From positions 725,501 to 789,500 of the forward strand of contig NZ_OZ038524.1 of the NCBI RefSeq assembly GCF_964036635.1: DNA of 64,000 bases, given 5' to 3'. The position numbers and the translations under genes are program-made. Of this stretch, positions 1 through 64,000 are shown one piece after another; the stretch's first letter is position 1, and the number at the start of each line of letters is the position of its first letter. Below the pieces are notes generated by a model that did not search any database, was not told the DNA's origin, and worked only from the letters and a program-made list of their open reading frames with translations. Origin of the DNA: Tenacibaculum dicentrarchi. GTDB taxonomy: Bacteria; Bacteroidota; Bacteroidia; Flavobacteriales; Flavobacteriaceae.

Positions 1-141
1 TTGTGGTTTTGCAGTGTTATCTAAATTTCCTTCTGCTAAAGCAACAAAGTTACCTACAGTTCCAGGAGTTTTTTCGTATTCTAAATTCACTAAAATAGCA
101 CCTTTTGGTGTTGTGAACTTTGCGTAAATTCCGTTATTCAT
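1..141 (-). CDS. Peptidyl-prolyl cis-trans isomerase, cyclophilin type (N-terminal part only)
   Basis: The first 47 codons of a minus-strand gene whose rest lies outside the window. The visible part begins [16 protein letters not shown] and continues through [16 protein letters not shown]. This is the typical start of bacterial cyclophilins, where the TPxxVxNFxxLA stretch forms the first helix. Cyclophilins catalyse proline cis-trans isomerisation during protein folding. The ATG at 139-141 fits the family start. The arginine and other active-site residues lie in the missing part, so activity cannot be judged. It follows the outer-membrane protein gene by 58 bases on the same strand and may be co-transcribed with it. 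Confidence 0.8.
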
Positions 142-199
142 TTTTATTAAATTATCTTGTTAATATATTAAAAACACTTCTTCCGAAGAAAAAGCAAAA

Positions 200-1756
200 T
201 TAGTTCTTTACTGATAAAGTTGAAAGGTTTAAGCTTAAACCTATGTTAATATTTGTTGAATTTACATTTCCGAAAGGCGAATAATATTTTCCACCTGATG
301 CAAGAATTGAAATACTTTCATGAATATCATAACTAAAACCAAGTGTTGGACGCACAATAATACCTTCATCGGTATCTACGCCAGCACCACCACCAGCACC
401 AGCCATCAATTCAGCAAAACCACGGATTTTATTATTTAAAAATCGAGGAGAATAAATTCCGCCACCAACTAATCCATGAGCATAACCACCTGAGCGACCA
501 TCGTAAGCAAAACTAGCTTCTCCAGCAATGTATAGCCATTTATTAATATCGTAATTTACTTTTAATCCGATAAGTTGTAAATCAATTTCTTTGACATCAA
601 ATTTATCATCAGTTTTTGCAACATCAAAATATGTTTGATTTTGAATTTCAACACGTAAACCTTGTGTATAAAAGTTGGTGTATTTTTTTTCTTCGGATGT
701 TGTTCCTCCGTTTAATCCGTAATATTTTAATCCGAAACCAACAGTATATGCTTCTAAATCGCCAGCAATAGCACGATAATAACCTCCGTGACCACTTAAA
801 GCAAATTTTTCAGTTATTTTTAAGTCGATTCCTGCGGATGGATATATCATTAAACCACCTTCAGGAGCAACACGACCACCAGCAGCACCAACGCCTAATT
901 TTGTAAAAACATTGATGTATTTTGATTGATAAGGATGATACCCTGCACCAAAAAATAAATCCATAAAACCAGCACGTAGTCCTTTATATATGGCATCAGT
1001 ATGAGCGAATAAAAAAGTATTTTCGTTTATATATTTTTGATATTCAAAACCTAGCACATATAATGTTTCATTTAAAGTTGTTCCGTTATCTTTTTTAGAA
1101 TTTCCAAAAGGTTTAAAAAAATCAAAACGAATTTGCTGTGCATTTTTTACAATAGGTTTGTGCCAAAAATCATCCGAAGAAATATTTTTTGCTATAAAAT
1201 TTTTATGTGCTTTATTATAATCAGTAAAACGTAAGATACTTGGTATTTCAACAAATAAAGACACCGAATTACTTTTTATTTCTCCTGATAAAAAATTTAA
1301 ATGACTGTATTGTATTCCAACAGAATAGTTGTTCTTTTTATACTGTAAACCAATATTCGGATTTATAAACCCGCCATCATTAACTAAATTTCTGTAGCCA
1401 CCACCGCCACCAAAATGAAGGTTTGCATCTACATATAAATTTTTATAAAGTTGTTTATTTACACCTAATTCTGCACCTAAAGTAAATAATCCACCTTGGT
1501 CGCCAGTAACGGCAAAATGAAATCCTGCACCACCATATAACCAATTATTAATTGGAATTTGATAATGTAATCCTGCCAAGCCCATTGTCGGTTTTAAATC
1601 TGGGAATTTATCCGTAGGCATTTTTACAGGAATAAAATTCAAACGAACTTTATTCTGTAATACTGTTCCTTTTAAGGTTTTTAATTCTTGCGAAAATGAA
1701 AAAGAATAAGCAAGAATTAAAAACCAAAATAGGCTATTTTTTTTATTCAAATTCAC
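200..1756 (-). CDS. Outer-membrane beta-barrel-like protein with three internal repeats
   Basis: A 518-residue protein of unknown function. Residues 1-23 form a signal peptide with a hydrophobic FWFLILAYSFSFS core, so the protein is exported. The rest is rich in glycine and alternating aromatic/polar residues, as in outer-membrane barrels. I see three related units, at about residues 90-160, 285-350 and 455-515. Each has a Gly-rich turn (GGGGGYR, GVGAAGGRVAPEGG, AGAGGGAGVDTDEG) followed by a 'P..G..Y/L' strand pair and a closing G..Y segment. The start codon overlaps the last 14 bases of prfC, which suggests translational coupling to it. It may be a surface or porin-like protein; no specific family is recognised. 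Confidence 0.75.
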   Translation of the reverse strand: MNLNKKNSLFWFLILAYSFSFSQELKTLKGTVLQNKVRLNFIPVKMPTDKFPDLKPTMGLAGLHYQIPINNWLYGGAGFHFAVTGDQGGLFTLGAELGVNKQLYKNLYVDANLHFGGGGGYRNLVNDGGFINPNIGLQYKKNNYSVGIQYSHLNFLSGEIKSNSVSLFVEIPSILRFTDYNKAHKNFIAKNISSDDFWHKPIVKNAQQIRFDFFKPFGNSKKDNGTTLNETLYVLGFEYQKYINENTFLFAHTDAIYKGLRAGFMDLFFGAGYHPYQSKYINVFTKLGVGAAGGRVAPEGGLMIYPSAGIDLKITEKFALSGHGGYYRAIAGDLEAYTVGFGLKYYGLNGGTTSEEKKYTNFYTQGLRVEIQNQTYFDVAKTDDKFDVKEIDLQLIGLKVNYDINKWLYIAGEASFAYDGRSGGYAHGLVGGGIYSPRFLNNKIRGFAELMAGAGGGAGVDTDEGIIVRPTLGFSYDIHESISILASGGKYYSPFGNVNSTNINIGLSLNLSTLSVKN

Positions 1757-3332
1757 TTGTGAAATGTAGTTTTACAGTAGGATATTTACTTTGTGTCATT
1801 TGCATAGTAAAAGCAGAATCAGCTAAAAATACTAATTTTCCTTGTTTATCTTTAGCTAAATAACGTTGTTTAACACGTTTAAATTCTTTAAACTCTTCAT
1901 TTTTTTCATCTTCAGGTTGTACCCAACAAGCTTTATGTACAGATATATTTTCATACGTACATTTTGCACCATATTCATGTTCTAATCTGTACTGAATAAC
2001 CTCGTATTGTAAAGCACCTACAGTACCTACAATTCTACGACCATTCATATCCATAGTAAATAACTGAGCAACCCCTTCATCCATTAATTGGTCTAAACCT
2101 TTGTATAATTGTTTAGATTTCATTGGGTCGGCATTGTTTACATAGCGGAAATGCTCTGGTGAAAAACTTGGAATTCCTTTGAAATTTAATTTTTCACCTT
2201 CGGTTAACGTATCGCCAATTTTGAAATTTCCTGTATCATGAACACCCACAATATCACCAGGAAAAGATTCATCAACAATTTGTTTCTTTTCAGCAAAAAA
2301 AGCATTTGGGCTCGAAAACTTCATTTTCTTACCATTACGAACATGTAAATAAGGAGAGTTTCGTCTAAAAGTACCTGATACAATTTTGATAAAAGCAAGT
2401 CTATCTCTGTGTTTAGGGTCCATATTTGCGTGAATCTTAAATACAAAACCTGTTAATTTTTCTTCTTTAGAATCGACTAAACGTTCTTCTGATTTTTTAG
2501 GTTGTGGTTCAGGTGCAATTTGAATAAAAGCATCTAATAATTCTTTTACACCAAAATTATTTAAAGCCGAACCAAAGAAAACAGGTTGTAAATCACCTGC
2601 TAAATATTCATCTTGATTAAATTCAGGATATACTTCAGCTACTAATTCTGCTTCTTCTCTTAAAGTTTCGGCAGCAGTTTCGCCAATAATTTCATCTAGT
2701 TTAGGATTTGATAAATCATCAAACTGAACACCTTCCGAAATTTTTGTTTTATTATCGGCAGAAAAAAGATTTAATTTTTTTTCCCAAATATTATAAATTC
2801 CTTTAAAATCGTACCCCATTCCAATAGGAAAACTCATCGGAGTAACACGTAAACCTAATTTTTGCTCTACTTCATCTAATAAATCGAAAGCATCTTTTCC
2901 TTCTCTATCCAATTTATTGATAAAAACCAGCATCGGAATTTTACGCATTCTACAAACCTCGACTAATTTTTCAGTTTGAGGTTCTACACCTTTTGCAACA
3001 TCAATTACAACGATAACACTATCAACAGCGGTTAAGGTTCTAAAAGTATCTTCGGCAAAATCTTTATGCCCAGGGGTATCTAATATATTTATTTTTTTAT
3101 CTCGATAAATAAAAGCCAATACAGATGTGGCTACGGAAATTCCTCTTTGACGTTCAATTTCCATAAAATCGGAAGTTGCTCCCTTTTTTATTTTGTTGTT
3201 TTTTACCGCACCAGCTTCCTGAATTGCTCCACCAAATAATAATAACTTTTCAGTTAAAGTAGTTTTACCAGCATCGGGGTGTGATATAATTCCGAATGTA
3301 CGTCGTTTTTGTATTTCTTCTAAAAAGCCCAT
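1743..3332 (-). CDS. prfC: Peptide chain release factor 3
   Basis: A 529-residue translational GTPase that recycles release factors RF1 and RF2 from the ribosome after termination. The G-domain motifs are intact: P-loop SHPDAGKTT at 17-25, switch I RGISVATSV near 63-71, DTPGHKDF at 85-92 and NKLD at 139-142. The following domains keep family signatures such as 'HRDRLAFIKIVSGTF' and 'VGALQYEVIQYRL'. The length equals that of E. coli RF3 (529). It is the first gene of a leftward unit with the outer-membrane protein, and a TTG-N20-TACCTTTG promoter lies just upstream. Confidence 0.97.
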   Translation of the reverse strand: MGFLEEIQKRRTFGIISHPDAGKTTLTEKLLLFGGAIQEAGAVKNNKIKKGATSDFMEIERQRGISVATSVLAFIYRDKKINILDTPGHKDFAEDTFRTLTAVDSVIVVIDVAKGVEPQTEKLVEVCRMRKIPMLVFINKLDREGKDAFDLLDEVEQKLGLRVTPMSFPIGMGYDFKGIYNIWEKKLNLFSADNKTKISEGVQFDDLSNPKLDEIIGETAAETLREEAELVAEVYPEFNQDEYLAGDLQPVFFGSALNNFGVKELLDAFIQIAPEPQPKKSEERLVDSKEEKLTGFVFKIHANMDPKHRDRLAFIKIVSGTFRRNSPYLHVRNGKKMKFSSPNAFFAEKKQIVDESFPGDIVGVHDTGNFKIGDTLTEGEKLNFKGIPSFSPEHFRYVNNADPMKSKQLYKGLDQLMDEGVAQLFTMDMNGRRIVGTVGALQYEVIQYRLEHEYGAKCTYENISVHKACWVQPEDEKNEEFKEFKRVKQRYLAKDKQGKLVFLADSAFTMQMTQSKYPTVKLHFTSEFE

Positions 3333-3351
3333 CTATCAAATTTTAAGGGTG

Positions 3352-3382
3352 CAAAGGTACGGTTTAATGCTTAATTTTTCAA
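3352..3382 (-). promoter_or_regulatory. Promoter of prfC (flavobacterial sigma-A type)
   Basis: Read on the minus strand: TTG (3380-3382), 20 bases, then TACCTTTG (3352-3359). This matches the known Flavobacterium consensus TTG-N17-23-TAnnTTTG. It lies 20 bases upstream of the prfC start and back to back with the idi promoter. Confidence 0.7.
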
Positions 3383-3416
3383 GGGTTTACTGCTTAACTC
3401 TCTAAAGCTTTAATTG

Positions 3417-3444
3417 TTGAATTGATAGCAATTTTGTATGTTTG
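3417..3444 (+). promoter_or_regulatory. Promoter of idi operon
   Basis: TTG (3417-3419), 17 bases, then TATGTTTG (3437-3444), a full match to TTG-N17-TAnnTTTG. It lies 19 bases before the idi start and should drive idi, the PTPS homologue and manA. Confidence 0.75.
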
Positions 3445-3463
3445 CTTTTAGCAAAAAATAAAC

Positions 3464-3994
3464 ATGAAAGAACAGGTCATATTAGTAGATGTTCACGATA
3501 ATCCTATTGGATTAATGGAAAAAATAGAAGCACATGAAAAAGCGTTATTACACAGGGCATTTTCTGTTTTTGTTTTTAATGATAAAAAAGAGTTAATGCT
3601 ACAACAAAGGGCTTCGGATAAATATCACTCTCCTTTATTATGGACAAATACCTGTTGTTCACATCAAAGAGATGGCGAAACGAATTTAGGAGCAGGAAAA
3701 CGTAGGCTTCAAGAAGAAATGGGTTTTGTTTGTGAATTAAAAGAAGTATTTTCATTTATTTATAAAGCTCCTTTTGATAACGGATTAACCGAGCATGAAT
3801 TAGACCACGTAATGATTGGAATTTTTAATGATGAGCCAAACATTAATAAAGAAGAAGCTGAAAGTTATAAATGGATGCCTTTAGAAGCTGTTAAAAAAGA
3901 TATGGAAGAAAAGCCAGAAATTTACACGGCTTGGTTTAAAATTATATTTAAAGAATCGTACGATGTTTTAAAAAAATCGCTTATAAATTCTTAA
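3464..3994 (+). CDS. idi: Isopentenyl-diphosphate Delta-isomerase, type 1
   Basis: Interconverts isopentenyl and dimethylallyl diphosphate, the isoprenoid building blocks. The 176 residues match the type 1 (Nudix-like) family. Metal-binding histidines sit at 24 and 30 in AHEKALLHRAF. The catalytic cysteine is in TNTCCSH (about residue 65), the Nudix-like helix is GAGKRRLQEEMGF, and acidic residues lie in EHELDHV and EEAESYKW. It leads a probable three-gene operon and is followed after 13 bases by the PTPS homologue. Isoprenoids made here would also feed menaquinone synthesis by the men genes at 29-34 kb. Confidence 0.96.
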   Translation: MKEQVILVDVHDNPIGLMEKIEAHEKALLHRAFSVFVFNDKKELMLQQRASDKYHSPLLWTNTCCSHQRDGETNLGAGKRRLQEEMGFVCELKEVFSFIYKAPFDNGLTEHELDHVMIGIFNDEPNINKEEAESYKWMPLEAVKKDMEEKPEIYTAWFKIIFKESYDVLKKSLINS

Positions 3995-4007
3995 AAAAAC
4001 CTAAAAA

Positions 4008-4421
4008 ATGCCTAAAGTAACTGTACATAGAAAAGCCCATTTTAATGCTGCTCACAGGTTGTTTAACCCTGATTGGTCTGATGAAAAAAATCAGCAAATT
4101 TTCGGGAAATGTAGTAATCCGAATTATCATGGGCATAATTACGATTTAATCGTTTCTTTAACGGGAGAAATAGATAAAGAAACAGGGTATGTGTATGATT
4201 TAGGAATTCTAAAAACATTGATTAAAGATGAAGTAGAAGATGTGTTTGACCATAAAAATTTAAACCTAGATGTTGCTGATTTTGAAAATTTGAATCCAAC
4301 AGCTGAAAATATATCAGTAGTAATATTTAATAAATTACGCGGTCATATTCCTGTAAATTTAGCGCTAGAAATTACGCTTTATGAAACTCAAAGAAATTAC
4401 GTTACTTATAATGGGTCTTAG
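4008..4421 (+). CDS. queD: 6-pyruvoyl-tetrahydropterin synthase / QueD family protein
   Basis: A 137-residue T-fold enzyme. Zinc ligands are H16 in FNAAHRL and H41/H43 in the HGHNY motif, and the catalytic cysteine is C35 in GKCSNP. The DHKNLNLD segment and the C-terminal ETQRN (Glu that binds the pterin ring) are also present. Family members make either 6-carboxy-tetrahydropterin (QueD, queuosine route) or 6-pyruvoyl-tetrahydropterin. Sequence alone does not decide, and no other queuosine gene lies in the window. It sits between idi and manA with very short gaps, so co-transcription is likely. Confidence 0.88.
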   Translation: MPKVTVHRKAHFNAAHRLFNPDWSDEKNQQIFGKCSNPNYHGHNYDLIVSLTGEIDKETGYVYDLGILKTLIKDEVEDVFDHKNLNLDVADFENLNPTAENISVVIFNKLRGHIPVNLALEITLYETQRNYVTYNGS

Positions 4422-4423
4422 AC

Positions 4424-5395
4424 ATGATACATCAATTATTACGATTTGAACCAATTTTAAAATCTAAAATTTGGGGCGGACAAAAATTAAAAACAGTACT
4501 CCATAAAAAAGCAACCAAAAAAGATGTTGGTGAGAGTTGGGAAATTTCAGACGTACAAGAAGATATTTCAATCGTTAATAATGGCAATTTAAAAGGATGC
4601 TCTTTAAAAGAACTTATTCAGGAATTTAAAGAACAAATTGTTGGCGAAAAAGTATATTTAATTTTTGGAGATAAATTCCCGCTATTAATTAAATTTATTG
4701 ATGCTAAACGTAAATTAAGTTTACAAGTACATCCGAATGATGTTTTGGCACAAAAAAGACATAACTCGCTCGGGAAAACCGAAATGTGGTATATTGTAGA
4801 TGCTGATAAAAAAGCAAAAATAATTATTGGTTTTTCAGAGGAAACCGACAAAAAATCATTCTTAAAAACCGTTGAAAATAACGATGAATTAGCATTATTA
4901 AATGTAGATTATGTTAAAAAAGGCGATACTTTTTTAGTGCCATCAGGACGTGTACACGCTATTGGAAAAGGTGTTTTATTGGCAGAAATACAAGAAACTT
5001 CCGATGTTACCTATCGAATTTCCGATTGGGGAAGAAAAGATTCCAACGGAAAATTAAGAGATTTACACCTGAATTTGGCTTTAGATGCCATTGATTATTC
5101 GGCAAAATCAAACTATAAAGCCGAGTATTTAAAACGTAAAAATAATCCATCAACAATTGTCGATTGTAAATATTTTACCACAAATTATTTGCATTTAACA
5201 CAAGATTTTATCATCAATAATCATGATAAAGATAGTTTCGTAATTTATATGTGCGTGGAAGGAACCGTAATTTTTGTCTATGAAAATCAACATGAAAAAC
5301 TTCGTTTAGGTGAAACTATTTTAGTGCCATCTTGCATTAAAAATGTAACTGTTATCACCAAAAATGCCAAACTTTTAGAAGTTTTTATCAAATAA
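4424..5395 (+). CDS. manA: Mannose-6-phosphate isomerase, class I
   Basis: Interconverts mannose 6-phosphate and fructose 6-phosphate, which supplies GDP-mannose for surface polysaccharides. The 323 residues fit the short bacterial form. The zinc site is complete: Q101 and H103 in LQVHPND, E120 in KTEMWYIVDA and H179 in GRVHAIGKG. The conserved ISDWGR arginine region follows. It starts two bases after the stop of the PTPS gene and ends the idi operon. Confidence 0.94.
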   Translation: MIHQLLRFEPILKSKIWGGQKLKTVLHKKATKKDVGESWEISDVQEDISIVNNGNLKGCSLKELIQEFKEQIVGEKVYLIFGDKFPLLIKFIDAKRKLSLQVHPNDVLAQKRHNSLGKTEMWYIVDADKKAKIIIGFSEETDKKSFLKTVENNDELALLNVDYVKKGDTFLVPSGRVHAIGKGVLLAEIQETSDVTYRISDWGRKDSNGKLRDLHLNLALDAIDYSAKSNYKAEYLKRKNNPSTIVDCKYFTTNYLHLTQDFIINNHDKDSFVIYMCVEGTVIFVYENQHEKLRLGETILVPSCIKNVTVITKNAKLLEVFIK

Positions 5396-5421
5396 AAAAT
5401 ACTTCAAAAGAAGTGTAAAAT

Positions 5422-5455
5422 AAGCCCAAAATAAGTAAATTTTTCATTTTGAGCT
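5422..5455 (+). terminator. Possible terminator after manA
   Basis: An imperfect stem, AAGCcCAAAAT (5422-5432) with ATTTTGaGCTT (5446-5455), then TCTTGTTTTT. It lies between convergent manA and the 5478-5825 gene and could serve both. The T-run is weak. Confidence 0.4.
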
Positions 5456-5477
5456 TCTTGTTTTTAAATATCAAAAT

Positions 5478-5825
5478 TTAAGAGGCTTTTTGTAATTGAT
5501 ATCCAAATAGTGCTTTACAAATAATTTCTTGCTTTTTTTCTTTTTTTGAAACCGTTATCTGTAAAATAATTTCAGTATCATTCAATTTTTTAATATTATT
5601 TTTAATGATAAGATTATCATTTAAATAGGCATTTTTGATAATATCAAAATCAATGCTTTTAAAACTTAAATTAGGGAAATTTTTGTGAAATACAAGGGAG
5701 GAAGTTACGCTGGTTTCAATTTTTTGATATAAAACACCTGTTTTTAGCGTTTTATTTTTGTGAACCTGTTTTTTACTAACGGTAAATTGTGACGTACTAT
5801 TTTTAGAAGTGATTTGGGTATTCAT
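5478..5825 (-). CDS. Hypothetical protein, possibly hotdog-fold (acyl-CoA thioesterase-like)
   Basis: A 115-residue protein that I do not firmly recognise. It lacks a signal peptide and membrane segments. The first 25 residues are polar and low in complexity (S/T/K/Q). The second half, with KNAYLNDNLIIKNNIKKLNDTEIILQITV followed by an alternating strand ending ICKALFGYQL, resembles the long helix-strand pattern of hotdog thioesterases ('..GD.l.i...v.....s.i.i.v.v'). No catalytic residue can be assigned. It is a monocistronic gene facing manA. The thioesterase idea is an inference from pattern only. Confidence 0.55.
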   Translation of the reverse strand: MNTQITSKNSTSQFTVSKKQVHKNKTLKTGVLYQKIETSVTSSLVFHKNFPNLSFKSIDFDIIKNAYLNDNLIIKNNIKKLNDTEIILQITVSKKEKKQEIICKALFGYQLQKAS

Positions 5826-5981
5826 TATTTATGGGTTTATTGGTGGAAATTTAGATTTTTCGTAAAACGGATTTTGAACCAAGGACATTATTGTTTTTAA
5901 GTGCATATTAATTTGTTTTGACATTTTTACGGTGTTCATAGTTTGTTCAATTTTAAAAGGTTTGTGAAAAAAGTATAAAAA

Positions 5982-6013
5982 AAAAGGTGCTTTTTTTATA
6001 AAAAGCACCTTTT
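5982..6013 (-). terminator. Rho-independent terminator, leftward
   Basis: A perfect 11-bp stem, AAAAGGTGCTT with AAGCACCTTTT. Read leftward it is followed by a run of nine T. On the plus strand the T-run is only four, so it mainly serves leftward transcripts such as the candidate small RNA/ORF at 6035-6174. Confidence 0.75.
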
Positions 6014-6034
6014 GTAGTTTGTATTAAATTGGTT

Positions 6035-6163
6035 TTAAAACCGTTGTTTAAAGCGATTACTAGGCGTACTTTTTATATAGGCATATTTTTTGCGCATAGG
6101 CATACACTTTATCATGACGATAGTGTTTAAAATAATGCGATATGTATGTAAAAGTACTTTCAT
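6035..6163 (-). CDS. Possible 42-residue micro-protein overlapping the candidate small RNA
   Basis: An open frame starting MKVLLHTYRIILNTIVMIKC, with a very basic tail (MRKKYAY, RFKQRF). A hydrophobic stretch at residues 10-20 is followed by positive charge. The stop lies about 22 bases before the terminator, and the start lies 18 bases from the -10-like box. It could be a real small basic peptide, or a chance frame inside a structured RNA. I have no family match. Confidence 0.25.
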   Translation of the reverse strand: MKVLLHTYRIILNTIVMIKCMPMRKKYAYIKSTPSNRFKQRF

Positions 6164-6284
6164 TAGAAATTTAGCGAGTTCAAATTTAATAAAAAAATTA
6201 GAAAATAACTAAAAGCTTAAAAATAATACTGTTAAAGTTTTAATAAGTCTAATTTTACTCACTTTAATACTTTATTTAAATATG

Positions 6285-6292
6285 TATCTTTG
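6285..6292 (+). promoter_or_regulatory. -10 (TAnnTTTG) element upstream of kdsB
   Basis: TATCTTTG at 6285-6292, 23 bases before the kdsB start. The -33 region has only TTT at a suitable distance, so the match is partial. Confidence 0.5.
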
Positions 6293-6315
6293 ATTTGTGT
6301 AAATAACTATAATTT

Positions 6316-7050
6316 ATGAAAATAATTGCAATGATTCCCGCGCGTTATAGCGCATCTCGTTTTCCTGGAAAATTAATGAAAAATTTAGGAGGAAAACCTG
6401 TAATTGTAAGAACCTATCAAGCTGCTGTTACTGCCAATTTATTTGATGAGGTTTATGTGGTAACCGATTCGGAAATCATCTTCAAAACCATAGAACAAGC
6501 AGGAGGAAAGGCTATAATGAGCATCAAAGAACACGAATGTGGTTCGGACAGAATTGCCGAAGCTGTTGAAAATTTAGAGGTAGATATTGTGGTAAATGTT
6601 CAAGGAGATGAGCCTTTTATTGATACTGTTTCTTTATCAAAATTAATAAAAGCTTTTGAAGATGATAAAAATAATAGTATAGATTTAGCATCTTTAAAAG
6701 TAGCAATGACATCTTTAGAAGATATTGAAAATCCTAATAATGTAAAGGTAATTACCGATGTAAATGATTTTGCTATCTACTTTTCGAGAAGCGTAATTCC
6801 TTTTCATAGAGATAAAGAATTAAACGTTACATATTATAAACATAAAGGGGTATATGCTTTTAGAAAACAAGCCTTACTCGATTTTTATAATACGCCAATG
6901 ACTCCTTTAGAAGCCGCAGAAAAAATAGAATGTATCCGTTATTTAGAAGTTGGTAAAAAAATAAAAATGATTGAAACATCGGTAGAAAGTATTGGAATTG
7001 ATACGCCTGAAGATTTAGAAAAGGCAATAAAACAACTCGAAAATGAATAA
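6316..7050 (+). CDS. kdsB: 3-deoxy-manno-octulosonate cytidylyltransferase (CMP-KDO synthetase)
   Basis: Activates KDO with CTP to form CMP-KDO for the lipopolysaccharide inner core; cytoplasmic. The 244 residues match the family (about 245-250). The nucleotide-binding loop [14 protein letters not shown] is at 6-19, metal-binding D98 is in VQGDEPF, and 'YFSRSVIPF' and '[13 protein letters not shown]' are family blocks. It heads a tight operon and its end overlaps the HAD hydrolase by 8 bases. Confidence 0.96.
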
Positions 7051-7729
7051 AATAAAAGTAATTGCCTTTGATGCCGATGACACACTCTGGATAAATGAAA
7101 CTTTTTTTAGAGAAGCTGAAAAGGAGTTTGCGAAATTATTATCGGGCTACGAAACTGAAAATAAAATTCATCAGGAGTTATATAAAAAAGAAATTGATAA
7201 CCTTAAAATTTACGGCTATGGCGTAAAAGGTTTCGTGTTATCAATGGTAGAATGTGCTTTAGAATTATCTAATTATAAAGTAAATCAAAAAATTATAGAC
7301 AAAATTCTTGAAATCGGTAAAGAAATGCTAGCCCAACCAATCGATTTATTAGATGGAGTAGAAGAAGTACTGCAAAAATTACAAGGAAGGTGTAAAATAA
7401 TTGTAGCCACCAAAGGTGATTTATTAGATCAGGAGCAAAAATTAGAAAAATCAGGTATTTTAAAATATTTTCATCATACCGAGGTAATGAGCGATAAAAA
7501 ACCAGCCGATTATTTAAAATTGATAAAACATTTAGATATTCAGCCTTCGGAATTATTAATGATTGGAAATTCGTTGAAATCGGATGTTTTGCCTTTAATT
7601 GAAATCGGTGCTGCTGCAATTCATGTGCCTTTTCACACCACTTGGGCGCACGAACAGGTAGAAGGAAATCAAAAATCAACAGAATATCAAACGGTTAGCA
7701 ATATTACCGAAGTGTTAAATTTTTTATAG
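7043..7729 (+). CDS. HAD-family phosphatase
   Basis: A 228-residue haloacid-dehalogenase-type hydrolase. Motif I is FDADDTLW (nucleophile D10, general acid D12), motif II ATKGD near 131, motif III lysine in MSDKKPA, and motif [11 protein letters not shown] helical cap lies between motifs I and II. The substrate is unknown. Its 8-base overlap with kdsB suggests coupling, but the enzyme is not close to KdsC (KDO-8-P phosphatase), which is smaller and lacks this cap. Family members of this type dephosphorylate small phospho-metabolites. Confidence 0.85.
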
Positions 7730-8356
7730 ATGCAATATTTAGATATTGAAAATTGGAATAGAAAACAGCATTTTAATCATTTTAGAACTTTAGCGGATCC
7801 AACATTTGGGCTTGTCGCCGATGTTGATGTTTCTAGTTGTTATCGGCAAGCAAAACAGAAAAAAGAATCTTTTTTTGTGCGATATCTTCACGCATGTATG
7901 AAGGCAATTAATGCCATTGATAATTTAAAATACCGAATAGAAGACGATAAAATAGCAATTCATAAGGTAATTAATGTATCAGCAACTATTGCACGAACAG
8001 ATACTACTTTTGGCTTTTCATTTATTGATTTTTCAACGGATTTTGAGGTGTTTAATGCAAATTATCAGCAAGAAAAAAAGCGTGTACTTAGCACTACTGA
8101 TTTATTCCCACCTAAATATTCAGTAGCTTGTGTACATTGTTCAGCCTTGCCTTGGGTTTGTTTTACAAGTCATAAAGAACCAAATTCGGGAAATAAAAAT
8201 GATAGTATTCCACAATTTTCTTTTGGAAAGATAAAAACAGTAAATAATCAGAAATTAATGCCTGTAGCAATCAATGTAAACCATGCGTTGGTAGATGGAT
8301 ATCATGTAGGACAATTTTTTGATAAATTTCAGGCTGAATTAGATAAAATCGATTAA
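7730..8356 (+). CDS. Chloramphenicol acetyltransferase-family protein
   Basis: 208 residues of the trimeric CAT fold. The catalytic motif HALVDGYH is present near the C-terminus, with base H185 and structural D189. The family blocks 'HFNHFRTLADPTFGL' and 'FSFIDFSTDFEVFNANY' are also visible. CAT enzymes acetylate hydroxyl groups using acetyl-CoA. It begins directly after the HAD gene stop, inside a housekeeping operon with native base composition, so it looks resident and not acquired. Whether it acts on chloramphenicol or on a cell metabolite cannot be told. Confidence 0.85.
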   Translation: MQYLDIENWNRKQHFNHFRTLADPTFGLVADVDVSSCYRQAKQKKESFFVRYLHACMKAINAIDNLKYRIEDDKIAIHKVINVSATIARTDTTFGFSFIDFSTDFEVFNANYQQEKKRVLSTTDLFPPKYSVACVHCSALPWVCFTSHKEPNSGNKNDSIPQFSFGKIKTVNNQKLMPVAINVNHALVDGYHVGQFFDKFQAELDKID

Positions 8357-8377
8357 TTTTGCAAAAAAATAATAATT

Positions 8378-8644
8378 ATGGCAAGCATTAAAAACTTAAA
8401 AAAAGATATCGATTATACTTTAGGAGATATTATTGATATCTGTAGATTATCAGCGGAGTTAAACCCAGGTGAAACAGCAGAAAAATCAGAAGCTATTATA
8501 GATGAAGTTTTTGAAACTTTTGATACTTTAATCGCAAAAATTAATGCTAAAAATGTAGAAAATAAAAAAGCACATTTTAAAGCAATTAGTACTGAATTAG
8601 AAACCAAAGCAAATGCTTTAATAGAAAAATTAAATAGCTTATAG
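8378..8644 (+). CDS. Conserved small hypothetical protein (88 aa)
   Basis: An all-helical, acidic small cytoplasmic protein, with no signal peptide, membrane segment or cysteine pair. The sequence (KNLKKDIDYTLGDIIDIC at the start, then several amphipathic helices) looks like a conserved flavobacterial protein of unknown function. It is the last gene of the kdsB operon, 21 bases after the acetyltransferase, and a terminator follows. Confidence 0.75.
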   Translation: MASIKNLKKDIDYTLGDIIDICRLSAELNPGETAEKSEAIIDEVFETFDTLIAKINAKNVENKKAHFKAISTELETKANALIEKLNSL

Positions 8645-8666
8645 TTAACTGTAAGTTAAATAATTA

Positions 8667-8700
8667 AAACTGATACTTTAACAAGTATCGGTTTTTTTTT
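8667..8700 (+). terminator. Terminator of the kdsB operon
   Basis: AAAACTGATACTT, loop, AAGTATCGGTTTT with one G-T pair, then a T-run. A clear intrinsic terminator. Confidence 0.85.
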
Positions 8701-8789
8701 GCTGAATTTTAACATATTATAAGGAATAAAATGTTGTAAATTACGTTCGTAATGTAGAACATATAAACCCCCGTAAATAAACAATAAGC

Positions 8790-8984
8790 ATGGCAAGAGC
8801 AATGTATGAGTACACCAAAATAGTACTGGAAAAGGTAAGTTTTAATACTGATTTATTTTGTAGAGAGTTAGAAAAAGCATTAAATAGATTATTACCTTAC
8901 GAAATAAATGAATTAACCATTTGGTTAAAACAATATACTGTAAATAAGCCTAAATTATATCCTAGTTTGGCTTTAGTCAAATAA
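8790..8984 (+). CDS. Conserved small hypothetical protein (64 aa)
   Basis: A 64-residue helical protein beginning MARAMYEYTKIVLEKVSFN and containing FCRELEKALNRLLPYE. It looks like a short protein conserved in flavobacteria, with no known function. It stands alone between two terminators. The 145-base upstream gap holds a small palindrome, ATTACGttCGTAAT (8740-8753), that could be an operator. Confidence 0.7.
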   Translation: MARAMYEYTKIVLEKVSFNTDLFCRELEKALNRLLPYEINELTIWLKQYTVNKPKLYPSLALVK

Positions 8985-8991
8985 TTTTAAT

Positions 8992-9021
8992 AAAAAAAGA
9001 AGCTATATAGCTTCTTTTTTT
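8992..9021. terminator. Bidirectional terminator
   Basis: AAAAAAAGAAGCTATATAGCTTCTTTTTTT, a perfect palindrome with T-runs both ways. It is shared by the 64-aa gene and the convergent 9049-10491 gene. Confidence 0.9.
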
Positions 9022-9048
9022 ATTAAAGTCAAAGTAAGTGAAAAATGA

Positions 9049-10491
9049 TTAAACTCGTTTTCTAGAACATCCGAATAAACGTTTATCTTTAATGGTTTTA
9101 GAAACTCCTTCAGGAAGCATTTCTTCCCAGCCTTTTTCATTATTTTTAATCATCGTTAAAACTTTTCTAGAAAAAATATGTAAACTATTTTCATCTAAGT
9201 TTTTAATATCTACAAATCTTCCATTATGTTTGAAAAATTTATATAATTCTTTCATTCGAGGATGTACTTTTAGGTTTTCAGTATTTATGAATTCACCTGT
9301 TTCTTGGTCTTTATAAGGATAGGTGTATATTTTTAAATCTCTGTAAAAAAGTTTACCAGAAGCTTCTAAAATTCCACCGCTAAGGTTACGATAATATTTT
9401 TCATCAAAAATTTGAACAAGACTCTGAACCCCCATTGTTAAAGCCATTCTTTCTTTTGTAAATTCACCAAAATAATCAACTAGTTTAAAGTATTCTTGAT
9501 AGTTGGTAATCATTACATTTTGCCCAAGTGCACAAAGTAACTCGGCTCTGTCTAAGAAATCACGTTCATTAATTTCTCCTTCTGAACGAAGATTACTAAG
9601 GGTAATTTCGAAAATAATTTGTGTTTTATCGGGGTTTACTTTTTTTTCTGCTAAAAATAATTGTTTAGAACGTTCAAACATATCCATATTTACTTTGGTA
9701 ACAGGGCGATAGCTTCCACGTAATGCTAAAATATTCTTTTTATAAAGTACTTGAGCAGGTAATAAGTTATTTCCATCAGGACCGAACATTACGGCATTTG
9801 TCATTCCATTTTTAACTAATTGTAAGCTCATTAAACGATTATCGACATACATAAATCGAGGTCCAGAGAAATTAATCATATCAATTTCTAAGCGGTCACT
9901 ATCAATATTATCGTAAAAAGATTTTAATAACTCCTTTGGATTATCATTTAAATAATATGCTCCATATACTAAGTTAACTCCTAAAACACCTAAAGTTTCT
10001 TGTTGCTGACGTGCATCAGTTTCTTTAAAACGTAGGTGTAAAATAATTTCGTTATAATCTTCTAAAGGGTCTAGCTGAAAACGAATACCAACCCAACCGT
10101 GTCCTTTAAATTTTTTAGAAAAATTAATTGTTGCAACGGTATTTGCATAGCTAAAAAATAATTTATGAGGATGTTTTTGACGATCAAGACGATCTTCAAT
10201 TAAATCCATTTCATGTTTTAGCATTTTTTTTAATCGCTTTTCAGTTACATAACGATTATCACTTTCAATTCCATAAATAGCATCTGAAAAATCTTTATCA
10301 TAAGCACTCATTGCTTTTGCAATAGTACCTGAAGCACCACCAGCTCTAAAAAAATTACGAACAGTTTCTTGTCCTGCACCAATTTCAGCAAATGTTCCAT
10401 AAATATGAGAATTTAAGTTAATTTTTAACGCTTTACTATTTGTGGTGGGTACGGTACTTATTTTTTTATCTCCTTTAAGTGTGATGGCCAT
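9049..10491 (-). CDS. Conserved protein of unknown function (480 aa)
   Basis: A large soluble protein that I recognise as a conserved Bacteroidota family (start MAITLKGDKKISTVPTTNSK, then the near-invariant block GTFAEIGAGQETVRNFFRAGG). Such proteins are sometimes labelled 'TonB-dependent receptor' or 'nicotinate mononucleotide adenylyltransferase' in databases. Neither label is supported here: no signal peptide, no barrel, no HIGH/ISSTxxR nucleotidylyl-transfer motif. There are no membrane segments. It is a single-gene unit, and a TACATTTG -10 element lies at 10516-10523. Function unknown. Confidence 0.85.
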   Translation of the reverse strand: MAITLKGDKKISTVPTTNSKALKINLNSHIYGTFAEIGAGQETVRNFFRAGGASGTIAKAMSAYDKDFSDAIYGIESDNRYVTEKRLKKMLKHEMDLIEDRLDRQKHPHKLFFSYANTVATINFSKKFKGHGWVGIRFQLDPLEDYNEIILHLRFKETDARQQQETLGVLGVNLVYGAYYLNDNPKELLKSFYDNIDSDRLEIDMINFSGPRFMYVDNRLMSLQLVKNGMTNAVMFGPDGNNLLPAQVLYKKNILALRGSYRPVTKVNMDMFERSKQLFLAEKKVNPDKTQIIFEITLSNLRSEGEINERDFLDRAELLCALGQNVMITNYQEYFKLVDYFGEFTKERMALTMGVQSLVQIFDEKYYRNLSGGILEASGKLFYRDLKIYTYPYKDQETGEFINTENLKVHPRMKELYKFFKHNGRFVDIKNLDENSLHIFSRKVLTMIKNNEKGWEEMLPEGVSKTIKDKRLFGCSRKRV

Positions 10492-10515
10492 TTTTCTAAT
10501 TTTATGTTATCGCTA

Positions 10516-10523
10516 CAAATGTA
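10516..10523 (-). promoter_or_regulatory. -10 element upstream of the 480-aa protein gene
   Basis: TACATTTG on the minus strand, 24 bases before the ATG. No good TTG at -33. A TATTTTTG element for the divergent MBL gene sits at 10557-10564. Confidence 0.45.
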
Positions 10524-10583
10524 CTTAAAATAGCAACTATGATATACTTTTTGTCTTATTTTTGTGTTAACAATTAAGAAAAA

Positions 10584-11348
10584 ATGCAATTGAAAATTAC
10601 TTTTTTAGGTACAGGAACGTCTACGGGCGTTCCGATGATTAATAGTACGCATCCTGTGGCGTTGTCTAACAATTTTAAAGATAAGCGTTTGCGTTCATCA
10701 ATTCTTGTCTCTTGGGATGATATTAATTATGTTATTGATTGTGGTCCTGATTTTAGGCAACAAATGATGCGTGAAAAAGTAGCATCAATAAACGGAATTT
10801 TATTTACCCATGAACATGCAGACCATATTGCTGGTTTAGATGAAATCCGTCCGTATTGTTTTCAAATGGGGGCAGTGCCTATTTATACAACCGAAAGAGT
10901 ATTAGGAGTTTTAAAGAAAAGATATGATTATATTTTTAAAACAGAAAATAGATATCCGAGTGCACCCGCAGTAGCTACTAATATTATTTCACATAAAAAT
11001 AGTTTTACTCTTGATGGTGTTAAAGTTACTCCGATAGAGGTAATGCATGGAAGGTTACCTATTTTAGGGTATCGTTTTAATAATATAGCCTACTTAACAG
11101 ATATTAAAACTATTTCATCCGAAGAAAAAAAGAAATTGACTAATTTAGATGTTTTAATTGTTACAGGATTACGAAAAGAACCACATGCAACACATTTTAA
11201 TTTAGAAGAGTCATTGGCTTTTATTGCCGAAATAAAACCTAAAAAAGCTTATTTAACGCATATTAGTGAATTATTAGGTTTGCATGAAGAAGTTGAAAAA
11301 GAATTGCCTGAAAATGTATTTTTAGCTTATGACGGTTTAAAAATTTAA
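10584..11348 (+). CDS. MBL-fold metallo-hydrolase, PhnP / cyclic phosphodiesterase-like
   Basis: 254 residues of the metallo-beta-lactamase fold. The metal-binding motif THEHADH is at 75-81. The opening FLGTGTSTGVPM and the later 'EVMHGRLPILGYRF' and 'LTHISELLGLHEE' carry the remaining ligands. This is the pattern of PhnP-type enzymes, which open cyclic phosphodiesters such as phosphoribosyl 1,2-cyclic phosphate, and of related RNase Z-like hydrolases. No phn genes are nearby, so the true substrate is open. Confidence 0.88.
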   Translation: MQLKITFLGTGTSTGVPMINSTHPVALSNNFKDKRLRSSILVSWDDINYVIDCGPDFRQQMMREKVASINGILFTHEHADHIAGLDEIRPYCFQMGAVPIYTTERVLGVLKKRYDYIFKTENRYPSAPAVATNIISHKNSFTLDGVKVTPIEVMHGRLPILGYRFNNIAYLTDIKTISSEEKKKLTNLDVLIVTGLRKEPHATHFNLEESLAFIAEIKPKKAYLTHISELLGLHEEVEKELPENVFLAYDGLKI

Positions 11349-11454
11349 TATTTATTTTTCTAATATTAGTATTGATTTAAAGTATCAGAATTAGTTTGGT
11401 GGTTTAAAAGTGTATGCTATTTTTACATTAAAAATTAATTCAAACACTAATTGA

Positions 11455-12213
11455 ATGAAAATAATTATATCTCCAGCAAAGTCCTTAGATTTTGAAACAA
11501 AAGCTTCTACAAAATTATATTCTCAACCTCGTTTTTTAGAATATTCAACAAAATTAAACACAAAATTAAAAACACTTTCTAAACAAGATTTAAGTGATTT
11601 AATGAAAATTTCTGATGATTTGTCAAACTTAAATTATCAACGAAACCAAGATTGGCAAACTCCTTTTAATTTAGAAAATGCGAAACAGGCAATTTATTCT
11701 TTTACAGGAGCAGTTTTTAAAGGTATTGATGTAAATTCTTTATCCGAAGAAAAAATACCAACTTTACAAAATAATCTTAGAATTTTATCAGGATTATATG
11801 GCTTATTAAAACCTTTAGATTTAATTCAACCGTATCGTTTGGAAATGAAAACGAAATTAAAAGTAGGCGAAACCGAGAATTTATATAAATTTTGGAATAA
11901 TGAATTGGTAAATTCGTTAAATGATGAGTTAGAAGACGGAGAATTATTAGTAAACTTAGCGAGTTTAGAATATTTTAAAGCTTTGCCTAAAAAACTTTTA
12001 AAAGTACCAATGATAACGCCTGTTTTTAAAGATTTTAAAAATGGCGAATATAAAACTATCATGACTTTTGCTAAAAAAGCAAGAGGATTAATGGCGCGTT
12101 ATATTATCGAAAATAATGTTAAAACAATAGAAGAATTAAAAGGTTTTAATATTGATAATTATGGTTTTTCTGAAGAAATGTCAACTGAAACGGAATTATA
12201 TTTTACTAGATAA
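11455..12213 (+). CDS. yaaA: Peroxide stress protein YaaA (UPF0246)
   Basis: 252 residues, the usual length for the family. Signatures are SPAKSLDF at the N-terminus and 'LSGLYGLLKPLDLIQPYRLEM' in the middle, followed by 'FKNGEYKTIMTFAKKARGLMARYI'. E. coli YaaA lowers free iron during hydrogen peroxide stress and has a DNA-binding-like fold; that role is transferred by family. The SanA-like gene starts one base after its stop. Confidence 0.94.
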   Translation: MKIIISPAKSLDFETKASTKLYSQPRFLEYSTKLNTKLKTLSKQDLSDLMKISDDLSNLNYQRNQDWQTPFNLENAKQAIYSFTGAVFKGIDVNSLSEEKIPTLQNNLRILSGLYGLLKPLDLIQPYRLEMKTKLKVGETENLYKFWNNELVNSLNDELEDGELLVNLASLEYFKALPKKLLKVPMITPVFKDFKNGEYKTIMTFAKKARGLMARYIIENNVKTIEELKGFNIDNYGFSEEMSTETELYFTR

Positions 12214-12214
12214 A

Positions 12215-12850
12215 ATGATTAAAAAAACTCTGAAATTAGCTATTTTATCAACATTGTTTTTGTTGATTGCCATTTATTTGTGTAATTTTTTAATAGAAAA
12301 ACAAACAAAAGATAAACTGTATTCTAGCGTAACTGAAATCCCGAAACATAAAGTCGGGCTTGTTTTAGGTACATCAAAACATTTGTTAAATGGGCGTGTA
12401 AATTTATATTATAAGTATAGAATACGTGCGGCTATATCATTATATAAATCAGGGAAAATTACTTTTATTATTGTGAGTGGTGATAATAGCACCGAAAAAT
12501 ATGACGAGCCAACTACTTTTAAAAACGATTTGATAAAAGCGGGTATTCCTGCGGATAAAATATTTTTAGATTACGCAGGTTTCCGAACTTTAGATTCTGT
12601 TGTAAGAGTAAAAGAAATATTCGGACAAACAGATGTTACTATTATTTCTCAAAAATTTCATAATGAAAGAGCTATTTATTTGGCAAATCATTTTGGAGTT
12701 AAAGCAATCGGATTTAATGCTAAAGATGTTTCTGGTAGATATGGGCTAAAAGTTCAATTAAGAGAATATTTAGCCCGAGTAAAAGTATTTGTTGATATTT
12801 TATTTAATGTGCAACCGAAATTTTTAGGGAAATCAATAGAAGTGAAATAG
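12215..12850 (+). CDS. SanA/YdcF/ElyC-family membrane protein (DUF218)
   Basis: 211 residues with one N-terminal membrane segment (about 5-28, LAILSTLFLLIAIYLCNFLI), then a soluble DUF218 domain. Its conserved blocks are LVLGTSKHLLNGRVNLYYKYRI, SGDN and DYAGFRTLDSVVRVKEIFG. SanA of E. coli affects the envelope barrier (vancomycin exclusion at high temperature). The ATG at 12215 is chosen because it gives a signal-anchor start and follows the yaaA stop by one base; a longer frame inside yaaA is unlikely. Confidence 0.85.
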   Translation: MIKKTLKLAILSTLFLLIAIYLCNFLIEKQTKDKLYSSVTEIPKHKVGLVLGTSKHLLNGRVNLYYKYRIRAAISLYKSGKITFIIVSGDNSTEKYDEPTTFKNDLIKAGIPADKIFLDYAGFRTLDSVVRVKEIFGQTDVTIISQKFHNERAIYLANHFGVKAIGFNAKDVSGRYGLKVQLREYLARVKVFVDILFNVQPKFLGKSIEVK

Positions 12851-12872
12851 GTTGTTTTTTAGAAAAAAATGA

Positions 12873-13802
12873 TTAATTTCTTTTTAGATAGCTAATATCT
12901 AACCTGTTTTTACCTTTTTTATTTTCTGTAAATTTAGTAGATACACATTCGTTACAAATAACTTCTCTTTCATTATTAAAATAATCAGTAACTGTTATTT
13001 TATTATTTTTGATGTGTTTCGCAATTGTTTTGAATCTTGTTTTATAAATAGCAGTGTTTAAAAGTTTTTCTTTTAAAACTGCTTCGTTCTGATTTCCTAA
13101 AACATACATTTTTAATAAAAAATCATTACAGCCGTTGATACTAAAAGCGTATTCAAAACCTTCTTCTTTGTAAAATTCTAATTTTAGTTGATTAAAAGCA
13201 GGGTCTATATCATAATTGGTTTTATACTCTTCTTTAAAGATGCGTTTATTTTTCATTGCAGACATAGCACAATCAATATAGTTTAGTGATATTATTTTAC
13301 CATTTTTAAATCCAAGATGCGTATTTATATGATAAATAGGGAATTTATTTATGTTACTTTGATGGCTTGTACTTATTTTAATAATAGGTGTTTTGTTTTT
13401 AAATCCGTCAATATTATAGATGTAATTAGAGAAATCGCCAAAGCCAAAATACCCGATATAATCTATATTTTTTGGCGATTTTATTTGAACAATACCATAA
13501 GAAACCATAAATTCATTTCCACCGTCACTAGTATCCGTTATTTTTGCCCACATATCTTGTGTACCATCTTTATTAAAATCATTTAAACTTTCGTCATAGA
13601 GTTCTATATCTACAGTACCTAATGTAAAATTATGGTCTAAATTATAAATAATATAATATTTTCCAATAGAATAGCCCTTATATATAGAGAAAAGCTCTGT
13701 TAGATATTTTTTACGAAAACTATCTCTTATTTTTTCATTATCAGTTTTACAGGATTGAAATAAAAAGAAACTAAGGATTATAATGGTTATTTTTTCTTTC
13801 AT
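12873..13802 (-). CDS. Hypothetical lipoprotein
   Basis: 309 residues. The start MKEKITIIILSFFLFQSC is a lipoprotein signal with lipidated C18, so the mature protein is anchored in an envelope membrane. The body is lysine- and aromatic-rich. It contains 'ESLNDFNKDGTQDMWAKI', which resembles a single FG-GAP or calcium-binding DxNxDGxxD loop (DFNKDGTQD), and a pair of cysteines in ICNEC near the C-terminus. I do not recognise the family. It is a single gene facing the SanA-like gene. Confidence 0.75.
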   Translation of the reverse strand: MKEKITIIILSFFLFQSCKTDNEKIRDSFRKKYLTELFSIYKGYSIGKYYIIYNLDHNFTLGTVDIELYDESLNDFNKDGTQDMWAKITDTSDGGNEFMVSYGIVQIKSPKNIDYIGYFGFGDFSNYIYNIDGFKNKTPIIKISTSHQSNINKFPIYHINTHLGFKNGKIISLNYIDCAMSAMKNKRIFKEEYKTNYDIDPAFNQLKLEFYKEEGFEYAFSINGCNDFLLKMYVLGNQNEAVLKEKLLNTAIYKTRFKTIAKHIKNNKITVTDYFNNEREVICNECVSTKFTENKKGKNRLDISYLKRN

Positions 13803-13904
13803 GTTTTTTGAATAAACATTTGTTATGTTCTTTAGATGAATAAATTTAATAAATAAAATTTTTAAGTTCTGATATAAGAAAGTAAATTACTTTATTAAAA
13901 AACA

Positions 13905-13930
13905 AAAACCCTCTTAAAAAGAGGGTTTTT
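13905..13930. terminator. Bidirectional terminator between sdaA and the lipoprotein gene
   Basis: AAAAACCCTCTTaaaAAGAGGGTTTTT-type stem with A and T tails. It lies just after the sdaA stop as read leftward. Confidence 0.88.
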
Positions 13931-13956
13931 ATAGTTTTTTTATAATGATGATTTTT

Positions 13957-15381
13957 TTAACAAGCTGCTAAACCAACAGTAATTGCTAAACCACCTTCAG
14001 AGGTTTCTTTATACTTTCTGTTCATATCTTTTGCAGTTTCCCACATAGTATCGATAACTTTATCTAAAGGAACTAACGATTCTTTAGGATTAGTTTCTAA
14101 GGCTAATTCGGTAGCATTAATAGCTTTAATTGCTCCCATAGCATTACGTTCAATACAAGGTATTTGAACTAAACCACCAATAGGGTCGCAAGTTAAACCT
14201 AAATGATGTTCCATTGCTATTTCCGCTGCAACTAAGCATTGCCCAGGACTTCCTCCTAAAAGCTCTGTAAGTGCTCCCGCTGCCATTGCTGATGATACGC
14301 CAATTTCTGCCTGACAACCGCCCATGGCTGCCGATATGGTTGCATTTTTCTTGAAAACACTTCCAATTTCACCTGCAACTAATAAGAATTTTTTGATGTG
14401 TTCAAAATCAGCTTTATGATTTTCTATTACTAAATAATACATTAAAACGGCAGGGATTACACCTGCACTTCCATTTGTAGGAGCGGTTACAACTCTACCT
14501 AAAGCGGCGTTTACTTCATTTACAGATAGTGCTAAACAGCTTACCCATTTTAATATTTCACGAAATTTTACTTCGGTACTTCTAATGGCGGTAATCCATT
14601 CTTGTTGGTTGTTGTAAGTAGCATCTTTAATTAGTTTAGTATGTGTGTCAAAAGCTCTACGTTTTACATTTAATCCACCTGGTAAAATACCATCTGTATG
14701 ACAACCAATATACATACATTCGAGCATGGTATCCCAAACACGTTTTAACTCTGCATCAATTTCTTCAGAAGATTTTAAAACCAATTCATTCTGATACACA
14801 ATTTCAGAAATATTTTTGCCTTCTTTTTCGCAATAATCTTCTAATTGTGTGGCTCTGTTTATAGGATATGGAAAGTTTACTTCGTTTATTTCGGTATCTT
14901 GAGTTACTTTTATTTCTTCTTGAATAACAAAACCACCCCCGATAGAATAATAGGTTTCTGTAGATATTTCTTTTCCTTTGCAAAAACCTCTAAAAATTAA
15001 TCCATTAGAGTGAAAAGGTAAGAAGTTTTTATTAAAAACAACATTTTCAATAGAAAAAACCAATTGTTTTTCGGCATTAAAATGCAAGCGTTTTGTTTCT
15101 TTTATTTTATTGATAATTGTTTCAATACTATCAACAGGAATGTATTCAGGATCGGTACCACTTAAACCTAGTAAAACGGCTAAATCAGTTGCATGACCTG
15201 TTCCTGTTAACGATAAAGAACCGTATAGGTCTATTTTAATACCATCAATAGTATTAAAAACACGCTCTTTTTTTAATTTTTCAATCCATTGTTGGGCAGC
15301 TCTCCAAGGACCTAAAGTGTGTGAACTTGAGGGACCTACGCCAATTTTAAGCATATCAAAAACACTAATAAATTGAGACAT
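13957..15381 (-). CDS. sdaA: L-serine ammonia-lyase (single chain)
   Basis: Deaminates L-serine to pyruvate and ammonia with a [4Fe-4S] cluster. The 474 residues contain both the beta domain (start 'SVFDMLKIGVGPSSSHTLGPW') and the catalytic alpha domain ('APTNGSAGVIPAVLMYY', 'ATISAAMGGCQAEIGVSSAMAAGAL'). Conserved cysteines are in GGCQAE, 'GLTCDPIGGLVQIPCIERNA' and the C-terminal 'AAC'. Single-chain length is normal for Gram-negative SdaA. The gene stands alone between terminators. Confidence 0.96.
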   Translation of the reverse strand: MSQFISVFDMLKIGVGPSSSHTLGPWRAAQQWIEKLKKERVFNTIDGIKIDLYGSLSLTGTGHATDLAVLLGLSGTDPEYIPVDSIETIINKIKETKRLHFNAEKQLVFSIENVVFNKNFLPFHSNGLIFRGFCKGKEISTETYYSIGGGFVIQEEIKVTQDTEINEVNFPYPINRATQLEDYCEKEGKNISEIVYQNELVLKSSEEIDAELKRVWDTMLECMYIGCHTDGILPGGLNVKRRAFDTHTKLIKDATYNNQQEWITAIRSTEVKFREILKWVSCLALSVNEVNAALGRVVTAPTNGSAGVIPAVLMYYLVIENHKADFEHIKKFLLVAGEIGSVFKKNATISAAMGGCQAEIGVSSAMAAGALTELLGGSPGQCLVAAEIAMEHHLGLTCDPIGGLVQIPCIERNAMGAIKAINATELALETNPKESLVPLDKVIDTMWETAKDMNRKYKETSEGGLAITVGLAAC

Positions 15382-15414
15382 AAATTTAATTTGTTTGTTG
15401 AGCGCTAAAATAGA

Positions 15415-15452
15415 AAAAGTCCTGTATTAAAATCAATACAGAACTTTTTTTT
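15415..15452 (-). terminator. Terminator after the DUF2853 gene
   Basis: A stem made by AAAAGTcCTGTATT and AATACAGaACTTTT with T/A runs. It lies between the DUF2853 gene and sdaA, both leftward, and so separates the two units. Confidence 0.8.
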
Positions 15453-15479
15453 ATGAAAAATGTGTATTTTGTATTTCCC

Positions 15480-15821
15480 TTACATTCCGTACACTGCTTC
15501 TTTGTTAAACTTTTTTGTTAACAAATAGTAAACTACAGCTCTGTATTTCTTTCTTTCTGAGCGACCTATTTGTTCCATAACTTGGTCAATAGCATTATCT
15601 AATTCAGGAGTATCTGCTAAACCTAATTTTTTGATTAAAAAGTTATTTTTAACGGTTAGCAATTCTTTTGGATCAGTACCTGATACTGTTTCGGCATCTG
15701 TTTTGTAAATTGAAGGACCTAATCCTTTGGTTACAGCTGTTAATAATTCAAGATTTACAGACAGTTTTCTGTCGTCCATAAACTTTTTATACAATTCTAC
15801 TTTTTCGTCAAATTTACTCAT
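15480..15821 (-). CDS. DUF2853 family protein
   Basis: A 113-residue helical protein with the family pattern: 'KFDEKVELYKKFM', then TAVTKGLGPSIYKTDAETVS and a C-terminal 'RKKYRAVVYYLLTKKF'. The function of the family is unknown. It is a single-gene unit with a textbook promoter (15865-15894) and terminator, so it is probably well expressed. Confidence 0.9.
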   Translation of the reverse strand: MSKFDEKVELYKKFMDDRKLSVNLELLTAVTKGLGPSIYKTDAETVSGTDPKELLTVKNNFLIKKLGLADTPELDNAIDQVMEQIGRSERKKYRAVVYYLLTKKFNKEAVYGM

Positions 15822-15864
15822 CTTTTTTCTTTTAATTATTTGTTAATGTAGCATTACATCATTT

Positions 15865-15894
15865 CAAATATAGCTAAATAATTTGTTCTTTCAA
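15865..15894 (-). promoter_or_regulatory. Promoter of the DUF2853 gene
   Basis: Read leftward: TTG (15892-15894), 19 bases, TATATTTG (15865-15872). Full consensus match, 43 bases before the ATG. Confidence 0.75.
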
Positions 15895-16025
15895 ATAAGA
15901 AAAATTAATAATTTTAATCAAAAAAAAATGTTAATTATTTCTTGTAATGACAATACTTTAGAAGAAATTATTTATATTAGGTATTATTATTGTAGTATAT
16001 TTAGCTATAATCAAACAGGTAGTTT

Positions 16026-17396
16026 ATGTCGATATTAAAATTTGAATCTATGCTGAAAACCAACGATGTCTATTTTTTTGATGCCGTTGAGTTTGAAACA
16101 ATTATTGAACATTATTTAGATATAGCCAAAAATTCATTGGCTAAAAAAGCGGTGTCCTTAGGCTTAGAACAGCATCCGTCATCAATTCAATTAAAATTAA
16201 TGAAAGTAGAGCTTTTAGTTTTTGATAATGAATTAAAAAAAGCCACTGAATTGCTTAAAAATATTGAAGCTGTTGAACCTTATAACGATGAGGTTTTTAT
16301 TCAAAAAGCATTAATTTTATCTAAAAAAAATAAACATAAGCAAGCAATATCAGTTTTAAATGAATCGCTATCTTTTATTGAAGATCCAGCAGATATTTGG
16401 TCAATGTTAGGCATGGAATATTTGTATTTAGACGATTATAAAAATGCTCGTTTAAATTTTGAAAAATGTGTAGCTTTTGATATGGAAGATTTTTCGTCTT
16501 TATATAATATTGTGTATTGTTTTGATATGGAAGAAAAACATATTGAGGCGATACAATATTTAAACACTTATATAGATAAAAACCCTTATTGTGAGGTAGC
16601 TTGGCATCAATTAGGTAGAAAATATGCCGAAATAGGAATGCGTAGAGAGGCGCTTACGGCATTTGAATATTCGATATTAATAGACGAAAATTTTATAGCT
16701 GGTTATTTAGAAATGGCTAAAACTTTAGAAGATTTAAACCGCTATGAAGAGGCTATTAAAAACTATAAAATTACCTTAAAGTTAGACGAGCCTACGACTT
16801 TTTCATATATAAGAATAGGGGATTGTTACGAAAAATTAGAAAATAGTAATAAAGCAATTTATTTTTATAAAAAAGCAGTTAACAAAGATCCTTTTTTCGA
16901 TAAAGGTTGGGCGTTATTAACGAATATTTATTTTGAAAATAAAAACTATCAGAAAGCGCTATATTATATTAAAAAAGCCATTGAAATAGATGAAATAAAC
17001 CCTTTTTATTGGCGAATATATAGCGATATAAATTTAAAATTGAATTTTTATGAAGAGGCTGTAAAAGGATTTTATACCTGCATTGAGTTAGGCGATGATG
17101 AAATGGAAGTTTATACTGATTTAGCAGATATTTTATTATTTTTAGGTGAATTTGACGAAGCTTTAAAAATCTTGATTAAAGCCAAAAAACTATATGAAGA
17201 TTTTGCTGAAATTGAATATCGTTTGTGTGGTTTGTTTATGATTTTAGACAAGCAATCGTACGGATTAATACATTTAAAAAATGCGTTGGCGATTAATTTT
17301 GAATTGCACGATATTATAAATGAGTTGTATCCTACTGTTTTTGAACACGAAAAGGTTCAGGAAGTTATTTCTGATTATAGAAAAGCCTTGAAATAA
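16026..17396 (+). CDS. Tetratricopeptide-repeat protein
   Basis: A 456-residue cytoplasmic protein built almost entirely of TPR helices. Repeats such as 'AWHQLGRKYAEIGMRREALTAFEYSILID', 'FSYIRIGDCYEKLENSNKAIYFYKKAVNKD' and 'PFYWRIYSDINLKLNFYEEAVKGFYTCIELG' run from about residue 60 to the end. There is no signal peptide, enzyme domain or membrane segment. TPRs mediate protein-protein contacts; the partner is unknown. A TATATTTA element lies about 30 bases upstream. Confidence 0.9.
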   Translation: MSILKFESMLKTNDVYFFDAVEFETIIEHYLDIAKNSLAKKAVSLGLEQHPSSIQLKLMKVELLVFDNELKKATELLKNIEAVEPYNDEVFIQKALILSKKNKHKQAISVLNESLSFIEDPADIWSMLGMEYLYLDDYKNARLNFEKCVAFDMEDFSSLYNIVYCFDMEEKHIEAIQYLNTYIDKNPYCEVAWHQLGRKYAEIGMRREALTAFEYSILIDENFIAGYLEMAKTLEDLNRYEEAIKNYKITLKLDEPTTFSYIRIGDCYEKLENSNKAIYFYKKAVNKDPFFDKGWALLTNIYFENKNYQKALYYIKKAIEIDEINPFYWRIYSDINLKLNFYEEAVKGFYTCIELGDDEMEVYTDLADILLFLGEFDEALKILIKAKKLYEDFAEIEYRLCGLFMILDKQSYGLIHLKNALAINFELHDIINELYPTVFEHEKVQEVISDYRKALK

Positions 17397-17414
17397 TTAT
17401 TTCAAGGCTTTTTT
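17381..17414 (+). terminator. Terminator overlapping the TPR gene stop
   Basis: AAAAGCCTTGAAATAATTATTTCAAGGCTTTTTT, a 14-bp perfect stem that contains the stop codon. It is also suited to the convergent symporter gene. Confidence 0.9.
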
Positions 17415-17458
17415 GTTTTTCTTTGGATAAAAAAAATACCTAAAATAAGCGGAAAAAC

Positions 17459-19186
17459 TTAGGAAATACGCTTCCAAATTTTCAGTAAAATTCCTACACA
17501 AATTAAGGTTGTTACAGTTAATATTGAGGCTAGTAATGTTTTACCATAAATCCAGTTTCCTGTGGCGAATAAAAAACTATAAACTCCAATTGTTCCAGTA
17601 ATAAAACCGACAATTTTTATACCGATATTTTTAAATTTATCTTCGCCTTCAAAAATTAAACTCTCAAAATTATCAATTGTTTTTTTATCTGTAGGTTTTG
17701 TTAAAAGCGTTACTAAAATCCATCCGAAAGTAGTAATTACGACACCAATAATTAATTGCCAATAGCCTGCGATTTCAAAAAACGGGTTTTCTAATTTTCT
17801 GTTGATAAAAAAGAAAAATGCAATTACAAATGATATTCCCATTGCAGCAATTTCACTGTACGGATTAATTCGGCTCCAAAACCATCTTAAAATAAATAAT
17901 AAGCCTGTTCCTGCACCAATTTGCAATAATAAATCAAAAACATCTTTAGCCGATTGCAAATAAAATGAAAATAAAGCAGCACAAATCATTAATAAAACAG
18001 TAGAAATCCGACCAACCACAACTTTTTGTTTTTCCGAAGCTTCTTTATTGATAAAACGACTGTAAAAATCATTCACGATATACGAACTTCCCCAATTTAA
18101 TTGGGTAGAAATCGTACTCATAAAAGCGGCTATTAAAGAGGTTAATACAATCCCTAACAAACCTGCGGGTAAATAGGTCATCATAGCGGCATAACCAACA
18201 TCGTGCCCTTGCATTTCTTCGGATAAATTAGGAAACGCCTGATTCATACTTTCTAAACTAGGGAAAATAATTAAAGATGCCAGCCCGACAATAATCCAAG
18301 GCCAAGGACGCAAAGCATAATGTGCAAAATTAAAAAATAAGGTTGCCCAAGTAGCATTTTTTTCATCTTTAGCGGCTAACATTCGCTGTGCAATATAACC
18401 ACCACCACCAGGTTCTGCACCAGGATACCAAGTACTCCACCATTGCACGGCAAACGGAATTATAAACAAAGTAATTAACGATTCGGTATTTGAAAAATCA
18501 GGCAACATATTTAATTTTCCGCTTACATTTGGATGGCTTAATAAATTTGATAAACCATTTATTTCAGGCATATTTACAATATAAACTGTTGCCCAAACTG
18601 AACCAATCATGGCAAGTATAAATTGAACAAAATCGGTAAGTAAAACACCTTTTAATCCGCCTAAAGACGAATAAATAACCACAATAATAGACGAATAGAT
18701 TAACATTTCTCCTTGCGAAATCCCTAATAATATATTAGCGATTTTAGCCCCTGCCAAACAAACTCCAGCCATGGTTATAATATTAAAAATTACACCTAAA
18801 TAAATAGCTCTAAATCCTCTTAAAAAACCTGCCATTTTACCCGAATAGCGCAATTCATAAAATTCTAAATCGGTTGTAATTCCTGATTTTCGCCATAATT
18901 TTGCATAAAAAAATACGGTTAGCATCCCTGTAAGCAGCATTGCCCACCAAACCCAGTTTCCTGAAACACCATTTTTACGCACTAGTTCGGTTACTAAACC
19001 TGGTGTATCGGCGGCAAAAGTGGTCGCAACCATTGAAACTCCTAAAAGCCACCAAGGCATATTTCTACCTGATAAAAAAAAATCAGCACTACTTTTTCCT
19101 GCCGATTTTGATGCCCAAACACCAATAAGTAATGAAATGAGAAAAAATCCGATAATAATTGTGTAATCAAGCGTTGTTAATGTCAT
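17459..19186 (-). CDS. Sodium:solute symporter family transporter
   Basis: 575 residues with about 13-14 membrane helices. Signatures of the SSS family are 'DFFLSGRNMPWWLLGVSMVATTFAADTPGLVTELV' near residue 35 and 'TTDLEFYELRYSG', followed by 'GAGTGLLFILRWFWSRINPYSEI'. These proteins import sugars, amino acids or carboxylates with sodium; the substrate cannot be set from sequence. The gene is divergent from pfkA, which may hint at sugar uptake, but this is only context. Confidence 0.92.
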   Translation of the reverse strand: MTLTTLDYTIIIGFFLISLLIGVWASKSAGKSSADFFLSGRNMPWWLLGVSMVATTFAADTPGLVTELVRKNGVSGNWVWWAMLLTGMLTVFFYAKLWRKSGITTDLEFYELRYSGKMAGFLRGFRAIYLGVIFNIITMAGVCLAGAKIANILLGISQGEMLIYSSIIVVIYSSLGGLKGVLLTDFVQFILAMIGSVWATVYIVNMPEINGLSNLLSHPNVSGKLNMLPDFSNTESLITLFIIPFAVQWWSTWYPGAEPGGGGYIAQRMLAAKDEKNATWATLFFNFAHYALRPWPWIIVGLASLIIFPSLESMNQAFPNLSEEMQGHDVGYAAMMTYLPAGLLGIVLTSLIAAFMSTISTQLNWGSSYIVNDFYSRFINKEASEKQKVVVGRISTVLLMICAALFSFYLQSAKDVFDLLLQIGAGTGLLFILRWFWSRINPYSEIAAMGISFVIAFFFFINRKLENPFFEIAGYWQLIIGVVITTFGWILVTLLTKPTDKKTIDNFESLIFEGEDKFKNIGIKIVGFITGTIGVYSFLFATGNWIYGKTLLASILTVTTLICVGILLKIWKRIS

Positions 19187-19269
19187 GTAGTTTTATTTAA
19201 AGGCCTAAATGTAGTTAAATAATATGATACGTTAAATTTCTGCTAAACTCTAAAAAATGATTTTATCTT

Positions 19270-19302
19270 TTGATAAAAAACCACTTAAAAAGAGTAAATT
19301 TG
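19270..19302 (+). promoter_or_regulatory. Promoter of pfkA-gap
   Basis: TTG (19270-19272), 22 bases, TAAATTTG (19295-19302); the pfkA ATG follows 16 bases later. Confidence 0.65.
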
Positions 19303-19318
19303 ATATTCACTTTATTTT

Positions 19319-20302
19319 ATGAGGAAAATAAAAAAAATAGCAGTCATGACCTCTGGAGGAGATGCTCCAGGAATGAATGCAGCAATTAGGTCGGTAGTAA
19401 GAACATGTGCTTATTATCAGACTCAATGTATGGGTATTTATAGAGGGTATCAAGGTTTAATAGAAAACGATTTAGTTTCTTTTACGGCCCGAAGTGTCAA
19501 TAATATTATTAATAAAGGTGGCACTATATTAAAAACGGCGCGTTCTGATGATTTTAGAACCAAAGAAGGGCGTAAAAAAGCACATCAAAATTTATTAGAC
19601 AATAAGGTTGATGCTTTAATTGTTATTGGTGGCGACGGTTCATTTACAGGAGCTGTTCTTTTTGGCAAGGAATTTGATTTTCCTGTTATCGGAATTCCTG
19701 GAACTATTGATAATGATATTTACGGAACATCCCACACTATTGGTTATGATACGGCTTTAAATACGGTTGTTGAAGCGATTGATAAAATTAGAGATACCGC
19801 ATCATCGCATAATCGATTATTTTTTGTTGAGGTGATGGGAAGAGATGCGGGGTTTATCGCCTTAAATGCAGGGGTTGGTGCAGGAGCTGAAGAAATTTTA
19901 ATTCCTGAAGAAAATTTAGGATTAGAGCGTATGTTAGCTTCTTTAAAGAAAAGTAGTAAAAGCGGTAAATCATCAAGTATTGTAGTGGTATCCGAAGGAG
20001 ATAAAACAGGTGAAAATGTATTTGAATTAGCCAATTATGTTGAAAAAAACATGACAGCATATGAGGTTCGAGTATCTGTTTTAGGACATTTGCAAAGAGG
20101 TGGAGCTCCTAGTTGTTTTGACCGAGTTTTAGCAAGCAGATTAGGCGTAAAAGCCGTTGAATTATTACTTGACGGAAAAACCAATTTAATGGTTGGGCTT
20201 CAGAATAATAAGGTAGAAACAACTACTTTAGAAAAAGCAATAAAAGGAAATAATAGTATAAATATGGAGCTTTTAAGAGTTTCTGATATTATGACCACAT
20301 AA
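19319..20302 (+). CDS. pfkA: ATP-dependent 6-phosphofructokinase
   Basis: Phosphorylates fructose 6-phosphate in glycolysis. The 327 residues fit the short bacterial PfkA. The ATP-binding GGDAPGMNAAIR and GGDGS (about 104-108) are present; the glycine in GGDGS marks ATP use, since PPi-dependent enzymes carry GGDDS. The catalytic loop PGTIDND (about 127-133) and MGRDAGF are intact. It is 31 bases upstream of gap in the same operon. Confidence 0.97.
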   Translation: MRKIKKIAVMTSGGDAPGMNAAIRSVVRTCAYYQTQCMGIYRGYQGLIENDLVSFTARSVNNIINKGGTILKTARSDDFRTKEGRKKAHQNLLDNKVDALIVIGGDGSFTGAVLFGKEFDFPVIGIPGTIDNDIYGTSHTIGYDTALNTVVEAIDKIRDTASSHNRLFFVEVMGRDAGFIALNAGVGAGAEEILIPEENLGLERMLASLKKSSKSGKSSSIVVVSEGDKTGENVFELANYVEKNMTAYEVRVSVLGHLQRGGAPSCFDRVLASRLGVKAVELLLDGKTNLMVGLQNNKVETTTLEKAIKGNNSINMELLRVSDIMTT

Positions 20303-20333
20303 TTTAAAATAAGAATATTAAATAGTTAACATA

Positions 20334-21335
20334 ATGATAAAAATAGGAATTAACGGGTTTGGTAGAATAGGAAGGTTAGCATTTCGTACTGCCATGAAAA
20401 GAGAAAATATACAAGTTGTTGCCATCAATGATTTGTTAGATGTGGAGTATTTAGCCTATTTATTAAAATATGATTCTGTACACGGTCGTTTTGATGGTGA
20501 TATTGAAATAAAAGAAGGAAATTTAATTGTAAACGGACAAGAGATAAGAATTTCTTCGGATAAAAATCCTGAGAATTTAAAATGGGATGAAGTTTCGGCA
20601 ACACATATTTTGGAAGCAACAGGTTTATTTACTGATAAAGAAAAAGCAGCTTTACATATAAAAGGAGGGGCTAAAAAAGTAATTATTTCAGCACCATCAA
20701 AAGATGCCAATATGTATGTGATGGGGGTAAACCATCAAGATTTAAAAGCCGATGAGGTGGTTTTTTCAAATGCTTCTTGTACTACAAATTGTTTGGCACC
20801 TGTAGTAAAGGTAATTAATGATGCTTACGGTTTAACCGAAGGAATTATGACTACGGTTCATGCGGCAACAGCTACACAAAATGCTGTTGATGGTTTTAAT
20901 AAAAAATGGCGTAGAGGACGTTCGGCAATGAATAATATTATTCCAACATCGACAGGAGCAGGAAGTGCTTTGGTAAAAATAATTCCAGAAATGAAAGGAA
21001 AATTAACGGCAATGGCAGTTCGAGTGCCCACGGCAGATGTTTCTTTAATCGATTTGACTTTTAAAACTCAAAAGACAACTTCATTAAAAGAAATTATGGA
21101 AACTTTTAAAAAGGCTTCTCAAAATGAGTTTAAAGGAATTATAGGATATACCGAAGATGCTGTAGTTTCTCAAGATTTTGTATCAGAACCTAGAGTATCG
21201 GTAATTGACGCATCGGCAAGTATGGAACTTAATGAGCAATTTTTTAAAATCATTTCTTGGTATGATAACGAGTTTGGTTACGCTACAAAAATTGTAGATT
21301 TAATAGAATACTCCGCTTCTTTAGAAAAAATTTAA
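20334..21335 (+). CDS. gap: Glyceraldehyde-3-phosphate dehydrogenase, type I
   Basis: Converts glyceraldehyde 3-phosphate to 1,3-bisphosphoglycerate. 333 residues. NAD-binding motif INGFGRIGR, aspartate D33 in AINDL (NAD preference), active-site C149 in SNASCTTNCLAP and 'TVHAATATQNAVDG' with the catalytic histidine context. Second gene of the pfkA-gap glycolytic operon, ended by a strong terminator. Confidence 0.97.
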   Translation: MIKIGINGFGRIGRLAFRTAMKRENIQVVAINDLLDVEYLAYLLKYDSVHGRFDGDIEIKEGNLIVNGQEIRISSDKNPENLKWDEVSATHILEATGLFTDKEKAALHIKGGAKKVIISAPSKDANMYVMGVNHQDLKADEVVFSNASCTTNCLAPVVKVINDAYGLTEGIMTTVHAATATQNAVDGFNKKWRRGRSAMNNIIPTSTGAGSALVKIIPEMKGKLTAMAVRVPTADVSLIDLTFKTQKTTSLKEIMETFKKASQNEFKGIIGYTEDAVVSQDFVSEPRVSVIDASASMELNEQFFKIISWYDNEFGYATKIVDLIEYSASLEKI

Positions 21336-21350
21336 GCGTTAAATTTATAA

Positions 21351-21379
21351 AAAAATCCCCGTTATTAACGGGGATTTTT
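21351..21379. terminator. Bidirectional terminator between gap and ridA
   Basis: AAAAATCCCCGTTattAACGGGGATTTTT, a perfect GC-rich stem with A and T tails serving convergent gap and ridA. Confidence 0.93.
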
Positions 21380-21396
21380 AATTGTTTTGAATATTT

Positions 21397-21777
21397 TTAT
21401 TTAATGGCAATCATGCTAATTTCTACATTTACAAATTTTGGTAAATTTGCTACCTCTACAGTTTCTCTTGCAGGTGCAGTTGCTTCATCAAAATATTGGG
21501 CGTAAACGCTGTTTATTTTAGCAAAGTTATTCATATCAGAAATAAAAATAGATGCTTTTACTACGTTTTCAAAAGTCATTTCAGCAGCGGCTAAAACTTC
21601 TTTCATATTTTCCATTACTTGTTTTGTTTCAATTTCGATGGTGTCCATTACTAATTCACCATTTTCAGGATTAAAAGCAATCTGCCCTGAGGTATATAAG
21701 GTGTTTCCGCTTAAAATAGCTTGGTTATAAGGACCAATAGGTGCAGGAGCTTTTGAGGTAGTGATAATTTTTTTCAT
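21397..21777 (-). CDS. ridA: RidA family reactive intermediate deaminase
   Basis: 126 residues. Hydrolyses reactive 2-aminoacrylate/enamine intermediates from PLP enzymes such as serine/threonine dehydratases. Signature residues are in APIGPYNQA and SGQI, and the deaminase arginine R104 is in APARETVEV. It follows lptD with a 43-base gap on the same strand, an arrangement common in flavobacteria though the functions are unrelated. Confidence 0.95.
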   Translation of the reverse strand: MKKIITTSKAPAPIGPYNQAILSGNTLYTSGQIAFNPENGELVMDTIEIETKQVMENMKEVLAAAEMTFENVVKASIFISDMNNFAKINSVYAQYFDEATAPARETVEVANLPKFVNVEISMIAIK

Positions 21778-21820
21778 AGTTTTTATCTTTTGATATATAA
21801 GAAGTGTGTGTTACTTTCGA

Positions 21821-24517
21821 TTAGAATAAGGCTCTATCTGGCGGTTTATTTTTATCCCATTTCAAATCGCTTAAAACAGCTGATTTTACACCGATAAAGA
21901 AATTATACGAAGTTCTTTGTCCAAAAGGTGTCCAACCGAAATTTAAACGCCAACTATCTAAATCTCTAGAAAAATTTAAATTGGTATAAGAAAATCCATT
22001 GTTTTTAATATCGTAACCAGAATTAAAACCAACGCCCCATTTGGGTGATAATTCTATATTTCCGCTAAATCGTAAAGTGTTTATATTAATACCACTTTTA
22101 AGCCCATCATTACCATAGTTCATGGTGTAAATTAAGTTTAATGTCCATGGTATTTTATGATGGTACAATACCGTTTCTGCTACGTCTTTATTTTTATTTT
22201 TTGATGTGTTAGAAAAATCATTGGCATTTTGAGATGTTTGCCCAAATAAGTCAGGAGTATCTTGCGCACCATTTCCATTATTTTTACTAGGGTCGTTTTT
22301 AGTTTCTTTATTCTTGCTAAAATCTTTGCTTGACAATGAATAGTTTGCTGTTAATCCTATTTGTTTTACTCTAAATAAATTCGCGTTAAATTTATCTATT
22401 TGCTTCCCGTTTTTATCTATTTGATACGGATCTAAAGACATATTGGTATTTAAGGCTAACTTGTCTTTAAATAATCGTGTGCTTGCGTTTACAGAAACAT
22501 CACTCCAACGAATACTATCTTTAGTAATGTCATATCTGGTAGAAAAATCTAAGTTATTTAAAAGCATTATTTTCTGATCATCGGCATCGCTATCAGGGTC
22601 TTTTGGTGCAACTTTAGCTTCTAAAACATTGTTTACCGAAATACCAATTGCATTTGAGGTTCCATTTGCAGGTTTACCATATATTCCTCCTTCGAAAGGC
22701 GAATAAGTAAGTAGGTCAGTAGGGTCTGAGCTTTGCTGTACTTGTAGGTCGTAATTCTTAGCCAAATTAGGCGTGTATCCGTAGGAAATAGATGGTCTAA
22801 TGGTATGACGAATGGCTTTTAAACGCCCTTTTTTAAAGTTAAAAGTACCGTAAATATTGGTTGATAATGATGCGCCAAAATTATAATTATGATATCGATT
22901 AAAACCACTAATAGTATCGTTTACAACTGCGCCTAAATTTTTACTAGCATTAATCTTTTTAGGGTCGTATCGTTTATGAATTTTATCAAAATACCAAACA
23001 TCTTTATAGCTTGCATTAGGCGATAAAGTAAAGTACTTAAATGCTTTTAAACTGGTGCTAGTACTTAAACTATGTTGAACTCCTGACTTGGCTGTTTTAA
23101 ACATTTTAGGAGTAAAAAACTCATCATCAGTAGTATTTATTTCATAACGCCCTTGCATATTATAATTAAACCCCATTTTTTGAATGGGATTATTTTTAGC
23201 ACCATCTTTCCCTGTAAACGGATAAAGTGGTTCTGAATTTACCTGTAAAGAAGGCAGTGTCATGGTTATTTTTTCGGTATTCGTATTTTGACCATGCTGC
23301 AAGGTTAAACTCATATTAAAAGGAGTACCAACAAACTTTTTATAGTAAGATATAGAAGAGTTTAAACTGTTGTCTATTGCCCGAGCATTATTGGCTTGAT
23401 TTTGTGATTCTAAGAAAAAACGACTGCTTCCTAAATTAACCGCTGCTGAAAATTTAGAGTTTGGGCTTGCTTTTGAATCTTGATTATGACTCCAACGAAT
23501 ATTAAAACTATTACTTTTATTGTAGTTCGATAAACCTCTGATTCCTTGAATATTGTTTTGAAATTGAAAATTAAAATTCCCGCTAAATTTATAGCGCACA
23601 TAATAACTAGATTCTGCTCGTAAGCCCCAACTTCCATTGGTATATAAATCACCTAAAACAGTTAAATCAAAATAATCGCTTAAGGCAAAGTAATACCCAC
23701 CATTTTGCATAAAAAAACCTTGACTGTTGTTTTCTCCCCAAGAAGGGATGATAAAACCAGAGGTTCTTTTATCAGTTAAAGGAAAATAGGCAAATGGCAA
23801 AACTAAGGGTGTTGGTACGTCTGCCAATACTAAATGACTAGTACCTACAATTATTTTTTTACCAGGAACAAGCTTTGCTTTACTGGTTTGTATATAATAA
23901 TCGGGGCGTTTCTTTTTAGAGGTTGTAAAACGCATTTTACGCATGTAAATGGTAGAATCGTTTACTCGTTTTGTTTTTTCGGCATAGGTTATAATTCCAT
24001 CTTGAACCGTTTTTACACCGTAAATAAGGGCTTTTTTTGTTTTGAAATTAAATAAAATCGAATCTTGTTCCGATTCTTGTGCACCTTGTTTAAAAACTGG
24101 TTTTTGATGATAACCTAAACTATCTTTTATTCCTTTAGCATATACGGTATTATTTTTATAATCTAAAACAATAATTCCTGCTTTTAAATCAATATCAGTA
24201 TAGGTTACTTGCGCTTTATTATATAAGGTTACTGTTTTGTTTTTTGCATTTTGAATAGTGTAATCTTCTGCATTGTGAGTAATAATTCCATCAATAACCT
24301 CTTTTGGTTTAATAGAGTCGTTTGCAATGCTGTCTTTTTTAAAGTTTAAAAGTTGCTCTTTTTTTAAATCAATTAGGCTATCTTTTGATTGATTTATTAT
24401 TGTCTTTTTTTTCGTTTTCTTAGTGGTGATATTTGAGTTACCAAAATCTTGAGCTGCGCTAATTTGATAACAAAAAAGGCAGAAAACTAAAAGTATGTAA
24501 GTTAGATTTGTTCGCAA
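21821..24517 (-). CDS. LPS-assembly protein LptD-like outer-membrane protein
   Basis: 898 residues with a signal peptide (NLTYILLVFCLFCYQISAA). After it comes a linker, then an LptA/OstA-type jellyroll (about 80-230, 'NKTVTLYNKAQVTYTDIDLKAG', 'YAKGIKDSLG') and a large barrel with the LptD block 'PLVLPFAYFPLTDKRTSGFIIPSWGENN'. LptD with LptE inserts LPS in the outer leaflet. The length and the long periplasmic part fit Bacteroidota LptD homologues. The low-complexity NKNGN/DKN stretch near residue 745-790 is a likely surface loop. It is divergent from an amidase and an MCE-domain gene, both envelope functions. Confidence 0.88.
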   Translation of the reverse strand: MRTNLTYILLVFCLFCYQISAAQDFGNSNITTKKTKKKTIINQSKDSLIDLKKEQLLNFKKDSIANDSIKPKEVIDGIITHNAEDYTIQNAKNKTVTLYNKAQVTYTDIDLKAGIIVLDYKNNTVYAKGIKDSLGYHQKPVFKQGAQESEQDSILFNFKTKKALIYGVKTVQDGIITYAEKTKRVNDSTIYMRKMRFTTSKKKRPDYYIQTSKAKLVPGKKIIVGTSHLVLADVPTPLVLPFAYFPLTDKRTSGFIIPSWGENNSQGFFMQNGGYYFALSDYFDLTVLGDLYTNGSWGLRAESSYYVRYKFSGNFNFQFQNNIQGIRGLSNYNKSNSFNIRWSHNQDSKASPNSKFSAAVNLGSSRFFLESQNQANNARAIDNSLNSSISYYKKFVGTPFNMSLTLQHGQNTNTEKITMTLPSLQVNSEPLYPFTGKDGAKNNPIQKMGFNYNMQGRYEINTTDDEFFTPKMFKTAKSGVQHSLSTSTSLKAFKYFTLSPNASYKDVWYFDKIHKRYDPKKINASKNLGAVVNDTISGFNRYHNYNFGASLSTNIYGTFNFKKGRLKAIRHTIRPSISYGYTPNLAKNYDLQVQQSSDPTDLLTYSPFEGGIYGKPANGTSNAIGISVNNVLEAKVAPKDPDSDADDQKIMLLNNLDFSTRYDITKDSIRWSDVSVNASTRLFKDKLALNTNMSLDPYQIDKNGKQIDKFNANLFRVKQIGLTANYSLSSKDFSKNKETKNDPSKNNGNGAQDTPDLFGQTSQNANDFSNTSKNKNKDVAETVLYHHKIPWTLNLIYTMNYGNDGLKSGININTLRFSGNIELSPKWGVGFNSGYDIKNNGFSYTNLNFSRDLDSWRLNFGWTPFGQRTSYNFFIGVKSAVLSDLKWDKNKPPDRALF

Positions 24518-24537
24518 TGTTATAAATGCTATTTTTG
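24508..24537 (+). promoter_or_regulatory. Promoter of the amidase-MCE operon
   Basis: TTG (24508-24510), 19 bases, TATTTTTG (24530-24537), a full consensus match. The -33 part lies inside the first codons of divergent lptD, so the two genes share a compact regulatory region. Confidence 0.65.
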
Positions 24538-24610
24538 TGTTATATTTAAAAGCTTTGGCGGACTATTTGTATGCCAAAAACCAAAAACCAAAAATAGTTA
24601 AATTTTATTG

Positions 24611-25762
24611 ATGCAATTCTTAAAATTACGTAAATATAATCACTTGAAAAATAATTTTTTATTTTTAATCTTTATTTTTTGTTTCTTCGGATTTTCAAAA
24701 ACAGTCTATGCCCAAAAAAAATATACCATTGTTTTGGATGCTGGTCATGGAGGAAAGGATGCGGGAGCTTCTAGAGGTGCGTATATTGAAAAAAAAATAG
24801 CTTTAAAATTAGTTCTAAAAATAGGGGCTATTTTAAAAAAAGACCAAAGTATTAATGTTCGTTATACCCGAACAAAAGATGTTTTTATAGAGCTTCATAA
24901 ACGAGCTAGTATTGCTAATAAGAAAAATGCTGATTTATTTGTATCGATACATTGTAACTCTAATAAATCAGTAAAACCACATGGTTCAGAAACGTATGTT
25001 CTTGGTTTAAAAGGGAATGATGAGAATTTTGAAATTGTGAAAAAAGAAAATTCCGTAATTTTATTAGAAGATGATTATAAAAAAAATTATGATTATGACC
25101 CTAATTCTCCGGAGTCTTTAATTGGATTATCTGTTTTACAGGAAGAAAATTTAGATGCAAGTTTGGCGTTGGCAAGTTTTGTACAAACCAATTTTAAAAG
25201 TATTAAAAGATATGACCGAAAAGTAAAGCAGGCTAATTTTTTAGTACTGCGTGAAACCGCTATGCCAAGTGTTTTAATTGAGTTAGGTTTTTTATCAAAC
25301 AAAACAGAAGGACGGTTTTTAAATTCAAAGTATGGGCAGTTGAAAATGGCAAAATCAATAGCTACTGCTATTAAAAAATATGTAAAAAGGTTAAAATTAA
25401 ACAGCATTAATCAAGATGTAGTAGAGGTTTCTAAGCCTAAAAAAACCGCTGTTATTAGAAAAAAGAAAGCTGTTAAAATAAAAAAACAAGCAGTTCGTAA
25501 AAAAAAGATACTCTTTAAAGTACAAATAGCAGCATCTAAAAAACGATTAAATAAGCAGAATTTTAATTTTAGAGGCTTAAGAAATATAGAATCAAAATAT
25601 ATTAGCGGTTATTATAAATATTATTATGGAAGTTCTGCTAGTTTATCAAAAGTAAAAAAGAGTTTAATTAAGGTAAGAAAGGTAGGTTATAAAGATGCTT
25701 GGATCGTTGCTTTTAAGGGTGGTAAAAGAATATCGGTTAAACAAGCGCTAAAAAACCGTTGA
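24611..25762 (+). CDS. N-acetylmuramoyl-L-alanine amidase with SPOR-like C-terminus
   Basis: Cleaves the amide bond between MurNAc and the peptide stem in cell-wall turnover and division. 383 residues from the ATG; a TTG three bases earlier is an alternative. A signal peptide ends near VYAQ. The Amidase_3 domain has zinc-site motifs VLDAGHGGKDAG (about 41-52) and SIHCNS, and catalytic glutamate context 'VLIELGFLSN'. A very basic linker (about 265-300, K/R-rich) leads to a C-terminal domain 'LFKVQIAAS…KDAWIVAFKGGKRI', which resembles a SPOR peptidoglycan-binding domain. It is followed by the MCE gene. Confidence 0.92.
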   Translation: MQFLKLRKYNHLKNNFLFLIFIFCFFGFSKTVYAQKKYTIVLDAGHGGKDAGASRGAYIEKKIALKLVLKIGAILKKDQSINVRYTRTKDVFIELHKRASIANKKNADLFVSIHCNSNKSVKPHGSETYVLGLKGNDENFEIVKKENSVILLEDDYKKNYDYDPNSPESLIGLSVLQEENLDASLALASFVQTNFKSIKRYDRKVKQANFLVLRETAMPSVLIELGFLSNKTEGRFLNSKYGQLKMAKSIATAIKKYVKRLKLNSINQDVVEVSKPKKTAVIRKKKAVKIKKQAVRKKKILFKVQIAASKKRLNKQNFNFRGLRNIESKYISGYYKYYYGSSASLSKVKKSLIKVRKVGYKDAWIVAFKGGKRISVKQALKNR

Positions 25763-25827
25763 TTTAGCAAAAATCAAAATTTCTACTCACGAAAATTATT
25801 AGTATTTTCGTGCTATAATTTTTATAT

Positions 25828-26793
25828 ATGTCAAAAGAACTTAAAACAGGTATTGTTACTGTCGTTATTATAGTATTATTTATTTGGGGCTATAATTTTT
25901 TAAAAGGAGAAAATTTATTTAGCGGTAGTCGTAGACAATTTTTTGTGGAGTATAAGAATATTAATGGACTTAATAAAGCAAGTTTAGTAACTATAAACGG
26001 ACTAAAGGTTGGTAAAATTGATGATATTTCATTTAATACAACTCCTGAAAAACAAGGTGTTTTATTAGTAGAGATATCTTTAGACAGCGATTTTGAATTT
26101 TCTAAAAATAGTATTGCTCGAATTTACTCGGCAAGTTTAATGGGGGGGCAAAATTTAGCAATAGTACCAAAATATGATGGCGGACTTGCTGTTTCTGGGG
26201 ATTATTTAAAAGGAGAAGTAGAATCGGATCTTTTTTCATCTGTAGGCGAAAAATTAAATCCTATTCAGTCAAATTTACAAAGTGTACTTATTGGTGCTGA
26301 TTCGTTGTTACTAGGAATGAATACCGTATTAGACCAAAAATCACGTAAAAGTTTAAATAAAAGTATTCTTGGTTTAGAAGGCACAATTACTGATGTTCGA
26401 AAAACATTGACATCAGTAAATAATTTATTGAGTAATAGTAAAGAAAACTTAAAAGTAACGCTTACAAATACTAAAAAAATTACAGATAACTTTTCTAAAT
26501 TATCAGATGATTTAGCTAAGTCTAATTTAGGTACAACTGTTAAAAAACTAGAAACAACGCTAGGTAATGTAAATGGCTTATTAGCAAATATGAAAGATGG
26601 TAAAGGAACCTTAGGAAAGCTAATGACCGACGATAAAATGTACACTAATTTAACTAATGCTTCTAAAGAAATGGAAGAATTATTACGAGAAGTGAAGTTA
26701 AATCCTAAAAGATTTGTACATATATCATTATTTGGTAAAAAAGCAATACCTTATAATAAAGAAGCTAACACCAAAAATATAAGCTCTAAATAA
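25828..26793 (+). CDS. MCE/MlaD-family lipid transport protein
   Basis: 321 residues: one N-terminal membrane helix (about 7-24, TGIVTVVIIVLFIWGYNFL) and an MCE domain (about 35-115, 'YKNINGLNKASLVTINGLKVGKIDDI'). A long helical, coiled-coil-like tail with repeated 'L..T...L.N...LL.N' periodicity and the PulG-like 'DGKGTLGKLMTDDKMYTNL' element follow. MlaD proteins form hexamers that carry phospholipids between membranes with an MlaE/F ABC pair. Those partners are not adjacent here. In Bacteroidota this gene often follows the amidase, as here. Confidence 0.9.
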   Translation: MSKELKTGIVTVVIIVLFIWGYNFLKGENLFSGSRRQFFVEYKNINGLNKASLVTINGLKVGKIDDISFNTTPEKQGVLLVEISLDSDFEFSKNSIARIYSASLMGGQNLAIVPKYDGGLAVSGDYLKGEVESDLFSSVGEKLNPIQSNLQSVLIGADSLLLGMNTVLDQKSRKSLNKSILGLEGTITDVRKTLTSVNNLLSNSKENLKVTLTNTKKITDNFSKLSDDLAKSNLGTTVKKLETTLGNVNGLLANMKDGKGTLGKLMTDDKMYTNLTNASKEMEELLREVKLNPKRFVHISLFGKKAIPYNKEANTKNISSK

Positions 26794-26837
26794 GCCTTTA
26801 AACACTAACCCTTTACAAACTTAATAAATATAGAACG

Positions 26838-28157
26838 ATGGAGAAATATTTATCAAACATTATTTTTGCAGCCATTTTAATTACAGGTATTGGATACTTT
26901 GTAATGAATGTTCGCAAGTTGATAAGAAATATTAAACTAGGAAAAGACGTTGATAGAACAGACAGAAAACCTGAGCGTTGGAAAAACATGGCTAAAATAG
27001 CCTTAGGACAGTACAGAATGGTACGTCGTCCGCTTTCAGGAATTTTACATATTGTAGTTTATGTAGGATTTGTTTTGATTAATATTGAAATGTTAGAAAT
27101 AGTAATTGATGGTTTATTAGGAACACATCGTGTTTTTCAACCTATTTTAGGAAATGCCATTTACGGATTTTTAATCGGTAATTTTGAAATTTTAGCAGTG
27201 TTAGTTTTTGTTGCTGTAACGATATTTTGGTTGCGTAGAAATATTGAAAGAGTAAAACGTTTTTGGAGTAAAGAAATGACAGGTTGGCCTAAAAATGATG
27301 GTAATATTATTTTATATTTTGAAATGGTATTAATGTCGTTATTTTTAATAATGAATGCTACGGATGTTCCTTTTCAACAATCAGGAGCAGGTAATATTAT
27401 TTCTCAATTTATAGCACCTTTATTTGATGGGTTTTCATCAGAAGAATTACATACTATTGAAAAATCAGCTTGGTGGATACATATTATAGGTATTTTAATT
27501 TTCTTAAATTACTTATATTATTCAAAACATTTACACATATTATTAGCATTCCCAAATACATTTTTTGCTAATTTAAAACCTAAAGGACAATTCACAAATG
27601 TTGCTTCGGTTACTAAAGAAGTAAAAATGATGATGGATCCTGATGCTGACCCGTATGCAATGCCAGAAGAAGGTACGGAAGAAGAAGAACCAGAAAAATT
27701 TGGTGCATCTGATGTTACCGATTTAAACTGGGTGCAATTAATGAATGCTTACACATGTACTGAGTGTGGACGTTGTACATCATCATGTCCAGCTAATTTA
27801 ACAGGAAAAGAATTATCTCCTAGAAAAATTATGATGGATACTCGTGACCGTTTAGAAGAGGTAGGTAAAAATATTGATGCCAATAAAGGCGTTTTTAAAG
27901 ATGATGGAAAGCAGTTATTAAACGATTATATTTCTCCAGAAGAATTATGGGCGTGTACAAGTTGTAATGCTTGTGTGCAAGAATGTCCTATTGATATTGA
28001 CCCATTATCTATTATTTTAGAAATGCGTCGTTATTTAGTAATGGAAGAATCTGCAGCTCCGCAAGAGTTAAATATGATGATGAGTAATATTGAAAATAAC
28101 GGAGCACCTTGGCAATATAGTCAACAAGACAGATTAAACTGGAAAGATGAAGATTAA
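26838..28157 (+). CDS. Membrane-bound (Fe-S)-binding oxidoreductase subunit
   Basis: 439 residues. The N-terminal half has about five membrane helices (residues 5-25, 70-90, 105-130, 155-175, 210-235), similar to the cytochrome-like gamma domain of nitrate/heterodisulfide reductases. The C-terminal half has two [4Fe-4S] motifs: CTECGRCTSSCP (about 306-317) and CTSCNACVQECP (about 372-383). It forms a pair with the following CCG-domain protein and probably passes electrons between quinones and a soluble partner. The donor and acceptor are unknown. Confidence 0.85.
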   Translation: MEKYLSNIIFAAILITGIGYFVMNVRKLIRNIKLGKDVDRTDRKPERWKNMAKIALGQYRMVRRPLSGILHIVVYVGFVLINIEMLEIVIDGLLGTHRVFQPILGNAIYGFLIGNFEILAVLVFVAVTIFWLRRNIERVKRFWSKEMTGWPKNDGNIILYFEMVLMSLFLIMNATDVPFQQSGAGNIISQFIAPLFDGFSSEELHTIEKSAWWIHIIGILIFLNYLYYSKHLHILLAFPNTFFANLKPKGQFTNVASVTKEVKMMMDPDADPYAMPEEGTEEEEPEKFGASDVTDLNWVQLMNAYTCTECGRCTSSCPANLTGKELSPRKIMMDTRDRLEEVGKNIDANKGVFKDDGKQLLNDYISPEELWACTSCNACVQECPIDIDPLSIILEMRRYLVMEESAAPQELNMMMSNIENNGAPWQYSQQDRLNWKDED

Positions 28158-28232
28158 TATTAAGTATTAAAAATCAATCTAAAAATTCCAATATTTTTTA
28201 ATTTAAAAGTAAACGCTTAAAAATATACAACT

Positions 28233-29012
28233 ATGAACGTACCAACAATGGCAGAAATGATGGCTCAGGGCAAACAACCAGAAGTGTTGTTTTGGGTAGG
28301 AGCAGCAGGAAGTTATGATGATAGAGCTAAAAAAATAACCAAAGCGTTTGTAAAAATATTAAACCTAGCAAAGGTAGATTTTGCAGTGTTAGGTACTGAA
28401 GAAAGTTCAACAGGTGATGCAGCAAAACGAGCAGGAAACGAATTTTTGTTTCAAATGCAAGCAATGATGAATATTGAAGTTTTAAATGGATACGAAATAA
28501 AAAAAATAGTAACCTGTGACCCGCATTCATTTAATACTTTAAAAAATGAATATCCAGAATTAGGAGGGAATTACGAAGTATATCATCACACACAATTTAT
28601 AAATAACTTAATAAGCGAAGGTCGTTTATCAATAGATGATACAAATTTAAAAGGAAAACGTGTTACTTATCACGATCCTTGTTATTTAGGTCGTGCAAAT
28701 GATATTTATGAAACTCCGCGAGAATTAATTCGTAGTTTAGGGGTAAAAATGACGGAAATGAAACGTCATAAATCTACCGCTTTATGTTGTGGGGCAGGAG
28801 GAGCACAAATGTTTAAAGATGCTGAAAGAGGTGATAAAGAAGTTAATGTTTTACGAACTGAAGACGCATTAGCAACAAATCCACAAATTATAGCAACAGG
28901 TTGCCCATATTGTAATACTATGATGACGGATGGTGTAAAATTTAAACTGAAAGAAGATCAGGTTATAGTACAAGATATTGCTGAGTTAATAGCTCAAGCA
29001 AATAATTTATAA
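28233..29012 (+). CDS. (Fe-S)-binding protein with CCG cysteine-rich domain
   Basis: 259 residues of the heterodisulfide reductase B / LutA type. One complete cysteine-rich cluster motif is visible: 'HDPCYLGRANDIYETPR', 'LCCGAGGAQMF' and 'TGCPYCNTMM'. The first CCG repeat is degenerate, with 'CDPHSFNTLKNEYPELGG' only. It is 75 bases after the membrane Fe-S protein and should act with it as a two-subunit oxidoreductase. Substrate unknown. Confidence 0.88.
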   Translation: MNVPTMAEMMAQGKQPEVLFWVGAAGSYDDRAKKITKAFVKILNLAKVDFAVLGTEESSTGDAAKRAGNEFLFQMQAMMNIEVLNGYEIKKIVTCDPHSFNTLKNEYPELGGNYEVYHHTQFINNLISEGRLSIDDTNLKGKRVTYHDPCYLGRANDIYETPRELIRSLGVKMTEMKRHKSTALCCGAGGAQMFKDAERGDKEVNVLRTEDALATNPQIIATGCPYCNTMMTDGVKFKLKEDQVIVQDIAELIAQANNL

Positions 29013-29037
29013 AAAAAATATTTTATAAGATTATTCC

Positions 29038-29080
29038 GACTCCGCTCGTTCAGACAAATATTGTCAATTCGAGCGGAGTC
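29038..29080 (+). repeat. Inverted repeat, dispersed flavobacterial type; possible terminator
   Basis: Arms GACTCCGCTCG (29038-29048) and CGAGCGGAGTC (29070-29080), 11 bp perfect, loop of 21, followed by GAGATTTTTT. It is far richer in GC than its surroundings. It looks like a dispersed intergenic repeat that could also end transcription of the Fe-S pair. Confidence 0.75.
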
Positions 29081-29102
29081 GAGATTTTTTAAAAAACAAT
29101 AC

Positions 29103-30023
29103 ATGATTAAAAATTATATAAAAGCCGCACGTTTAAGAACTTTACCGTTATCGGTTTCTGGAATTATTGTTGGAAGTTTTTTAGCCAATTTTTCTACTTA
29201 TACCAACGATAACTTTCCAAATTCCGAAAAAAACTATTTAATATTTATACTTGCAATCTTAACAACTATCGGTTTTCAAGTGTTATCAAATTTTGCGAAT
29301 GATTACGGAGACGGTATCAAAGGAACTGATGATAATAGAGAAGGAGAAGCACGTATGGTTTCATCAGGAGCAATAACGCCAAAACAGATGAAAATGGCAA
29401 TGATTATTACAGGAGTTATCACTTTAATAATAGCATTATTGCTTATTTATGTATCTTTCGGAAAGGATAATTTTTTGTTTTCAGTAATTTTCTTCGGATT
29501 AGGAGTTTCCTCAATTGTTGCAGCTATAAAATATACCGTAGGGAAATCGGCTTATGGTTACAGCGGTTTTGGCGATGTTTTTGTATTTCTTTTCTTCGGA
29601 TTATTAGCTGTTGTAGGAACATACTTTTTATATACAAAACAATTAAATGTCACTATTTTCTTACCTGCAATTACTGTCGGATTATTAAGTACAGCTGTTT
29701 TGAACTTAAATAATATGAGAGATAGGGTAAACGATGCAAAAGTTGGTAAAAATACGTTAGTTGTTAAATTAGGAGCTTCTTTATCTAAATATTATCATTA
29801 TTATTTAATCATCGCATCATTTTTATTTGCTAATTTATATGTAGTAATTAACTTTAAATCACCATTACAATTCTTATTTATATTAGCTTATTTACCAATT
29901 ATAAAGCATCTATTTTTTGTTTATAAAAACAAAGAAGAACCGTTATTAGATGGTGAATTAAAAAAAGTAGCACTAAGTACTTTTTTCTTTGCTATATTAT
30001 TTGGATTAGGAAATATTTTATAA
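29103..30023 (+). CDS. menA: 1,4-dihydroxy-2-naphthoate polyprenyltransferase
   Basis: Attaches the isoprenoid tail to dihydroxynaphthoate in menaquinone synthesis; integral membrane. 306 residues from the ATG, with eight or so helices of the UbiA superfamily. The first Asp-rich motif is NDYGDGIKGTDD (about 76-87), and the second is NNMRDRVNDAKVGKNTL. The start at 29103 (MIKNYIKAARLRTLP) is chosen because any longer frame would translate the inverted repeat. First of the men cluster together with menC and menE. Confidence 0.95.
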   Translation: MIKNYIKAARLRTLPLSVSGIIVGSFLANFSTYTNDNFPNSEKNYLIFILAILTTIGFQVLSNFANDYGDGIKGTDDNREGEARMVSSGAITPKQMKMAMIITGVITLIIALLLIYVSFGKDNFLFSVIFFGLGVSSIVAAIKYTVGKSAYGYSGFGDVFVFLFFGLLAVVGTYFLYTKQLNVTIFLPAITVGLLSTAVLNLNNMRDRVNDAKVGKNTLVVKLGASLSKYYHYYLIIASFLFANLYVVINFKSPLQFLFILAYLPIIKHLFFVYKNKEEPLLDGELKKVALSTFFFAILFGLGNIL

Positions 30024-30047
30024 AACTAATATTATAAACAATACATA

Positions 30048-30725
30048 ATGAACATTACATTTTACGGTCATTCTTGTTTCGGTATCGAAATTAACGGAAC
30101 ACATTTATTAGTTGACCCTTTTATTACAGGAAATCCATTAGCATCAAATATCAAAATAACTGATATCAAAGCCGATTATATATTAGTAACACACGCACAT
30201 CAAGACCATGTTTTAGATGTTGAACTTTTAGCAACACAAACAGGTGCAACAATTATTTCTAATTTTGAAATAGCACAATATTACGGAGCTAAAAGTTTTA
30301 AAACAGCGGCTGTAAATCATGGTGGAACTTTTAAAACTGATGCTTTTTCAGCCAAATATGTAAACGCAATTCATACTTCATCATTTGCTGATGGAACTTA
30401 CGGAGGGCAACCAGGAGGATTTGTAATTTCATCCGAAGAAAAAACATTATACATTGCTGGAGATACTGCTGTAACTATGGATATGAAATTAATTCCGATG
30501 ACTACAAAATTAACAGTAGCTATTTTTCCAATAGGAGATACCTTTACAATGGGAGTTGATGACGCAATTATTGCTAGTAATTTGGTTGAATGTAACAACG
30601 TAATCGGTTGTCATTTTAACACATTTGCACCAATAGAAATTGATGTAAATGAAGCAAAAAATAAATTTACAAAAGCCAATAAACAATTAACTGTTTTAGA
30701 AATAGGACAAACTATTACATTATAA
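30048..30725 (+). CDS. UPF0173 metal-dependent hydrolase (MBL fold)
   Basis: 225 residues, the usual size of the UPF0173 (YtkL) family. Motifs are 'FYGHSCFGIEINGTHLLVDPFI' at the start, the metal-binding THAHQDHVLD (about 49-58), and 'YIAGDTAVTMDMKLI' and 'CHFNTFAPIEID' later. The substrate is unknown. It lies 24 bases after menA inside the men cluster. Confidence 0.92.
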   Translation: MNITFYGHSCFGIEINGTHLLVDPFITGNPLASNIKITDIKADYILVTHAHQDHVLDVELLATQTGATIISNFEIAQYYGAKSFKTAAVNHGGTFKTDAFSAKYVNAIHTSSFADGTYGGQPGGFVISSEEKTLYIAGDTAVTMDMKLIPMTTKLTVAIFPIGDTFTMGVDDAIIASNLVECNNVIGCHFNTFAPIEIDVNEAKNKFTKANKQLTVLEIGQTITL

Positions 30726-30729
30726 AAAA

Positions 30730-31242
30730 ATGAAAGCTGTAAAAATAACTTTAGGAATTGTAACTGCCTTTGTACTTGTTTTTTTAATAACAGGAATTGT
30801 TGTAGAAGAAGTAGAATATAGTACTAAAATAACAATAGATAAACCTGTGAATAAGGTTTTTGAGAACTTTACAAATCCTGATTTAATAAAAAAATGGTTG
30901 CCAAATATTAAGTCAATCGAAGTAATTGAGCAAAAACCAGCCGTTATAGGAAGTACTTATAGAATGACTGTAGAAAGCAACGGACAAGAGGTTAAAATGG
31001 CTCAAAAAATAACAGATTTTGTACCTAATCAAAAAATAACATTTCAATTTACTTCAAGCGAAATGATTAAAATTGATAGCTACAATTTCGCATCTAACAA
31101 CGCAAGTACCACCGTTACACAAAATAGCAGTGTAAATAGTAAATCATACCTAACAGCCTGTTTGTATCCTTATTTTAAAGGAACATTTAAAGCTGTAAAT
31201 ATGAATTGTTTAACACAGTTAAAAGAGTTGTCAGAACAATAA
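30730..31242 (+). CDS. SRPBCC-family protein with N-terminal membrane anchor
   Basis: 170 residues: a membrane segment at about 5-24 (ITLGIVTAFVLVFLITGIVV), then a START/Bet v1-like helix-grip domain. Its typical elements are 'STKITIDKPVNKVFENFTNPDLIKKWLPNI', 'YRMTVESNGQEVKMAQKITDF' and a C-terminal helix. Such domains bind hydrophobic ligands. Four bases after the UPF0173 gene, so co-translated; role unknown. Confidence 0.85.
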   Translation: MKAVKITLGIVTAFVLVFLITGIVVEEVEYSTKITIDKPVNKVFENFTNPDLIKKWLPNIKSIEVIEQKPAVIGSTYRMTVESNGQEVKMAQKITDFVPNQKITFQFTSSEMIKIDSYNFASNNASTTVTQNSSVNSKSYLTACLYPYFKGTFKAVNMNCLTQLKELSEQ

Positions 31243-31247
31243 TTTTT

Positions 31248-31334
31248 TGGGCGTTCGAGCGGGCTTTACATTACAATCTTTTGTTCGTGCCTCACAAAAG
31301 GATTTCCATTGCAATCCCTAACGCAAAACCAATA
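31248..31334. repeat. Dispersed intergenic repeat, type B
   Basis: Core GCGGGCTTTACATTACAATC, then an imperfect hairpin around TTTTG…CAAAA, then a 'GGATTTCCATTGCAATCCCTAACGC' type tail (described in parts). It shares the order 'CGGGCTTTnC-TTA-ATCTTTT … AAAAGGAT-CCA-TGCAATCCCTAAC' with the copy at 50520-50640. No gene overlaps it. Confidence 0.65.
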
Positions 31335-31355
31335 ATCACTTAAAAATAGTGCATA

Positions 31356-32408
31356 ATGATAAAAGCAACCTATCATAAACATTTGCTTAACTTTAAACAA
31401 GCAAGCGGAACATCTCGAGGAATTTTAAGAACCAAAGAAACTTGGTTTATCACCTTAAAACAAGAAGATAAAATAGGAATAGGAGAGTGCGGTTTATTCA
31501 GAGGATTAAGTATTGATGACACGCCAGATTATGAAGAAAAACTAAAATGGTTTTGTGAAAATATTAATTTAGGTTTAGAGGTTTTATTAGCCGAAGCGAT
31601 TCGCTTCCCGTCTATTCAATTCGGATTAGAACAAGCTTTTTTATCATTAAAATCTGAAAATAAATTTGAATTATTTCCTTCTGATTTTACCAAAGGAAAA
31701 GAAGCTATTGCCATAAACGGATTAATTTGGATGGGAGATAAAGCCTTTATGCAACAGCAAATTAAAGACAAGTTGCAACAAGGTTCTTCTACTATAAAAA
31801 TGAAAATTGGAGCTATCGATTTTGAAACAGAAATTGATTTGTTAAAATCTATCAGAAATGAATTTTCATCAAAAGAAATTACTTTACGTGTTGATGCAAA
31901 TGGAGGTTTTACACCAAAAGACGCTTTACAAAAATTACAACGATTATCAGAGTTAGAAATTCATTCTATCGAACAGCCTATAAAACAAGGTCAGTGGCAA
32001 GAAATGGCTAGTTTGTGCGAAAAAACACCTTTGCCAATTGCTTTAGATGAAGAGTTAATAGGCGTTTTTACATCCGAAGAAAAAGAAAAATGTATTGAAA
32101 CAATTAAACCGCAATACATTATTTTAAAACCAAGTTTAGTTGGCGGAATCAAAGGAAGTGAAGAGTGGATTTCAATAGCAAAAAAACACCATGCCGATAA
32201 TTGGATAACTTCTGCACTAGAAAGTAATATTGGTTTAAATGCTATTGCACAATGGACGCAAACTTTAAAAAATCCGTTGCCTCAAGGTTTAGGAACAGGA
32301 AGTTTATTTACCAATAATTTTGAAAGTCCGTTAGAAGTATCAAACGGAAGTTTACATTATAACAGTAAAAAAGCGTGGGAATTTTTTTTTAGATTAAAAT
32401 CTTTTTAA
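31356..32408 (+). CDS. menC: o-succinylbenzoate synthase
   Basis: Dehydrates SHCHC to o-succinylbenzoate in the menaquinone pathway. 350 residues of the enolase superfamily. The catalytic lysine is in IKMKIGA (about 148-154), metal ligands are in RVDANGGF, EQP and LDEEL, and the second lysine is in ILKPSLVGG. 'ALESNIGLNAIAQW' is typical of MenC. Expected to work with menE (33384) and menA (29103). Confidence 0.93.
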   Translation: MIKATYHKHLLNFKQASGTSRGILRTKETWFITLKQEDKIGIGECGLFRGLSIDDTPDYEEKLKWFCENINLGLEVLLAEAIRFPSIQFGLEQAFLSLKSENKFELFPSDFTKGKEAIAINGLIWMGDKAFMQQQIKDKLQQGSSTIKMKIGAIDFETEIDLLKSIRNEFSSKEITLRVDANGGFTPKDALQKLQRLSELEIHSIEQPIKQGQWQEMASLCEKTPLPIALDEELIGVFTSEEKEKCIETIKPQYIILKPSLVGGIKGSEEWISIAKKHHADNWITSALESNIGLNAIAQWTQTLKNPLPQGLGTGSLFTNNFESPLEVSNGSLHYNSKKAWEFFFRLKSF

Positions 32409-32449
32409 TTCCCTTTATTTTATTCAAAAAAACAATAAATTTTTAACGA

Positions 32450-33391
32450 ATGAATTTTATACAACAAGCCTACAAAGGAAAAAATGATTGGTTTTATTAT
32501 TTAGCAAGTATTTCATTAATTCTTTTTGGATGGCAATTTATAGGAATACTTCCTTTGGCATTAGTAGCGATTTTACATTCCAAAGATTTTGGAGAGTTTT
32601 CGAGTGCTGCTAATCAAAGTTTTATGACCTTAGGAATTGACAAAAATTTGTTTTTATTTCTGATGATATTAATGTTTGCTATCGGATTGTTTTTTTTGTT
32701 TTTATCAATAAAATTCATTCATAAAAGAGCCATAAAAACACTAATAACAAGCCGTGAAAATATTGATTGGAGTAGGTTTTGGTTCGGTTTTATTACTTGG
32801 GGAATTGTTGCCGTAAGTGTAACTTTATTAGGTGTTTTTTTATCTCCAGAAAATTATATTTGGAATTTTAAACCCGTACCTTTTTTTACTTTAGTAGTCG
32901 TTTCTTTTTTGTTTTTACCTTTACAAACGAGTTTTGAAGAACTGTTATTTAGAGGTTATTTTATGCAAAGTTTAGGTGTTTTATTTAAAAATAGATGGAT
33001 GCCTTTAATTATAACTTCGGTAGCTTTCGGGTTGTTACATGGTGCAAATCCTGAGGTTGAAAAATTAGGTTATATTTCGATGGTATTTTATATTGGAACT
33101 GGTTTTTTCTTCGGAATTACAACTTTAATGGATAAAGGAACAGAATTATCTTTAGGTTTACACGCTGTAAATAATATTGTTGCCGCTTTTTTAGTAACCA
33201 CAAATTGGACGGTTTTTCAAACAGATGCTTTATTTATTGATACTTCAGAACCTTCAGTAGGTATCGAAATGTTTTTACCTGTTTTTGTATTATATCCGTT
33301 AATTTTATTGTTGTTTTCTAAAAAATACGGCTGGAAAAATTGGAAAGATAAATTATTTGGACAGATAGAAAAACCAATAAAAATTGAATAA
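32450..33391 (+). CDS. CPBP-family intramembrane metalloprotease
   Basis: 313 residues with about eight membrane helices. The three family motifs are intact: EELLFRG (about 164-170), FGLLHGAN (about 190-197) and HAVNN (about 240-244). The family includes CAAX-prenyl proteases and bacteriocin-immunity proteins; the substrate is unknown. Its stop overlaps the start of menE by 8 bases, so menE translation is probably coupled to it. Confidence 0.9.
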   Translation: MNFIQQAYKGKNDWFYYLASISLILFGWQFIGILPLALVAILHSKDFGEFSSAANQSFMTLGIDKNLFLFLMILMFAIGLFFLFLSIKFIHKRAIKTLITSRENIDWSRFWFGFITWGIVAVSVTLLGVFLSPENYIWNFKPVPFFTLVVVSFLFLPLQTSFEELLFRGYFMQSLGVLFKNRWMPLIITSVAFGLLHGANPEVEKLGYISMVFYIGTGFFFGITTLMDKGTELSLGLHAVNNIVAAFLVTTNWTVFQTDALFIDTSEPSVGIEMFLPVFVLYPLILLLFSKKYGWKNWKDKLFGQIEKPIKIE

Positions 33392-34472
33392 ACAACGTTT
33401 TCATAAAAGTTTTAAACTCAATGATACTTCTTTTTTATCCGAAGAAGAATTACTTGTTTTTTCTGATAAAATATCAAAATCGATACATACTTTTTTAACC
33501 GATTGGTTTAATGAAAAGGATTTTGTAATTGTACAAACATCAGGTTCAACAGGAAAACCAAAACCGATTAAGTTGCAAAAAGAATTTATGAAAAATTCGG
33601 CTTTAGCAACAGGTGATTTTTTTGATTTAAAAGAAAATACAACAGCTTTATTATGCTTATCAATTGATTATATTGCTGGTAAAATGATGTTAGTCCGTGC
33701 TTTAACTTTAGGTTGGGAATTGGATATTGTAAATCCTGTAATGAATCCTTTAAATGAAGTAAATAAAACCTATGATTTTTCGGCAATGGTTCCGTTACAA
33801 TTACGAAATTCATTGTCTGAATTACATAAAATAGCTAAATTAATTGTTGGTGGAGGCGTAGTTTCAAATGATTTAATAACTGCTATTCAAAATACACCGA
33901 CAAATATATTTGCTACTTATGGAATGACAGAAACAATTACTCATATTGCAGTTAAAAAACTCAATAATTTTAAGAGTCATCAACTTATTTCAGATGCTAA
34001 TTATACTATTTTATCAAACGTAAAAATAACTACTGATACTAGAAATTGTTTAGTTATTGAAGCTCCAAAAGTATCCGAAGAAAAAATAATAACTAATGAT
34101 GTTGTTCAGTTAATTTCTAACAAAGAATTTGAATGGTTAGGTCGTTTTGATAACGTAATAAATTCGGGAGGAATTAAATTACATCCCGAAAAAATAGAAG
34201 AGAAATTATCAAAAATAATAAATACACGTTTTTTTGTTACAGGTGTAAATGATGATTTTTTAGGCGAGAAATTAATCTTAATTATTGAAGATAAAGTTTT
34301 ATCCGAAGAAGAAACCGAAGATGAAAAAACTTTAAAAAAAACCATTAAAACTTTAAAAACATTATCAAAATTCGAAATTCCTAAAGAAATTTATTTTATT
34401 GATAATTTTATAGAAACAGACACGAAAAAAATCCAACGAAAAAAAACCTTGGAAAAAATAGTATGGCATTAG
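33384..34472 (+). CDS. menE: o-succinylbenzoate-CoA ligase (short form)
   Basis: Activates o-succinylbenzoate with ATP and CoA in menaquinone synthesis. 362 residues, shorter than the 450-490 of many MenE proteins but usual for Bacteroidota. The AMP-binding P-loop is TSGSTGKPKPIK (about 52-63), with 'ATYGMTETITHIAV' (A5) and 'WLGRFDNVINSGGIKLHPEKIE' (A8). The start is a TTG at 33384: no in-frame ATG exists before the essential N-terminal region. It overlaps the CPBP gene. Confidence 0.9.
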   Translation: MNKQRFHKSFKLNDTSFLSEEELLVFSDKISKSIHTFLTDWFNEKDFVIVQTSGSTGKPKPIKLQKEFMKNSALATGDFFDLKENTTALLCLSIDYIAGKMMLVRALTLGWELDIVNPVMNPLNEVNKTYDFSAMVPLQLRNSLSELHKIAKLIVGGGVVSNDLITAIQNTPTNIFATYGMTETITHIAVKKLNNFKSHQLISDANYTILSNVKITTDTRNCLVIEAPKVSEEKIITNDVVQLISNKEFEWLGRFDNVINSGGIKLHPEKIEEKLSKIINTRFFVTGVNDDFLGEKLILIIEDKVLSEEETEDEKTLKKTIKTLKTLSKFEIPKEIYFIDNFIETDTKKIQRKKTLEKIVWH

Positions 34473-34804
34473 TCTAGTAATTAAGCTCTTTTTATCTTTT
34501 AATTGTTTTTTTGTTGTTATGATAAACTTTTTTAAATCTGTTAAAAAGTTTAAAAAAATGATAAATGCCAAAACCTTTTGATTTTCAAAATGTTTACGTA
34601 TATTTGCAATCTGTTTTTATGGACTATTTATGCTTTAATGTTAAGAAAATAGAAAACACTTGTTTTTGACGGCGTTGTATTAAGTTTAATTAGTGGGCAT
34701 AAAAGCAAAAAAATAAATATTAACTGGTTTCAGGTTTAGTAGTTACGGTGTATCCGTAGGGTCAATAGAAATTACTAAATACCAAAACCGAAATTTAATT
34801 AATT
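34473..34804 (+). promoter_or_regulatory. Promoter and structured leader of the rpsH ribosomal operon
   Basis: A 332-base gap without genes. Promoter: TTG (34578-34580), 18 bases, TATATTTG (34599-34606). About 190 bases of leader follow, including a stem-loop at 34726-34789: GGTTT (34726-34730) with AAACC (34785-34789), TTTAGTAGTT (34735-34744) with AATTACTAAA (34770-34779) and a tip hairpin ACGGtgtatCCGT (34745-34757). A folded leader directly before the first ribosomal gene suggests autogenous control by a ribosomal protein, for example S8; this is inference. An A/T-rich weak hairpin at 34524-34551 may end menE transcription. Confidence 0.65.
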
Positions 34805-35203
34805 ATGTATACAGATCCAATCGCGGATTTTCTTACTCGAGTAAGAAATGCTATTGCAGCAAATCATCGAGTAGTAGAAATTCCTGCTTCTAAATTGAAG
34901 AAGGAAATGACGAAGATTTTGTTCGATCAAGGTTATGTTTTAAGTTATCAATTTAATGATGATAAAGTTCAAGGAACTATCAAGATAGCTTTAAAGTATG
35001 ATCGTGACACGAAAGAGTCAGTAATCAGAAAAATTCAAAGAATTTCAACACCAGGTTTACGTAAGTATGTTGGCTCTAAAGAGATGCCAAGAGTATTGAA
35101 CGGATTAGGTATTGCTATCGTTTCTACATCTAAAGGTGTAATGACGAATAAAAAAGCAAAACAAGAAAATGTTGGTGGTGAGGTATTGTGTTACGTTTAT
35201 TAA
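34805..35203 (+). CDS. rpsH: 30S ribosomal protein S8
   Basis: 132 residues; primary 16S rRNA-binding protein of the small subunit. Start MYTDPIADFLTRVRNA and C-terminal 'VLNGLGIAIVSTSKGVMTNKKA' are typical. It is the first gene of the ribosomal operon here, whereas rpsN, rplE, rplX and rplN normally precede it; menE is upstream instead. Confidence 0.98.
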   Translation: MYTDPIADFLTRVRNAIAANHRVVEIPASKLKKEMTKILFDQGYVLSYQFNDDKVQGTIKIALKYDRDTKESVIRKIQRISTPGLRKYVGSKEMPRVLNGLGIAIVSTSKGVMTNKKAKQENVGGEVLCYVY

Positions 35204-35215
35204 TCACTTTGTAGA

Positions 35216-35761
35216 ATGAGTAGAATAGGAAAGAATCCAATCGCATTACCACAGGGTGTTGAAGTTAAAGTAAACGGAAATGTGGTTACAGTAAAAGGTA
35301 AATTAGGAGAGTTAACTCAAGAGTTAAAGTCTGAAATTACTGCAGAAATTGAAGACGGTGTTTTAACAGTCAAAAGAGCATCAGATAGTAAAGATCATAG
35401 AGCAGCACACGGTTTATATCGTTCATTAATCAGTAACATGATTGAAGGTGTTTCTAAAGGTTATACTAAGGATTTAGAATTAGTAGGTGTAGGTTATAGA
35501 GCATCTAGTCAAGGTCAAAAATTAGATTTAGCTTTAGGTTTTTCTCATAATATTGTTTTAAATATTGCTCCAGAAGTAAAAGTTGAAACAGTATCTGATA
35601 AAGGTAAAAATCCAATAGTTAAATTATCTTCGTTTGATAAACAATTAGTAGGACAGGTAGCTGCTAAAATCCGTTCTTTCCGTGCTCCAGAGCCATATAA
35701 AGGAAAAGGGATTAAATTTGTAGGAGAGGTATTAAGAAGAAAAGCAGGTAAATCTGCATAA
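35216..35761 (+). CDS. rplF: 50S ribosomal protein L6
   Basis: 181 residues; two L6 domains. Start 'MSRIGKNPIALPQGVEV' and the C-terminal 'RAPEPYKGKGIKFVGEVLRRKAGK' are diagnostic. Twelve bases after rpsH. Confidence 0.98.
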   Translation: MSRIGKNPIALPQGVEVKVNGNVVTVKGKLGELTQELKSEITAEIEDGVLTVKRASDSKDHRAAHGLYRSLISNMIEGVSKGYTKDLELVGVGYRASSQGQKLDLALGFSHNIVLNIAPEVKVETVSDKGKNPIVKLSSFDKQLVGQVAAKIRSFRAPEPYKGKGIKFVGEVLRRKAGKSA

Positions 35762-35779
35762 TAAATAAGAGAAATTATT

Positions 35780-36130
35780 ATGGCATTATCAAAGCTTGAA
35801 AGAAGACAACGAATTAAGTATAGAATTAGAAAAGTTGTTACTGGAACAGCTGTTAAACCTAGGTTGTCAGTTTTTAGAAGTAACAAAGAAATTTATGCTC
35901 AATTAATTGATGACGTTGCTGGTGTAACATTAGCTGCTGCATCATCAAGAGATAAAGAAATTACAGCTGGTTCTAAATCAGAAGCTGCTGCCGCAGTAGG
36001 TAAAGCAATTGCTGAAAGAGCTGCTGCAAAAGGTTTTGAAACTATTTCTTTTGATAGAAATGGGTTTTTATACCACGGTAGAATTAAAGTATTAGCTGAA
36101 GCTGCTAGAGAAGCTGGTTTAAAATTTTAA
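35780..36130 (+). CDS. rplR: 50S ribosomal protein L18
   Basis: 116 residues; binds 5S rRNA. '[34 protein letters not shown]' and the final '[19 protein letters not shown]' match L18. Normal spc order. Confidence 0.98.
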
Positions 36131-36141
36131 GAAATTATATT

Positions 36142-36663
36142 ATGTTAGGATATAAAAACGTAGAAAGAGTAAAACCAAGCGGATTAGAGCTTGTAGATAA
36201 ATTAGTAGGTGTACAGCGTGTTACCAAAGTAACTAAAGGGGGTAGAGCATTTGGTTTCTCTGCAATCGTAATAGTTGGAGACGGTAATGGTGTTGTTGGT
36301 CATGGATTAGGAAAGTCTAAAGATGTTGCTTCTGCAATTGCTAAAGCGATTGAAGATGCTAAGAAGAGTTTAGTACGTATTCCTCTTTTAGACGGAACCT
36401 TACCTCATGAACAGAAAGGTAAATTTGGTGGTGCGAAAGTATTTATCAAGCCTGCCTCTCATGGTACAGGAGTTATCGCCGGTGGTGCAGTACGTTCAGT
36501 ATTGGAATCAGTTGGTGTTAAAGACGTATTATCAAAATCTCAAGGATCTTCAAATCCTCATAACGTAGTGAAAGCAACTTTTGACGCTTTATTACAATTA
36601 CGTAATGCTGCAACTATTGCTAAGCAAAGAGGTATTTCTTTAGAGAAAGTTTTTAACGGTTAA
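36142..36663 (+). CDS. rpsE: 30S ribosomal protein S5
   Basis: 173 residues; contributes to the decoding centre. '[39 protein letters not shown]' is the double-stranded RNA-binding signature, and '[38 protein letters not shown]' follows. Complete. Confidence 0.98.
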
Positions 36664-36674
36664 AATTTAAGACG

Positions 36675-36857
36675 ATGAGTAAAATTAAAGTTACACAAGT
36701 AAGAAGTAAAATTGGTCGCCTTAAAAGTCAAAAAGCAACGTTAGAGGCATTAGGTTTACGCAAATTGAACCAAACTGTAGAGCACAATGCAACAGCTCAA
36801 ATTTTGGGAATGGTAAAAACAGTTTCACACTTAGTTTCTGTAGAGGAAATTAAATAA
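36675..36857 (+). CDS. rpmD: 50S ribosomal protein L30
   Basis: 60 residues, the bacterial length. 'IKVTQVRSKIGRLKSQKATLEALGLRKLNQTVEH' is the L30 signature. Twelve bases after rpsE. Confidence 0.97.
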   Translation: MSKIKVTQVRSKIGRLKSQKATLEALGLRKLNQTVEHNATAQILGMVKTVSHLVSVEEIK

Positions 36858-36869
36858 GACAATAATAAG

Positions 36870-37319
36870 ATGAGTTTACATAACTTAAAACCTGCAGTAG
36901 GATCTACAAAGAGCCGTAAACGTATAGCACGTGGAGAGGGTTCTGGTAAAGGAGGAACTGCAACAAGAGGTCATAATGGTCAGAAATCTCGTTCTGGTTA
37001 TTCTCGTAAAATAGGATTTGAAGGAGGTCAGATGCCACTTCAAAGACGTGTGCCTAAATTTGGTTTCACAAACATTAATCGTAAAGAGTATGTTGGTGTT
37101 AATTTAGAGAAATTACAAGAATTAGTAGAAAGCGGAAAGATTTCAGATACAGTAACTTTAGAGATTTTAGTAGAAAATCGTTTAGCTCGTAAAAATGACT
37201 TAGTAAAAATACTAGGAAATGGTGAGTTAAAAGCTAAATTAAACGTAACCGTACACAAATTTACTGCAACAGCAAAAGCGGCTATTGAAGCTGCAGGAGG
37301 TGAGGTAGTTACATTATAA
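36870..37319 (+). CDS. rplO: 50S ribosomal protein L15
   Basis: 149 residues. The Gly/Lys/Arg-rich N-terminus ('RIARGEGSGKGGTATRGHNGQKSRSG') and 'FEGGQMPLQRRVPKFGF' are diagnostic. Precedes secY as in standard spc operons. Confidence 0.98.
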   Translation: MSLHNLKPAVGSTKSRKRIARGEGSGKGGTATRGHNGQKSRSGYSRKIGFEGGQMPLQRRVPKFGFTNINRKEYVGVNLEKLQELVESGKISDTVTLEILVENRLARKNDLVKILGNGELKAKLNVTVHKFTATAKAAIEAAGGEVVTL

Positions 37320-37330
37320 AACAACTGTAA

Positions 37331-38653
37331 ATGATGAATTTTGTAAATACATTAAAAGACATTTGGAAGATAGAAGAGTTAAAAGAGAAATTACTTTTAA
37401 CCTTTGGTTTAATTGCTGTTTACCGTTTTATGTCGACGGTTCCATTACCTGGAATTGACCCGACACAATTAACAGCTTTGCAAGACAGTACTTCAGGTGG
37501 ACTTTTGGGTTTATTAAACGCATTTACAGGTGGGGCATTTGCTAGAGCGTCAGTAATGGCTCTTGGTATAATGCCTTATATTTCTGCTTCGATTGTAGTT
37601 CAGTTAATGGGTATTGCGGTACCATATTTACAAAAACTACAAAAAGATGGAGAAAGTGGACGTAAGAAGATTACGCAAATTACAAGATGGTTAACAATTG
37701 CTATTACATTGTTTCAAGCACCAACCTATATTGGGATTATTCAAAACCAAATGGGATTAGGACCTGAAGCTTTTTTAGTACCAGGGGTTACCTTTTGGGT
37801 ATCATCAATTATTCTTTTAACTGCAGGAACAGTTTTTGCAATGTGGTTAGGAGAACGTATTACAGACAAAGGAGTTGGTAATGGTATTTCATTATTAATT
37901 ACAGTAGGTATTTTAGCGAATTTTCCAGCAGCTTTTATTCAAGAGCTAGCATCTAAATTAACAGCTGGGGCAGGAGGTATGATGATGATTCTAATAGAAT
38001 TAATAGTTTGGTTTGTAGTGATTTTGTTAACCGTATTATTAGTTACAGCAGTACGTAAAGTTCCCGTTCAATACGCACGTCGGACAGCAGTTACTGATAT
38101 TAAAGATGTTGACGGTGCTCGCCAGTATATTCCTTTAAAATTGAATGCATCAGGTGTAATGCCAATTATTTTTGCACAAGCTATTATGTTTTTACCAGTA
38201 GCTTTAGGACAGAAATTTCCAGCATTAAATAGTTTAACTGACAACTTCGGATTATGGTATAACGTTATTTTTGCGGTATTAATTATTGTATTTAGTTATT
38301 TTTATACGGCGATTACAATCCCTACAAATAAAATGGCTGAAGACTTAAAAAGAAGTAATGGTTTTGTCCCAGGGTATAAACCAGGAGAGGAAACAGCAAA
38401 TTATTTAGATGCTGTGTTATCGAAGATAACATTTCCAGGGTCTTTATTTTTAGCAGCTTTATCTATTTTACCAGCAATTATTGTAAAGTTTGGGGTAACT
38501 CAAAACTGGGCAATGTTTTTTGGAGGTACTTCTTTAATCATTATGGTTGGAGTTGCAATAGATACCATACAGCAAATTAACTCGTATTTATTAAACAGTC
38601 GTTATGATGGATTAATGAAAACAGGTAACAGTAACAGAAAATCATTAAAATAA
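37331..38653 (+). CDS. secY: Protein translocase subunit SecY
   Basis: 440 residues, ten membrane helices; the channel of the Sec translocon. Motifs '[17 protein letters not shown]', '[38 protein letters not shown]' and '[20 protein letters not shown]' are typical. Two consecutive ATG codons (37331, 37334) are both possible starts. infA follows one base after the stop. Confidence 0.98.
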
Positions 38654-38654
38654 T

Positions 38655-38870
38655 ATGGCTAAACAACCAGCAATTCAACAAGATGGAACAATCACTGAAG
38701 CATTATCAAATGCAATGTTTCGTGTAGAATTAGAAAACGGACATATTGTTACGGCTCACATTTCAGGGAAAATGCGTATGCATTATATCAAACTATTACC
38801 AGGGGATAAGGTAAAGTTAGAAATGAGCCCATATGATTTATCAAAGGCAAGAATTACTTACAGATATTAA
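38655..38870 (+). CDS. infA: Translation initiation factor IF-1
   Basis: 71 residues, S1-like OB fold. '[56 protein letters not shown]' matches IF-1 throughout. Starts one base after the secY stop. Confidence 0.98.
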
Positions 38871-38882
38871 AAACACACACTG

Positions 38883-38999
38883 ATGAAAGTAAGAGCATCA
38901 TTAAAGAAAAGAAGCGCCGAGTGCAAGATTGTACGAAGAAAAGGCAGATTATACGTAATAAATAAAAAGAATCCTAGATTTAAACAAAGACAAGGGTAA
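38883..38999 (+). CDS. rpmJ: 50S ribosomal protein L36 (zinc-free form)
   Basis: A 38-residue gene starting [20 protein letters not shown] and ending NPRFKQRQG. Only one cysteine (C14) of the usual C-C-C-H zinc ribbon remains, so this is the zinc-independent (C-minus) form. Its stop TAA shares a base with the rpsM start (TAATG). Confidence 0.96.
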
Positions 39000-39364
39000 T
39001 GGCAAGAATAGCAGGTATTGATATTCCAAAGAATAAAAGAGGTGTTATCGCTTTAACTTACATCTTTGGTATAGGAAACAGTAGAGCTAAAGAAGTTTTA
39101 GCAGAGACAAAAATAGACGAAAGTATCAAAGTTCAAGATTGGAGCGATGATCAAATTGCAGCAATTCGTGAACAAGTAGGTAGTTTTACTATTGAAGGTG
39201 AGTTACGTTCTGAGGTTCAATTAAGCATTAAGCGTTTAATGGATATCGGATGTCAAAGAGGTATACGTCATAGACTTGGCTTACCTTTAAGAGGTCAAAG
39301 AACAAAGAATAATTCTCGTACTAGAAAAGGTAAGAGAAAAACTGTAGCTAACAAGAAAAAATAA
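38999..39364 (+). CDS. rpsM: 30S ribosomal protein S13
   Basis: 121 residues. '[26 protein letters not shown]' and '[28 protein letters not shown]' are diagnostic. Overlaps the rpmJ stop by one base, so translation is coupled. Confidence 0.98.
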
Positions 39365-39443
39365 GTTAGATAAGTAATAAAGATCTAATAATGGTTCTAA
39401 AACCATAAAGTTAGAAAACTAAATTACTAAAACTATAATAACC

Positions 39444-39830
39444 ATGGCAAAGTCTAAAGTAGCAAAAAAACGTAAAGTTGTAATAGAATCAGTTGGTGAA
39501 GCTCACGTAACTGCATCTTTTAACAATATTATTATTTCTTTAACAAACAAAAAAGGTGACGTTATTTCTTGGTCATCTGCAGGTAAAATGGGTTTCAGAG
39601 GTTCTAAAAAGAACACTCCGTATGCAGCTCAATTAGCCGCAGAAGACTGTGCAAACGTTGCAAAAGAAGCAGGTTTACGTAAAGTAAAGGTGTATGTTAA
39701 AGGACCAGGTAACGGTAGAGAATCTGCAATCAGATCTATTCATAATGCTGGAATCGAAGTGACTGAAATTGTTGATGTTACTCCTATTCCTCATAACGGA
39801 TGTCGTCCACCAAAAAGAAGAAGAGTATAA
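39444..39830 (+). CDS. rpsK: 30S ribosomal protein S11
   Basis: 128 residues. '[44 protein letters not shown]' and the C-terminal '[18 protein letters not shown]' are diagnostic. A terminator-like stem overlaps its stop codon. Confidence 0.98.
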
Positions 39831-39856
39831 GTTGATTTTATCAACTTATATTTTTG
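39830..39856 (+). terminator. Terminator-like stem after rpsK
   Basis: AAGTTGAT (39830-39837) with ATCAACTT (39839-39846) closes over a very short loop and is followed by ATATTTTTG. Probably partial termination between rpsK and rpsD. Confidence 0.5.
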
Positions 39857-39863
39857 TTTCGCG

Positions 39864-39947
39864 TACTTTTGTGCGCAAATAAAATATATTTTAACTAAGT
39901 AGGAATAAGATTATCGAAGGAGTACGCCTTAATTCATAATCCCTACT
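39864..39947 (+). promoter_or_regulatory. Candidate internal promoter and structured leader of rpsD
   Basis: TACTTTTG (39864-39871) fits the -10 consensus; the -33 is weak. Then a clear stem-loop lies at 39898-39947: AGTAGG (39898-39903) with CCTACT (39942-39947), an AATAA bulge, GATTAT (39909-39914) with ATAATC (39936-39941), and AAGG (39917-39920) with CCTT (39927-39930). It ends 13 bases before the S4 start. S4 is a known autoregulator in other bacteria, so this may be an S4-binding leader; that is inference. Confidence 0.5.
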
Positions 39948-39960
39948 AAAACAATAAGAA

Positions 39961-40566
39961 ATGGCTAGATATACAGGACCAAAAACTAAAATTGCTCGTA
40001 AGTTTGGTGAAGCAATTTTTGGAGAAGATAAATCTTTTGAAAAAAGAAATTACCCTCCAGGACAACACGGAAACGCAAGAAGAAGAGGTAAGAAATCGGA
40101 ATATGCTACTCAGTTAATGGAAAAGCAAAAAGCGAAATATTCTTACGGAATTTTAGAGCGTCAATTTAGTAACTTATTTAAGAAAGCTTCTGCTTCTAAA
40201 GGAATTACTGGTGAGGTTTTATTACAATTATGTGAATCTCGTTTAGATAATGTTGTTTTCCGTTTAGGAATTGCTAACTCAAGAAGAGGTGCACGTCAAT
40301 TAGTTTCTCACCGTCACATTACTGTGAATGGAGAAATTGTTAACATTCCTTCTTATGATGTACAAGCAGGTGATGTTATTGCTGTAAGAGAGAAATCTAA
40401 ATCATTATTAGCAATTGAAAATGCTTTAGCTGCTAACAGTAATGTTTACGAATGGTTAAGCTGGAATTCTGATTTAAAGTCTGGTACTTTTATTAAAGCA
40501 CCAGAGAGATTACAGATTCCTGAAAATATCAAGGAACAATTAATCGTAGAATTATATTCTAAATAA
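39961..40566 (+). CDS. rpsD: 30S ribosomal protein S4
   Basis: 201 residues. '[21 protein letters not shown]', '[20 protein letters not shown]' and the S4 RNA-binding domain '[35 protein letters not shown]' are present. No zinc cysteines at the N-terminus, so the C-minus form. Preceded by a structured leader. Confidence 0.98.
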
Positions 40567-40578
40567 TAAAATAATCAT

Positions 40579-40628
40579 TTTGGTATTTAGCCAAAGGGTT
40601 TATCTGTGTTTCTTCAAACTAATAAACC
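40579..40628 (+). promoter_or_regulatory. Two hairpins between rpsD and rpoA
   Basis: TTTGG (40579-40583) with CCAAA (40591-40595), then GGTTTAT (40597-40603) with ATAAACC (40622-40628). No promoter or T-run is seen. Possible RNA-processing or translation-tuning structure ahead of rpoA. Confidence 0.35.
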
Positions 40629-40660
40629 GCGCAACTAAATAACAATTAAAACGAAGAAAA

Positions 40661-41653
40661 ATGGCAATTTTAAATTTTCAAAAGCCTGATAAAGTAATAA
40701 TGATTGAATCTACTGATTTTTCAGGAAGATTTGAATTCAGACCTCTTGAACCAGGTTTTGGATTAACAGTTGGTAACGCTTTAAGAAGAGTATTATTATC
40801 TTCATTAGAAGGTTTTGCTATTACATCATTACGTGTTGACGGTGTTGATCATGAATTTTCAACAATTCAAGGAGTTGTAGAAGATGTTACTGAAATCATC
40901 TTAAATTTAAAACAAGTTCGTTTTAAGAAACAAATTGAAGATACTGATAGAGAAACAGTATCAATAGCTGTATCTGGGCAAGAGCAATTTACTGCAGGAG
41001 ATTTACAGAAATTTATGTCAGGTTTTCAAGTACTAAATTCAGATTTAGTATTATTTAACTTAGATAAATCTGTAAGTTTTAACGCTGAAATCACTATCGA
41101 AAAAGGTAGAGGTTTTGTGCCAGCAGAAGAGAACAAAAGACCAGGTGCGCCTTTAGGAACAATTTTTACAGATTCTATTTACACTCCTATAAAGAATGTA
41201 AAGTATGCTGTTGAAAATTTTCGTGTAGAGCAAAAGACCGATTTCGAAAAATTAGTTTTCGATATTGATACTGATGGTTCTATTAACCCTAAGGATGCTT
41301 TAACAGAGGCTGCAAAAATTTTAATCCACCACTTTATGTTATTCTCTGATGAGCGTATCACTTTAGAGGCAGATGAAATTGCACAAACTGAAACATACGA
41401 TGAGGAATCATTACATATGCGTCAGTTATTAAAGACGAAATTAGTAGATATGGATTTATCTGTTCGTGCTTTAAACTGTTTAAAAGCGGCTGAAGTAGAT
41501 ACTTTAGGAGACTTAGTATCATTCAATAAAAGTGACTTAATGAAGTTTAGAAACTTTGGTAAAAAATCATTAACTGAATTAGATGAGTTAGTGGCTAATA
41601 AAAGCCTTAATTTTGGAATGGATTTAAGCAAATACAAATTAGATAGAGATTAA
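40661..41653 (+). CDS. rpoA: DNA-directed RNA polymerase subunit alpha
   Basis: 330 residues. N-terminal dimerisation domain ('[35 protein letters not shown]'), linker, and C-terminal domain ('[44 protein letters not shown]') are complete. Normal alpha-operon place between rpsD and rplQ. Confidence 0.98.
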
Positions 41654-41654
41654 C

Positions 41655-41698
41655 CTTTCATATTTTGCTCCCCAAAAAGGGTTGTAGCAAGATGAAAG
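41655..41698 (+). promoter_or_regulatory. Long stem-loop between rpoA and rplQ
   Basis: CTTTCAT (41655-41661) with ATGAAAG (41692-41698), TTGCT (41665-41669) with AGCAA (41686-41690) and CCC with GGG at the tip. No T-run follows, so it is not an ordinary terminator. Sits 15 bases before the L17 start; may tune L17 translation or be an RNase site. Confidence 0.45.
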
Positions 41699-41713
41699 CT
41701 AAAAACCAAAGTC

Positions 41714-42181
41714 ATGAGACACGGAAAGAAATTTAATCATTTAGGAAGACAAACGGCGCACAGAAAGGCAATGTTAGCTAATATGGGATGTTCTTTAATA
41801 GAGCACAAACGTATTAACACAACAGTAGCTAAAGCGAAAGCTTTTCGTACGTTTATCGAACCTATTATTACAAAATCTAAAAAAGATACAACTCATAATC
41901 GTCGTACAGTATTTAGCTATTTACGTAGCAAAGAAGCTGTAACGGAATTATTTAAAGAAGTTTCTGTAAAGATTGGAGATAGACCAGGAGGATATGTACG
42001 TATCATCAAGTTAGGAAACCGTCAGGGAGATAATGCTCCTATGGCAATGGTAGAATTAGTTGATTACAACGAATTATACAATCCTAAAGGAAACAAAGCT
42101 AAGAAAAACACACGTCGTAGCCGTCGTGGTGGATCTAAAACTGCTGATGCAGCTGCTGAAACTTCACAAGAAGAAGAATAA
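41714..42181 (+). CDS. rplQ: 50S ribosomal protein L17
   Basis: 155 residues. '[45 protein letters not shown]' is diagnostic. A C-terminal extension of about 35 residues (Lys/Arg-rich then Ala/Glu-rich) is usual in Bacteroidota. Last gene of the operon. Confidence 0.98.
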
Positions 42182-42207
42182 AAATGAAAATTTTTATAAT
42201 TTATATC

Positions 42208-42244
42208 AAAGGGATAAACATTTAATGTTTATCCCTTTTTTTTT
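42208..42244 (+). terminator. Terminator of the ribosomal operon
   Basis: AAAGGGATAAACATttaATGTTTATCCCTTTTTT, a perfect 14-bp stem and long T-run. Confidence 0.93.
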
Positions 42245-42247
42245 ATT

Positions 42248-42255
42248 TATTTTTG
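42248..42255 (+). promoter_or_regulatory. -10 element upstream of carA
   Basis: TATTTTTG at 42248-42255, 27 bases before carA. The -33 region falls in the preceding terminator stem, so the match is partial. Confidence 0.45.
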
Positions 42256-42282
42256 CAAACAAAATTACACAACACACACTAA

Positions 42283-43398
42283 ATGAAATATCAACAACGT
42301 AAAAAAGCACTAGTTTTGTTAGCAGACGGAACTATTTTCTATGGAAAGTCTATTGGAATAGAAGGCACTTCAACAGGAGAAATTTGTTTTAATACAGGTA
42401 TGACTGGTTATCAAGAAATTTTTACTGACCCTTCTTATTTTGGACAATTAATGGTTACCACTAATGCACATATTGGTAATTATGGCGTTAACAAAGAAGA
42501 GGTAGAGTCGGAAGGAATTAAAATTTCAGGATTAATTTGCCGTAATTTTAGTTTTACACATTCTCGTGTAGATTCTGATGGAAATTTGTTTGACTGGTTT
42601 AAAGAGCATAATGTAGTAGCTATTTCTGATGTAGATACCAGAGCATTGGTAGCTTACATAAGAGATAATGGGGCTATGAACGCTATTATTTCTACTGATG
42701 TAGAGAATATTGAAGCTTTAAAAGAGCAGTTAGCAGCAACTCCTAATATGGAAGGTTTAGAACTTGCCTCAAAAGTATCAACTAAAGAACCTTATTTTAT
42801 TGGAGATCAAAACGCATCACTTAAAATATCGGCTTTAGATATCGGAATTAAAAAGAACATTTTAAGAAACCTAGTTAAAAGAGACGCTTATATTAAAGTG
42901 TATCCTTACAATGCTACGTTCGAGCAAATGAGTGATTTTAATCCTGATGGATATTTTATTTCAAACGGCCCTGGAGATCCTGAGCCTTTAGTCGCTGCTC
43001 AAAATACGGCAAAAGAAATTATCAAAAGAAATTTACCGTTATTTGGTATCTGTTTAGGACACCAAGTAATTGCTTTGGCAAACGGAATTTCTACCTACAA
43101 AATGCACAATGGGCATAGAGGAATTAATCATCCTGTAAAAAATCTAGTAACAGGAAAAGGTGAAATAACTTCTCAAAATCATGGTTTTGCTATTAATAGA
43201 GAAGAAACAGAAGCACATCCTGATGTTGAAATATCACATGTACATTTAAACGATCATACCGTTGCTGGTATTAGAATGAAATCTAAAAATGTATTTTCTG
43301 TACAATATCATCCAGAGGCAAGCCCAGGACCACACGATGCAGAATATTTATTTGATGAATTTATTGAAAATATTAAAAAGGCAAAAACCGAAGCATAA
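42283..43398 (+). CDS. carA: Carbamoyl-phosphate synthase small subunit
   Basis: 371 residues; glutaminase subunit supplying ammonia to CarB for arginine and pyrimidine synthesis. N-terminal CPSase domain ('GEICFNTGMTGYQEIFTDPSY') and a class I amidotransferase domain with nucleophile cysteine in FGICLGHQ (about 257) and the His/Glu in HPEASPGP. carB is not adjacent. Confidence 0.97.
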   Translation: MKYQQRKKALVLLADGTIFYGKSIGIEGTSTGEICFNTGMTGYQEIFTDPSYFGQLMVTTNAHIGNYGVNKEEVESEGIKISGLICRNFSFTHSRVDSDGNLFDWFKEHNVVAISDVDTRALVAYIRDNGAMNAIISTDVENIEALKEQLAATPNMEGLELASKVSTKEPYFIGDQNASLKISALDIGIKKNILRNLVKRDAYIKVYPYNATFEQMSDFNPDGYFISNGPGDPEPLVAAQNTAKEIIKRNLPLFGICLGHQVIALANGISTYKMHNGHRGINHPVKNLVTGKGEITSQNHGFAINREETEAHPDVEISHVHLNDHTVAGIRMKSKNVFSVQYHPEASPGPHDAEYLFDEFIENIKKAKTEA

Positions 43399-43450
43399 TC
43401 ATTTTATCAATTAGTTGTAATAATTAATTAAAATGAGTTTCAATTTATAA

Positions 43451-44809
<1,359 letters not shown>

Positions 44810-44836
44810 TTAAATATTATTTATTTGTAATATAAG

Positions 44837-44867
44837 AAAACTCATACTTTTGTGTGGGTTTTTTTTA
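44837..44867 (+). terminator. Terminator of eno
   Basis: AAAACTCATAC, loop TTTT, GTGTGGGTTTTTTT with G-T pairs; T-run at the end. Confidence 0.7.
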
Positions 44868-44904
44868 TGCTATAGTTTTAAAAATATAAAAATTATTTGA
44901 AGCA

Positions 44905-44985
44905 ATTTCCCGCTTTCCGCACTCGCTCTTTTTTGAAAAAAATCAAAAAAGGAGCTCAAACAATTGCTACAATCGGGGCTAGGGT
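44905..44985. repeat. Dispersed intergenic repeat, type A (copy 1)
   Basis: Begins CCCGCTTTCCGCACTCGCTC, then a hairpin GCTCTTTTTTGA…TCAAAAAAGGAGC, then CTCAAACAATTGCTACAATC and GGGGCTAGG. Almost identical to the copy at 63198-63285. Much richer in GC than the surroundings. Confidence 0.85.
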
Positions 44986-45041
44986 TTTGTACTATTTTAG
45001 ATTAATTTAGAAAGAAATTTAATATCTACTTCAATAACAAC

Positions 45042-45074
45042 AGACCTCACAGGTTTTTAAAACCTGTGAGGTCT
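45042..45074. repeat. Perfect inverted repeat
   Basis: AGACCTCACAGGTT (45042-45055) and AACCTGTGAGGTCT (45061-45074), 14 bp arms, 5-base loop. No T-run. Probably a dispersed palindromic element. Confidence 0.8.
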
Positions 45075-45687
45075 AATTTTTAATAGATTCTAATTCATTT
45101 GATGCTAAAATAAGTTAAAAAAATAGCGGTGTTTTTATATTTACAAAATAATAACCTAGTAAACTATTTCAAAAAAAGCCCTTTAAAACCTATTTGACAT
45201 TTTAAAATAAACTCAAAAAAGACTGTTTTTAATTAATCAATTCTTTTTAAAAAAAACTAAAATAAAGTTTTTAGTATCTTCAGAAAAAGAAGTTTTATCT
45301 GAAAAAAAAGATGTAAAAAACAAGTGAAAACAGTTTGTTAAAAAAAGAACTGCTAAGAATCTATTTTACAATATTATCAGTGTATTTTATAAAAAAATGA
45401 ATAATTAATAAAATAAAGAAACAATCTGACGTTTTATTTTAGGCTGTATTTTGGTTGTAAAAGAATAAAACCGTGTTTTTTAAAATTTAATTTCAGTGTT
45501 TTACTAAACTAAAAAGAATTATTTATGGTGTTTTTAAAAAGAGTTATTTAATTGTTTTTTAGTTTTATAGGACGCATTTTATCAATGTAAAAATATGATT
45601 TTTTTTAGGCTAAAAATCCTGAATAATACGATGTTTACGATTATTAAAAAACGCTGAATGCTAGTTTTAAAATACTTTTAAAAATGG

Positions 45688-45695
45688 TATATTTG
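45688..45695 (+). promoter_or_regulatory. -10 element of gltA
   Basis: TATATTTG, 32 bases before the gltA ATG; TTT at a suitable -33 distance. Confidence 0.55.
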
Positions 45696-45727
45696 TAATT
45701 CACTTCAACTTAAAAATAAAGATAAAA

Positions 45728-47014
45728 ATGGCAGATATAGCAAAACTACAAATTGGTGATAACACGTATGAATTTCCCTTAATTAAAGGAACAGAAAACG
45801 AAACTGCAATTGATATTAAAACATTAAGAGGAGCATCTGAAGGTGTTATAACAATTGATCCAGGATATAAAAATACAGGTTCTTGTTTAAGTGCAATTAC
45901 ATTTTTAGATGGTGAAAAAGGAATTTTAAGATACAGAGGGTATTCAATTGAAGAATTAGCTGAAAAAGCAGATTTCTTAGAAGTTGCCTTCTTATTAATT
46001 TTTGGAGAATTACCAACAAAAACAGAATTAGAGAAGTTTAAAAAAGATATTTGTGAGCAGTCTATTGTTGATGAAGACATCAGAAAAATTGTAGATGCAT
46101 TTCCTAGAACAGCACATCCAATGGGTGTTATTTCATCATTAACATCTGCATTAACGGCATTTAATCCTTCTTCAGTAAATGTAGATTCAGAAGAAGAAAT
46201 GTACAATGCAATTGTTAAAATTTTAGGTAAATTTCCAGTATTAGTAGCTTGGACAATGCGTAAAAAACAAGGGCTTCCGTTAGATTACGGTGATTGTAGT
46301 TTAGGGTATGTAGAAAACACCTATAAAATGATGTTTAAGCAACCAAATAAAGATTATGTAAAAAATGATGTTATTGTAAGTGCTTTAAATAAATTATTAA
46401 TCTTACATGCCGATCACGAGCAAAACTGTTCAACATCTACTGTAAGAATTACAGGTTCTTCTCACGCAGGATTATTTGCATCACTTTCAGCAGGAATTTC
46501 TGCACTTTGGGGACCACTACACGGTGGAGCAAACCAAGCTGTATTAGAAATGCTAGAAGCAATTAAAGCTGATGGAGGAGATACTAAAAAATACATGGCA
46601 AAAGCCAAAGATAAAAATGATCCGTTCCGCTTAATGGGATTCGGACACCGTGTTTATAAAAACTTTGATCCAAGAGCAAAAATTATTAAAGTTGCTGCCG
46701 AAGAGGTTTTAAACGATTTAGGAATTCAAGATCCTATTTTAGATATCGCAAAAGGATTGGCTGAAGAAGCGTTAAGCGACCCTTATTTTGTTGATAGAAA
46801 ATTATATCCAAACGTAGATTTCTATTCAGGAATAATTTACCGTGCAATGGGTGTACCTGTTGAAATGTTTACCGTAATGTTCGCCTTAGGTCGTTTACCA
46901 GGATGGATTGCTCAGTGGAGAGAAATGCGTTTAGGAAAAGAACCAATTGGACGCCCTCGTCAAGTATATGTTGGAGAAAATATTAGACCTTTCAAAGAAG
47001 TAAGCGAAAGATAA
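45728..47014 (+). CDS. gltA: Citrate synthase
   Basis: 428 residues; condenses oxaloacetate and acetyl-CoA in the TCA cycle. Signatures: 'LRYRGYSIEELAEKADFLEVAFLLI', catalytic histidines in ILHADHEQN and MGFGHRVYKNFDPRAK, and 'GALGRLPGW'-like block 'MFALGRLPGWIAQWREM'. Length fits the hexameric Gram-negative type. Single-gene unit. Confidence 0.97.
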   Translation: MADIAKLQIGDNTYEFPLIKGTENETAIDIKTLRGASEGVITIDPGYKNTGSCLSAITFLDGEKGILRYRGYSIEELAEKADFLEVAFLLIFGELPTKTELEKFKKDICEQSIVDEDIRKIVDAFPRTAHPMGVISSLTSALTAFNPSSVNVDSEEEMYNAIVKILGKFPVLVAWTMRKKQGLPLDYGDCSLGYVENTYKMMFKQPNKDYVKNDVIVSALNKLLILHADHEQNCSTSTVRITGSSHAGLFASLSAGISALWGPLHGGANQAVLEMLEAIKADGGDTKKYMAKAKDKNDPFRLMGFGHRVYKNFDPRAKIIKVAAEEVLNDLGIQDPILDIAKGLAEEALSDPYFVDRKLYPNVDFYSGIIYRAMGVPVEMFTVMFALGRLPGWIAQWREMRLGKEPIGRPRQVYVGENIRPFKEVSER

Positions 47015-47029
47015 TCAATAAAATTATAT

Positions 47030-47084
47030 AAAAAGTGTCATTAAAAAACATCATTCAAAAATGACGTATTAATGACACTTTTTT
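47030..47084 (+). terminator. Terminator of gltA
   Basis: AAAAAGTGTCATTAA at 47030-47044 pairs with TTAATGACACTTTTT near 47069-47083; an inner TCAT/ATGA stem extends it; T-run follows. Confidence 0.85.
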
Positions 47085-47124
47085 ATGTGAAGTAGTAGCA
47101 TTAACAATTTAAGATCAAAAGAAA

Positions 47125-48078
47125 ATGAATACCATAAAAATTATAAAAAACAGGTCAGATATTGGTGCAGGAACACGTGGTTCTGATATGGGAATTGACG
47201 CCATTGAAATAGCGGCTATTAATCAAAATAACGATTTCTTTAATCGCTATGATTTTGAAGATGTAATAACAGAAAATGAATCTGTTTATGATAAAAAAAA
47301 TAACTCTTTCGGAAAACAAATAAACAGTGTTTTAAATCAATGCAAAAGAGTTAGTAATCATGTAAAAGTAAGTTTACAGGAAGGTAATTTTCCAATCGTT
47401 CTATCTGGCGACCACTCATCAGCATTAGGAACAATTAGTGGTGTTAAAGCAGCAAACCCAACAAAAAGAGTTGGTGTTATTTGGATTGATGCTCATGGTG
47501 ATTTACACACGCCATATACATCTCCTTCAGGAAATATTCACGGAATGCCTTTAGGTGCTGTAATTTCTGATGATAATTTAGACTGTCAAATAAATGATGT
47601 AGATAGAGAAACTACTGATTTATGGAATAGAATGAAAAATATCGGTGTTTCAGGACAGAAAGCATTGCCTGAAGATATCGTGTTTTTTGGTGTTAGAGAT
47701 ACCGAAGAGCCTGAAGAAAAGCAAATGGAAAAGTATGGTATCAAAAATTATATGGTTGCCGAGGTTCGTTATAGAGGTTTAGAGGTTTGTGTAAATGAAG
47801 CTCTTGATAAATTAGCTGATTGCGATATTCTTTATGTGTCTTTTGATGTTGATGCAATGGATTGCGATATGATTTCTTATGGTACAGGTACACCTGTTGC
47901 TAAAGGTTTTGATGACAAAGAAATTATTAAAATTATTAACGGATTATTAGCAAGTAAAAAAGTTGCTTGTGTTGAATTTGTAGAGGTAAATCCTTTATTA
48001 GATTTAAAAGGAAACAAAATGGCCGAAACCGCTTTTGATGTACTTCAACAAGTAACAAAAACCATTGAAAAATTATAG
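47125..48078 (+). CDS. Arginase/agmatinase/formimidoylglutamase family (ureohydrolase)
   Basis: 317 residues of the binuclear manganese ureohydrolase family. Metal ligands: LSGDHSSALG, WIDAHGDLHTP and SFDVDAMDCD; final 'VEFVEVNPLLD'. The 'SPSGNIHGMPLG' loop is typical of arginases, so arginine hydrolysis to ornithine and urea is the favoured role; agmatinase is less likely. Single-gene unit with its own terminator. Confidence 0.9.
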   Translation: MNTIKIIKNRSDIGAGTRGSDMGIDAIEIAAINQNNDFFNRYDFEDVITENESVYDKKNNSFGKQINSVLNQCKRVSNHVKVSLQEGNFPIVLSGDHSSALGTISGVKAANPTKRVGVIWIDAHGDLHTPYTSPSGNIHGMPLGAVISDDNLDCQINDVDRETTDLWNRMKNIGVSGQKALPEDIVFFGVRDTEEPEEKQMEKYGIKNYMVAEVRYRGLEVCVNEALDKLADCDILYVSFDVDAMDCDMISYGTGTPVAKGFDDKEIIKIINGLLASKKVACVEFVEVNPLLDLKGNKMAETAFDVLQQVTKTIEKL

Positions 48079-48113
48079 AAAATTAGTTATTTAACTTTTT
48101 TGAAATTATTTTA

Positions 48114-48146
48114 AAAAGCACTAAACTTTACTGTTTGGTGCTTTTT
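48114..48146 (+). terminator. Terminator of the arginase-family gene
   Basis: AAAAGCACTAAAC, loop TTTACT, GTTTGGTGCTTTTT with one G-T pair, then more T. Confidence 0.9.
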
Positions 48147-48198
48147 GTTTTTTTAATAAAATAAAAGGCTATAATCTTTTTTTTATCAAAAATAATAA

Positions 48199-48206
48199 TA
48201 CATTTG
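48199..48206 (+). promoter_or_regulatory. -10 element of the thiamine operon
   Basis: TACATTTG directly upstream of the TPP riboswitch, placing the transcript start at about 48212. Confidence 0.6.
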
Positions 48207-48212
48207 TCTCGT

Positions 48213-48294
48213 AAACTTTAGGAGTAGCTATTAAATTAGTTTGAGAAACATCCTTAGAACCTGATTTGGTTAATACCAGCGTAGGAAAAAGTTA
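48213..48294 (+). promoter_or_regulatory. TPP (thiamine pyrophosphate) riboswitch
   Basis: The conserved THI-box is plain: GAACCTGATTTGG at 48257, followed by TTAATACCAGCGTAGG (consensus ACCTGATCTGGATAATGCCAGCGTAGGG). The 5' half has TTAGGAGTAGC and the GAGA element (48243-48246, consensus CTGAGA). P1 is AACTTT (48214-48219) with AAAGTT (48288-48293). It controls the thi operon that starts 58 bases later. The short distance to thiS and lack of a terminator favour translational control, which is inference. Confidence 0.93.
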
Positions 48295-48351
48295 TGTTCG
48301 ATAATATATCGAAATACTACCACCATTTGGTTTACAGTAATATCTATAAAT

Positions 48352-50468
<2,117 letters not shown>

Positions 50469-50519
50469 AAATATAGTAAAAAGAAGAAGAAGGGGAAGTA
50501 AAAAAAGAAGAAGAATTAG

Positions 50520-50640
50520 GAGGTTCCTACGCCTTAAAAAAAAAGGCGTAGTCGGGCTTTCCGTTATATCTTTTTTATTTTGAAAAAAAATAAAAAAGGA
50601 TGCCACTGCAATCCCTAACCCAAAAAAAAGTCCCCCGATA
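50520..50640. repeat. Dispersed intergenic repeat, type B (copy 2) with extra stem
   Basis: CTACGCCTT (50527-50535) pairs with AAGGCGTAG (50543-50551), then CGGGCTTTCCGTTATATC, a T/A-rich hairpin, AAAAAAGGATGCCACTGC and AATCCCTAACCC. It interrupts the thi operon between thiC and the next gene. The first stem could act as a partial terminator. Confidence 0.7.
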
Positions 50641-50684
50641 TTACTATTATTTTTTTAAGTTAGGTATTTATCAATAGAAAAAAA

Positions 50685-51287
50685 GTGAATATGATTGTAC
50701 TTATAGCCCCTGAAAATGATGTAAAAAATGAAATAAAAATAGTACATCAATTATTTGAAGCAGGATTGCAATATTATCATCTAAGAAAACCTTTTAAAAA
50801 TTATGAAGCACATGTTTTGTATTTAAATCAAATAGATGAAAAATATCATAAAAGAATTGTAACACATTATTTTCATGAATTAGTGAATCAATATTCTTTA
50901 AAGGGAATTCATTTTCAAGAACAAAAAAGACGTGACGCTTTAGAAAATGGCAGTCGTTATTTTATAGGATTACAGATGTTAGGTAAAACAATGAGTAGTT
51001 CTTTTCATGAGCCAGAAGAATTAGCTGATTGTGATATTGAATTCGATTATCATTTATTAAGTCCTGTTTTTTCATCAATATCAAAAAAAGGATACGAAGG
51101 AAGAAATTTTGATGTCAATGATATCGACAAAAAAATTGTAGGAATGGGTGGAATTACAACCAAAACAATAGCGCCAACCATTGAATTAGGTTATAATGGA
51201 ATTGGTGTTTTAGGAGGTGTTTGGAATTCTGAAAATCCTGTAGAAAGTTTTAATAATATTCAAAAAAAGTTTGATTCATTACAATAA
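50685..51287 (+). CDS. Thiamine phosphate synthase/TenI-like paralogue
   Basis: 200 residues, a divergent ThiE/TenI TIM barrel. 'FDYHLLSPVFSSISKKGYEGRNFD' and 'IVGMGGITTKTIAPTIELGYNGIGVLGGVW' match the C-terminal half of the family. The usual ThiE active-site segments QLRxK and INDxxxVA are replaced by 'YHLRKPF' and 'THYFHEL'. The TenI catalytic histidine (…GHVF…) is a proline here (SPVF). So it may be a degenerate or altered-function paralogue; a true thiE follows at 52055. thiD starts next to its stop. Confidence 0.82.
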   Translation: MNMIVLIAPENDVKNEIKIVHQLFEAGLQYYHLRKPFKNYEAHVLYLNQIDEKYHKRIVTHYFHELVNQYSLKGIHFQEQKRRDALENGSRYFIGLQMLGKTMSSSFHEPEELADCDIEFDYHLLSPVFSSISKKGYEGRNFDVNDIDKKIVGMGGITTKTIAPTIELGYNGIGVLGGVWNSENPVESFNNIQKKFDSLQ

Positions 51288-51297
51288 AGCATTGAAT

Positions 51298-52053
51298 TTG
51301 AAAAATCAAAATTACATACTTACTATTGCAGGACTAGACCCGTCGAGCGGTGCAGGAATTACTTCAGATATTAAAACATTTGAAGCTCATGGTTTGTATG
51401 GATTATCAGTATGTACAGCGGTTACTGTTCAAAATGATATCGCTTTTAAAAATTGTATTTGGATTGAAGAACAAATAATATTAAATCAAATTGAAACATT
51501 ATTTGAACGTTTTACAATTACAGTTGTTAAAGTAGGAATTATTCAATCTTGGGAAATTTTACTAAATGTTATTCTAAAATTAAAGAAATTAAATTCTAAA
51601 ATTAAAATTGTTTTAGACCCTATTTTAAAAGCAAGTGCTGGTTTTAATTTCCATCAAAAAGAAAATTTAAAAGTATTTGAAAAAGTGTTGTATAATTGTG
51701 CTATTGTAACACCTAATTTTGATGAAATAAAAGCATTATTTCCAAATAAAAATATAATGGAAACTATTGATTTTATCTCAAAAAAAACAAACATTTATTT
51801 AAAAGGAGGGCATAGAATAGATAAAAAAGGATGGGATACCGTTTATTATAATAAAATAGTAGAACTAAATATTCCGCCTATAGCAAATTCCATTTCCGAA
51901 AAACATGGAAGCGGTTGTGTTTTATCATCGGCATTAGCGTCAAATTTAGCGTTAAATGTTCCTTTTGAAAATGCTTGTATAAATACAAAAAGGTTTACAG
52001 AACAATTTTTAAATTCAAACAAATCTCTTTTAGGAACTCATAATTACAAGTAA
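51298..52053 (+). CDS. thiD: Hydroxymethylpyrimidine/phosphomethylpyrimidine kinase
   Basis: About 251 residues; phosphorylates HMP and HMP-phosphate. 'YILTIAGLDPSSGAGITSDIKTFEAHGLYGLSVCTAVTVQND' and the anion-hole/catalytic region EKHGSGCVLSSALASNLAL are diagnostic. No ATG fits: TTG codons at 51271, 51292 and 51298 are possible starts. 51298 gives MKNQNYILTIAG, the family-like start outside the previous gene, and is chosen with moderate certainty. Confidence 0.92.
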   Translation: MKNQNYILTIAGLDPSSGAGITSDIKTFEAHGLYGLSVCTAVTVQNDIAFKNCIWIEEQIILNQIETLFERFTITVVKVGIIQSWEILLNVILKLKKLNSKIKIVLDPILKASAGFNFHQKENLKVFEKVLYNCAIVTPNFDEIKALFPNKNIMETIDFISKKTNIYLKGGHRIDKKGWDTVYYNKIVELNIPPIANSISEKHGSGCVLSSALASNLALNVPFENACINTKRFTEQFLNSNKSLLGTHNYK

Positions 52054-52054
52054 A

Positions 52055-52702
52055 ATGATTAGTAAATTACAGTATATAACACAAGGTAAAACAGCACAAG
52101 ATCATTTAGATAATATTCAAAAAGCTTGTTCTTCAGGAGCAGAATGGGTACAATTACGATTAAAAGGTTTTGACCCTAAAACAATTTTAGAAACCGCAAA
52201 AAAAGCCAGAGAATTAACGGCTCATTATCAAACAAGATTAATTATAAACGATTACTACAAAGTAGCCAAAGAAGTAAATGCAGATGGCGTTCATTTAGGA
52301 AAAAAAGATGATTGTCCGTTAAAAGTACGTGCTTATTTGGGGAAATTTTATAGCATTGGAGGAACTGCAAACACCTTAGAAGATTGTAAAGTTTTACTAG
52401 ATAAAAAAGTAGATTATATCGGTTTAGGTCCTTTTCGTTTTACAGAAACTAAAAAGAATTTAAGCCCTGTTTTAGGAACATCAGGATATAAAAAACTACT
52501 AGAAGAGCTACAAACAGAAACTCCAATAATTGCTATTGGAGGTATTACTTTAGATGATGTTGCAGAAATTGTACAAACAGGTGTTTATGGAATTGCTACA
52601 TCAGGAGCTATTACTAAAGACTTTACAAGTATTCCTGTTTTTCATAAAATTTTAAGCGCTCCAAGTACACAAGAACAAGTGTATAAGATGGATGACAAGT
52701 AG
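52055..52702 (+). CDS. thiE: Thiamine phosphate synthase
   Basis: 215 residues; joins HMP-PP and thiazole phosphate. Active-site segments are intact: [45 protein letters not shown] and [11 protein letters not shown]. One base after thiD, and overlapping or abutting thiG. Confidence 0.96.
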
Positions 52703-52718
52703 TTTTAAAAACAAACGA

Positions 52719-53489
52719 ATGAACGATATATTAAAAATAGCAGATAAACAATTTACATCACGTTTATTCACAGGAACAGGTAAATTTAGTTCATCAAAAT
52801 TAATGAAAGAAGCATTGTTAGCCTCTGAAAGTGAATTGATAACTGTTGCTTTAAAAAGAGTAGATGTTCAAAATAAAGAAGATGATATTTTAACACATTT
52901 GGTACATCCTCATATAAGTTTATTGCCAAATACATCAGGCGTTAGAACCGCAAAAGAAGCCGTATTTGCTGCTGAATTATCAAGAGAAGCATTAGAAACA
53001 AATTGGGTGAAATTAGAAATTCATCCTGACCCTAGGTATTTATTACCAGACCCTATTGAAACTTTAAAAGCAGCCGAAGAATTGGTTAAAAAAGGTTTTG
53101 TAGTGATGCCTTATATTCATGCTGACCCTGTTTTATGTAAACGTTTAGAAGAAGTTGGTACACAATGTGTAATGCCATTAGGCGCACCAATAGGAAGTAA
53201 TAAAGGTTTAAAAACACAAGATTTCTTAGAAATTATTATAGAACAATCAAACGTTCCTGTAATTGTTGATGCAGGTATTGGCGCACCATCGCACGCAGCA
53301 TATGCAATGGAATTAGGTGCTGATGCAGTTTTAGTAAATACAGCAATTGCAGTATCTCAAAATCCTGTGGCAATGGCAAAATCCTTTAAAATGGCTGTTG
53401 AAGCTGGAAGAATGGCATATGAAGCAAAACTAGCACCTGTTCAAAAACAAGCAGTTGCAAGTAGTCCGTTAACTAGTTTTTTAAATTAA
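52719..53489 (+). CDS. thiG: Thiazole synthase
   Basis: 256 residues from the ATG at 52719 ([16 protein letters not shown]); an ATG at 52692 inside thiE is an alternative. Makes the thiazole ring from deoxyxylulose phosphate, dehydroglycine and ThiS thiocarboxylate. The Schiff-base lysine is in VALKRVDVQ; '[14 protein letters not shown]' and '[32 protein letters not shown]' are family blocks. Confidence 0.97.
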
Positions 53490-53492
53490 AAT

Positions 53493-54608
53493 ATGAGTAA
53501 TTTTAAAGAACTTTTTGATACGTATAATTGGGATGATAATTTAAAAAGTATCTTCGATAAAACAGCTGTTGAGGTAGAATATGCTTTATCAAAAGAAAAA
53601 TTAGATTTAGAAGATTTTAAAGCATTAATATCGCCTGCTGCACGTCCGTATATTGAGCAAATGGCTCAAAAAAGTAGTCTGCTTACTAAAAAACGCTTCG
53701 GAAACACCATACAAATGTATGCACCGATGTATTTAAGTAATGAGTGTCAGAATATTTGTACGTATTGCGGATTTAGTATGACCAATAAAATACCTAGACG
53801 TACTTTATCTGATGCCGAAATTTTAAAAGAAGTCGCTTTTTTAAAAGGTAAAGGATATGACCATATTTTATTAGTTACAGGCGAAGCGAACAAAACAGTT
53901 GGTGTAGATTATATAAAAAATGCTATTCAATTAATTCGTTCTCAATTTTCAAATATTACTATTGAAGTTCAGCCTTTAGATAAAGAAGAATATGAATCGT
54001 TAATTGAAGCTGGATTGTATGCTGTGTTGGTTTATCAAGAAACATATCATAGAGAGGAGTATAAGAAACATCATCCGAAGGGAAAAAAATCGAATTTCGA
54101 TTATCGTTTAGATACGCCCGATAGATTAGGAAAAGCAGGAATCCATAAAATAGGTTTAGGTGCTTTATTCGGATTAGAAGATTGGCGTGCCGATAGTTTT
54201 TTTACAGCATTACATTTAAAATATCTGCAAAAAACATATTGGAAAACAAAATATTCTATTTCATTTCCAAGGTTACGACCACATTCGGGTGGATTAGAGC
54301 CAAAAGTTGAAATGACAGATAGTGATTTAGTGCAATTAATTTGTGCTTTTCGTTTGCTAGACGAAGATATTGAGCTATCAATGTCTACCAGAGAAAGTGA
54401 AGTATTTAGAAATAATATTGTAAATTTAGGGGCTACTTCTATAAGTGCAGAATCAAAAACAAATCCAGGAGGTTATACGGTTGAACCACAATCGTTAGAA
54501 CAATTTGAAATTTCTGATGAAAGAAGCACAGAACAAGTAGTAAAAATGTTAAAAAATAAAGGTTTAGAAGTGGTTTGGAAAGATTGGGAACAGTTTGAAT
54601 CAATATAA
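53493..54608 (+). CDS. thiH: 2-iminoacetate synthase
   Basis: 371 residues; radical SAM enzyme that cleaves tyrosine to dehydroglycine for ThiG. The cluster cysteines are C85, C89 and C92 in NECQNICTYCGFS. 'LLVTGEANKTVGVDYIK' and 'FPRLRPHSGG' fit. The use of ThiH and absence of ThiO (glycine oxidase) indicates the tyrosine route. Confidence 0.97.
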   Translation: MSNFKELFDTYNWDDNLKSIFDKTAVEVEYALSKEKLDLEDFKALISPAARPYIEQMAQKSSLLTKKRFGNTIQMYAPMYLSNECQNICTYCGFSMTNKIPRRTLSDAEILKEVAFLKGKGYDHILLVTGEANKTVGVDYIKNAIQLIRSQFSNITIEVQPLDKEEYESLIEAGLYAVLVYQETYHREEYKKHHPKGKKSNFDYRLDTPDRLGKAGIHKIGLGALFGLEDWRADSFFTALHLKYLQKTYWKTKYSISFPRLRPHSGGLEPKVEMTDSDLVQLICAFRLLDEDIELSMSTRESEVFRNNIVNLGATSISAESKTNPGGYTVEPQSLEQFEISDERSTEQVVKMLKNKGLEVVWKDWEQFESI

Positions 54609-54612
54609 AAAA

Positions 54613-55668
54613 ATGAGCTTAACAGAAGAAGAAAAAAAACAATATAACCGTCATCTTATTTTAGAAAAAATAGGTTCAGCAGGGCAGTTAAAATTAAAAA
54701 ATGCTAAAGTTTTGGTAATAGGTGCTGGCGGATTAGGCTGTCCTGTATTACAATACTTAACAGCTGCAGGAGTTGGTACAATTGGTATTATTGATGATGA
54801 TAAAGTTTCGCAAAGTAATTTACAACGTCAAATTTTATATACTGTTGATGATGTTGGATTTTCAAAAGCAGAAACTGCTAAAAATCGATTATCAAAGTTA
54901 AACCCGTTTGTTAAGTTTAATGTTTATAAAGAACAATTAACACGATTAAATGCTATTTCATTATTTGAAGAATATGATGTTATTGTAGATGGAAGTGATA
55001 ATTTTTCAACTCGTTATTTAACAAATGATGCTGCGGTAATAACAAACAAACCGTTAGTATATGGTGCAATTTTTAAGTTTGAAGGACAAGTAAGCGTATT
55101 TAATTACAAAGGAAGTGCGAGTTATCGCTGTTTATATCCTACGCCACCAAAACCAGATGAATCACCAAATTGTTCGCAAATAGGTGTTTTAGGTGTTTTA
55201 CCTGGTATTATAGGTAGTTTACAAGCTAATGAAGCGATTAAAATAATTTGTGAAATAGGCGATGTTTTAGCCAATAAATTATTGATGTATGATACCTTAA
55301 CAATGCGTCAAATGCTATTGAATTTTGAAAAAACTCCAGAAAAATCAATTACAAAATTAGAAGAAAATTATGATTTTTTCTGTGGAATTATTGAAGCTGA
55401 TAACGAAATAACATTAGAAGAATTACAAGCTGATTTATTAAAATATAATCTTTTAGATGTTCGTGAAGATTGGGAAAGAGAGCAACACCATATTGGAGGA
55501 CAGCATATTCGTTTAGTAGATTTACCAGAGCGATTAAATGAAATTGATACCACGAAACCTGTAATTGTGTATTGTAAATCGGGTATTCGAAGTAAAAGAG
55601 CTATCTCTTTCTTAGAAGATTCATTAAAAGAAGCTATTTTAATAAATCTTAAAAATGGTTTGAATTAA
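54613..55668 (+). CDS. thiF: ThiF/MoeB-family adenylyltransferase with C-terminal rhodanese domain
   Basis: 351 residues. The E1-like domain has nucleotide-binding GAGGLGCPV (37-45), 'SNLQRQILY' and the catalytic cysteine in YRCLYPTPP (about 173). The zinc CxxC pairs of classical MoeB are not visible. A rhodanese domain at about 265-351 has 'NLLDVREDWEREQHHIGGQHI' and the persulfide cysteine in VYCKSGIRS (about 321). This fusion would both adenylate ThiS and bring sulfur. The ATG at 54613 is preferred over an overlapping TTG at 54595. Last gene of the thi operon. Confidence 0.92.
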   Translation: MSLTEEEKKQYNRHLILEKIGSAGQLKLKNAKVLVIGAGGLGCPVLQYLTAAGVGTIGIIDDDKVSQSNLQRQILYTVDDVGFSKAETAKNRLSKLNPFVKFNVYKEQLTRLNAISLFEEYDVIVDGSDNFSTRYLTNDAAVITNKPLVYGAIFKFEGQVSVFNYKGSASYRCLYPTPPKPDESPNCSQIGVLGVLPGIIGSLQANEAIKIICEIGDVLANKLLMYDTLTMRQMLLNFEKTPEKSITKLEENYDFFCGIIEADNEITLEELQADLLKYNLLDVREDWEREQHHIGGQHIRLVDLPERLNEIDTTKPVIVYCKSGIRSKRAISFLEDSLKEAILINLKNGLN

Positions 55669-55672
55669 AAAA

Positions 55673-55714
55673 TTAACACGTATTTACTTTATGAAAAATA
55701 TAAATACGTGTTAA
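55673..55714 (+). terminator. Hairpin ending the thiamine operon
   Basis: TTAACACGTATTTA (55673-55686) pairs with TAAATACGTGTTAA (55701-55714) around a 14-base loop. It is followed by AAAACAAC and not T, so it may need extra factors, but it separates the thi operon from the retron. Confidence 0.55.
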
Positions 55715-55751
55715 AAACAACAAATAGGTGATTATTTTCTAATAAAATTTA

Positions 55752-55759
55752 TATATTTA
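55752..55759 (+). promoter_or_regulatory. Candidate -10 element of the retron operon
   Basis: TATATTTA (consensus TAnnTTTG), 22 bases before the TTG start of the WGR/HEAT gene. The -33 region has TTT but no TTG. It is the only candidate in the 113-base gap. Confidence 0.4.
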
Positions 55760-55781
55760 AGGTCTTAAAAAAATCTACGCC

Positions 55782-58700
55782 TTGAAATTAATCAAACAAA
55801 AGAAATTATATTTTTCAGATGAAAAATCAGACAAAGTTTATGAAGTTGACTTATGTGAAAGTCAAGATTTATTTATAGTAAACTTTAGATATGGAAAAAG
55901 AGGTGCGAGTTTAAGAGAAGGCACTAAAACTGTTTTTCCTGTATCTTATGAAGAAGCTGAGAAAATCTTTAATAAATTAGTCGGAAGTAAAGAAAAGAAA
56001 GGGTATTCAGAAGCAAATTTATCAGAAAAAAAACAAGTTGAAAATCCGAAGAAAGAAGAAAAAAGTACTACACGAAAAGATACTATTTTAAAGTATCTAA
56101 ATCAAGCTTTAAAAGGAACTTATACCAGAAATTGGAAAGTAGCTAGAATTATAAATAGAGTAGGTGTTTTAAAAATAAAAGAAGCAATACCATTAATCGC
56201 TCAATTTATTCATTCATCAGATAAGTTTGAACAGTATAACGCGTTATCAGTATTAATTGATTTTAATGAATCAAATTATGTTGAAGATGCAATTAAAATC
56301 TTCAAAAAAGATACTTTTAATACAATTGGAGGAAGAGTTTCCGTAGCTTATATTTTGAAATATGGAAATACTTCGGATATAGAAACGGTACAAAATGAAG
56401 CTAGAAAATATATTACAAAAGTAAAATTAGATTCTTTAAAAACACGACTTTTAGCAGAAATTTTAGGAGAGAACCCGAAAAATCCGATGCTATTATTTTA
56501 TGTTTATATTTATTCCTTTAATAACGAAAAATTAAGATTGGAGTTATTGGAAGTAATAGAAGAAATTCCGTTAAAAGTAGATACTTTTAAATCTGTACGC
56601 TATATTTATCGAACAGCTTATGCAACAAATGACACTCAATTTTTTGCTTTAGTATCTAAACGAATTGCTATTAGTAACGGAACTTACAGTTCTGATTTCC
56701 CATATATAAATGATGAATATGATTGGGTAGAAGCATCCGAAGAAAAGAAAAAACCAAATCCGAGAATTGCTTTTTCAGGAAAAACCAAAAACTATTTTAA
56801 TAAAAATACCTATCAGAAAGTATATACTTTAAGTACAGATAATCAAGAAGCATATATTGAATATGCTAAAGAATTATTATGTTCCTTAAATGATAAAGAA
56901 GATACTGCTCCTGAAAATAGAACTACCGAATGGGTTTATAATCGAGAAACAGGATATGAACCAGAATTTAGATGTTACCCTAAATATCATCAATTTTTAG
57001 CTTTAATGTATATCTTGTATGGAAATTCAACAAGGTTTAAATGTATCGGTAATAAATGGTTTTATATTGATGAACTTACTGATAACAGTATAAGAGAAGA
57101 TATTTTACCTGCTGTTTGGAATAAAAAACCATCCGAAGTATTGTCTATTCTAGCCAATGCAAAAAGTAGTATTGCAGTTGATTTTTCATTGAAAATTATA
57201 AAAGAAAATCCACATTTTTTAGAAAATTTATCCGAAGAAATACTAGCGAAATTAATACGACATTATCATCCGAAGGTATTAAATTTAATAGCTGAGGTTT
57301 TAGAACAAAAATATGCGATAGCCCAAGCTCCTGAAGAAATTCTATTGATTTTAGTATCTTCAAGATATAAAAAAGTTGTTGAATTAGGATTAAAATGGTT
57401 AGATAAATATGAAAATTCGTATTTATCAAATCCTTCTTTAGTAACAAAATTATTGCTTACTGATGAGGTTTTAATCATCGATTATTTAAGTAATTTATAT
57501 AAAAATAATGTAGCATATAATATGCCGATTTTTATAGATGATTTAATAACATTGTTTGATGAGCCTTCTACATATACTTCTGAATTTTTAATAGCGGTTA
57601 ATTATTTAATCGGAAATACATTTTTTGGAAAATTATTAAGTGAAATATCTGCTCAATATATTATCAGTTTATCGGCTTCAAGTTCTATAACAAATCAATT
57701 ATTTGCAATTAATTTAGCAAAACATAATACTACATCGGTTTATGAACTTTTTAAAGAGAATTATAAAGAATATATTGCCTCAGATGAAGCGATTTTAAGA
57801 AGTGCAGGAATTGAAATTTTAGCATATTTTCCTGATGAATTTTTATTGGAAAATAAACAAGATATAATTAAATTTTGTTTTTCAGAACATGAAACCGTTA
57901 GAAAAGCAATACAACCGACAATTCGTAAATTAATTCATTTAGATGAAGAATTTAAAGAGTATTTACGTAAAAAATTATTAGCTTATTTAGTAGAAGATGA
58001 AACGTATGAAGGTTTACATCAAAATTGTTATAAAACTTTAATACAATTTTATGGAACTCAAATAAATGCAGTATCTGAAGAAGAAATAATAGCATTAATT
58101 TTATCAAAACATGAATTTGCACAGAAATTAGGAACGCCACTTTTTGAAAAAAATGTGGATATGAATAATTTAAAAATGTCTAAATTAGTTCGTTTAGCAC
58201 ATAGTGATGTATTTTCTGTAAGAACACAATTACATAATTATTTTAAAAATAACGTAGCCAGAGTAAATTACGAATTAGAAGAAGCATTGCCTATTTTTAA
58301 TACAAATTGGCAAGATGTTATTGATTGGGCGGATGCTTACTTTAAAACATCTATTGAAGCTAAAAATTGGACAGTACCATTACTATTATATGTGTGTGAC
58401 CATGTAAAAGAACAAGTACAACTATTAGGTAGAAGCCTAATAACAACTCATTTTTCAGAAGAAAAAGGATTACCATTACTTGTTAGTTTACAAGAGCATC
58501 CAACAAAAAATATGCAGTTTTTTGTAACCAATTATTTAGAAGGATATGCATCAGATAATATTAAAGTTATCTTACAATTAGAAGATTATTTTAAAACAAC
58601 CTTATTTTATATAAATACCAATAGAGCAACAAAAACAAGAGTATATTCTTTTTTAGAAAATCAATCTAAAAAATATAAAGAAATTGCTGAGATGACCGTA

Positions 58701-58820
58701 AGAGTTTTAACAGCTATTTTAGATACAAAAACTGCCATTGATAAAAATAAAGTTATAGAGATTTTAATTACTATATCTGAAATACATACAGATGTAGAAG
58801 TGCCATTATTAATTAAATAA
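55782..58820 (+). CDS. WGR-domain protein with long HEAT/ARM-like repeat array (retron accessory protein)
   Basis: 1012 residues. Residues 1-75 are a WGR domain (KKLYFSDEKSDKVYEV, FIVNFRYGKRGASLREGTKT), a module found in PARPs and in MolR-type proteins and thought to bind nucleic acid or protein ends. A charged linker follows (about 76-105). The rest is alpha-solenoid: helix pairs such as 'KEAIPLIAQFIHSSDKFEQYNALSVLIDF', 'AQKLGTPLFEKNVDMNNLKMSKLVRLAHS' run to the end. A distinct central part (about 385-430, 'NRETGYEPEFRCYPKYHQFLALMYILYG') may be a separate small domain. The start must be the TTG at 55782: a stop lies in frame 24 bases upstream and no ATG occurs within the WGR domain. First gene of the retron; I see no nuclease or ATPase motif. 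Confidence 0.88.
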   Translation: MKLIKQKKLYFSDEKSDKVYEVDLCESQDLFIVNFRYGKRGASLREGTKTVFPVSYEEAEKIFNKLVGSKEKKGYSEANLSEKKQVENPKKEEKSTTRKDTILKYLNQALKGTYTRNWKVARIINRVGVLKIKEAIPLIAQFIHSSDKFEQYNALSVLIDFNESNYVEDAIKIFKKDTFNTIGGRVSVAYILKYGNTSDIETVQNEARKYITKVKLDSLKTRLLAEILGENPKNPMLLFYVYIYSFNNEKLRLELLEVIEEIPLKVDTFKSVRYIYRTAYATNDTQFFALVSKRIAISNGTYSSDFPYINDEYDWVEASEEKKKPNPRIAFSGKTKNYFNKNTYQKVYTLSTDNQEAYIEYAKELLCSLNDKEDTAPENRTTEWVYNRETGYEPEFRCYPKYHQFLALMYILYGNSTRFKCIGNKWFYIDELTDNSIREDILPAVWNKKPSEVLSILANAKSSIAVDFSLKIIKENPHFLENLSEEILAKLIRHYHPKVLNLIAEVLEQKYAIAQAPEEILLILVSSRYKKVVELGLKWLDKYENSYLSNPSLVTKLLLTDEVLIIDYLSNLYKNNVAYNMPIFIDDLITLFDEPSTYTSEFLIAVNYLIGNTFFGKLLSEISAQYIISLSASSSITNQLFAINLAKHNTTSVYELFKENYKEYIASDEAILRSAGIEILAYFPDEFLLENKQDIIKFCFSEHETVRKAIQPTIRKLIHLDEEFKEYLRKKLLAYLVEDETYEGLHQNCYKTLIQFYGTQINAVSEEEIIALILSKHEFAQKLGTPLFEKNVDMNNLKMSKLVRLAHSDVFSVRTQLHNYFKNNVARVNYELEEALPIFNTNWQDVIDWADAYFKTSIEAKNWTVPLLLYVCDHVKEQVQLLGRSLITTHFSEEKGLPLLVSLQEHPTKNMQFFVTNYLEGYASDNIKVILQLEDYFKTTLFYINTNRATKTRVYSFLENQSKKYKEIAEMTVRVLTAILDTKTAIDKNKVIEILITISEIHTDVEVPLLIK

Positions 58821-58834
58821 GAATAAGAAAAAGA

Positions 58835-60466
58835 ATGAAGTTTAATTTTAAATATAGTGGTAATAGTAGTGTTAGTAATACCATGGCATCTACAGGAGTA
58901 AGTTTTGCTCCTGATACATTAAGAGAGCCTACATATTTTGTAGGAAGCCTAGATAAAAAAATTCCTTTTAGAGAGGCTATTTCAGCTTTACATCATGTAG
59001 TAATTGCCGATTTTAATTTTCAACCAAAAGATAATACAGAATACTTAGCTTGGTTAAAAGGTCAGGAAGAGGTATGGATTGCCGAAGCAACAGCTCAATT
59101 ATCAGGGTTAAAAGAAGATATTAATCATCTTCAAGAAAAATTAAAAAAATTACGCCTAAAAAGAGAAGAAATTACAAAGCCTTTTTATGATGCGCAACGA
59201 AAATATTTTAATTATCTATATAAACGAGATTATGCTGCTTGGTTTGTTTTAGACCCCGTAATTACAGTACACCCAGACCAAGTGTTTTTTGAGTGTTTTA
59301 GTCAAGATGAATCTGTTTATGGAAAATTATCTTGTGGTTATGATGTTTTTAAAAATATAAATGAGTTTAAATGTGGAACTACAAATATTGATTATTCGAA
59401 AGAATTATATAATGAGTTTCAGAAAATAAGAACTTATAAAGAAACAGAGTTTAAAGTAGATCCAACGGGTTTTGATGTAAAAACAACAGGAGAAGATACT
59501 TATAGAGAAGTAAAAATTGATTTACCAGATAGTTGGGTTCGTGGTTTTTTACAAGTAAGTAGTGCCATGACAAGTGATAAAGTATCTTTTGATTTGCATC
59601 CTGTGGATATTGCTAATTTTATAGCAGTATTAAAAAGACACAAAGAAAAGAAAGGTCCAAGGGCGATAAAATATATATTGAAACCTGGTAAACCTATTAT
59701 TGCTGTTTTTGAACCTTGGAATATTGAAGTGGCTTGTTTACAATCTATATATAAAGGTGATGAAGAAAAAGAAATAAGAGTTTGGGGAAGAAGAAGAATA
59801 ACGCTTTTAGAACGATTATTGCCAATTACGACTAAATTCACTGTTCATTTATTGGGTAGCGGTATGCCGTCATTTTATATCGCACATTTGGCAAATGATA
59901 TGTATTTTACATTAGGATTATCTGGTTGGACAGCTAATGATTGGACGCAAACAACTAATTTAGATTTACTTTCACCTAGAGGACAAGTTCCTGCTACTAC
60001 CATGCAAACTATTTATTTAGCATTGCGAAAGGATTGGTTAAATACTCCGAGTAATTTAGCTAAAGATTTAGGATTAGATAAAACAATTGTAACACAATCA
60101 TTACAAACTTTTACACAAGCAGGAAAAGTAGTGTACGATTTAAAGAATAATGTATATCGAATTAGAGAATTAAAAAAAGATGGAATTGATTTAGATAGCT
60201 TACGTTTTTCTAATGAAATTGATAAAAAAGCCTATGAACTGATGGAGTCAGGAGCTGTTTCAAATTTAAAAACAGCTATAGATGGTAGTAATATAAACAT
60301 AAATGCAACAGTAAGTAATAATTATAAAACAAATGTACTTATTAACAACGACCTACAAATTGTTGATGCTAAGTGTGTTTGTAGTTATTATCATCAAAAT
60401 AAAATGACAAAAGGACCTTGTGAACATATTTTAGCCACAAGAATTGCTTTTGATAAAAAAAATTAA
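58835..60466 (+). CDS. Winged-helix/SWIM zinc-finger protein (WHSWIM, retron accessory protein)
   Basis: 543 residues. A coiled-coil lies at about 85-125 ('GLKEDINHLQEKLKKLRLKREEI'). A large central domain (about 130-380) has no name that I know. A winged-helix-like segment is at about 388-445 ('QTIYLALRKDWLNTPSNLAKDLGLDKTIVTQSLQTFTQAGKVVYDLKNNVYRI'). The C-terminal SWIM finger has C514-x-C516, 12 residues, C529-x-H531, the exact SWIM pattern CxC…CxH. SWIM and winged helix both point to DNA/RNA or protein contact. It is 14 bases after the WGR gene and 14 before the a1 sequence of the ncRNA. Likely part of the effector complex; its activity is unknown. Confidence 0.87.
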   Translation: MKFNFKYSGNSSVSNTMASTGVSFAPDTLREPTYFVGSLDKKIPFREAISALHHVVIADFNFQPKDNTEYLAWLKGQEEVWIAEATAQLSGLKEDINHLQEKLKKLRLKREEITKPFYDAQRKYFNYLYKRDYAAWFVLDPVITVHPDQVFFECFSQDESVYGKLSCGYDVFKNINEFKCGTTNIDYSKELYNEFQKIRTYKETEFKVDPTGFDVKTTGEDTYREVKIDLPDSWVRGFLQVSSAMTSDKVSFDLHPVDIANFIAVLKRHKEKKGPRAIKYILKPGKPIIAVFEPWNIEVACLQSIYKGDEEKEIRVWGRRRITLLERLLPITTKFTVHLLGSGMPSFYIAHLANDMYFTLGLSGWTANDWTQTTNLDLLSPRGQVPATTMQTIYLALRKDWLNTPSNLAKDLGLDKTIVTQSLQTFTQAGKVVYDLKNNVYRIRELKKDGIDLDSLRFSNEIDKKAYELMESGAVSNLKTAIDGSNININATVSNNYKTNVLINNDLQIVDAKCVCSYYHQNKMTKGPCEHILATRIAFDKKN

Positions 60467-60480
60467 TATATTTAAACCCT

Positions 60481-60701
60481 GGTAGTAATAAGATAACGAC
60501 CTTGCAATTTGATTGGTGTATCACCAATCTAGCTTACAGACACCGAACGCGTCACTGACTCGAACTTAACTTGTGAAATAGGTACTATAGTGCCATTTCC
60601 TGTTATACTTCTTCGAAGTGAAATAGCACTATAGTACCTATTTCACTGGAGTTGTTCAATTCAGTCTTTAGAATTGTACGAAGATATATCTTATTGCTAC
60701 C
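60481..60701 (+). ncRNA. Retron msr-msd non-coding RNA
   Basis: The gap before the RT folds as a retron template. a1 GGTAGTAATAAGATA (60481-60495) pairs with a2 TATCTTATTGCTACC (60687-60701), 15 bp including one U-G. msr side: stem GATTGGTG (60511-60518) with CACCAATC (60522-60529), loop TAT, followed by TAGC. msd side: a hairpin at 60573-60646 whose 21-base arms (60573-60593 and 60626-60646) are perfectly complementary. It continues with ATTTC/GAAAT and ACTTC/GAAGT toward the tip. A further stem GTTCAATTC (60654-60662) with GAATTGTAC (60671-60679) lies before a2. The priming guanosine is not certain: G60498 right after a1 or G60532 in TAGC. Exact transcript ends need RNA data. Confidence 0.88.
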
Positions 60702-60713
60702 TTTTTTTGTTTT

Positions 60714-62165
60714 ATGGATAATTCAGCTACGAGAAAACAAGAGATTTACGACAAAATTAAAGAATCATCAAAACATGAATTTATTCTTTCAGAAATGAAA
60801 CGATTAGGTTTTTGGGGTGATGATAACGTGAATTTCGATAAAGTAAACGATTTTTTAAAAGAAGAAAATGCTCTATCAGGAGATTTATCAAAACTTTTAA
60901 AAAAGGAAAGACTAATAAAAGATACTGATGCTTTTATCGCCAATAAACACAAAGAGCGAAAGAAGTTATCAAAAGAAAAACAAAAAGAAACTAAGCTTAA
61001 AAGAGAACAAATCCGTAAGGAAAAAGCGGAAAAATGGCAGCAGACCAAAAAAGAAGATATTACTTATTTAGGTGCTGGTTATTCTCATCAGTTAAACGAT
61101 ACTCAAATAGATGAGGTAAGACTCAAAGAAGCTGGTTTACCAATTTATCATTCGGTAAAAGATTTAGCTGAGGCTATGAAAATTACGGTAAATGAACTTC
61201 GGTTTTTAGCTTTTTCAAGAAAAAACTCACAAATTGAACACTACAAACGTTTTAAAGTTGCTAAAAAATCAGGCGGATATCGTTTAATTTCTGCGCCAAT
61301 GCCTCGATTGAAAAGAGCGCAACACTTTATTTTAGAAAATATTTTAAATAAAGTAATTGTTCATGATAAAGCTCATGGTTGTGTAAAAGAAAGGTCAATT
61401 ATTAGTAATGCAATGCCTCATTTAAATAAAGCGGTTGTTATTAATCAAGATTTGAAAAACTTTTTTCCATCAGTTACTTATAAAAGAATAAAAGGCGTTT
61501 TTAAATCTTTAGGATATTCAGAACAATTAGCAGTTATTTTTTCATTATTATGTTCAGAATCTAAAATTTTAGATATTTCGTTATTAGGTGAAAATTACTT
61601 TTCAAAAAGAGGAGAACGTTTTCTACCACAAGGCTCGCCTTGTAGCCCTGCGATAACTAATATTTTATGTCGTAAAATGGATTATCGATTAGATGGTTTA
61701 GCTAAAAAATATGGTTTTGATTATTCTAGATATGTTGATGATACTACTTTTTCAGGAAATCATGAACAATTTAAACACATTACAGCAATATTAAAATATT
61801 CTAAAAAAATCATATCCGAAGAAAATTTTAATTTACATCCTGATAAGCTTAAAATAATGAAGCGAAATCAACGACAGGAAGTAACAGGTATTGTAGTGAA
61901 TGAAAAATTGAATATTGATAAAAAATCATTAAAACGTTTTAGAGCATTGTTATATCAAATTGAAAAAGAAGGTATCGCAGGGAAAACATGGAACGGCGGA
62001 TTGAATGTTTTAGCAGAAATTGATGGATATGCAAATTATATTTATCAAGTAGATAAAGAAAAAGGTGTTAAGTATAAAAGTCAAGTAGCAGATATTTTAA
62101 AAGCGCATTCTTATAAAGAAAGTAAAGGAATTTTTAATAAAATAAATTCGTTGTTCAAAAGATAA
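60714..62165 (+). CDS. Retron reverse transcriptase
   Basis: 483 residues. RT motifs: catalytic aspartate in NQDLKNFFPS (D246), QGSPCSPA (306-313), YVDD (340-343). Retron-specific signatures: NAMPH (232-236, NAxxH of region X) and VTG (390-392, region Y). These rule out group II intron, DGR and Abi-type RTs. An N-terminal extension of about 115 residues precedes the RT core: a helical part (1-70) and a very Lys/Glu-rich coiled stretch (78-113). The ATG comes 12 bases after a2, with no visible ribosome site. It would reverse-transcribe the msd part of the upstream RNA into msDNA and hold it in a complex. Confidence 0.95.
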   Translation: MDNSATRKQEIYDKIKESSKHEFILSEMKRLGFWGDDNVNFDKVNDFLKEENALSGDLSKLLKKERLIKDTDAFIANKHKERKKLSKEKQKETKLKREQIRKEKAEKWQQTKKEDITYLGAGYSHQLNDTQIDEVRLKEAGLPIYHSVKDLAEAMKITVNELRFLAFSRKNSQIEHYKRFKVAKKSGGYRLISAPMPRLKRAQHFILENILNKVIVHDKAHGCVKERSIISNAMPHLNKAVVINQDLKNFFPSVTYKRIKGVFKSLGYSEQLAVIFSLLCSESKILDISLLGENYFSKRGERFLPQGSPCSPAITNILCRKMDYRLDGLAKKYGFDYSRYVDDTTFSGNHEQFKHITAILKYSKKIISEENFNLHPDKLKIMKRNQRQEVTGIVVNEKLNIDKKSLKRFRALLYQIEKEGIAGKTWNGGLNVLAEIDGYANYIYQVDKEKGVKYKSQVADILKAHSYKESKGIFNKINSLFKR

Positions 62166-62438
62166 TAGTTTAAAAAAAATCTAAATTTACCAAAAAAGCG
62201 TTTTCTTTTTTAATCTTTATTTAGAGCCTGTTTAAAAATCAAATTTTCGTCATGCTGAATTTATTTCAGCATTGCATCAACAGTAGAACTAGGGCAAATC
62301 AGAATGCGAACCTGAAATAAATTCAGGTTGACGGATTCGATTTTCTGTTTTTCTGTATAAACTATAAAACGTTTTTTAGATGAAGTTTAAACAAGCTCTT
62401 AAGATTAATAAGAAAACGCCTATTAAAAATTATCTAAA
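62166..62438. other. Spacer after the retron RT
   Basis: 273 bases with no reading frame that I support. Contains a large inverted repeat at 62247-62334. No clear terminator for the RT is seen other than that palindrome; a T-rich patch is at 62203-62212. Confidence 0.6.
62247..62334. repeat. Large imperfect inverted repeat at the retron right flank
   Basis: Arms read TCGTCATGCTGAATTTATTT and its complement AAATAAATTCAGGTTGACGG, about 24 bp with three or four mismatches, at 62248-62271 and 62311-62334. Such 'GTCATGCTGAA…TTCAGG' palindromes are common dispersed elements in flavobacteria (recalled, not searched). Confidence 0.75.
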
Positions 62439-63155
62439 TTATGGATTTGTTGACCATAAAGAAGCACCTTTTAGCATGGCTCTTCTAGGTAACATTAAAC
62501 CAGCGACAATTAATTCTGCAAAATCTTCAGGTTGTAACACTTTTTCAATATTTCCGTCAGTAATTCCTAATTCTAACGACATATCCGAAGCAATTGTACT
62601 TGGCGTAAGCGTGCAAACACGAATATTATTTTTACGCACCTCTTTCATTAACGATTCTGACATTCCAATAACCGCAAATTTAGAGGCTGAATAGGCTGAG
62701 GTTGTCGCATTTCCACTCAAACCAGCAGTCGATGAAATATTAATAATATCACCTTGGTTTTTTTCGATTAAATACGGTAAAACTTCTTTGGTTACATAAT
62801 ACATTCCCATTAAATTGGTTTGTATAATTTGTGTCCAATCTTCAACTTTCATATCGTTAAAAGTTCCAAAAGAAGCGATTCCAGCGTTATTTACTAAAAT
62901 ATCAACTGTTCCAAAAGTGGCAATAATTTCTTTGATTCCTTGTTGAACTTGCTCATAATTTCCGACATCAAAAATGGCATAAGTTGCCTCGATATTGTAT
63001 GATTTTAATTCGGCAACGGTTTCTTGTAATCGTTTTTCATTTCTACCAGTAATGGCAACGTGTATTCCTTTTTGAGCAAAAGCGATGGCAGTTGCCTTTC
63101 CTAATCCTCTACTTCCACCAGTAATGATGGCTTTTTTATTTGTTAATTTTTCCAT
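62439..63155 (-). CDS. SDR-family oxidoreductase (3-ketoacyl-ACP reductase-like)
   Basis: 238 residues, a classical short-chain dehydrogenase. Cofactor motif GGSRGLGKATA, NNAG, catalytic serine in INISSTAGLSG and YSASK with the Tyr/Lys pair. 'GRNEKRLQETVAEL' with the arginine after the second strand suggests NADPH. Family resemblance is to FabG, but many such proteins act on other ketones/alcohols. The start MEKLTNKKAIITGG at 63155 is used; the longer frame would read through a dispersed repeat. Confidence 0.92.
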   Translation of the reverse strand: MEKLTNKKAIITGGSRGLGKATAIAFAQKGIHVAITGRNEKRLQETVAELKSYNIEATYAIFDVGNYEQVQQGIKEIIATFGTVDILVNNAGIASFGTFNDMKVEDWTQIIQTNLMGMYYVTKEVLPYLIEKNQGDIINISSTAGLSGNATTSAYSASKFAVIGMSESLMKEVRKNNIRVCTLTPSTIASDMSLELGITDGNIEKVLQPEDFAELIVAGLMLPRRAMLKGASLWSTNP

Positions 63156-63197
63156 TTTTATAAACTGTTTGTATAGGTAAAGGTATTGTTTTTTGGA

Positions 63198-63285
63198 GCT
63201 ATTTCCCGCTTTCCGCACTCGCTCTTTTTTGAAAAAAGTCAAAAAAGGAGCTCAAACAAATGCTTCAATCGGGGCTAGGCATCGT
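63198..63285. repeat. Dispersed intergenic repeat, type A (copy 2)
   Basis: Same order as 44905-44985: TTTCCCGCTTTCCGCACTCG, hairpin GCTCTTTTTTGA…TCAAAAAAGGAGC, CTCAAACAAATGCTTCAATC, GGGGCTAGG. Differences are only a few bases. Confidence 0.85.
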
Positions 63286-63302
63286 TACAAAGCTTCATTT
63301 TT

Positions 63303-64000
63303 TCATACTTTATTTTTAACATTAATTAATACGATGGTAATTAGTATAATAAAAATTCCAATAGCTTGTAATACATTAACCTGTTCATTTAGTATTAAAA
63401 AAGCACTTAAAACAGAAATAGGTATTTCTAAAGCAGCAATAATACTGGTTAATCCGTTACCAATTACGGGTACACCTTTGCTAAATAATATAGGAGGTAA
63501 TACAGTACCAAACAACCCTAAAACCATTCCCCATTTTAGTATTTCTACGGAATTTACTTCTTCAATAATTTGAAAATTCCAAAAAATAAGGATTGCTAAA
63601 AAACCGCCATATACTAAATACTTACTTCTAGTTAAACTAGGTAATTCTAACGAAATTTTATTGGAAGCATACATTGAAGCGGTATAAAATATAGCCGCAA
63701 ATAAACCATATATAACGCCTAATAAATTTAAATTGAAATCACTTTCAAAAACTTTTGAAGCTAATAAAGTCCCTAGTAATACCATTATTGAACCTATTAT
63801 TTTTGCTTTTGAAACAAGTTTTCTATCGATAAAAAACTCTAAAAGGATGCCCATCCAAACTGTTTGCATTAACAGAATAATCCCCACAGAAACAGGAACA
63901 TATTGTATTGATAAATAATAAAAACTACTGGTAAGCCCTAAAAAAGTACCGAAAAATATTAATTTTAACTTAGGGTATTTTGCTGTTGATATTACTGTTT
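63303..64000 (-). CDS. EamA/DMT-family transporter (N-terminus cut by window end)
   Basis: A minus-strand frame open to the right edge; about 232 C-terminal residues are visible. At least six hydrophobic helices are seen, e.g. 'LIFFGTFLGLTSSFYYLSIQYVPVSVGIILLMQTVWMGILLEFF' with the EamA pattern 'YVPVSVGIILLMQTVW'. A second repeat is 'LFGTVLPPILFSKGVPVIGNGLTSIIAALEIPISVLSAFLILNEQV'. Exports small metabolites in known relatives; substrate unknown. The start codon lies outside the window. Confidence 0.9.
   Translation of the reverse strand, partial: TVISTAKYPKLKLIFFGTFLGLTSSFYYLSIQYVPVSVGIILLMQTVWMGILLEFFIDRKLVSKAKIIGSIMVLLGTLLASKVFESDFNLNLLGVIYGLFAAIFYTASMYASNKISLELPSLTRSKYLVYGGFLAILIFWNFQIIEEVNSVEILKWGMVLGLFGTVLPPILFSKGVPVIGNGLTSIIAALEIPISVLSAFLILNEQVNVLQAIGIFIILITIVLINVKNKV

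What the first reader, a model, noticed from the sequence alone, without database searches (positions are those of the whole stretch)
55782..62165. Complete retron with WGR/ARM-repeat and WHSWIM proteins (type XIII-like)
Four co-directional parts with 12-14 base gaps: a 1012-aa WGR + alpha-solenoid protein, a 543-aa winged-helix/SWIM protein, a retron ncRNA and a retron RT. The RT signatures (NAMPH, YVDD, VTG) are read directly. Assignment to type XIII rests on recalled classification (ARM + WHSWIM + RT). As far as I know this type is defined mainly by bioinformatics and its effector mechanism is poorly understood, so an intact copy is a good subject.
Basis: partly seen in the sequence, partly recalled or inferred. 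Interest (0 to 1): 0.92.

Follow-up and report, generated by a model that had tools for sequence, protein, structure and literature searches.

The report
Membrane-tethered retron with clamp-like partner
This is an intact type XIII retron, a bacterial gene set with its own reverse transcriptase that likely defends against phages; its reverse transcriptase is predicted to be pinned to the cell membrane by its tail, and one partner protein is predicted to fold like the sliding clamps that encircle DNA, which gives this retron type a testable mechanism.

Summary
WGR/solenoid gene, SWIM gene, ncRNA and retron RT lie co-directionally with 14-, 14- and 12-base gaps, all intact. All three proteins match the PADLOC type XIII models nearly end to end (988, 750, 591 bits). 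The ncRNA fold has 17 pairs with compensatory changes in 19 sequences. Type XIII RTs form one clade (98/93), and 14 of 16 related loci carry the same order; the other two are cut by contig ends. So it is a new member of a known retron type.

Best reading: a membrane-tethered RT-msDNA complex that holds a DNA-clamp-like effector pair until phage infection. The parts are shown; fold, anchoring and mechanism are predicted or inferred.

The parts
55782..58820 (+). WGR + HEAT/ARM solenoid protein, 1012 aa (WGR residues 11-79; helical solenoid about 95-1012)
   Evidence: WGR_XIII 988 bits; PF05406; model pLDDT 88.6, mostly helix after residue 95
58835..60466 (+). SWIM protein, 543 aa
   Evidence: SWIM_XIII 750 bits; PF04434, residues 501-534
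58934..59926 (+). SWIM protein residues 34-364: predicted PCNA-like two-domain clamp fold
59015..59251 (+). SWIM protein residues about 61-139: coiled-coil-like insert in clamp domain 1; most of it has no counterpart in the four RT-free relatives
   Evidence: helices 68-86 and 92-133, low confidence
59993..60139 (+). SWIM protein residues about 387-435: winged-helix region
   Evidence: secondary structure; HTH_24 in 14 of 53 members at E up to 10, best E 0.0045
60335..60436 (+). SWIM zinc-finger motif, residues 501-534
60481..60701 (+). retron ncRNA (msr-msd) from a1 to a2
60481..60494 (+). a1 arm of the outer stem
60688..60701 (+). a2 arm of the outer stem
60504..60504 (+). predicted branching G (in ACCTTGC), by analogy with retron Ec86 (recalled); inference
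   Evidence: invariant in the alignment; also in L044, L049 and L050 (that search used the motif, but it was already visible in regions cut by position)
60573..60646 (+). long msd hairpin whose stem changes by compensatory pairs
   Evidence: 12 pairs changed on both sides within this stretch
60662..60679 (+). conserved 3' template stretch CAGTCTTTAGAATTGTAC; cDNA predicted to start opposite 60679 (inference)
60714..62165 (+). retron reverse transcriptase, 483 aa
   Evidence: (RT_XIII 591 bits)
60714..61067 (+). RT N-terminal extension, residues 1-118, outside every match to a solved RT
   Evidence: 15 distinct sequences matched, none from before residue 119
62121..62162 (+). RT C-terminal tail SKGIFNKINSLFKR: predicted amphipathic cationic membrane anchor

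Best explanation
The locus is an intact type XIII retron whose reverse transcriptase is predicted to be tethered to the inner membrane by its C-terminal tail and whose SWIM protein is predicted to have a PCNA-like clamp fold, and it likely works as an abortive-infection defence in which the RT-msDNA complex would hold the SWIM/WGR pair inactive until a phage disturbs the msDNA. Shown here: the four intact parts, their order, the type XIII profile matches, ncRNA covariation, one RT clade, conserved linkage of the three genes, and the recurrence of membrane-type tails in RT homologues. Predicted by model or computation: the clamp fold, and the tail as a membrane anchor. Inferred: the ncRNA gives an msDNA with a long duplex stem; the two add-ons absent from their relatives, the RT N-terminal extension and the SWIM coiled coil, make the RT-effector contact; release lets SWIM (clamp, winged helix, zinc finger) and WGR/solenoid engage DNA and stop replication. 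The profile and fold searches that I ran found no catalytic, nuclease or pore domain in the two partner proteins, so a DNA-binding block is the simplest effector reading.
Against: The clamp fold rests on one AlphaFold2 run (mean pLDDT 70; five models 55.5-70) with no sequence-level support: no PCNA or beta-clamp family among the families shown for 53 SWIM proteins (25 of 66 shown) or for the 4 RT-free ones, at E up to 10, where HMMER's filters already drop weak matches. Conserved basic residues are enriched by the channel helices only if the helices are padded by 3-5 residues (p 0.004-0.006); helix residues alone give p 0.45. The tail classes were defined after I saw the tails; the 120 homologues are related; at least one counted as amphipathic (P0357) has almost nothing beyond the RT domain; 2 of 12 other RTs also score; clade C type XIII RTs (L051-L053) have no such tail, and 8 of 120 homologues miss my thresholds. 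The fold search of the WGR protein barely tested residues before 448, and that of the SWIM protein those outside 34-371, so a small domain could be missed. msDNA, defence, trigger and toxicity are untested.
Confidence: 0.5

Rival explanations
1. The SWIM protein is a sensor rather than the killer: as a clamp mimic it would bind or mix with the phage's sliding clamp or clamp-bound replication proteins, and the complex would respond to phage replication.
For: Clamp-like fold. The viral structure library matches include clamps of phages; two uncharacterised proteins of Tenacibaculum phages (PTm1 at E 8.8e-6, pT24 at E 1.4e-4) fall in the top 50.
Against: Only a shared predicted fold. Clamp proteins are common in viruses, so two Tenacibaculum phages in a list of 50 may be chance.
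Confidence: 0.2
2. The RT tail is itself the harmful element: freed or exposed cationic amphipathic, Trp-rich or transmembrane tails would damage the membrane, and SWIM/WGR would be the sensor part.
For: Tails resemble membrane-active peptides in composition (the resemblance to antimicrobial peptides is recalled).
Against: One short tail per RT on a polymerase present all the time fits an anchor better (inference); SWIM/DUF6493 pairs exist in loci without any RT; clade C RTs have no tail.
Confidence: 0.13
3. A cytosolic toxin-antitoxin retron in which the tail is only a protein-docking peptide, for example a clamp-binding motif that plugs the RT onto the clamp-like SWIM protein.
For: Most clade A tails end in h-x-S-[LFIW]-F, which resembles clamp-binding peptides (recalled), and the partner is clamp-like.
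Against: The tail is replaced by transmembrane helices in Methylobacterium (L044), Citrobacter (P0348) and three more homologues, which fits membrane anchoring and not a common docking peptide.
Confidence: 0.13
4. A decayed or non-functional copy.
For: The stretch before a2 is 7-14 bases shorter than in the other 18 aligned sequences, and the RT is shorter than the T. dicentrarchi copy (483 against 513 aa).
Against: All ORFs intact, stems kept, near-identical copies in public genomes.
Confidence: 0.04

Closest known systems
Retron type XIII (PADLOC WGR_XIII / HEAT-ARM_XIII, SWIM_XIII, RT_XIII)
   Same: All three protein models nearly end to end, ncRNA beside the RT, same gene set
   Different: Nothing that takes it out of the type. 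Order varies within the type: ncRNA-RT-WGR-SWIM in L049 and L050; a HEAT-type protein without the N-terminal WGR match and an upstream hairpin-rich ncRNA candidate in L052 and L053
Retron Ec86 (solved RT-msDNA complexes)
   Same: RT domain similar (E 1.3e-40, residues 133-417); a1-CCUU-G against GAAGG layout like Ec86 (recalled)
   Different: No matched N-terminal extension and, as recalled, a different effector and no membrane tail
PCNA / 9-1-1 sliding clamps
   Different: About 10% identity, coiled-coil insert, fused winged helix and SWIM motif, no sequence-family match; ring formation unknown
RT-free SWIM + DUF6493/DUF7824/DUF7825 pairs on plasmids
   Same: SWIM proteins homologous over 429 columns (99.8%, E 2.5e-28); a large partner follows directly (4 of 4 loci)
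   Different: No RT found, no full coiled-coil insert; the partner has no detectable sequence similarity to the WGR protein
E. coli yehF-yehQ cluster (WGR, MoxR, VWA, SWIM)
   Same: Also pairs WGR and SWIM proteins
   Different: YehQ similarity is confined to the SWIM motif (4.5% probability); YehI shows none
MinD/FtsA-type membrane-targeting helices (recalled)
   Same: C-terminal, short, cationic, amphipathic, after a linker
   Different: Sits on a retron RT; membrane binding untested

Membership tests
Retron type XIII | RT of the RT_XIII family | tested here: met
   591 bits, next RT model 288; one clade 98/93
Retron type XIII | WGR or HEAT/ARM partner and SWIM partner in the same operon | tested here: met
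   988 and 750 bits; 14 of 16 related loci in the same order, 2 cut by contig ends
Retron type XIII | structured ncRNA with a1/a2 and msd hairpin by the RT | tested here: met
Retron type XIII | makes msDNA with a 2'-5' branched G | not testable with these tools
   needs RNA/DNA isolation
Retron type XIII | protects against phage | not testable with these tools
   needs plating tests
PCNA-like sliding clamp (likeness only; not filed as a member) | two tandem clamp domains | tested here: met
PCNA-like sliding clamp (likeness only; not filed as a member) | sequence-family match to PCNA or beta clamp | tested here: not met
   none among the families listed at E up to 10, (25 of 66 families shown in the latter)
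PCNA-like sliding clamp (likeness only; not filed as a member) | basic channel lining | tested here: inconclusive
   p 0.45, 0.004 or 0.006 by padding
PCNA-like sliding clamp (likeness only; not filed as a member) | closed ring on DNA | not testable with these tools
   needs structure or biochemistry
MinD/FtsA-like membrane-targeting tail | C-terminal cationic amphipathic helix | tested here: met
   window tail classed amphipathic; 93 of 120 homologues (thresholds set after seeing the tails)
MinD/FtsA-like membrane-targeting tail | binds membrane | not testable with these tools
   needs localisation

The most novel reading that the evidence does not exclude
Type XIII retrons are membrane-tethered DNA-clamp machines: the reverse transcriptase is anchored in the inner membrane by an exchangeable amphipathic, Trp-rich or transmembrane tail and holds a PCNA-like clamp (SWIM) and its WGR solenoid partner on the msDNA; phage attack releases the pair, which closes on DNA and arrests replication. 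The clamp-solenoid pair predates the retron and also exists alone as SWIM-DUF6493 modules.
Probability: 0.33. Interest if true: 0.88.

Novelty: new member of a known kind. Interest (0 to 1): 0.66.

Why it matters
Type XIII is a catalogued retron type whose effector action I did not find described in the library searches. A membrane-anchored retron RT and a bacterial PCNA-like clamp used in phage defence would, as far as I know, both be new principles. They turn 'function unknown' into tests: cut or swap the tail, solve the SWIM protein, delete the coiled coil. An RT homologue with a transmembrane tail occurs in Citrobacter farmeri, close to laboratory E. coli.

Tried and rejected
Rfam on 60400-60800: 7 matches, all below their gathering scores (6 miRNA-type hairpins, 1 cis-regulatory element), no retron family.

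Palindrome in the msd stem arm: the arms look palindromic, but only 3 of 16 distinct arms beat their shuffles at p 0.005 or less; dropped as a claim.

E. coli YehI/YehQ as relatives: only the SWIM motif is shared. WGR protein, or the clade C HEAT protein, as a DUF6493 relative: no similarity (0.2% and 0.1%). Clade C HEAT protein: similar to the WGR protein only at the C-terminus (94%).

Basic-channel test: depends on padding; a first version with hand-set boundaries gave p 5.6e-5 and is not used.

RT tail as a clamp-binding peptide: considered, now a rival because transmembrane tails replace it.

Relatives in the phage collection: none for the SWIM protein (E up to 1e-5) or for the Citrobacter RT (E up to 1e-60).

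Defence islands: of seven window ORFs between 43478 and 55665 that I scanned (others there were not), only the ThiF-like gene matched PADLOC (E1-E2); by my own reading it lies beside thiazole genes and is ordinary.

Full report
WHAT IS THERE. The window carries three intact co-directional genes and an ncRNA: 55782-58820 (1012 aa), 58835-60466 (543 aa), ncRNA 60481-60701, and RT 60714-62165 (483 aa). Gaps are 14, 14 and 12 bases. PADLOC models match WGR_XIII (988 bits, residues 1-1012), SWIM_XIII (750 bits, 1-542) and RT_XIII (591 bits, 2-471); the next RT model scores 288. The window lies in a 2.81 Mb single-contig genome. Its closest named relative among the fetched loci is Tenacibaculum dicentrarchi (L001: WGR 95.7%, SWIM 100%, RT 97.7% over residues 1-470).

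TYPE. In a tree of 36 RTs the 24 type XIII RTs (18 clade A, Methylobacterium, 2 clade B, 3 clade C) lie on one side of a branch with support 98/93, against 12 other RTs found by the same model. Three of those 12 rows are less than half filled and some branches are long. L001, L004, L010, L015 and duplicate loci were not given to the tree. Among 16 loci from the genome collection, 14 carry WGR-SWIM-RT in that order; L006 and L015 are cut by contig ends. A profile of the SWIM family over 345 Bacteroidota genomes found 6 matches at E up to 1e-12, all 6 in loci with a type XIII RT (neighbours). In the genus, 3 of 58 genomes hold the RT, all three with the ThiF-like gene and the SDR gene at its flanks; a fourth genome of the genus, G748, came up in the draw. 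That patchy spread is usual for defence genes (general knowledge).

VARIANTS. L049 and L050 have ncRNA-RT-WGR-SWIM. L051-L053 have a HEAT-type protein, SWIM and RT with 6-10 bases before the RT; the HEAT proteins of L051 and L053 match WGR_XIII only near the C-terminus. In L052 and L053 a hairpin-rich stretch upstream of the HEAT gene is the likely ncRNA (inference). Methylobacterium bullatum (L044, on a 2.8 Mb record filed as plasmid) has the window's order, with RT 42.8% and SWIM 45.5% identical. The solenoid protein is the least conserved of the three in 14 of 14 loci (for Aquimarina L009, SWIM 71%, RT 62%, WGR 49%).

ncRNA. In 19 distinct sequences the consensus fold has 73 pairs, 17 of them with a change on both sides. 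For the same structure, 99.3% of 1385 cells pair, against 35-47% when the partners are slid by 1-3 columns, and 0 of 500 shuffles reach 17 pairs (related sequences inflate this, as the tool warns, and the count of further pair types, 33, was reached by 65 of 500 shuffles). Thirteen of the 17 lie in the long msd helix, three in the a1/a2 stem and one in the short stem between. The stretches ACCTTGC and TTAGAA..TACGAAGG are also kept in L049 and L050, with a close variant of the second in L044. One search found the sequences with these motifs; for the clade A loci and for L044 they were already visible in regions cut by position. By analogy with Ec86 (recalled), I place the branching G at 60504 and the cDNA start opposite 60679; both are inferences.

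RT ADD-ONS. Fifteen distinct solved RT sequences match, none before query residue 119, so the first 118 residues are an extension not seen in those structures. After the RT domain comes a variable linker with a conserved end: the window ends SKGIFNKINSLFKR, others FIKKLFSWFKL or FLKKLFSIFKK. Among the best 120 RT homologues, of 2460 found, I classed the last 40 residues: 93 cationic amphipathic helix, 15 Trp-rich end such as PWWKFW, 4 transmembrane, 8 none. Controls by the same rule: SWIM C-termini 0 of 120 (best 120), WGR C-termini 4 of 120 (best 120; 3 transmembrane, 1 amphipathic), other RTs 2 of 12, internal RT stretches 117 of 1200, shuffled tails 111 of 1200. Without the Trp-rich class, which is the least sure, it is 97 of 120. 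I set the thresholds after seeing the tails, and P0357 is counted although only 3 residues follow its RT domain. Of the 24 type XIII RTs from loci, 16 of 18 in clade A are amphipathic (L014 and L039 miss), L049 and L050 Trp-rich, L044 transmembrane, and L051-L053 none. The exchange of three kinds of membrane element at one place in homologous RTs is the main argument for an anchor. The likeness to MinD and FtsA tails is recalled.

WGR PROTEIN. The model is confident (pLDDT 88.6): WGR, then helical repeats with a small strand-rich element near residues 379-428. Matches are general HEAT/ARM solenoids. No catalytic domain was seen, with the limit that residues before 448 were barely tested by the fold search.

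MECHANISM. Other retrons hold a toxic effector with RT and RT-DNA and release it on infection (abstract of PMC12548924, seen in the search listing); for Eco8, phage SSB is reported as what the msDNA senses (abstract of PMC13158370, seen in the search listing). I carry this logic over by inference: a membrane-tethered RT-msDNA complex holds SWIM and WGR; disturbance of the msDNA frees them to act on DNA. Rivals are the clamp as sensor, the tail as killer, and the tail as docking peptide.

LITERATURE. Ten searches. One paper holds 'retron' with 'type XIII', in a list of PADLOC hits for Variovorax (passage read); three more hold 'retron' and 'XIII' and were not opened. No paper holds DUF6493, or 'SWIM zinc finger' with 'sliding clamp'. 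One search (retron, sliding clamp and two more terms) found 273 papers and listed 30; no listed title or abstract start joins a retron to a clamp, but 243 were not seen. One search (retron with membrane terms) gave one unrelated paper. PMC12548924 has no mention of XIII, WGR or SWIM as whole words in the main text. In PMC7824862 I saw three passages, none on this system. The library lacks most subscription journals, and the original type classification (recalled) was not read.

VERDICT. Ordinary as to kind: a well-formed new member of type XIII. Unusual in what it predicts: a membrane-tethered RT and a clamp-like partner, both directly testable.

Noticed in passing
window 62205-62345: A dispersed inverted-repeat element (43 matches in the genome, a few of them one place read on both strands) sits just downstream of the RT, by my reading between the arms of what in L002-L004 is one terminator-like hairpin.
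   Followed up: partly
L045, L046, L047, L048: RT-free SWIM genes directly followed by DUF6493/DUF7824-type proteins on plasmids, one beside an integrase; the library search for DUF6493 found no paper.
   Followed up: partly
L052 and L053: Type XIII variant with a HEAT-type protein in place of the WGR protein and a hairpin-rich ncRNA candidate upstream of the whole operon instead of before the RT.
   Followed up: partly
window 60680-60688: The stretch between GAAG and a2 is 7-14 bases shorter than in the other 18 aligned sequences; the T. dicentrarchi copy L001 has the identical ncRNA.
   Followed up: no
ncRNA alignment A3 columns 121-122 with 153-154: A C-A mismatch recurs inside the otherwise nearly perfect msd stem in many of the sequences.
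   Followed up: no
viral structure library: Uncharacterised proteins of Tenacibaculum phages PTm1 and pT24 match the same clamp-like fold as the SWIM protein.
   Followed up: no
L044 4762-11790: A complete type XIII retron lies in Methylobacterium bullatum where the collection's incomplete gene table lists no gene, with a transmembrane RT tail.
   Followed up: partly
P0348: A Citrobacter farmeri RT, 49% identical, has a transmembrane tail: a candidate for tests near E. coli; its neighbours were not seen.
   Followed up: no
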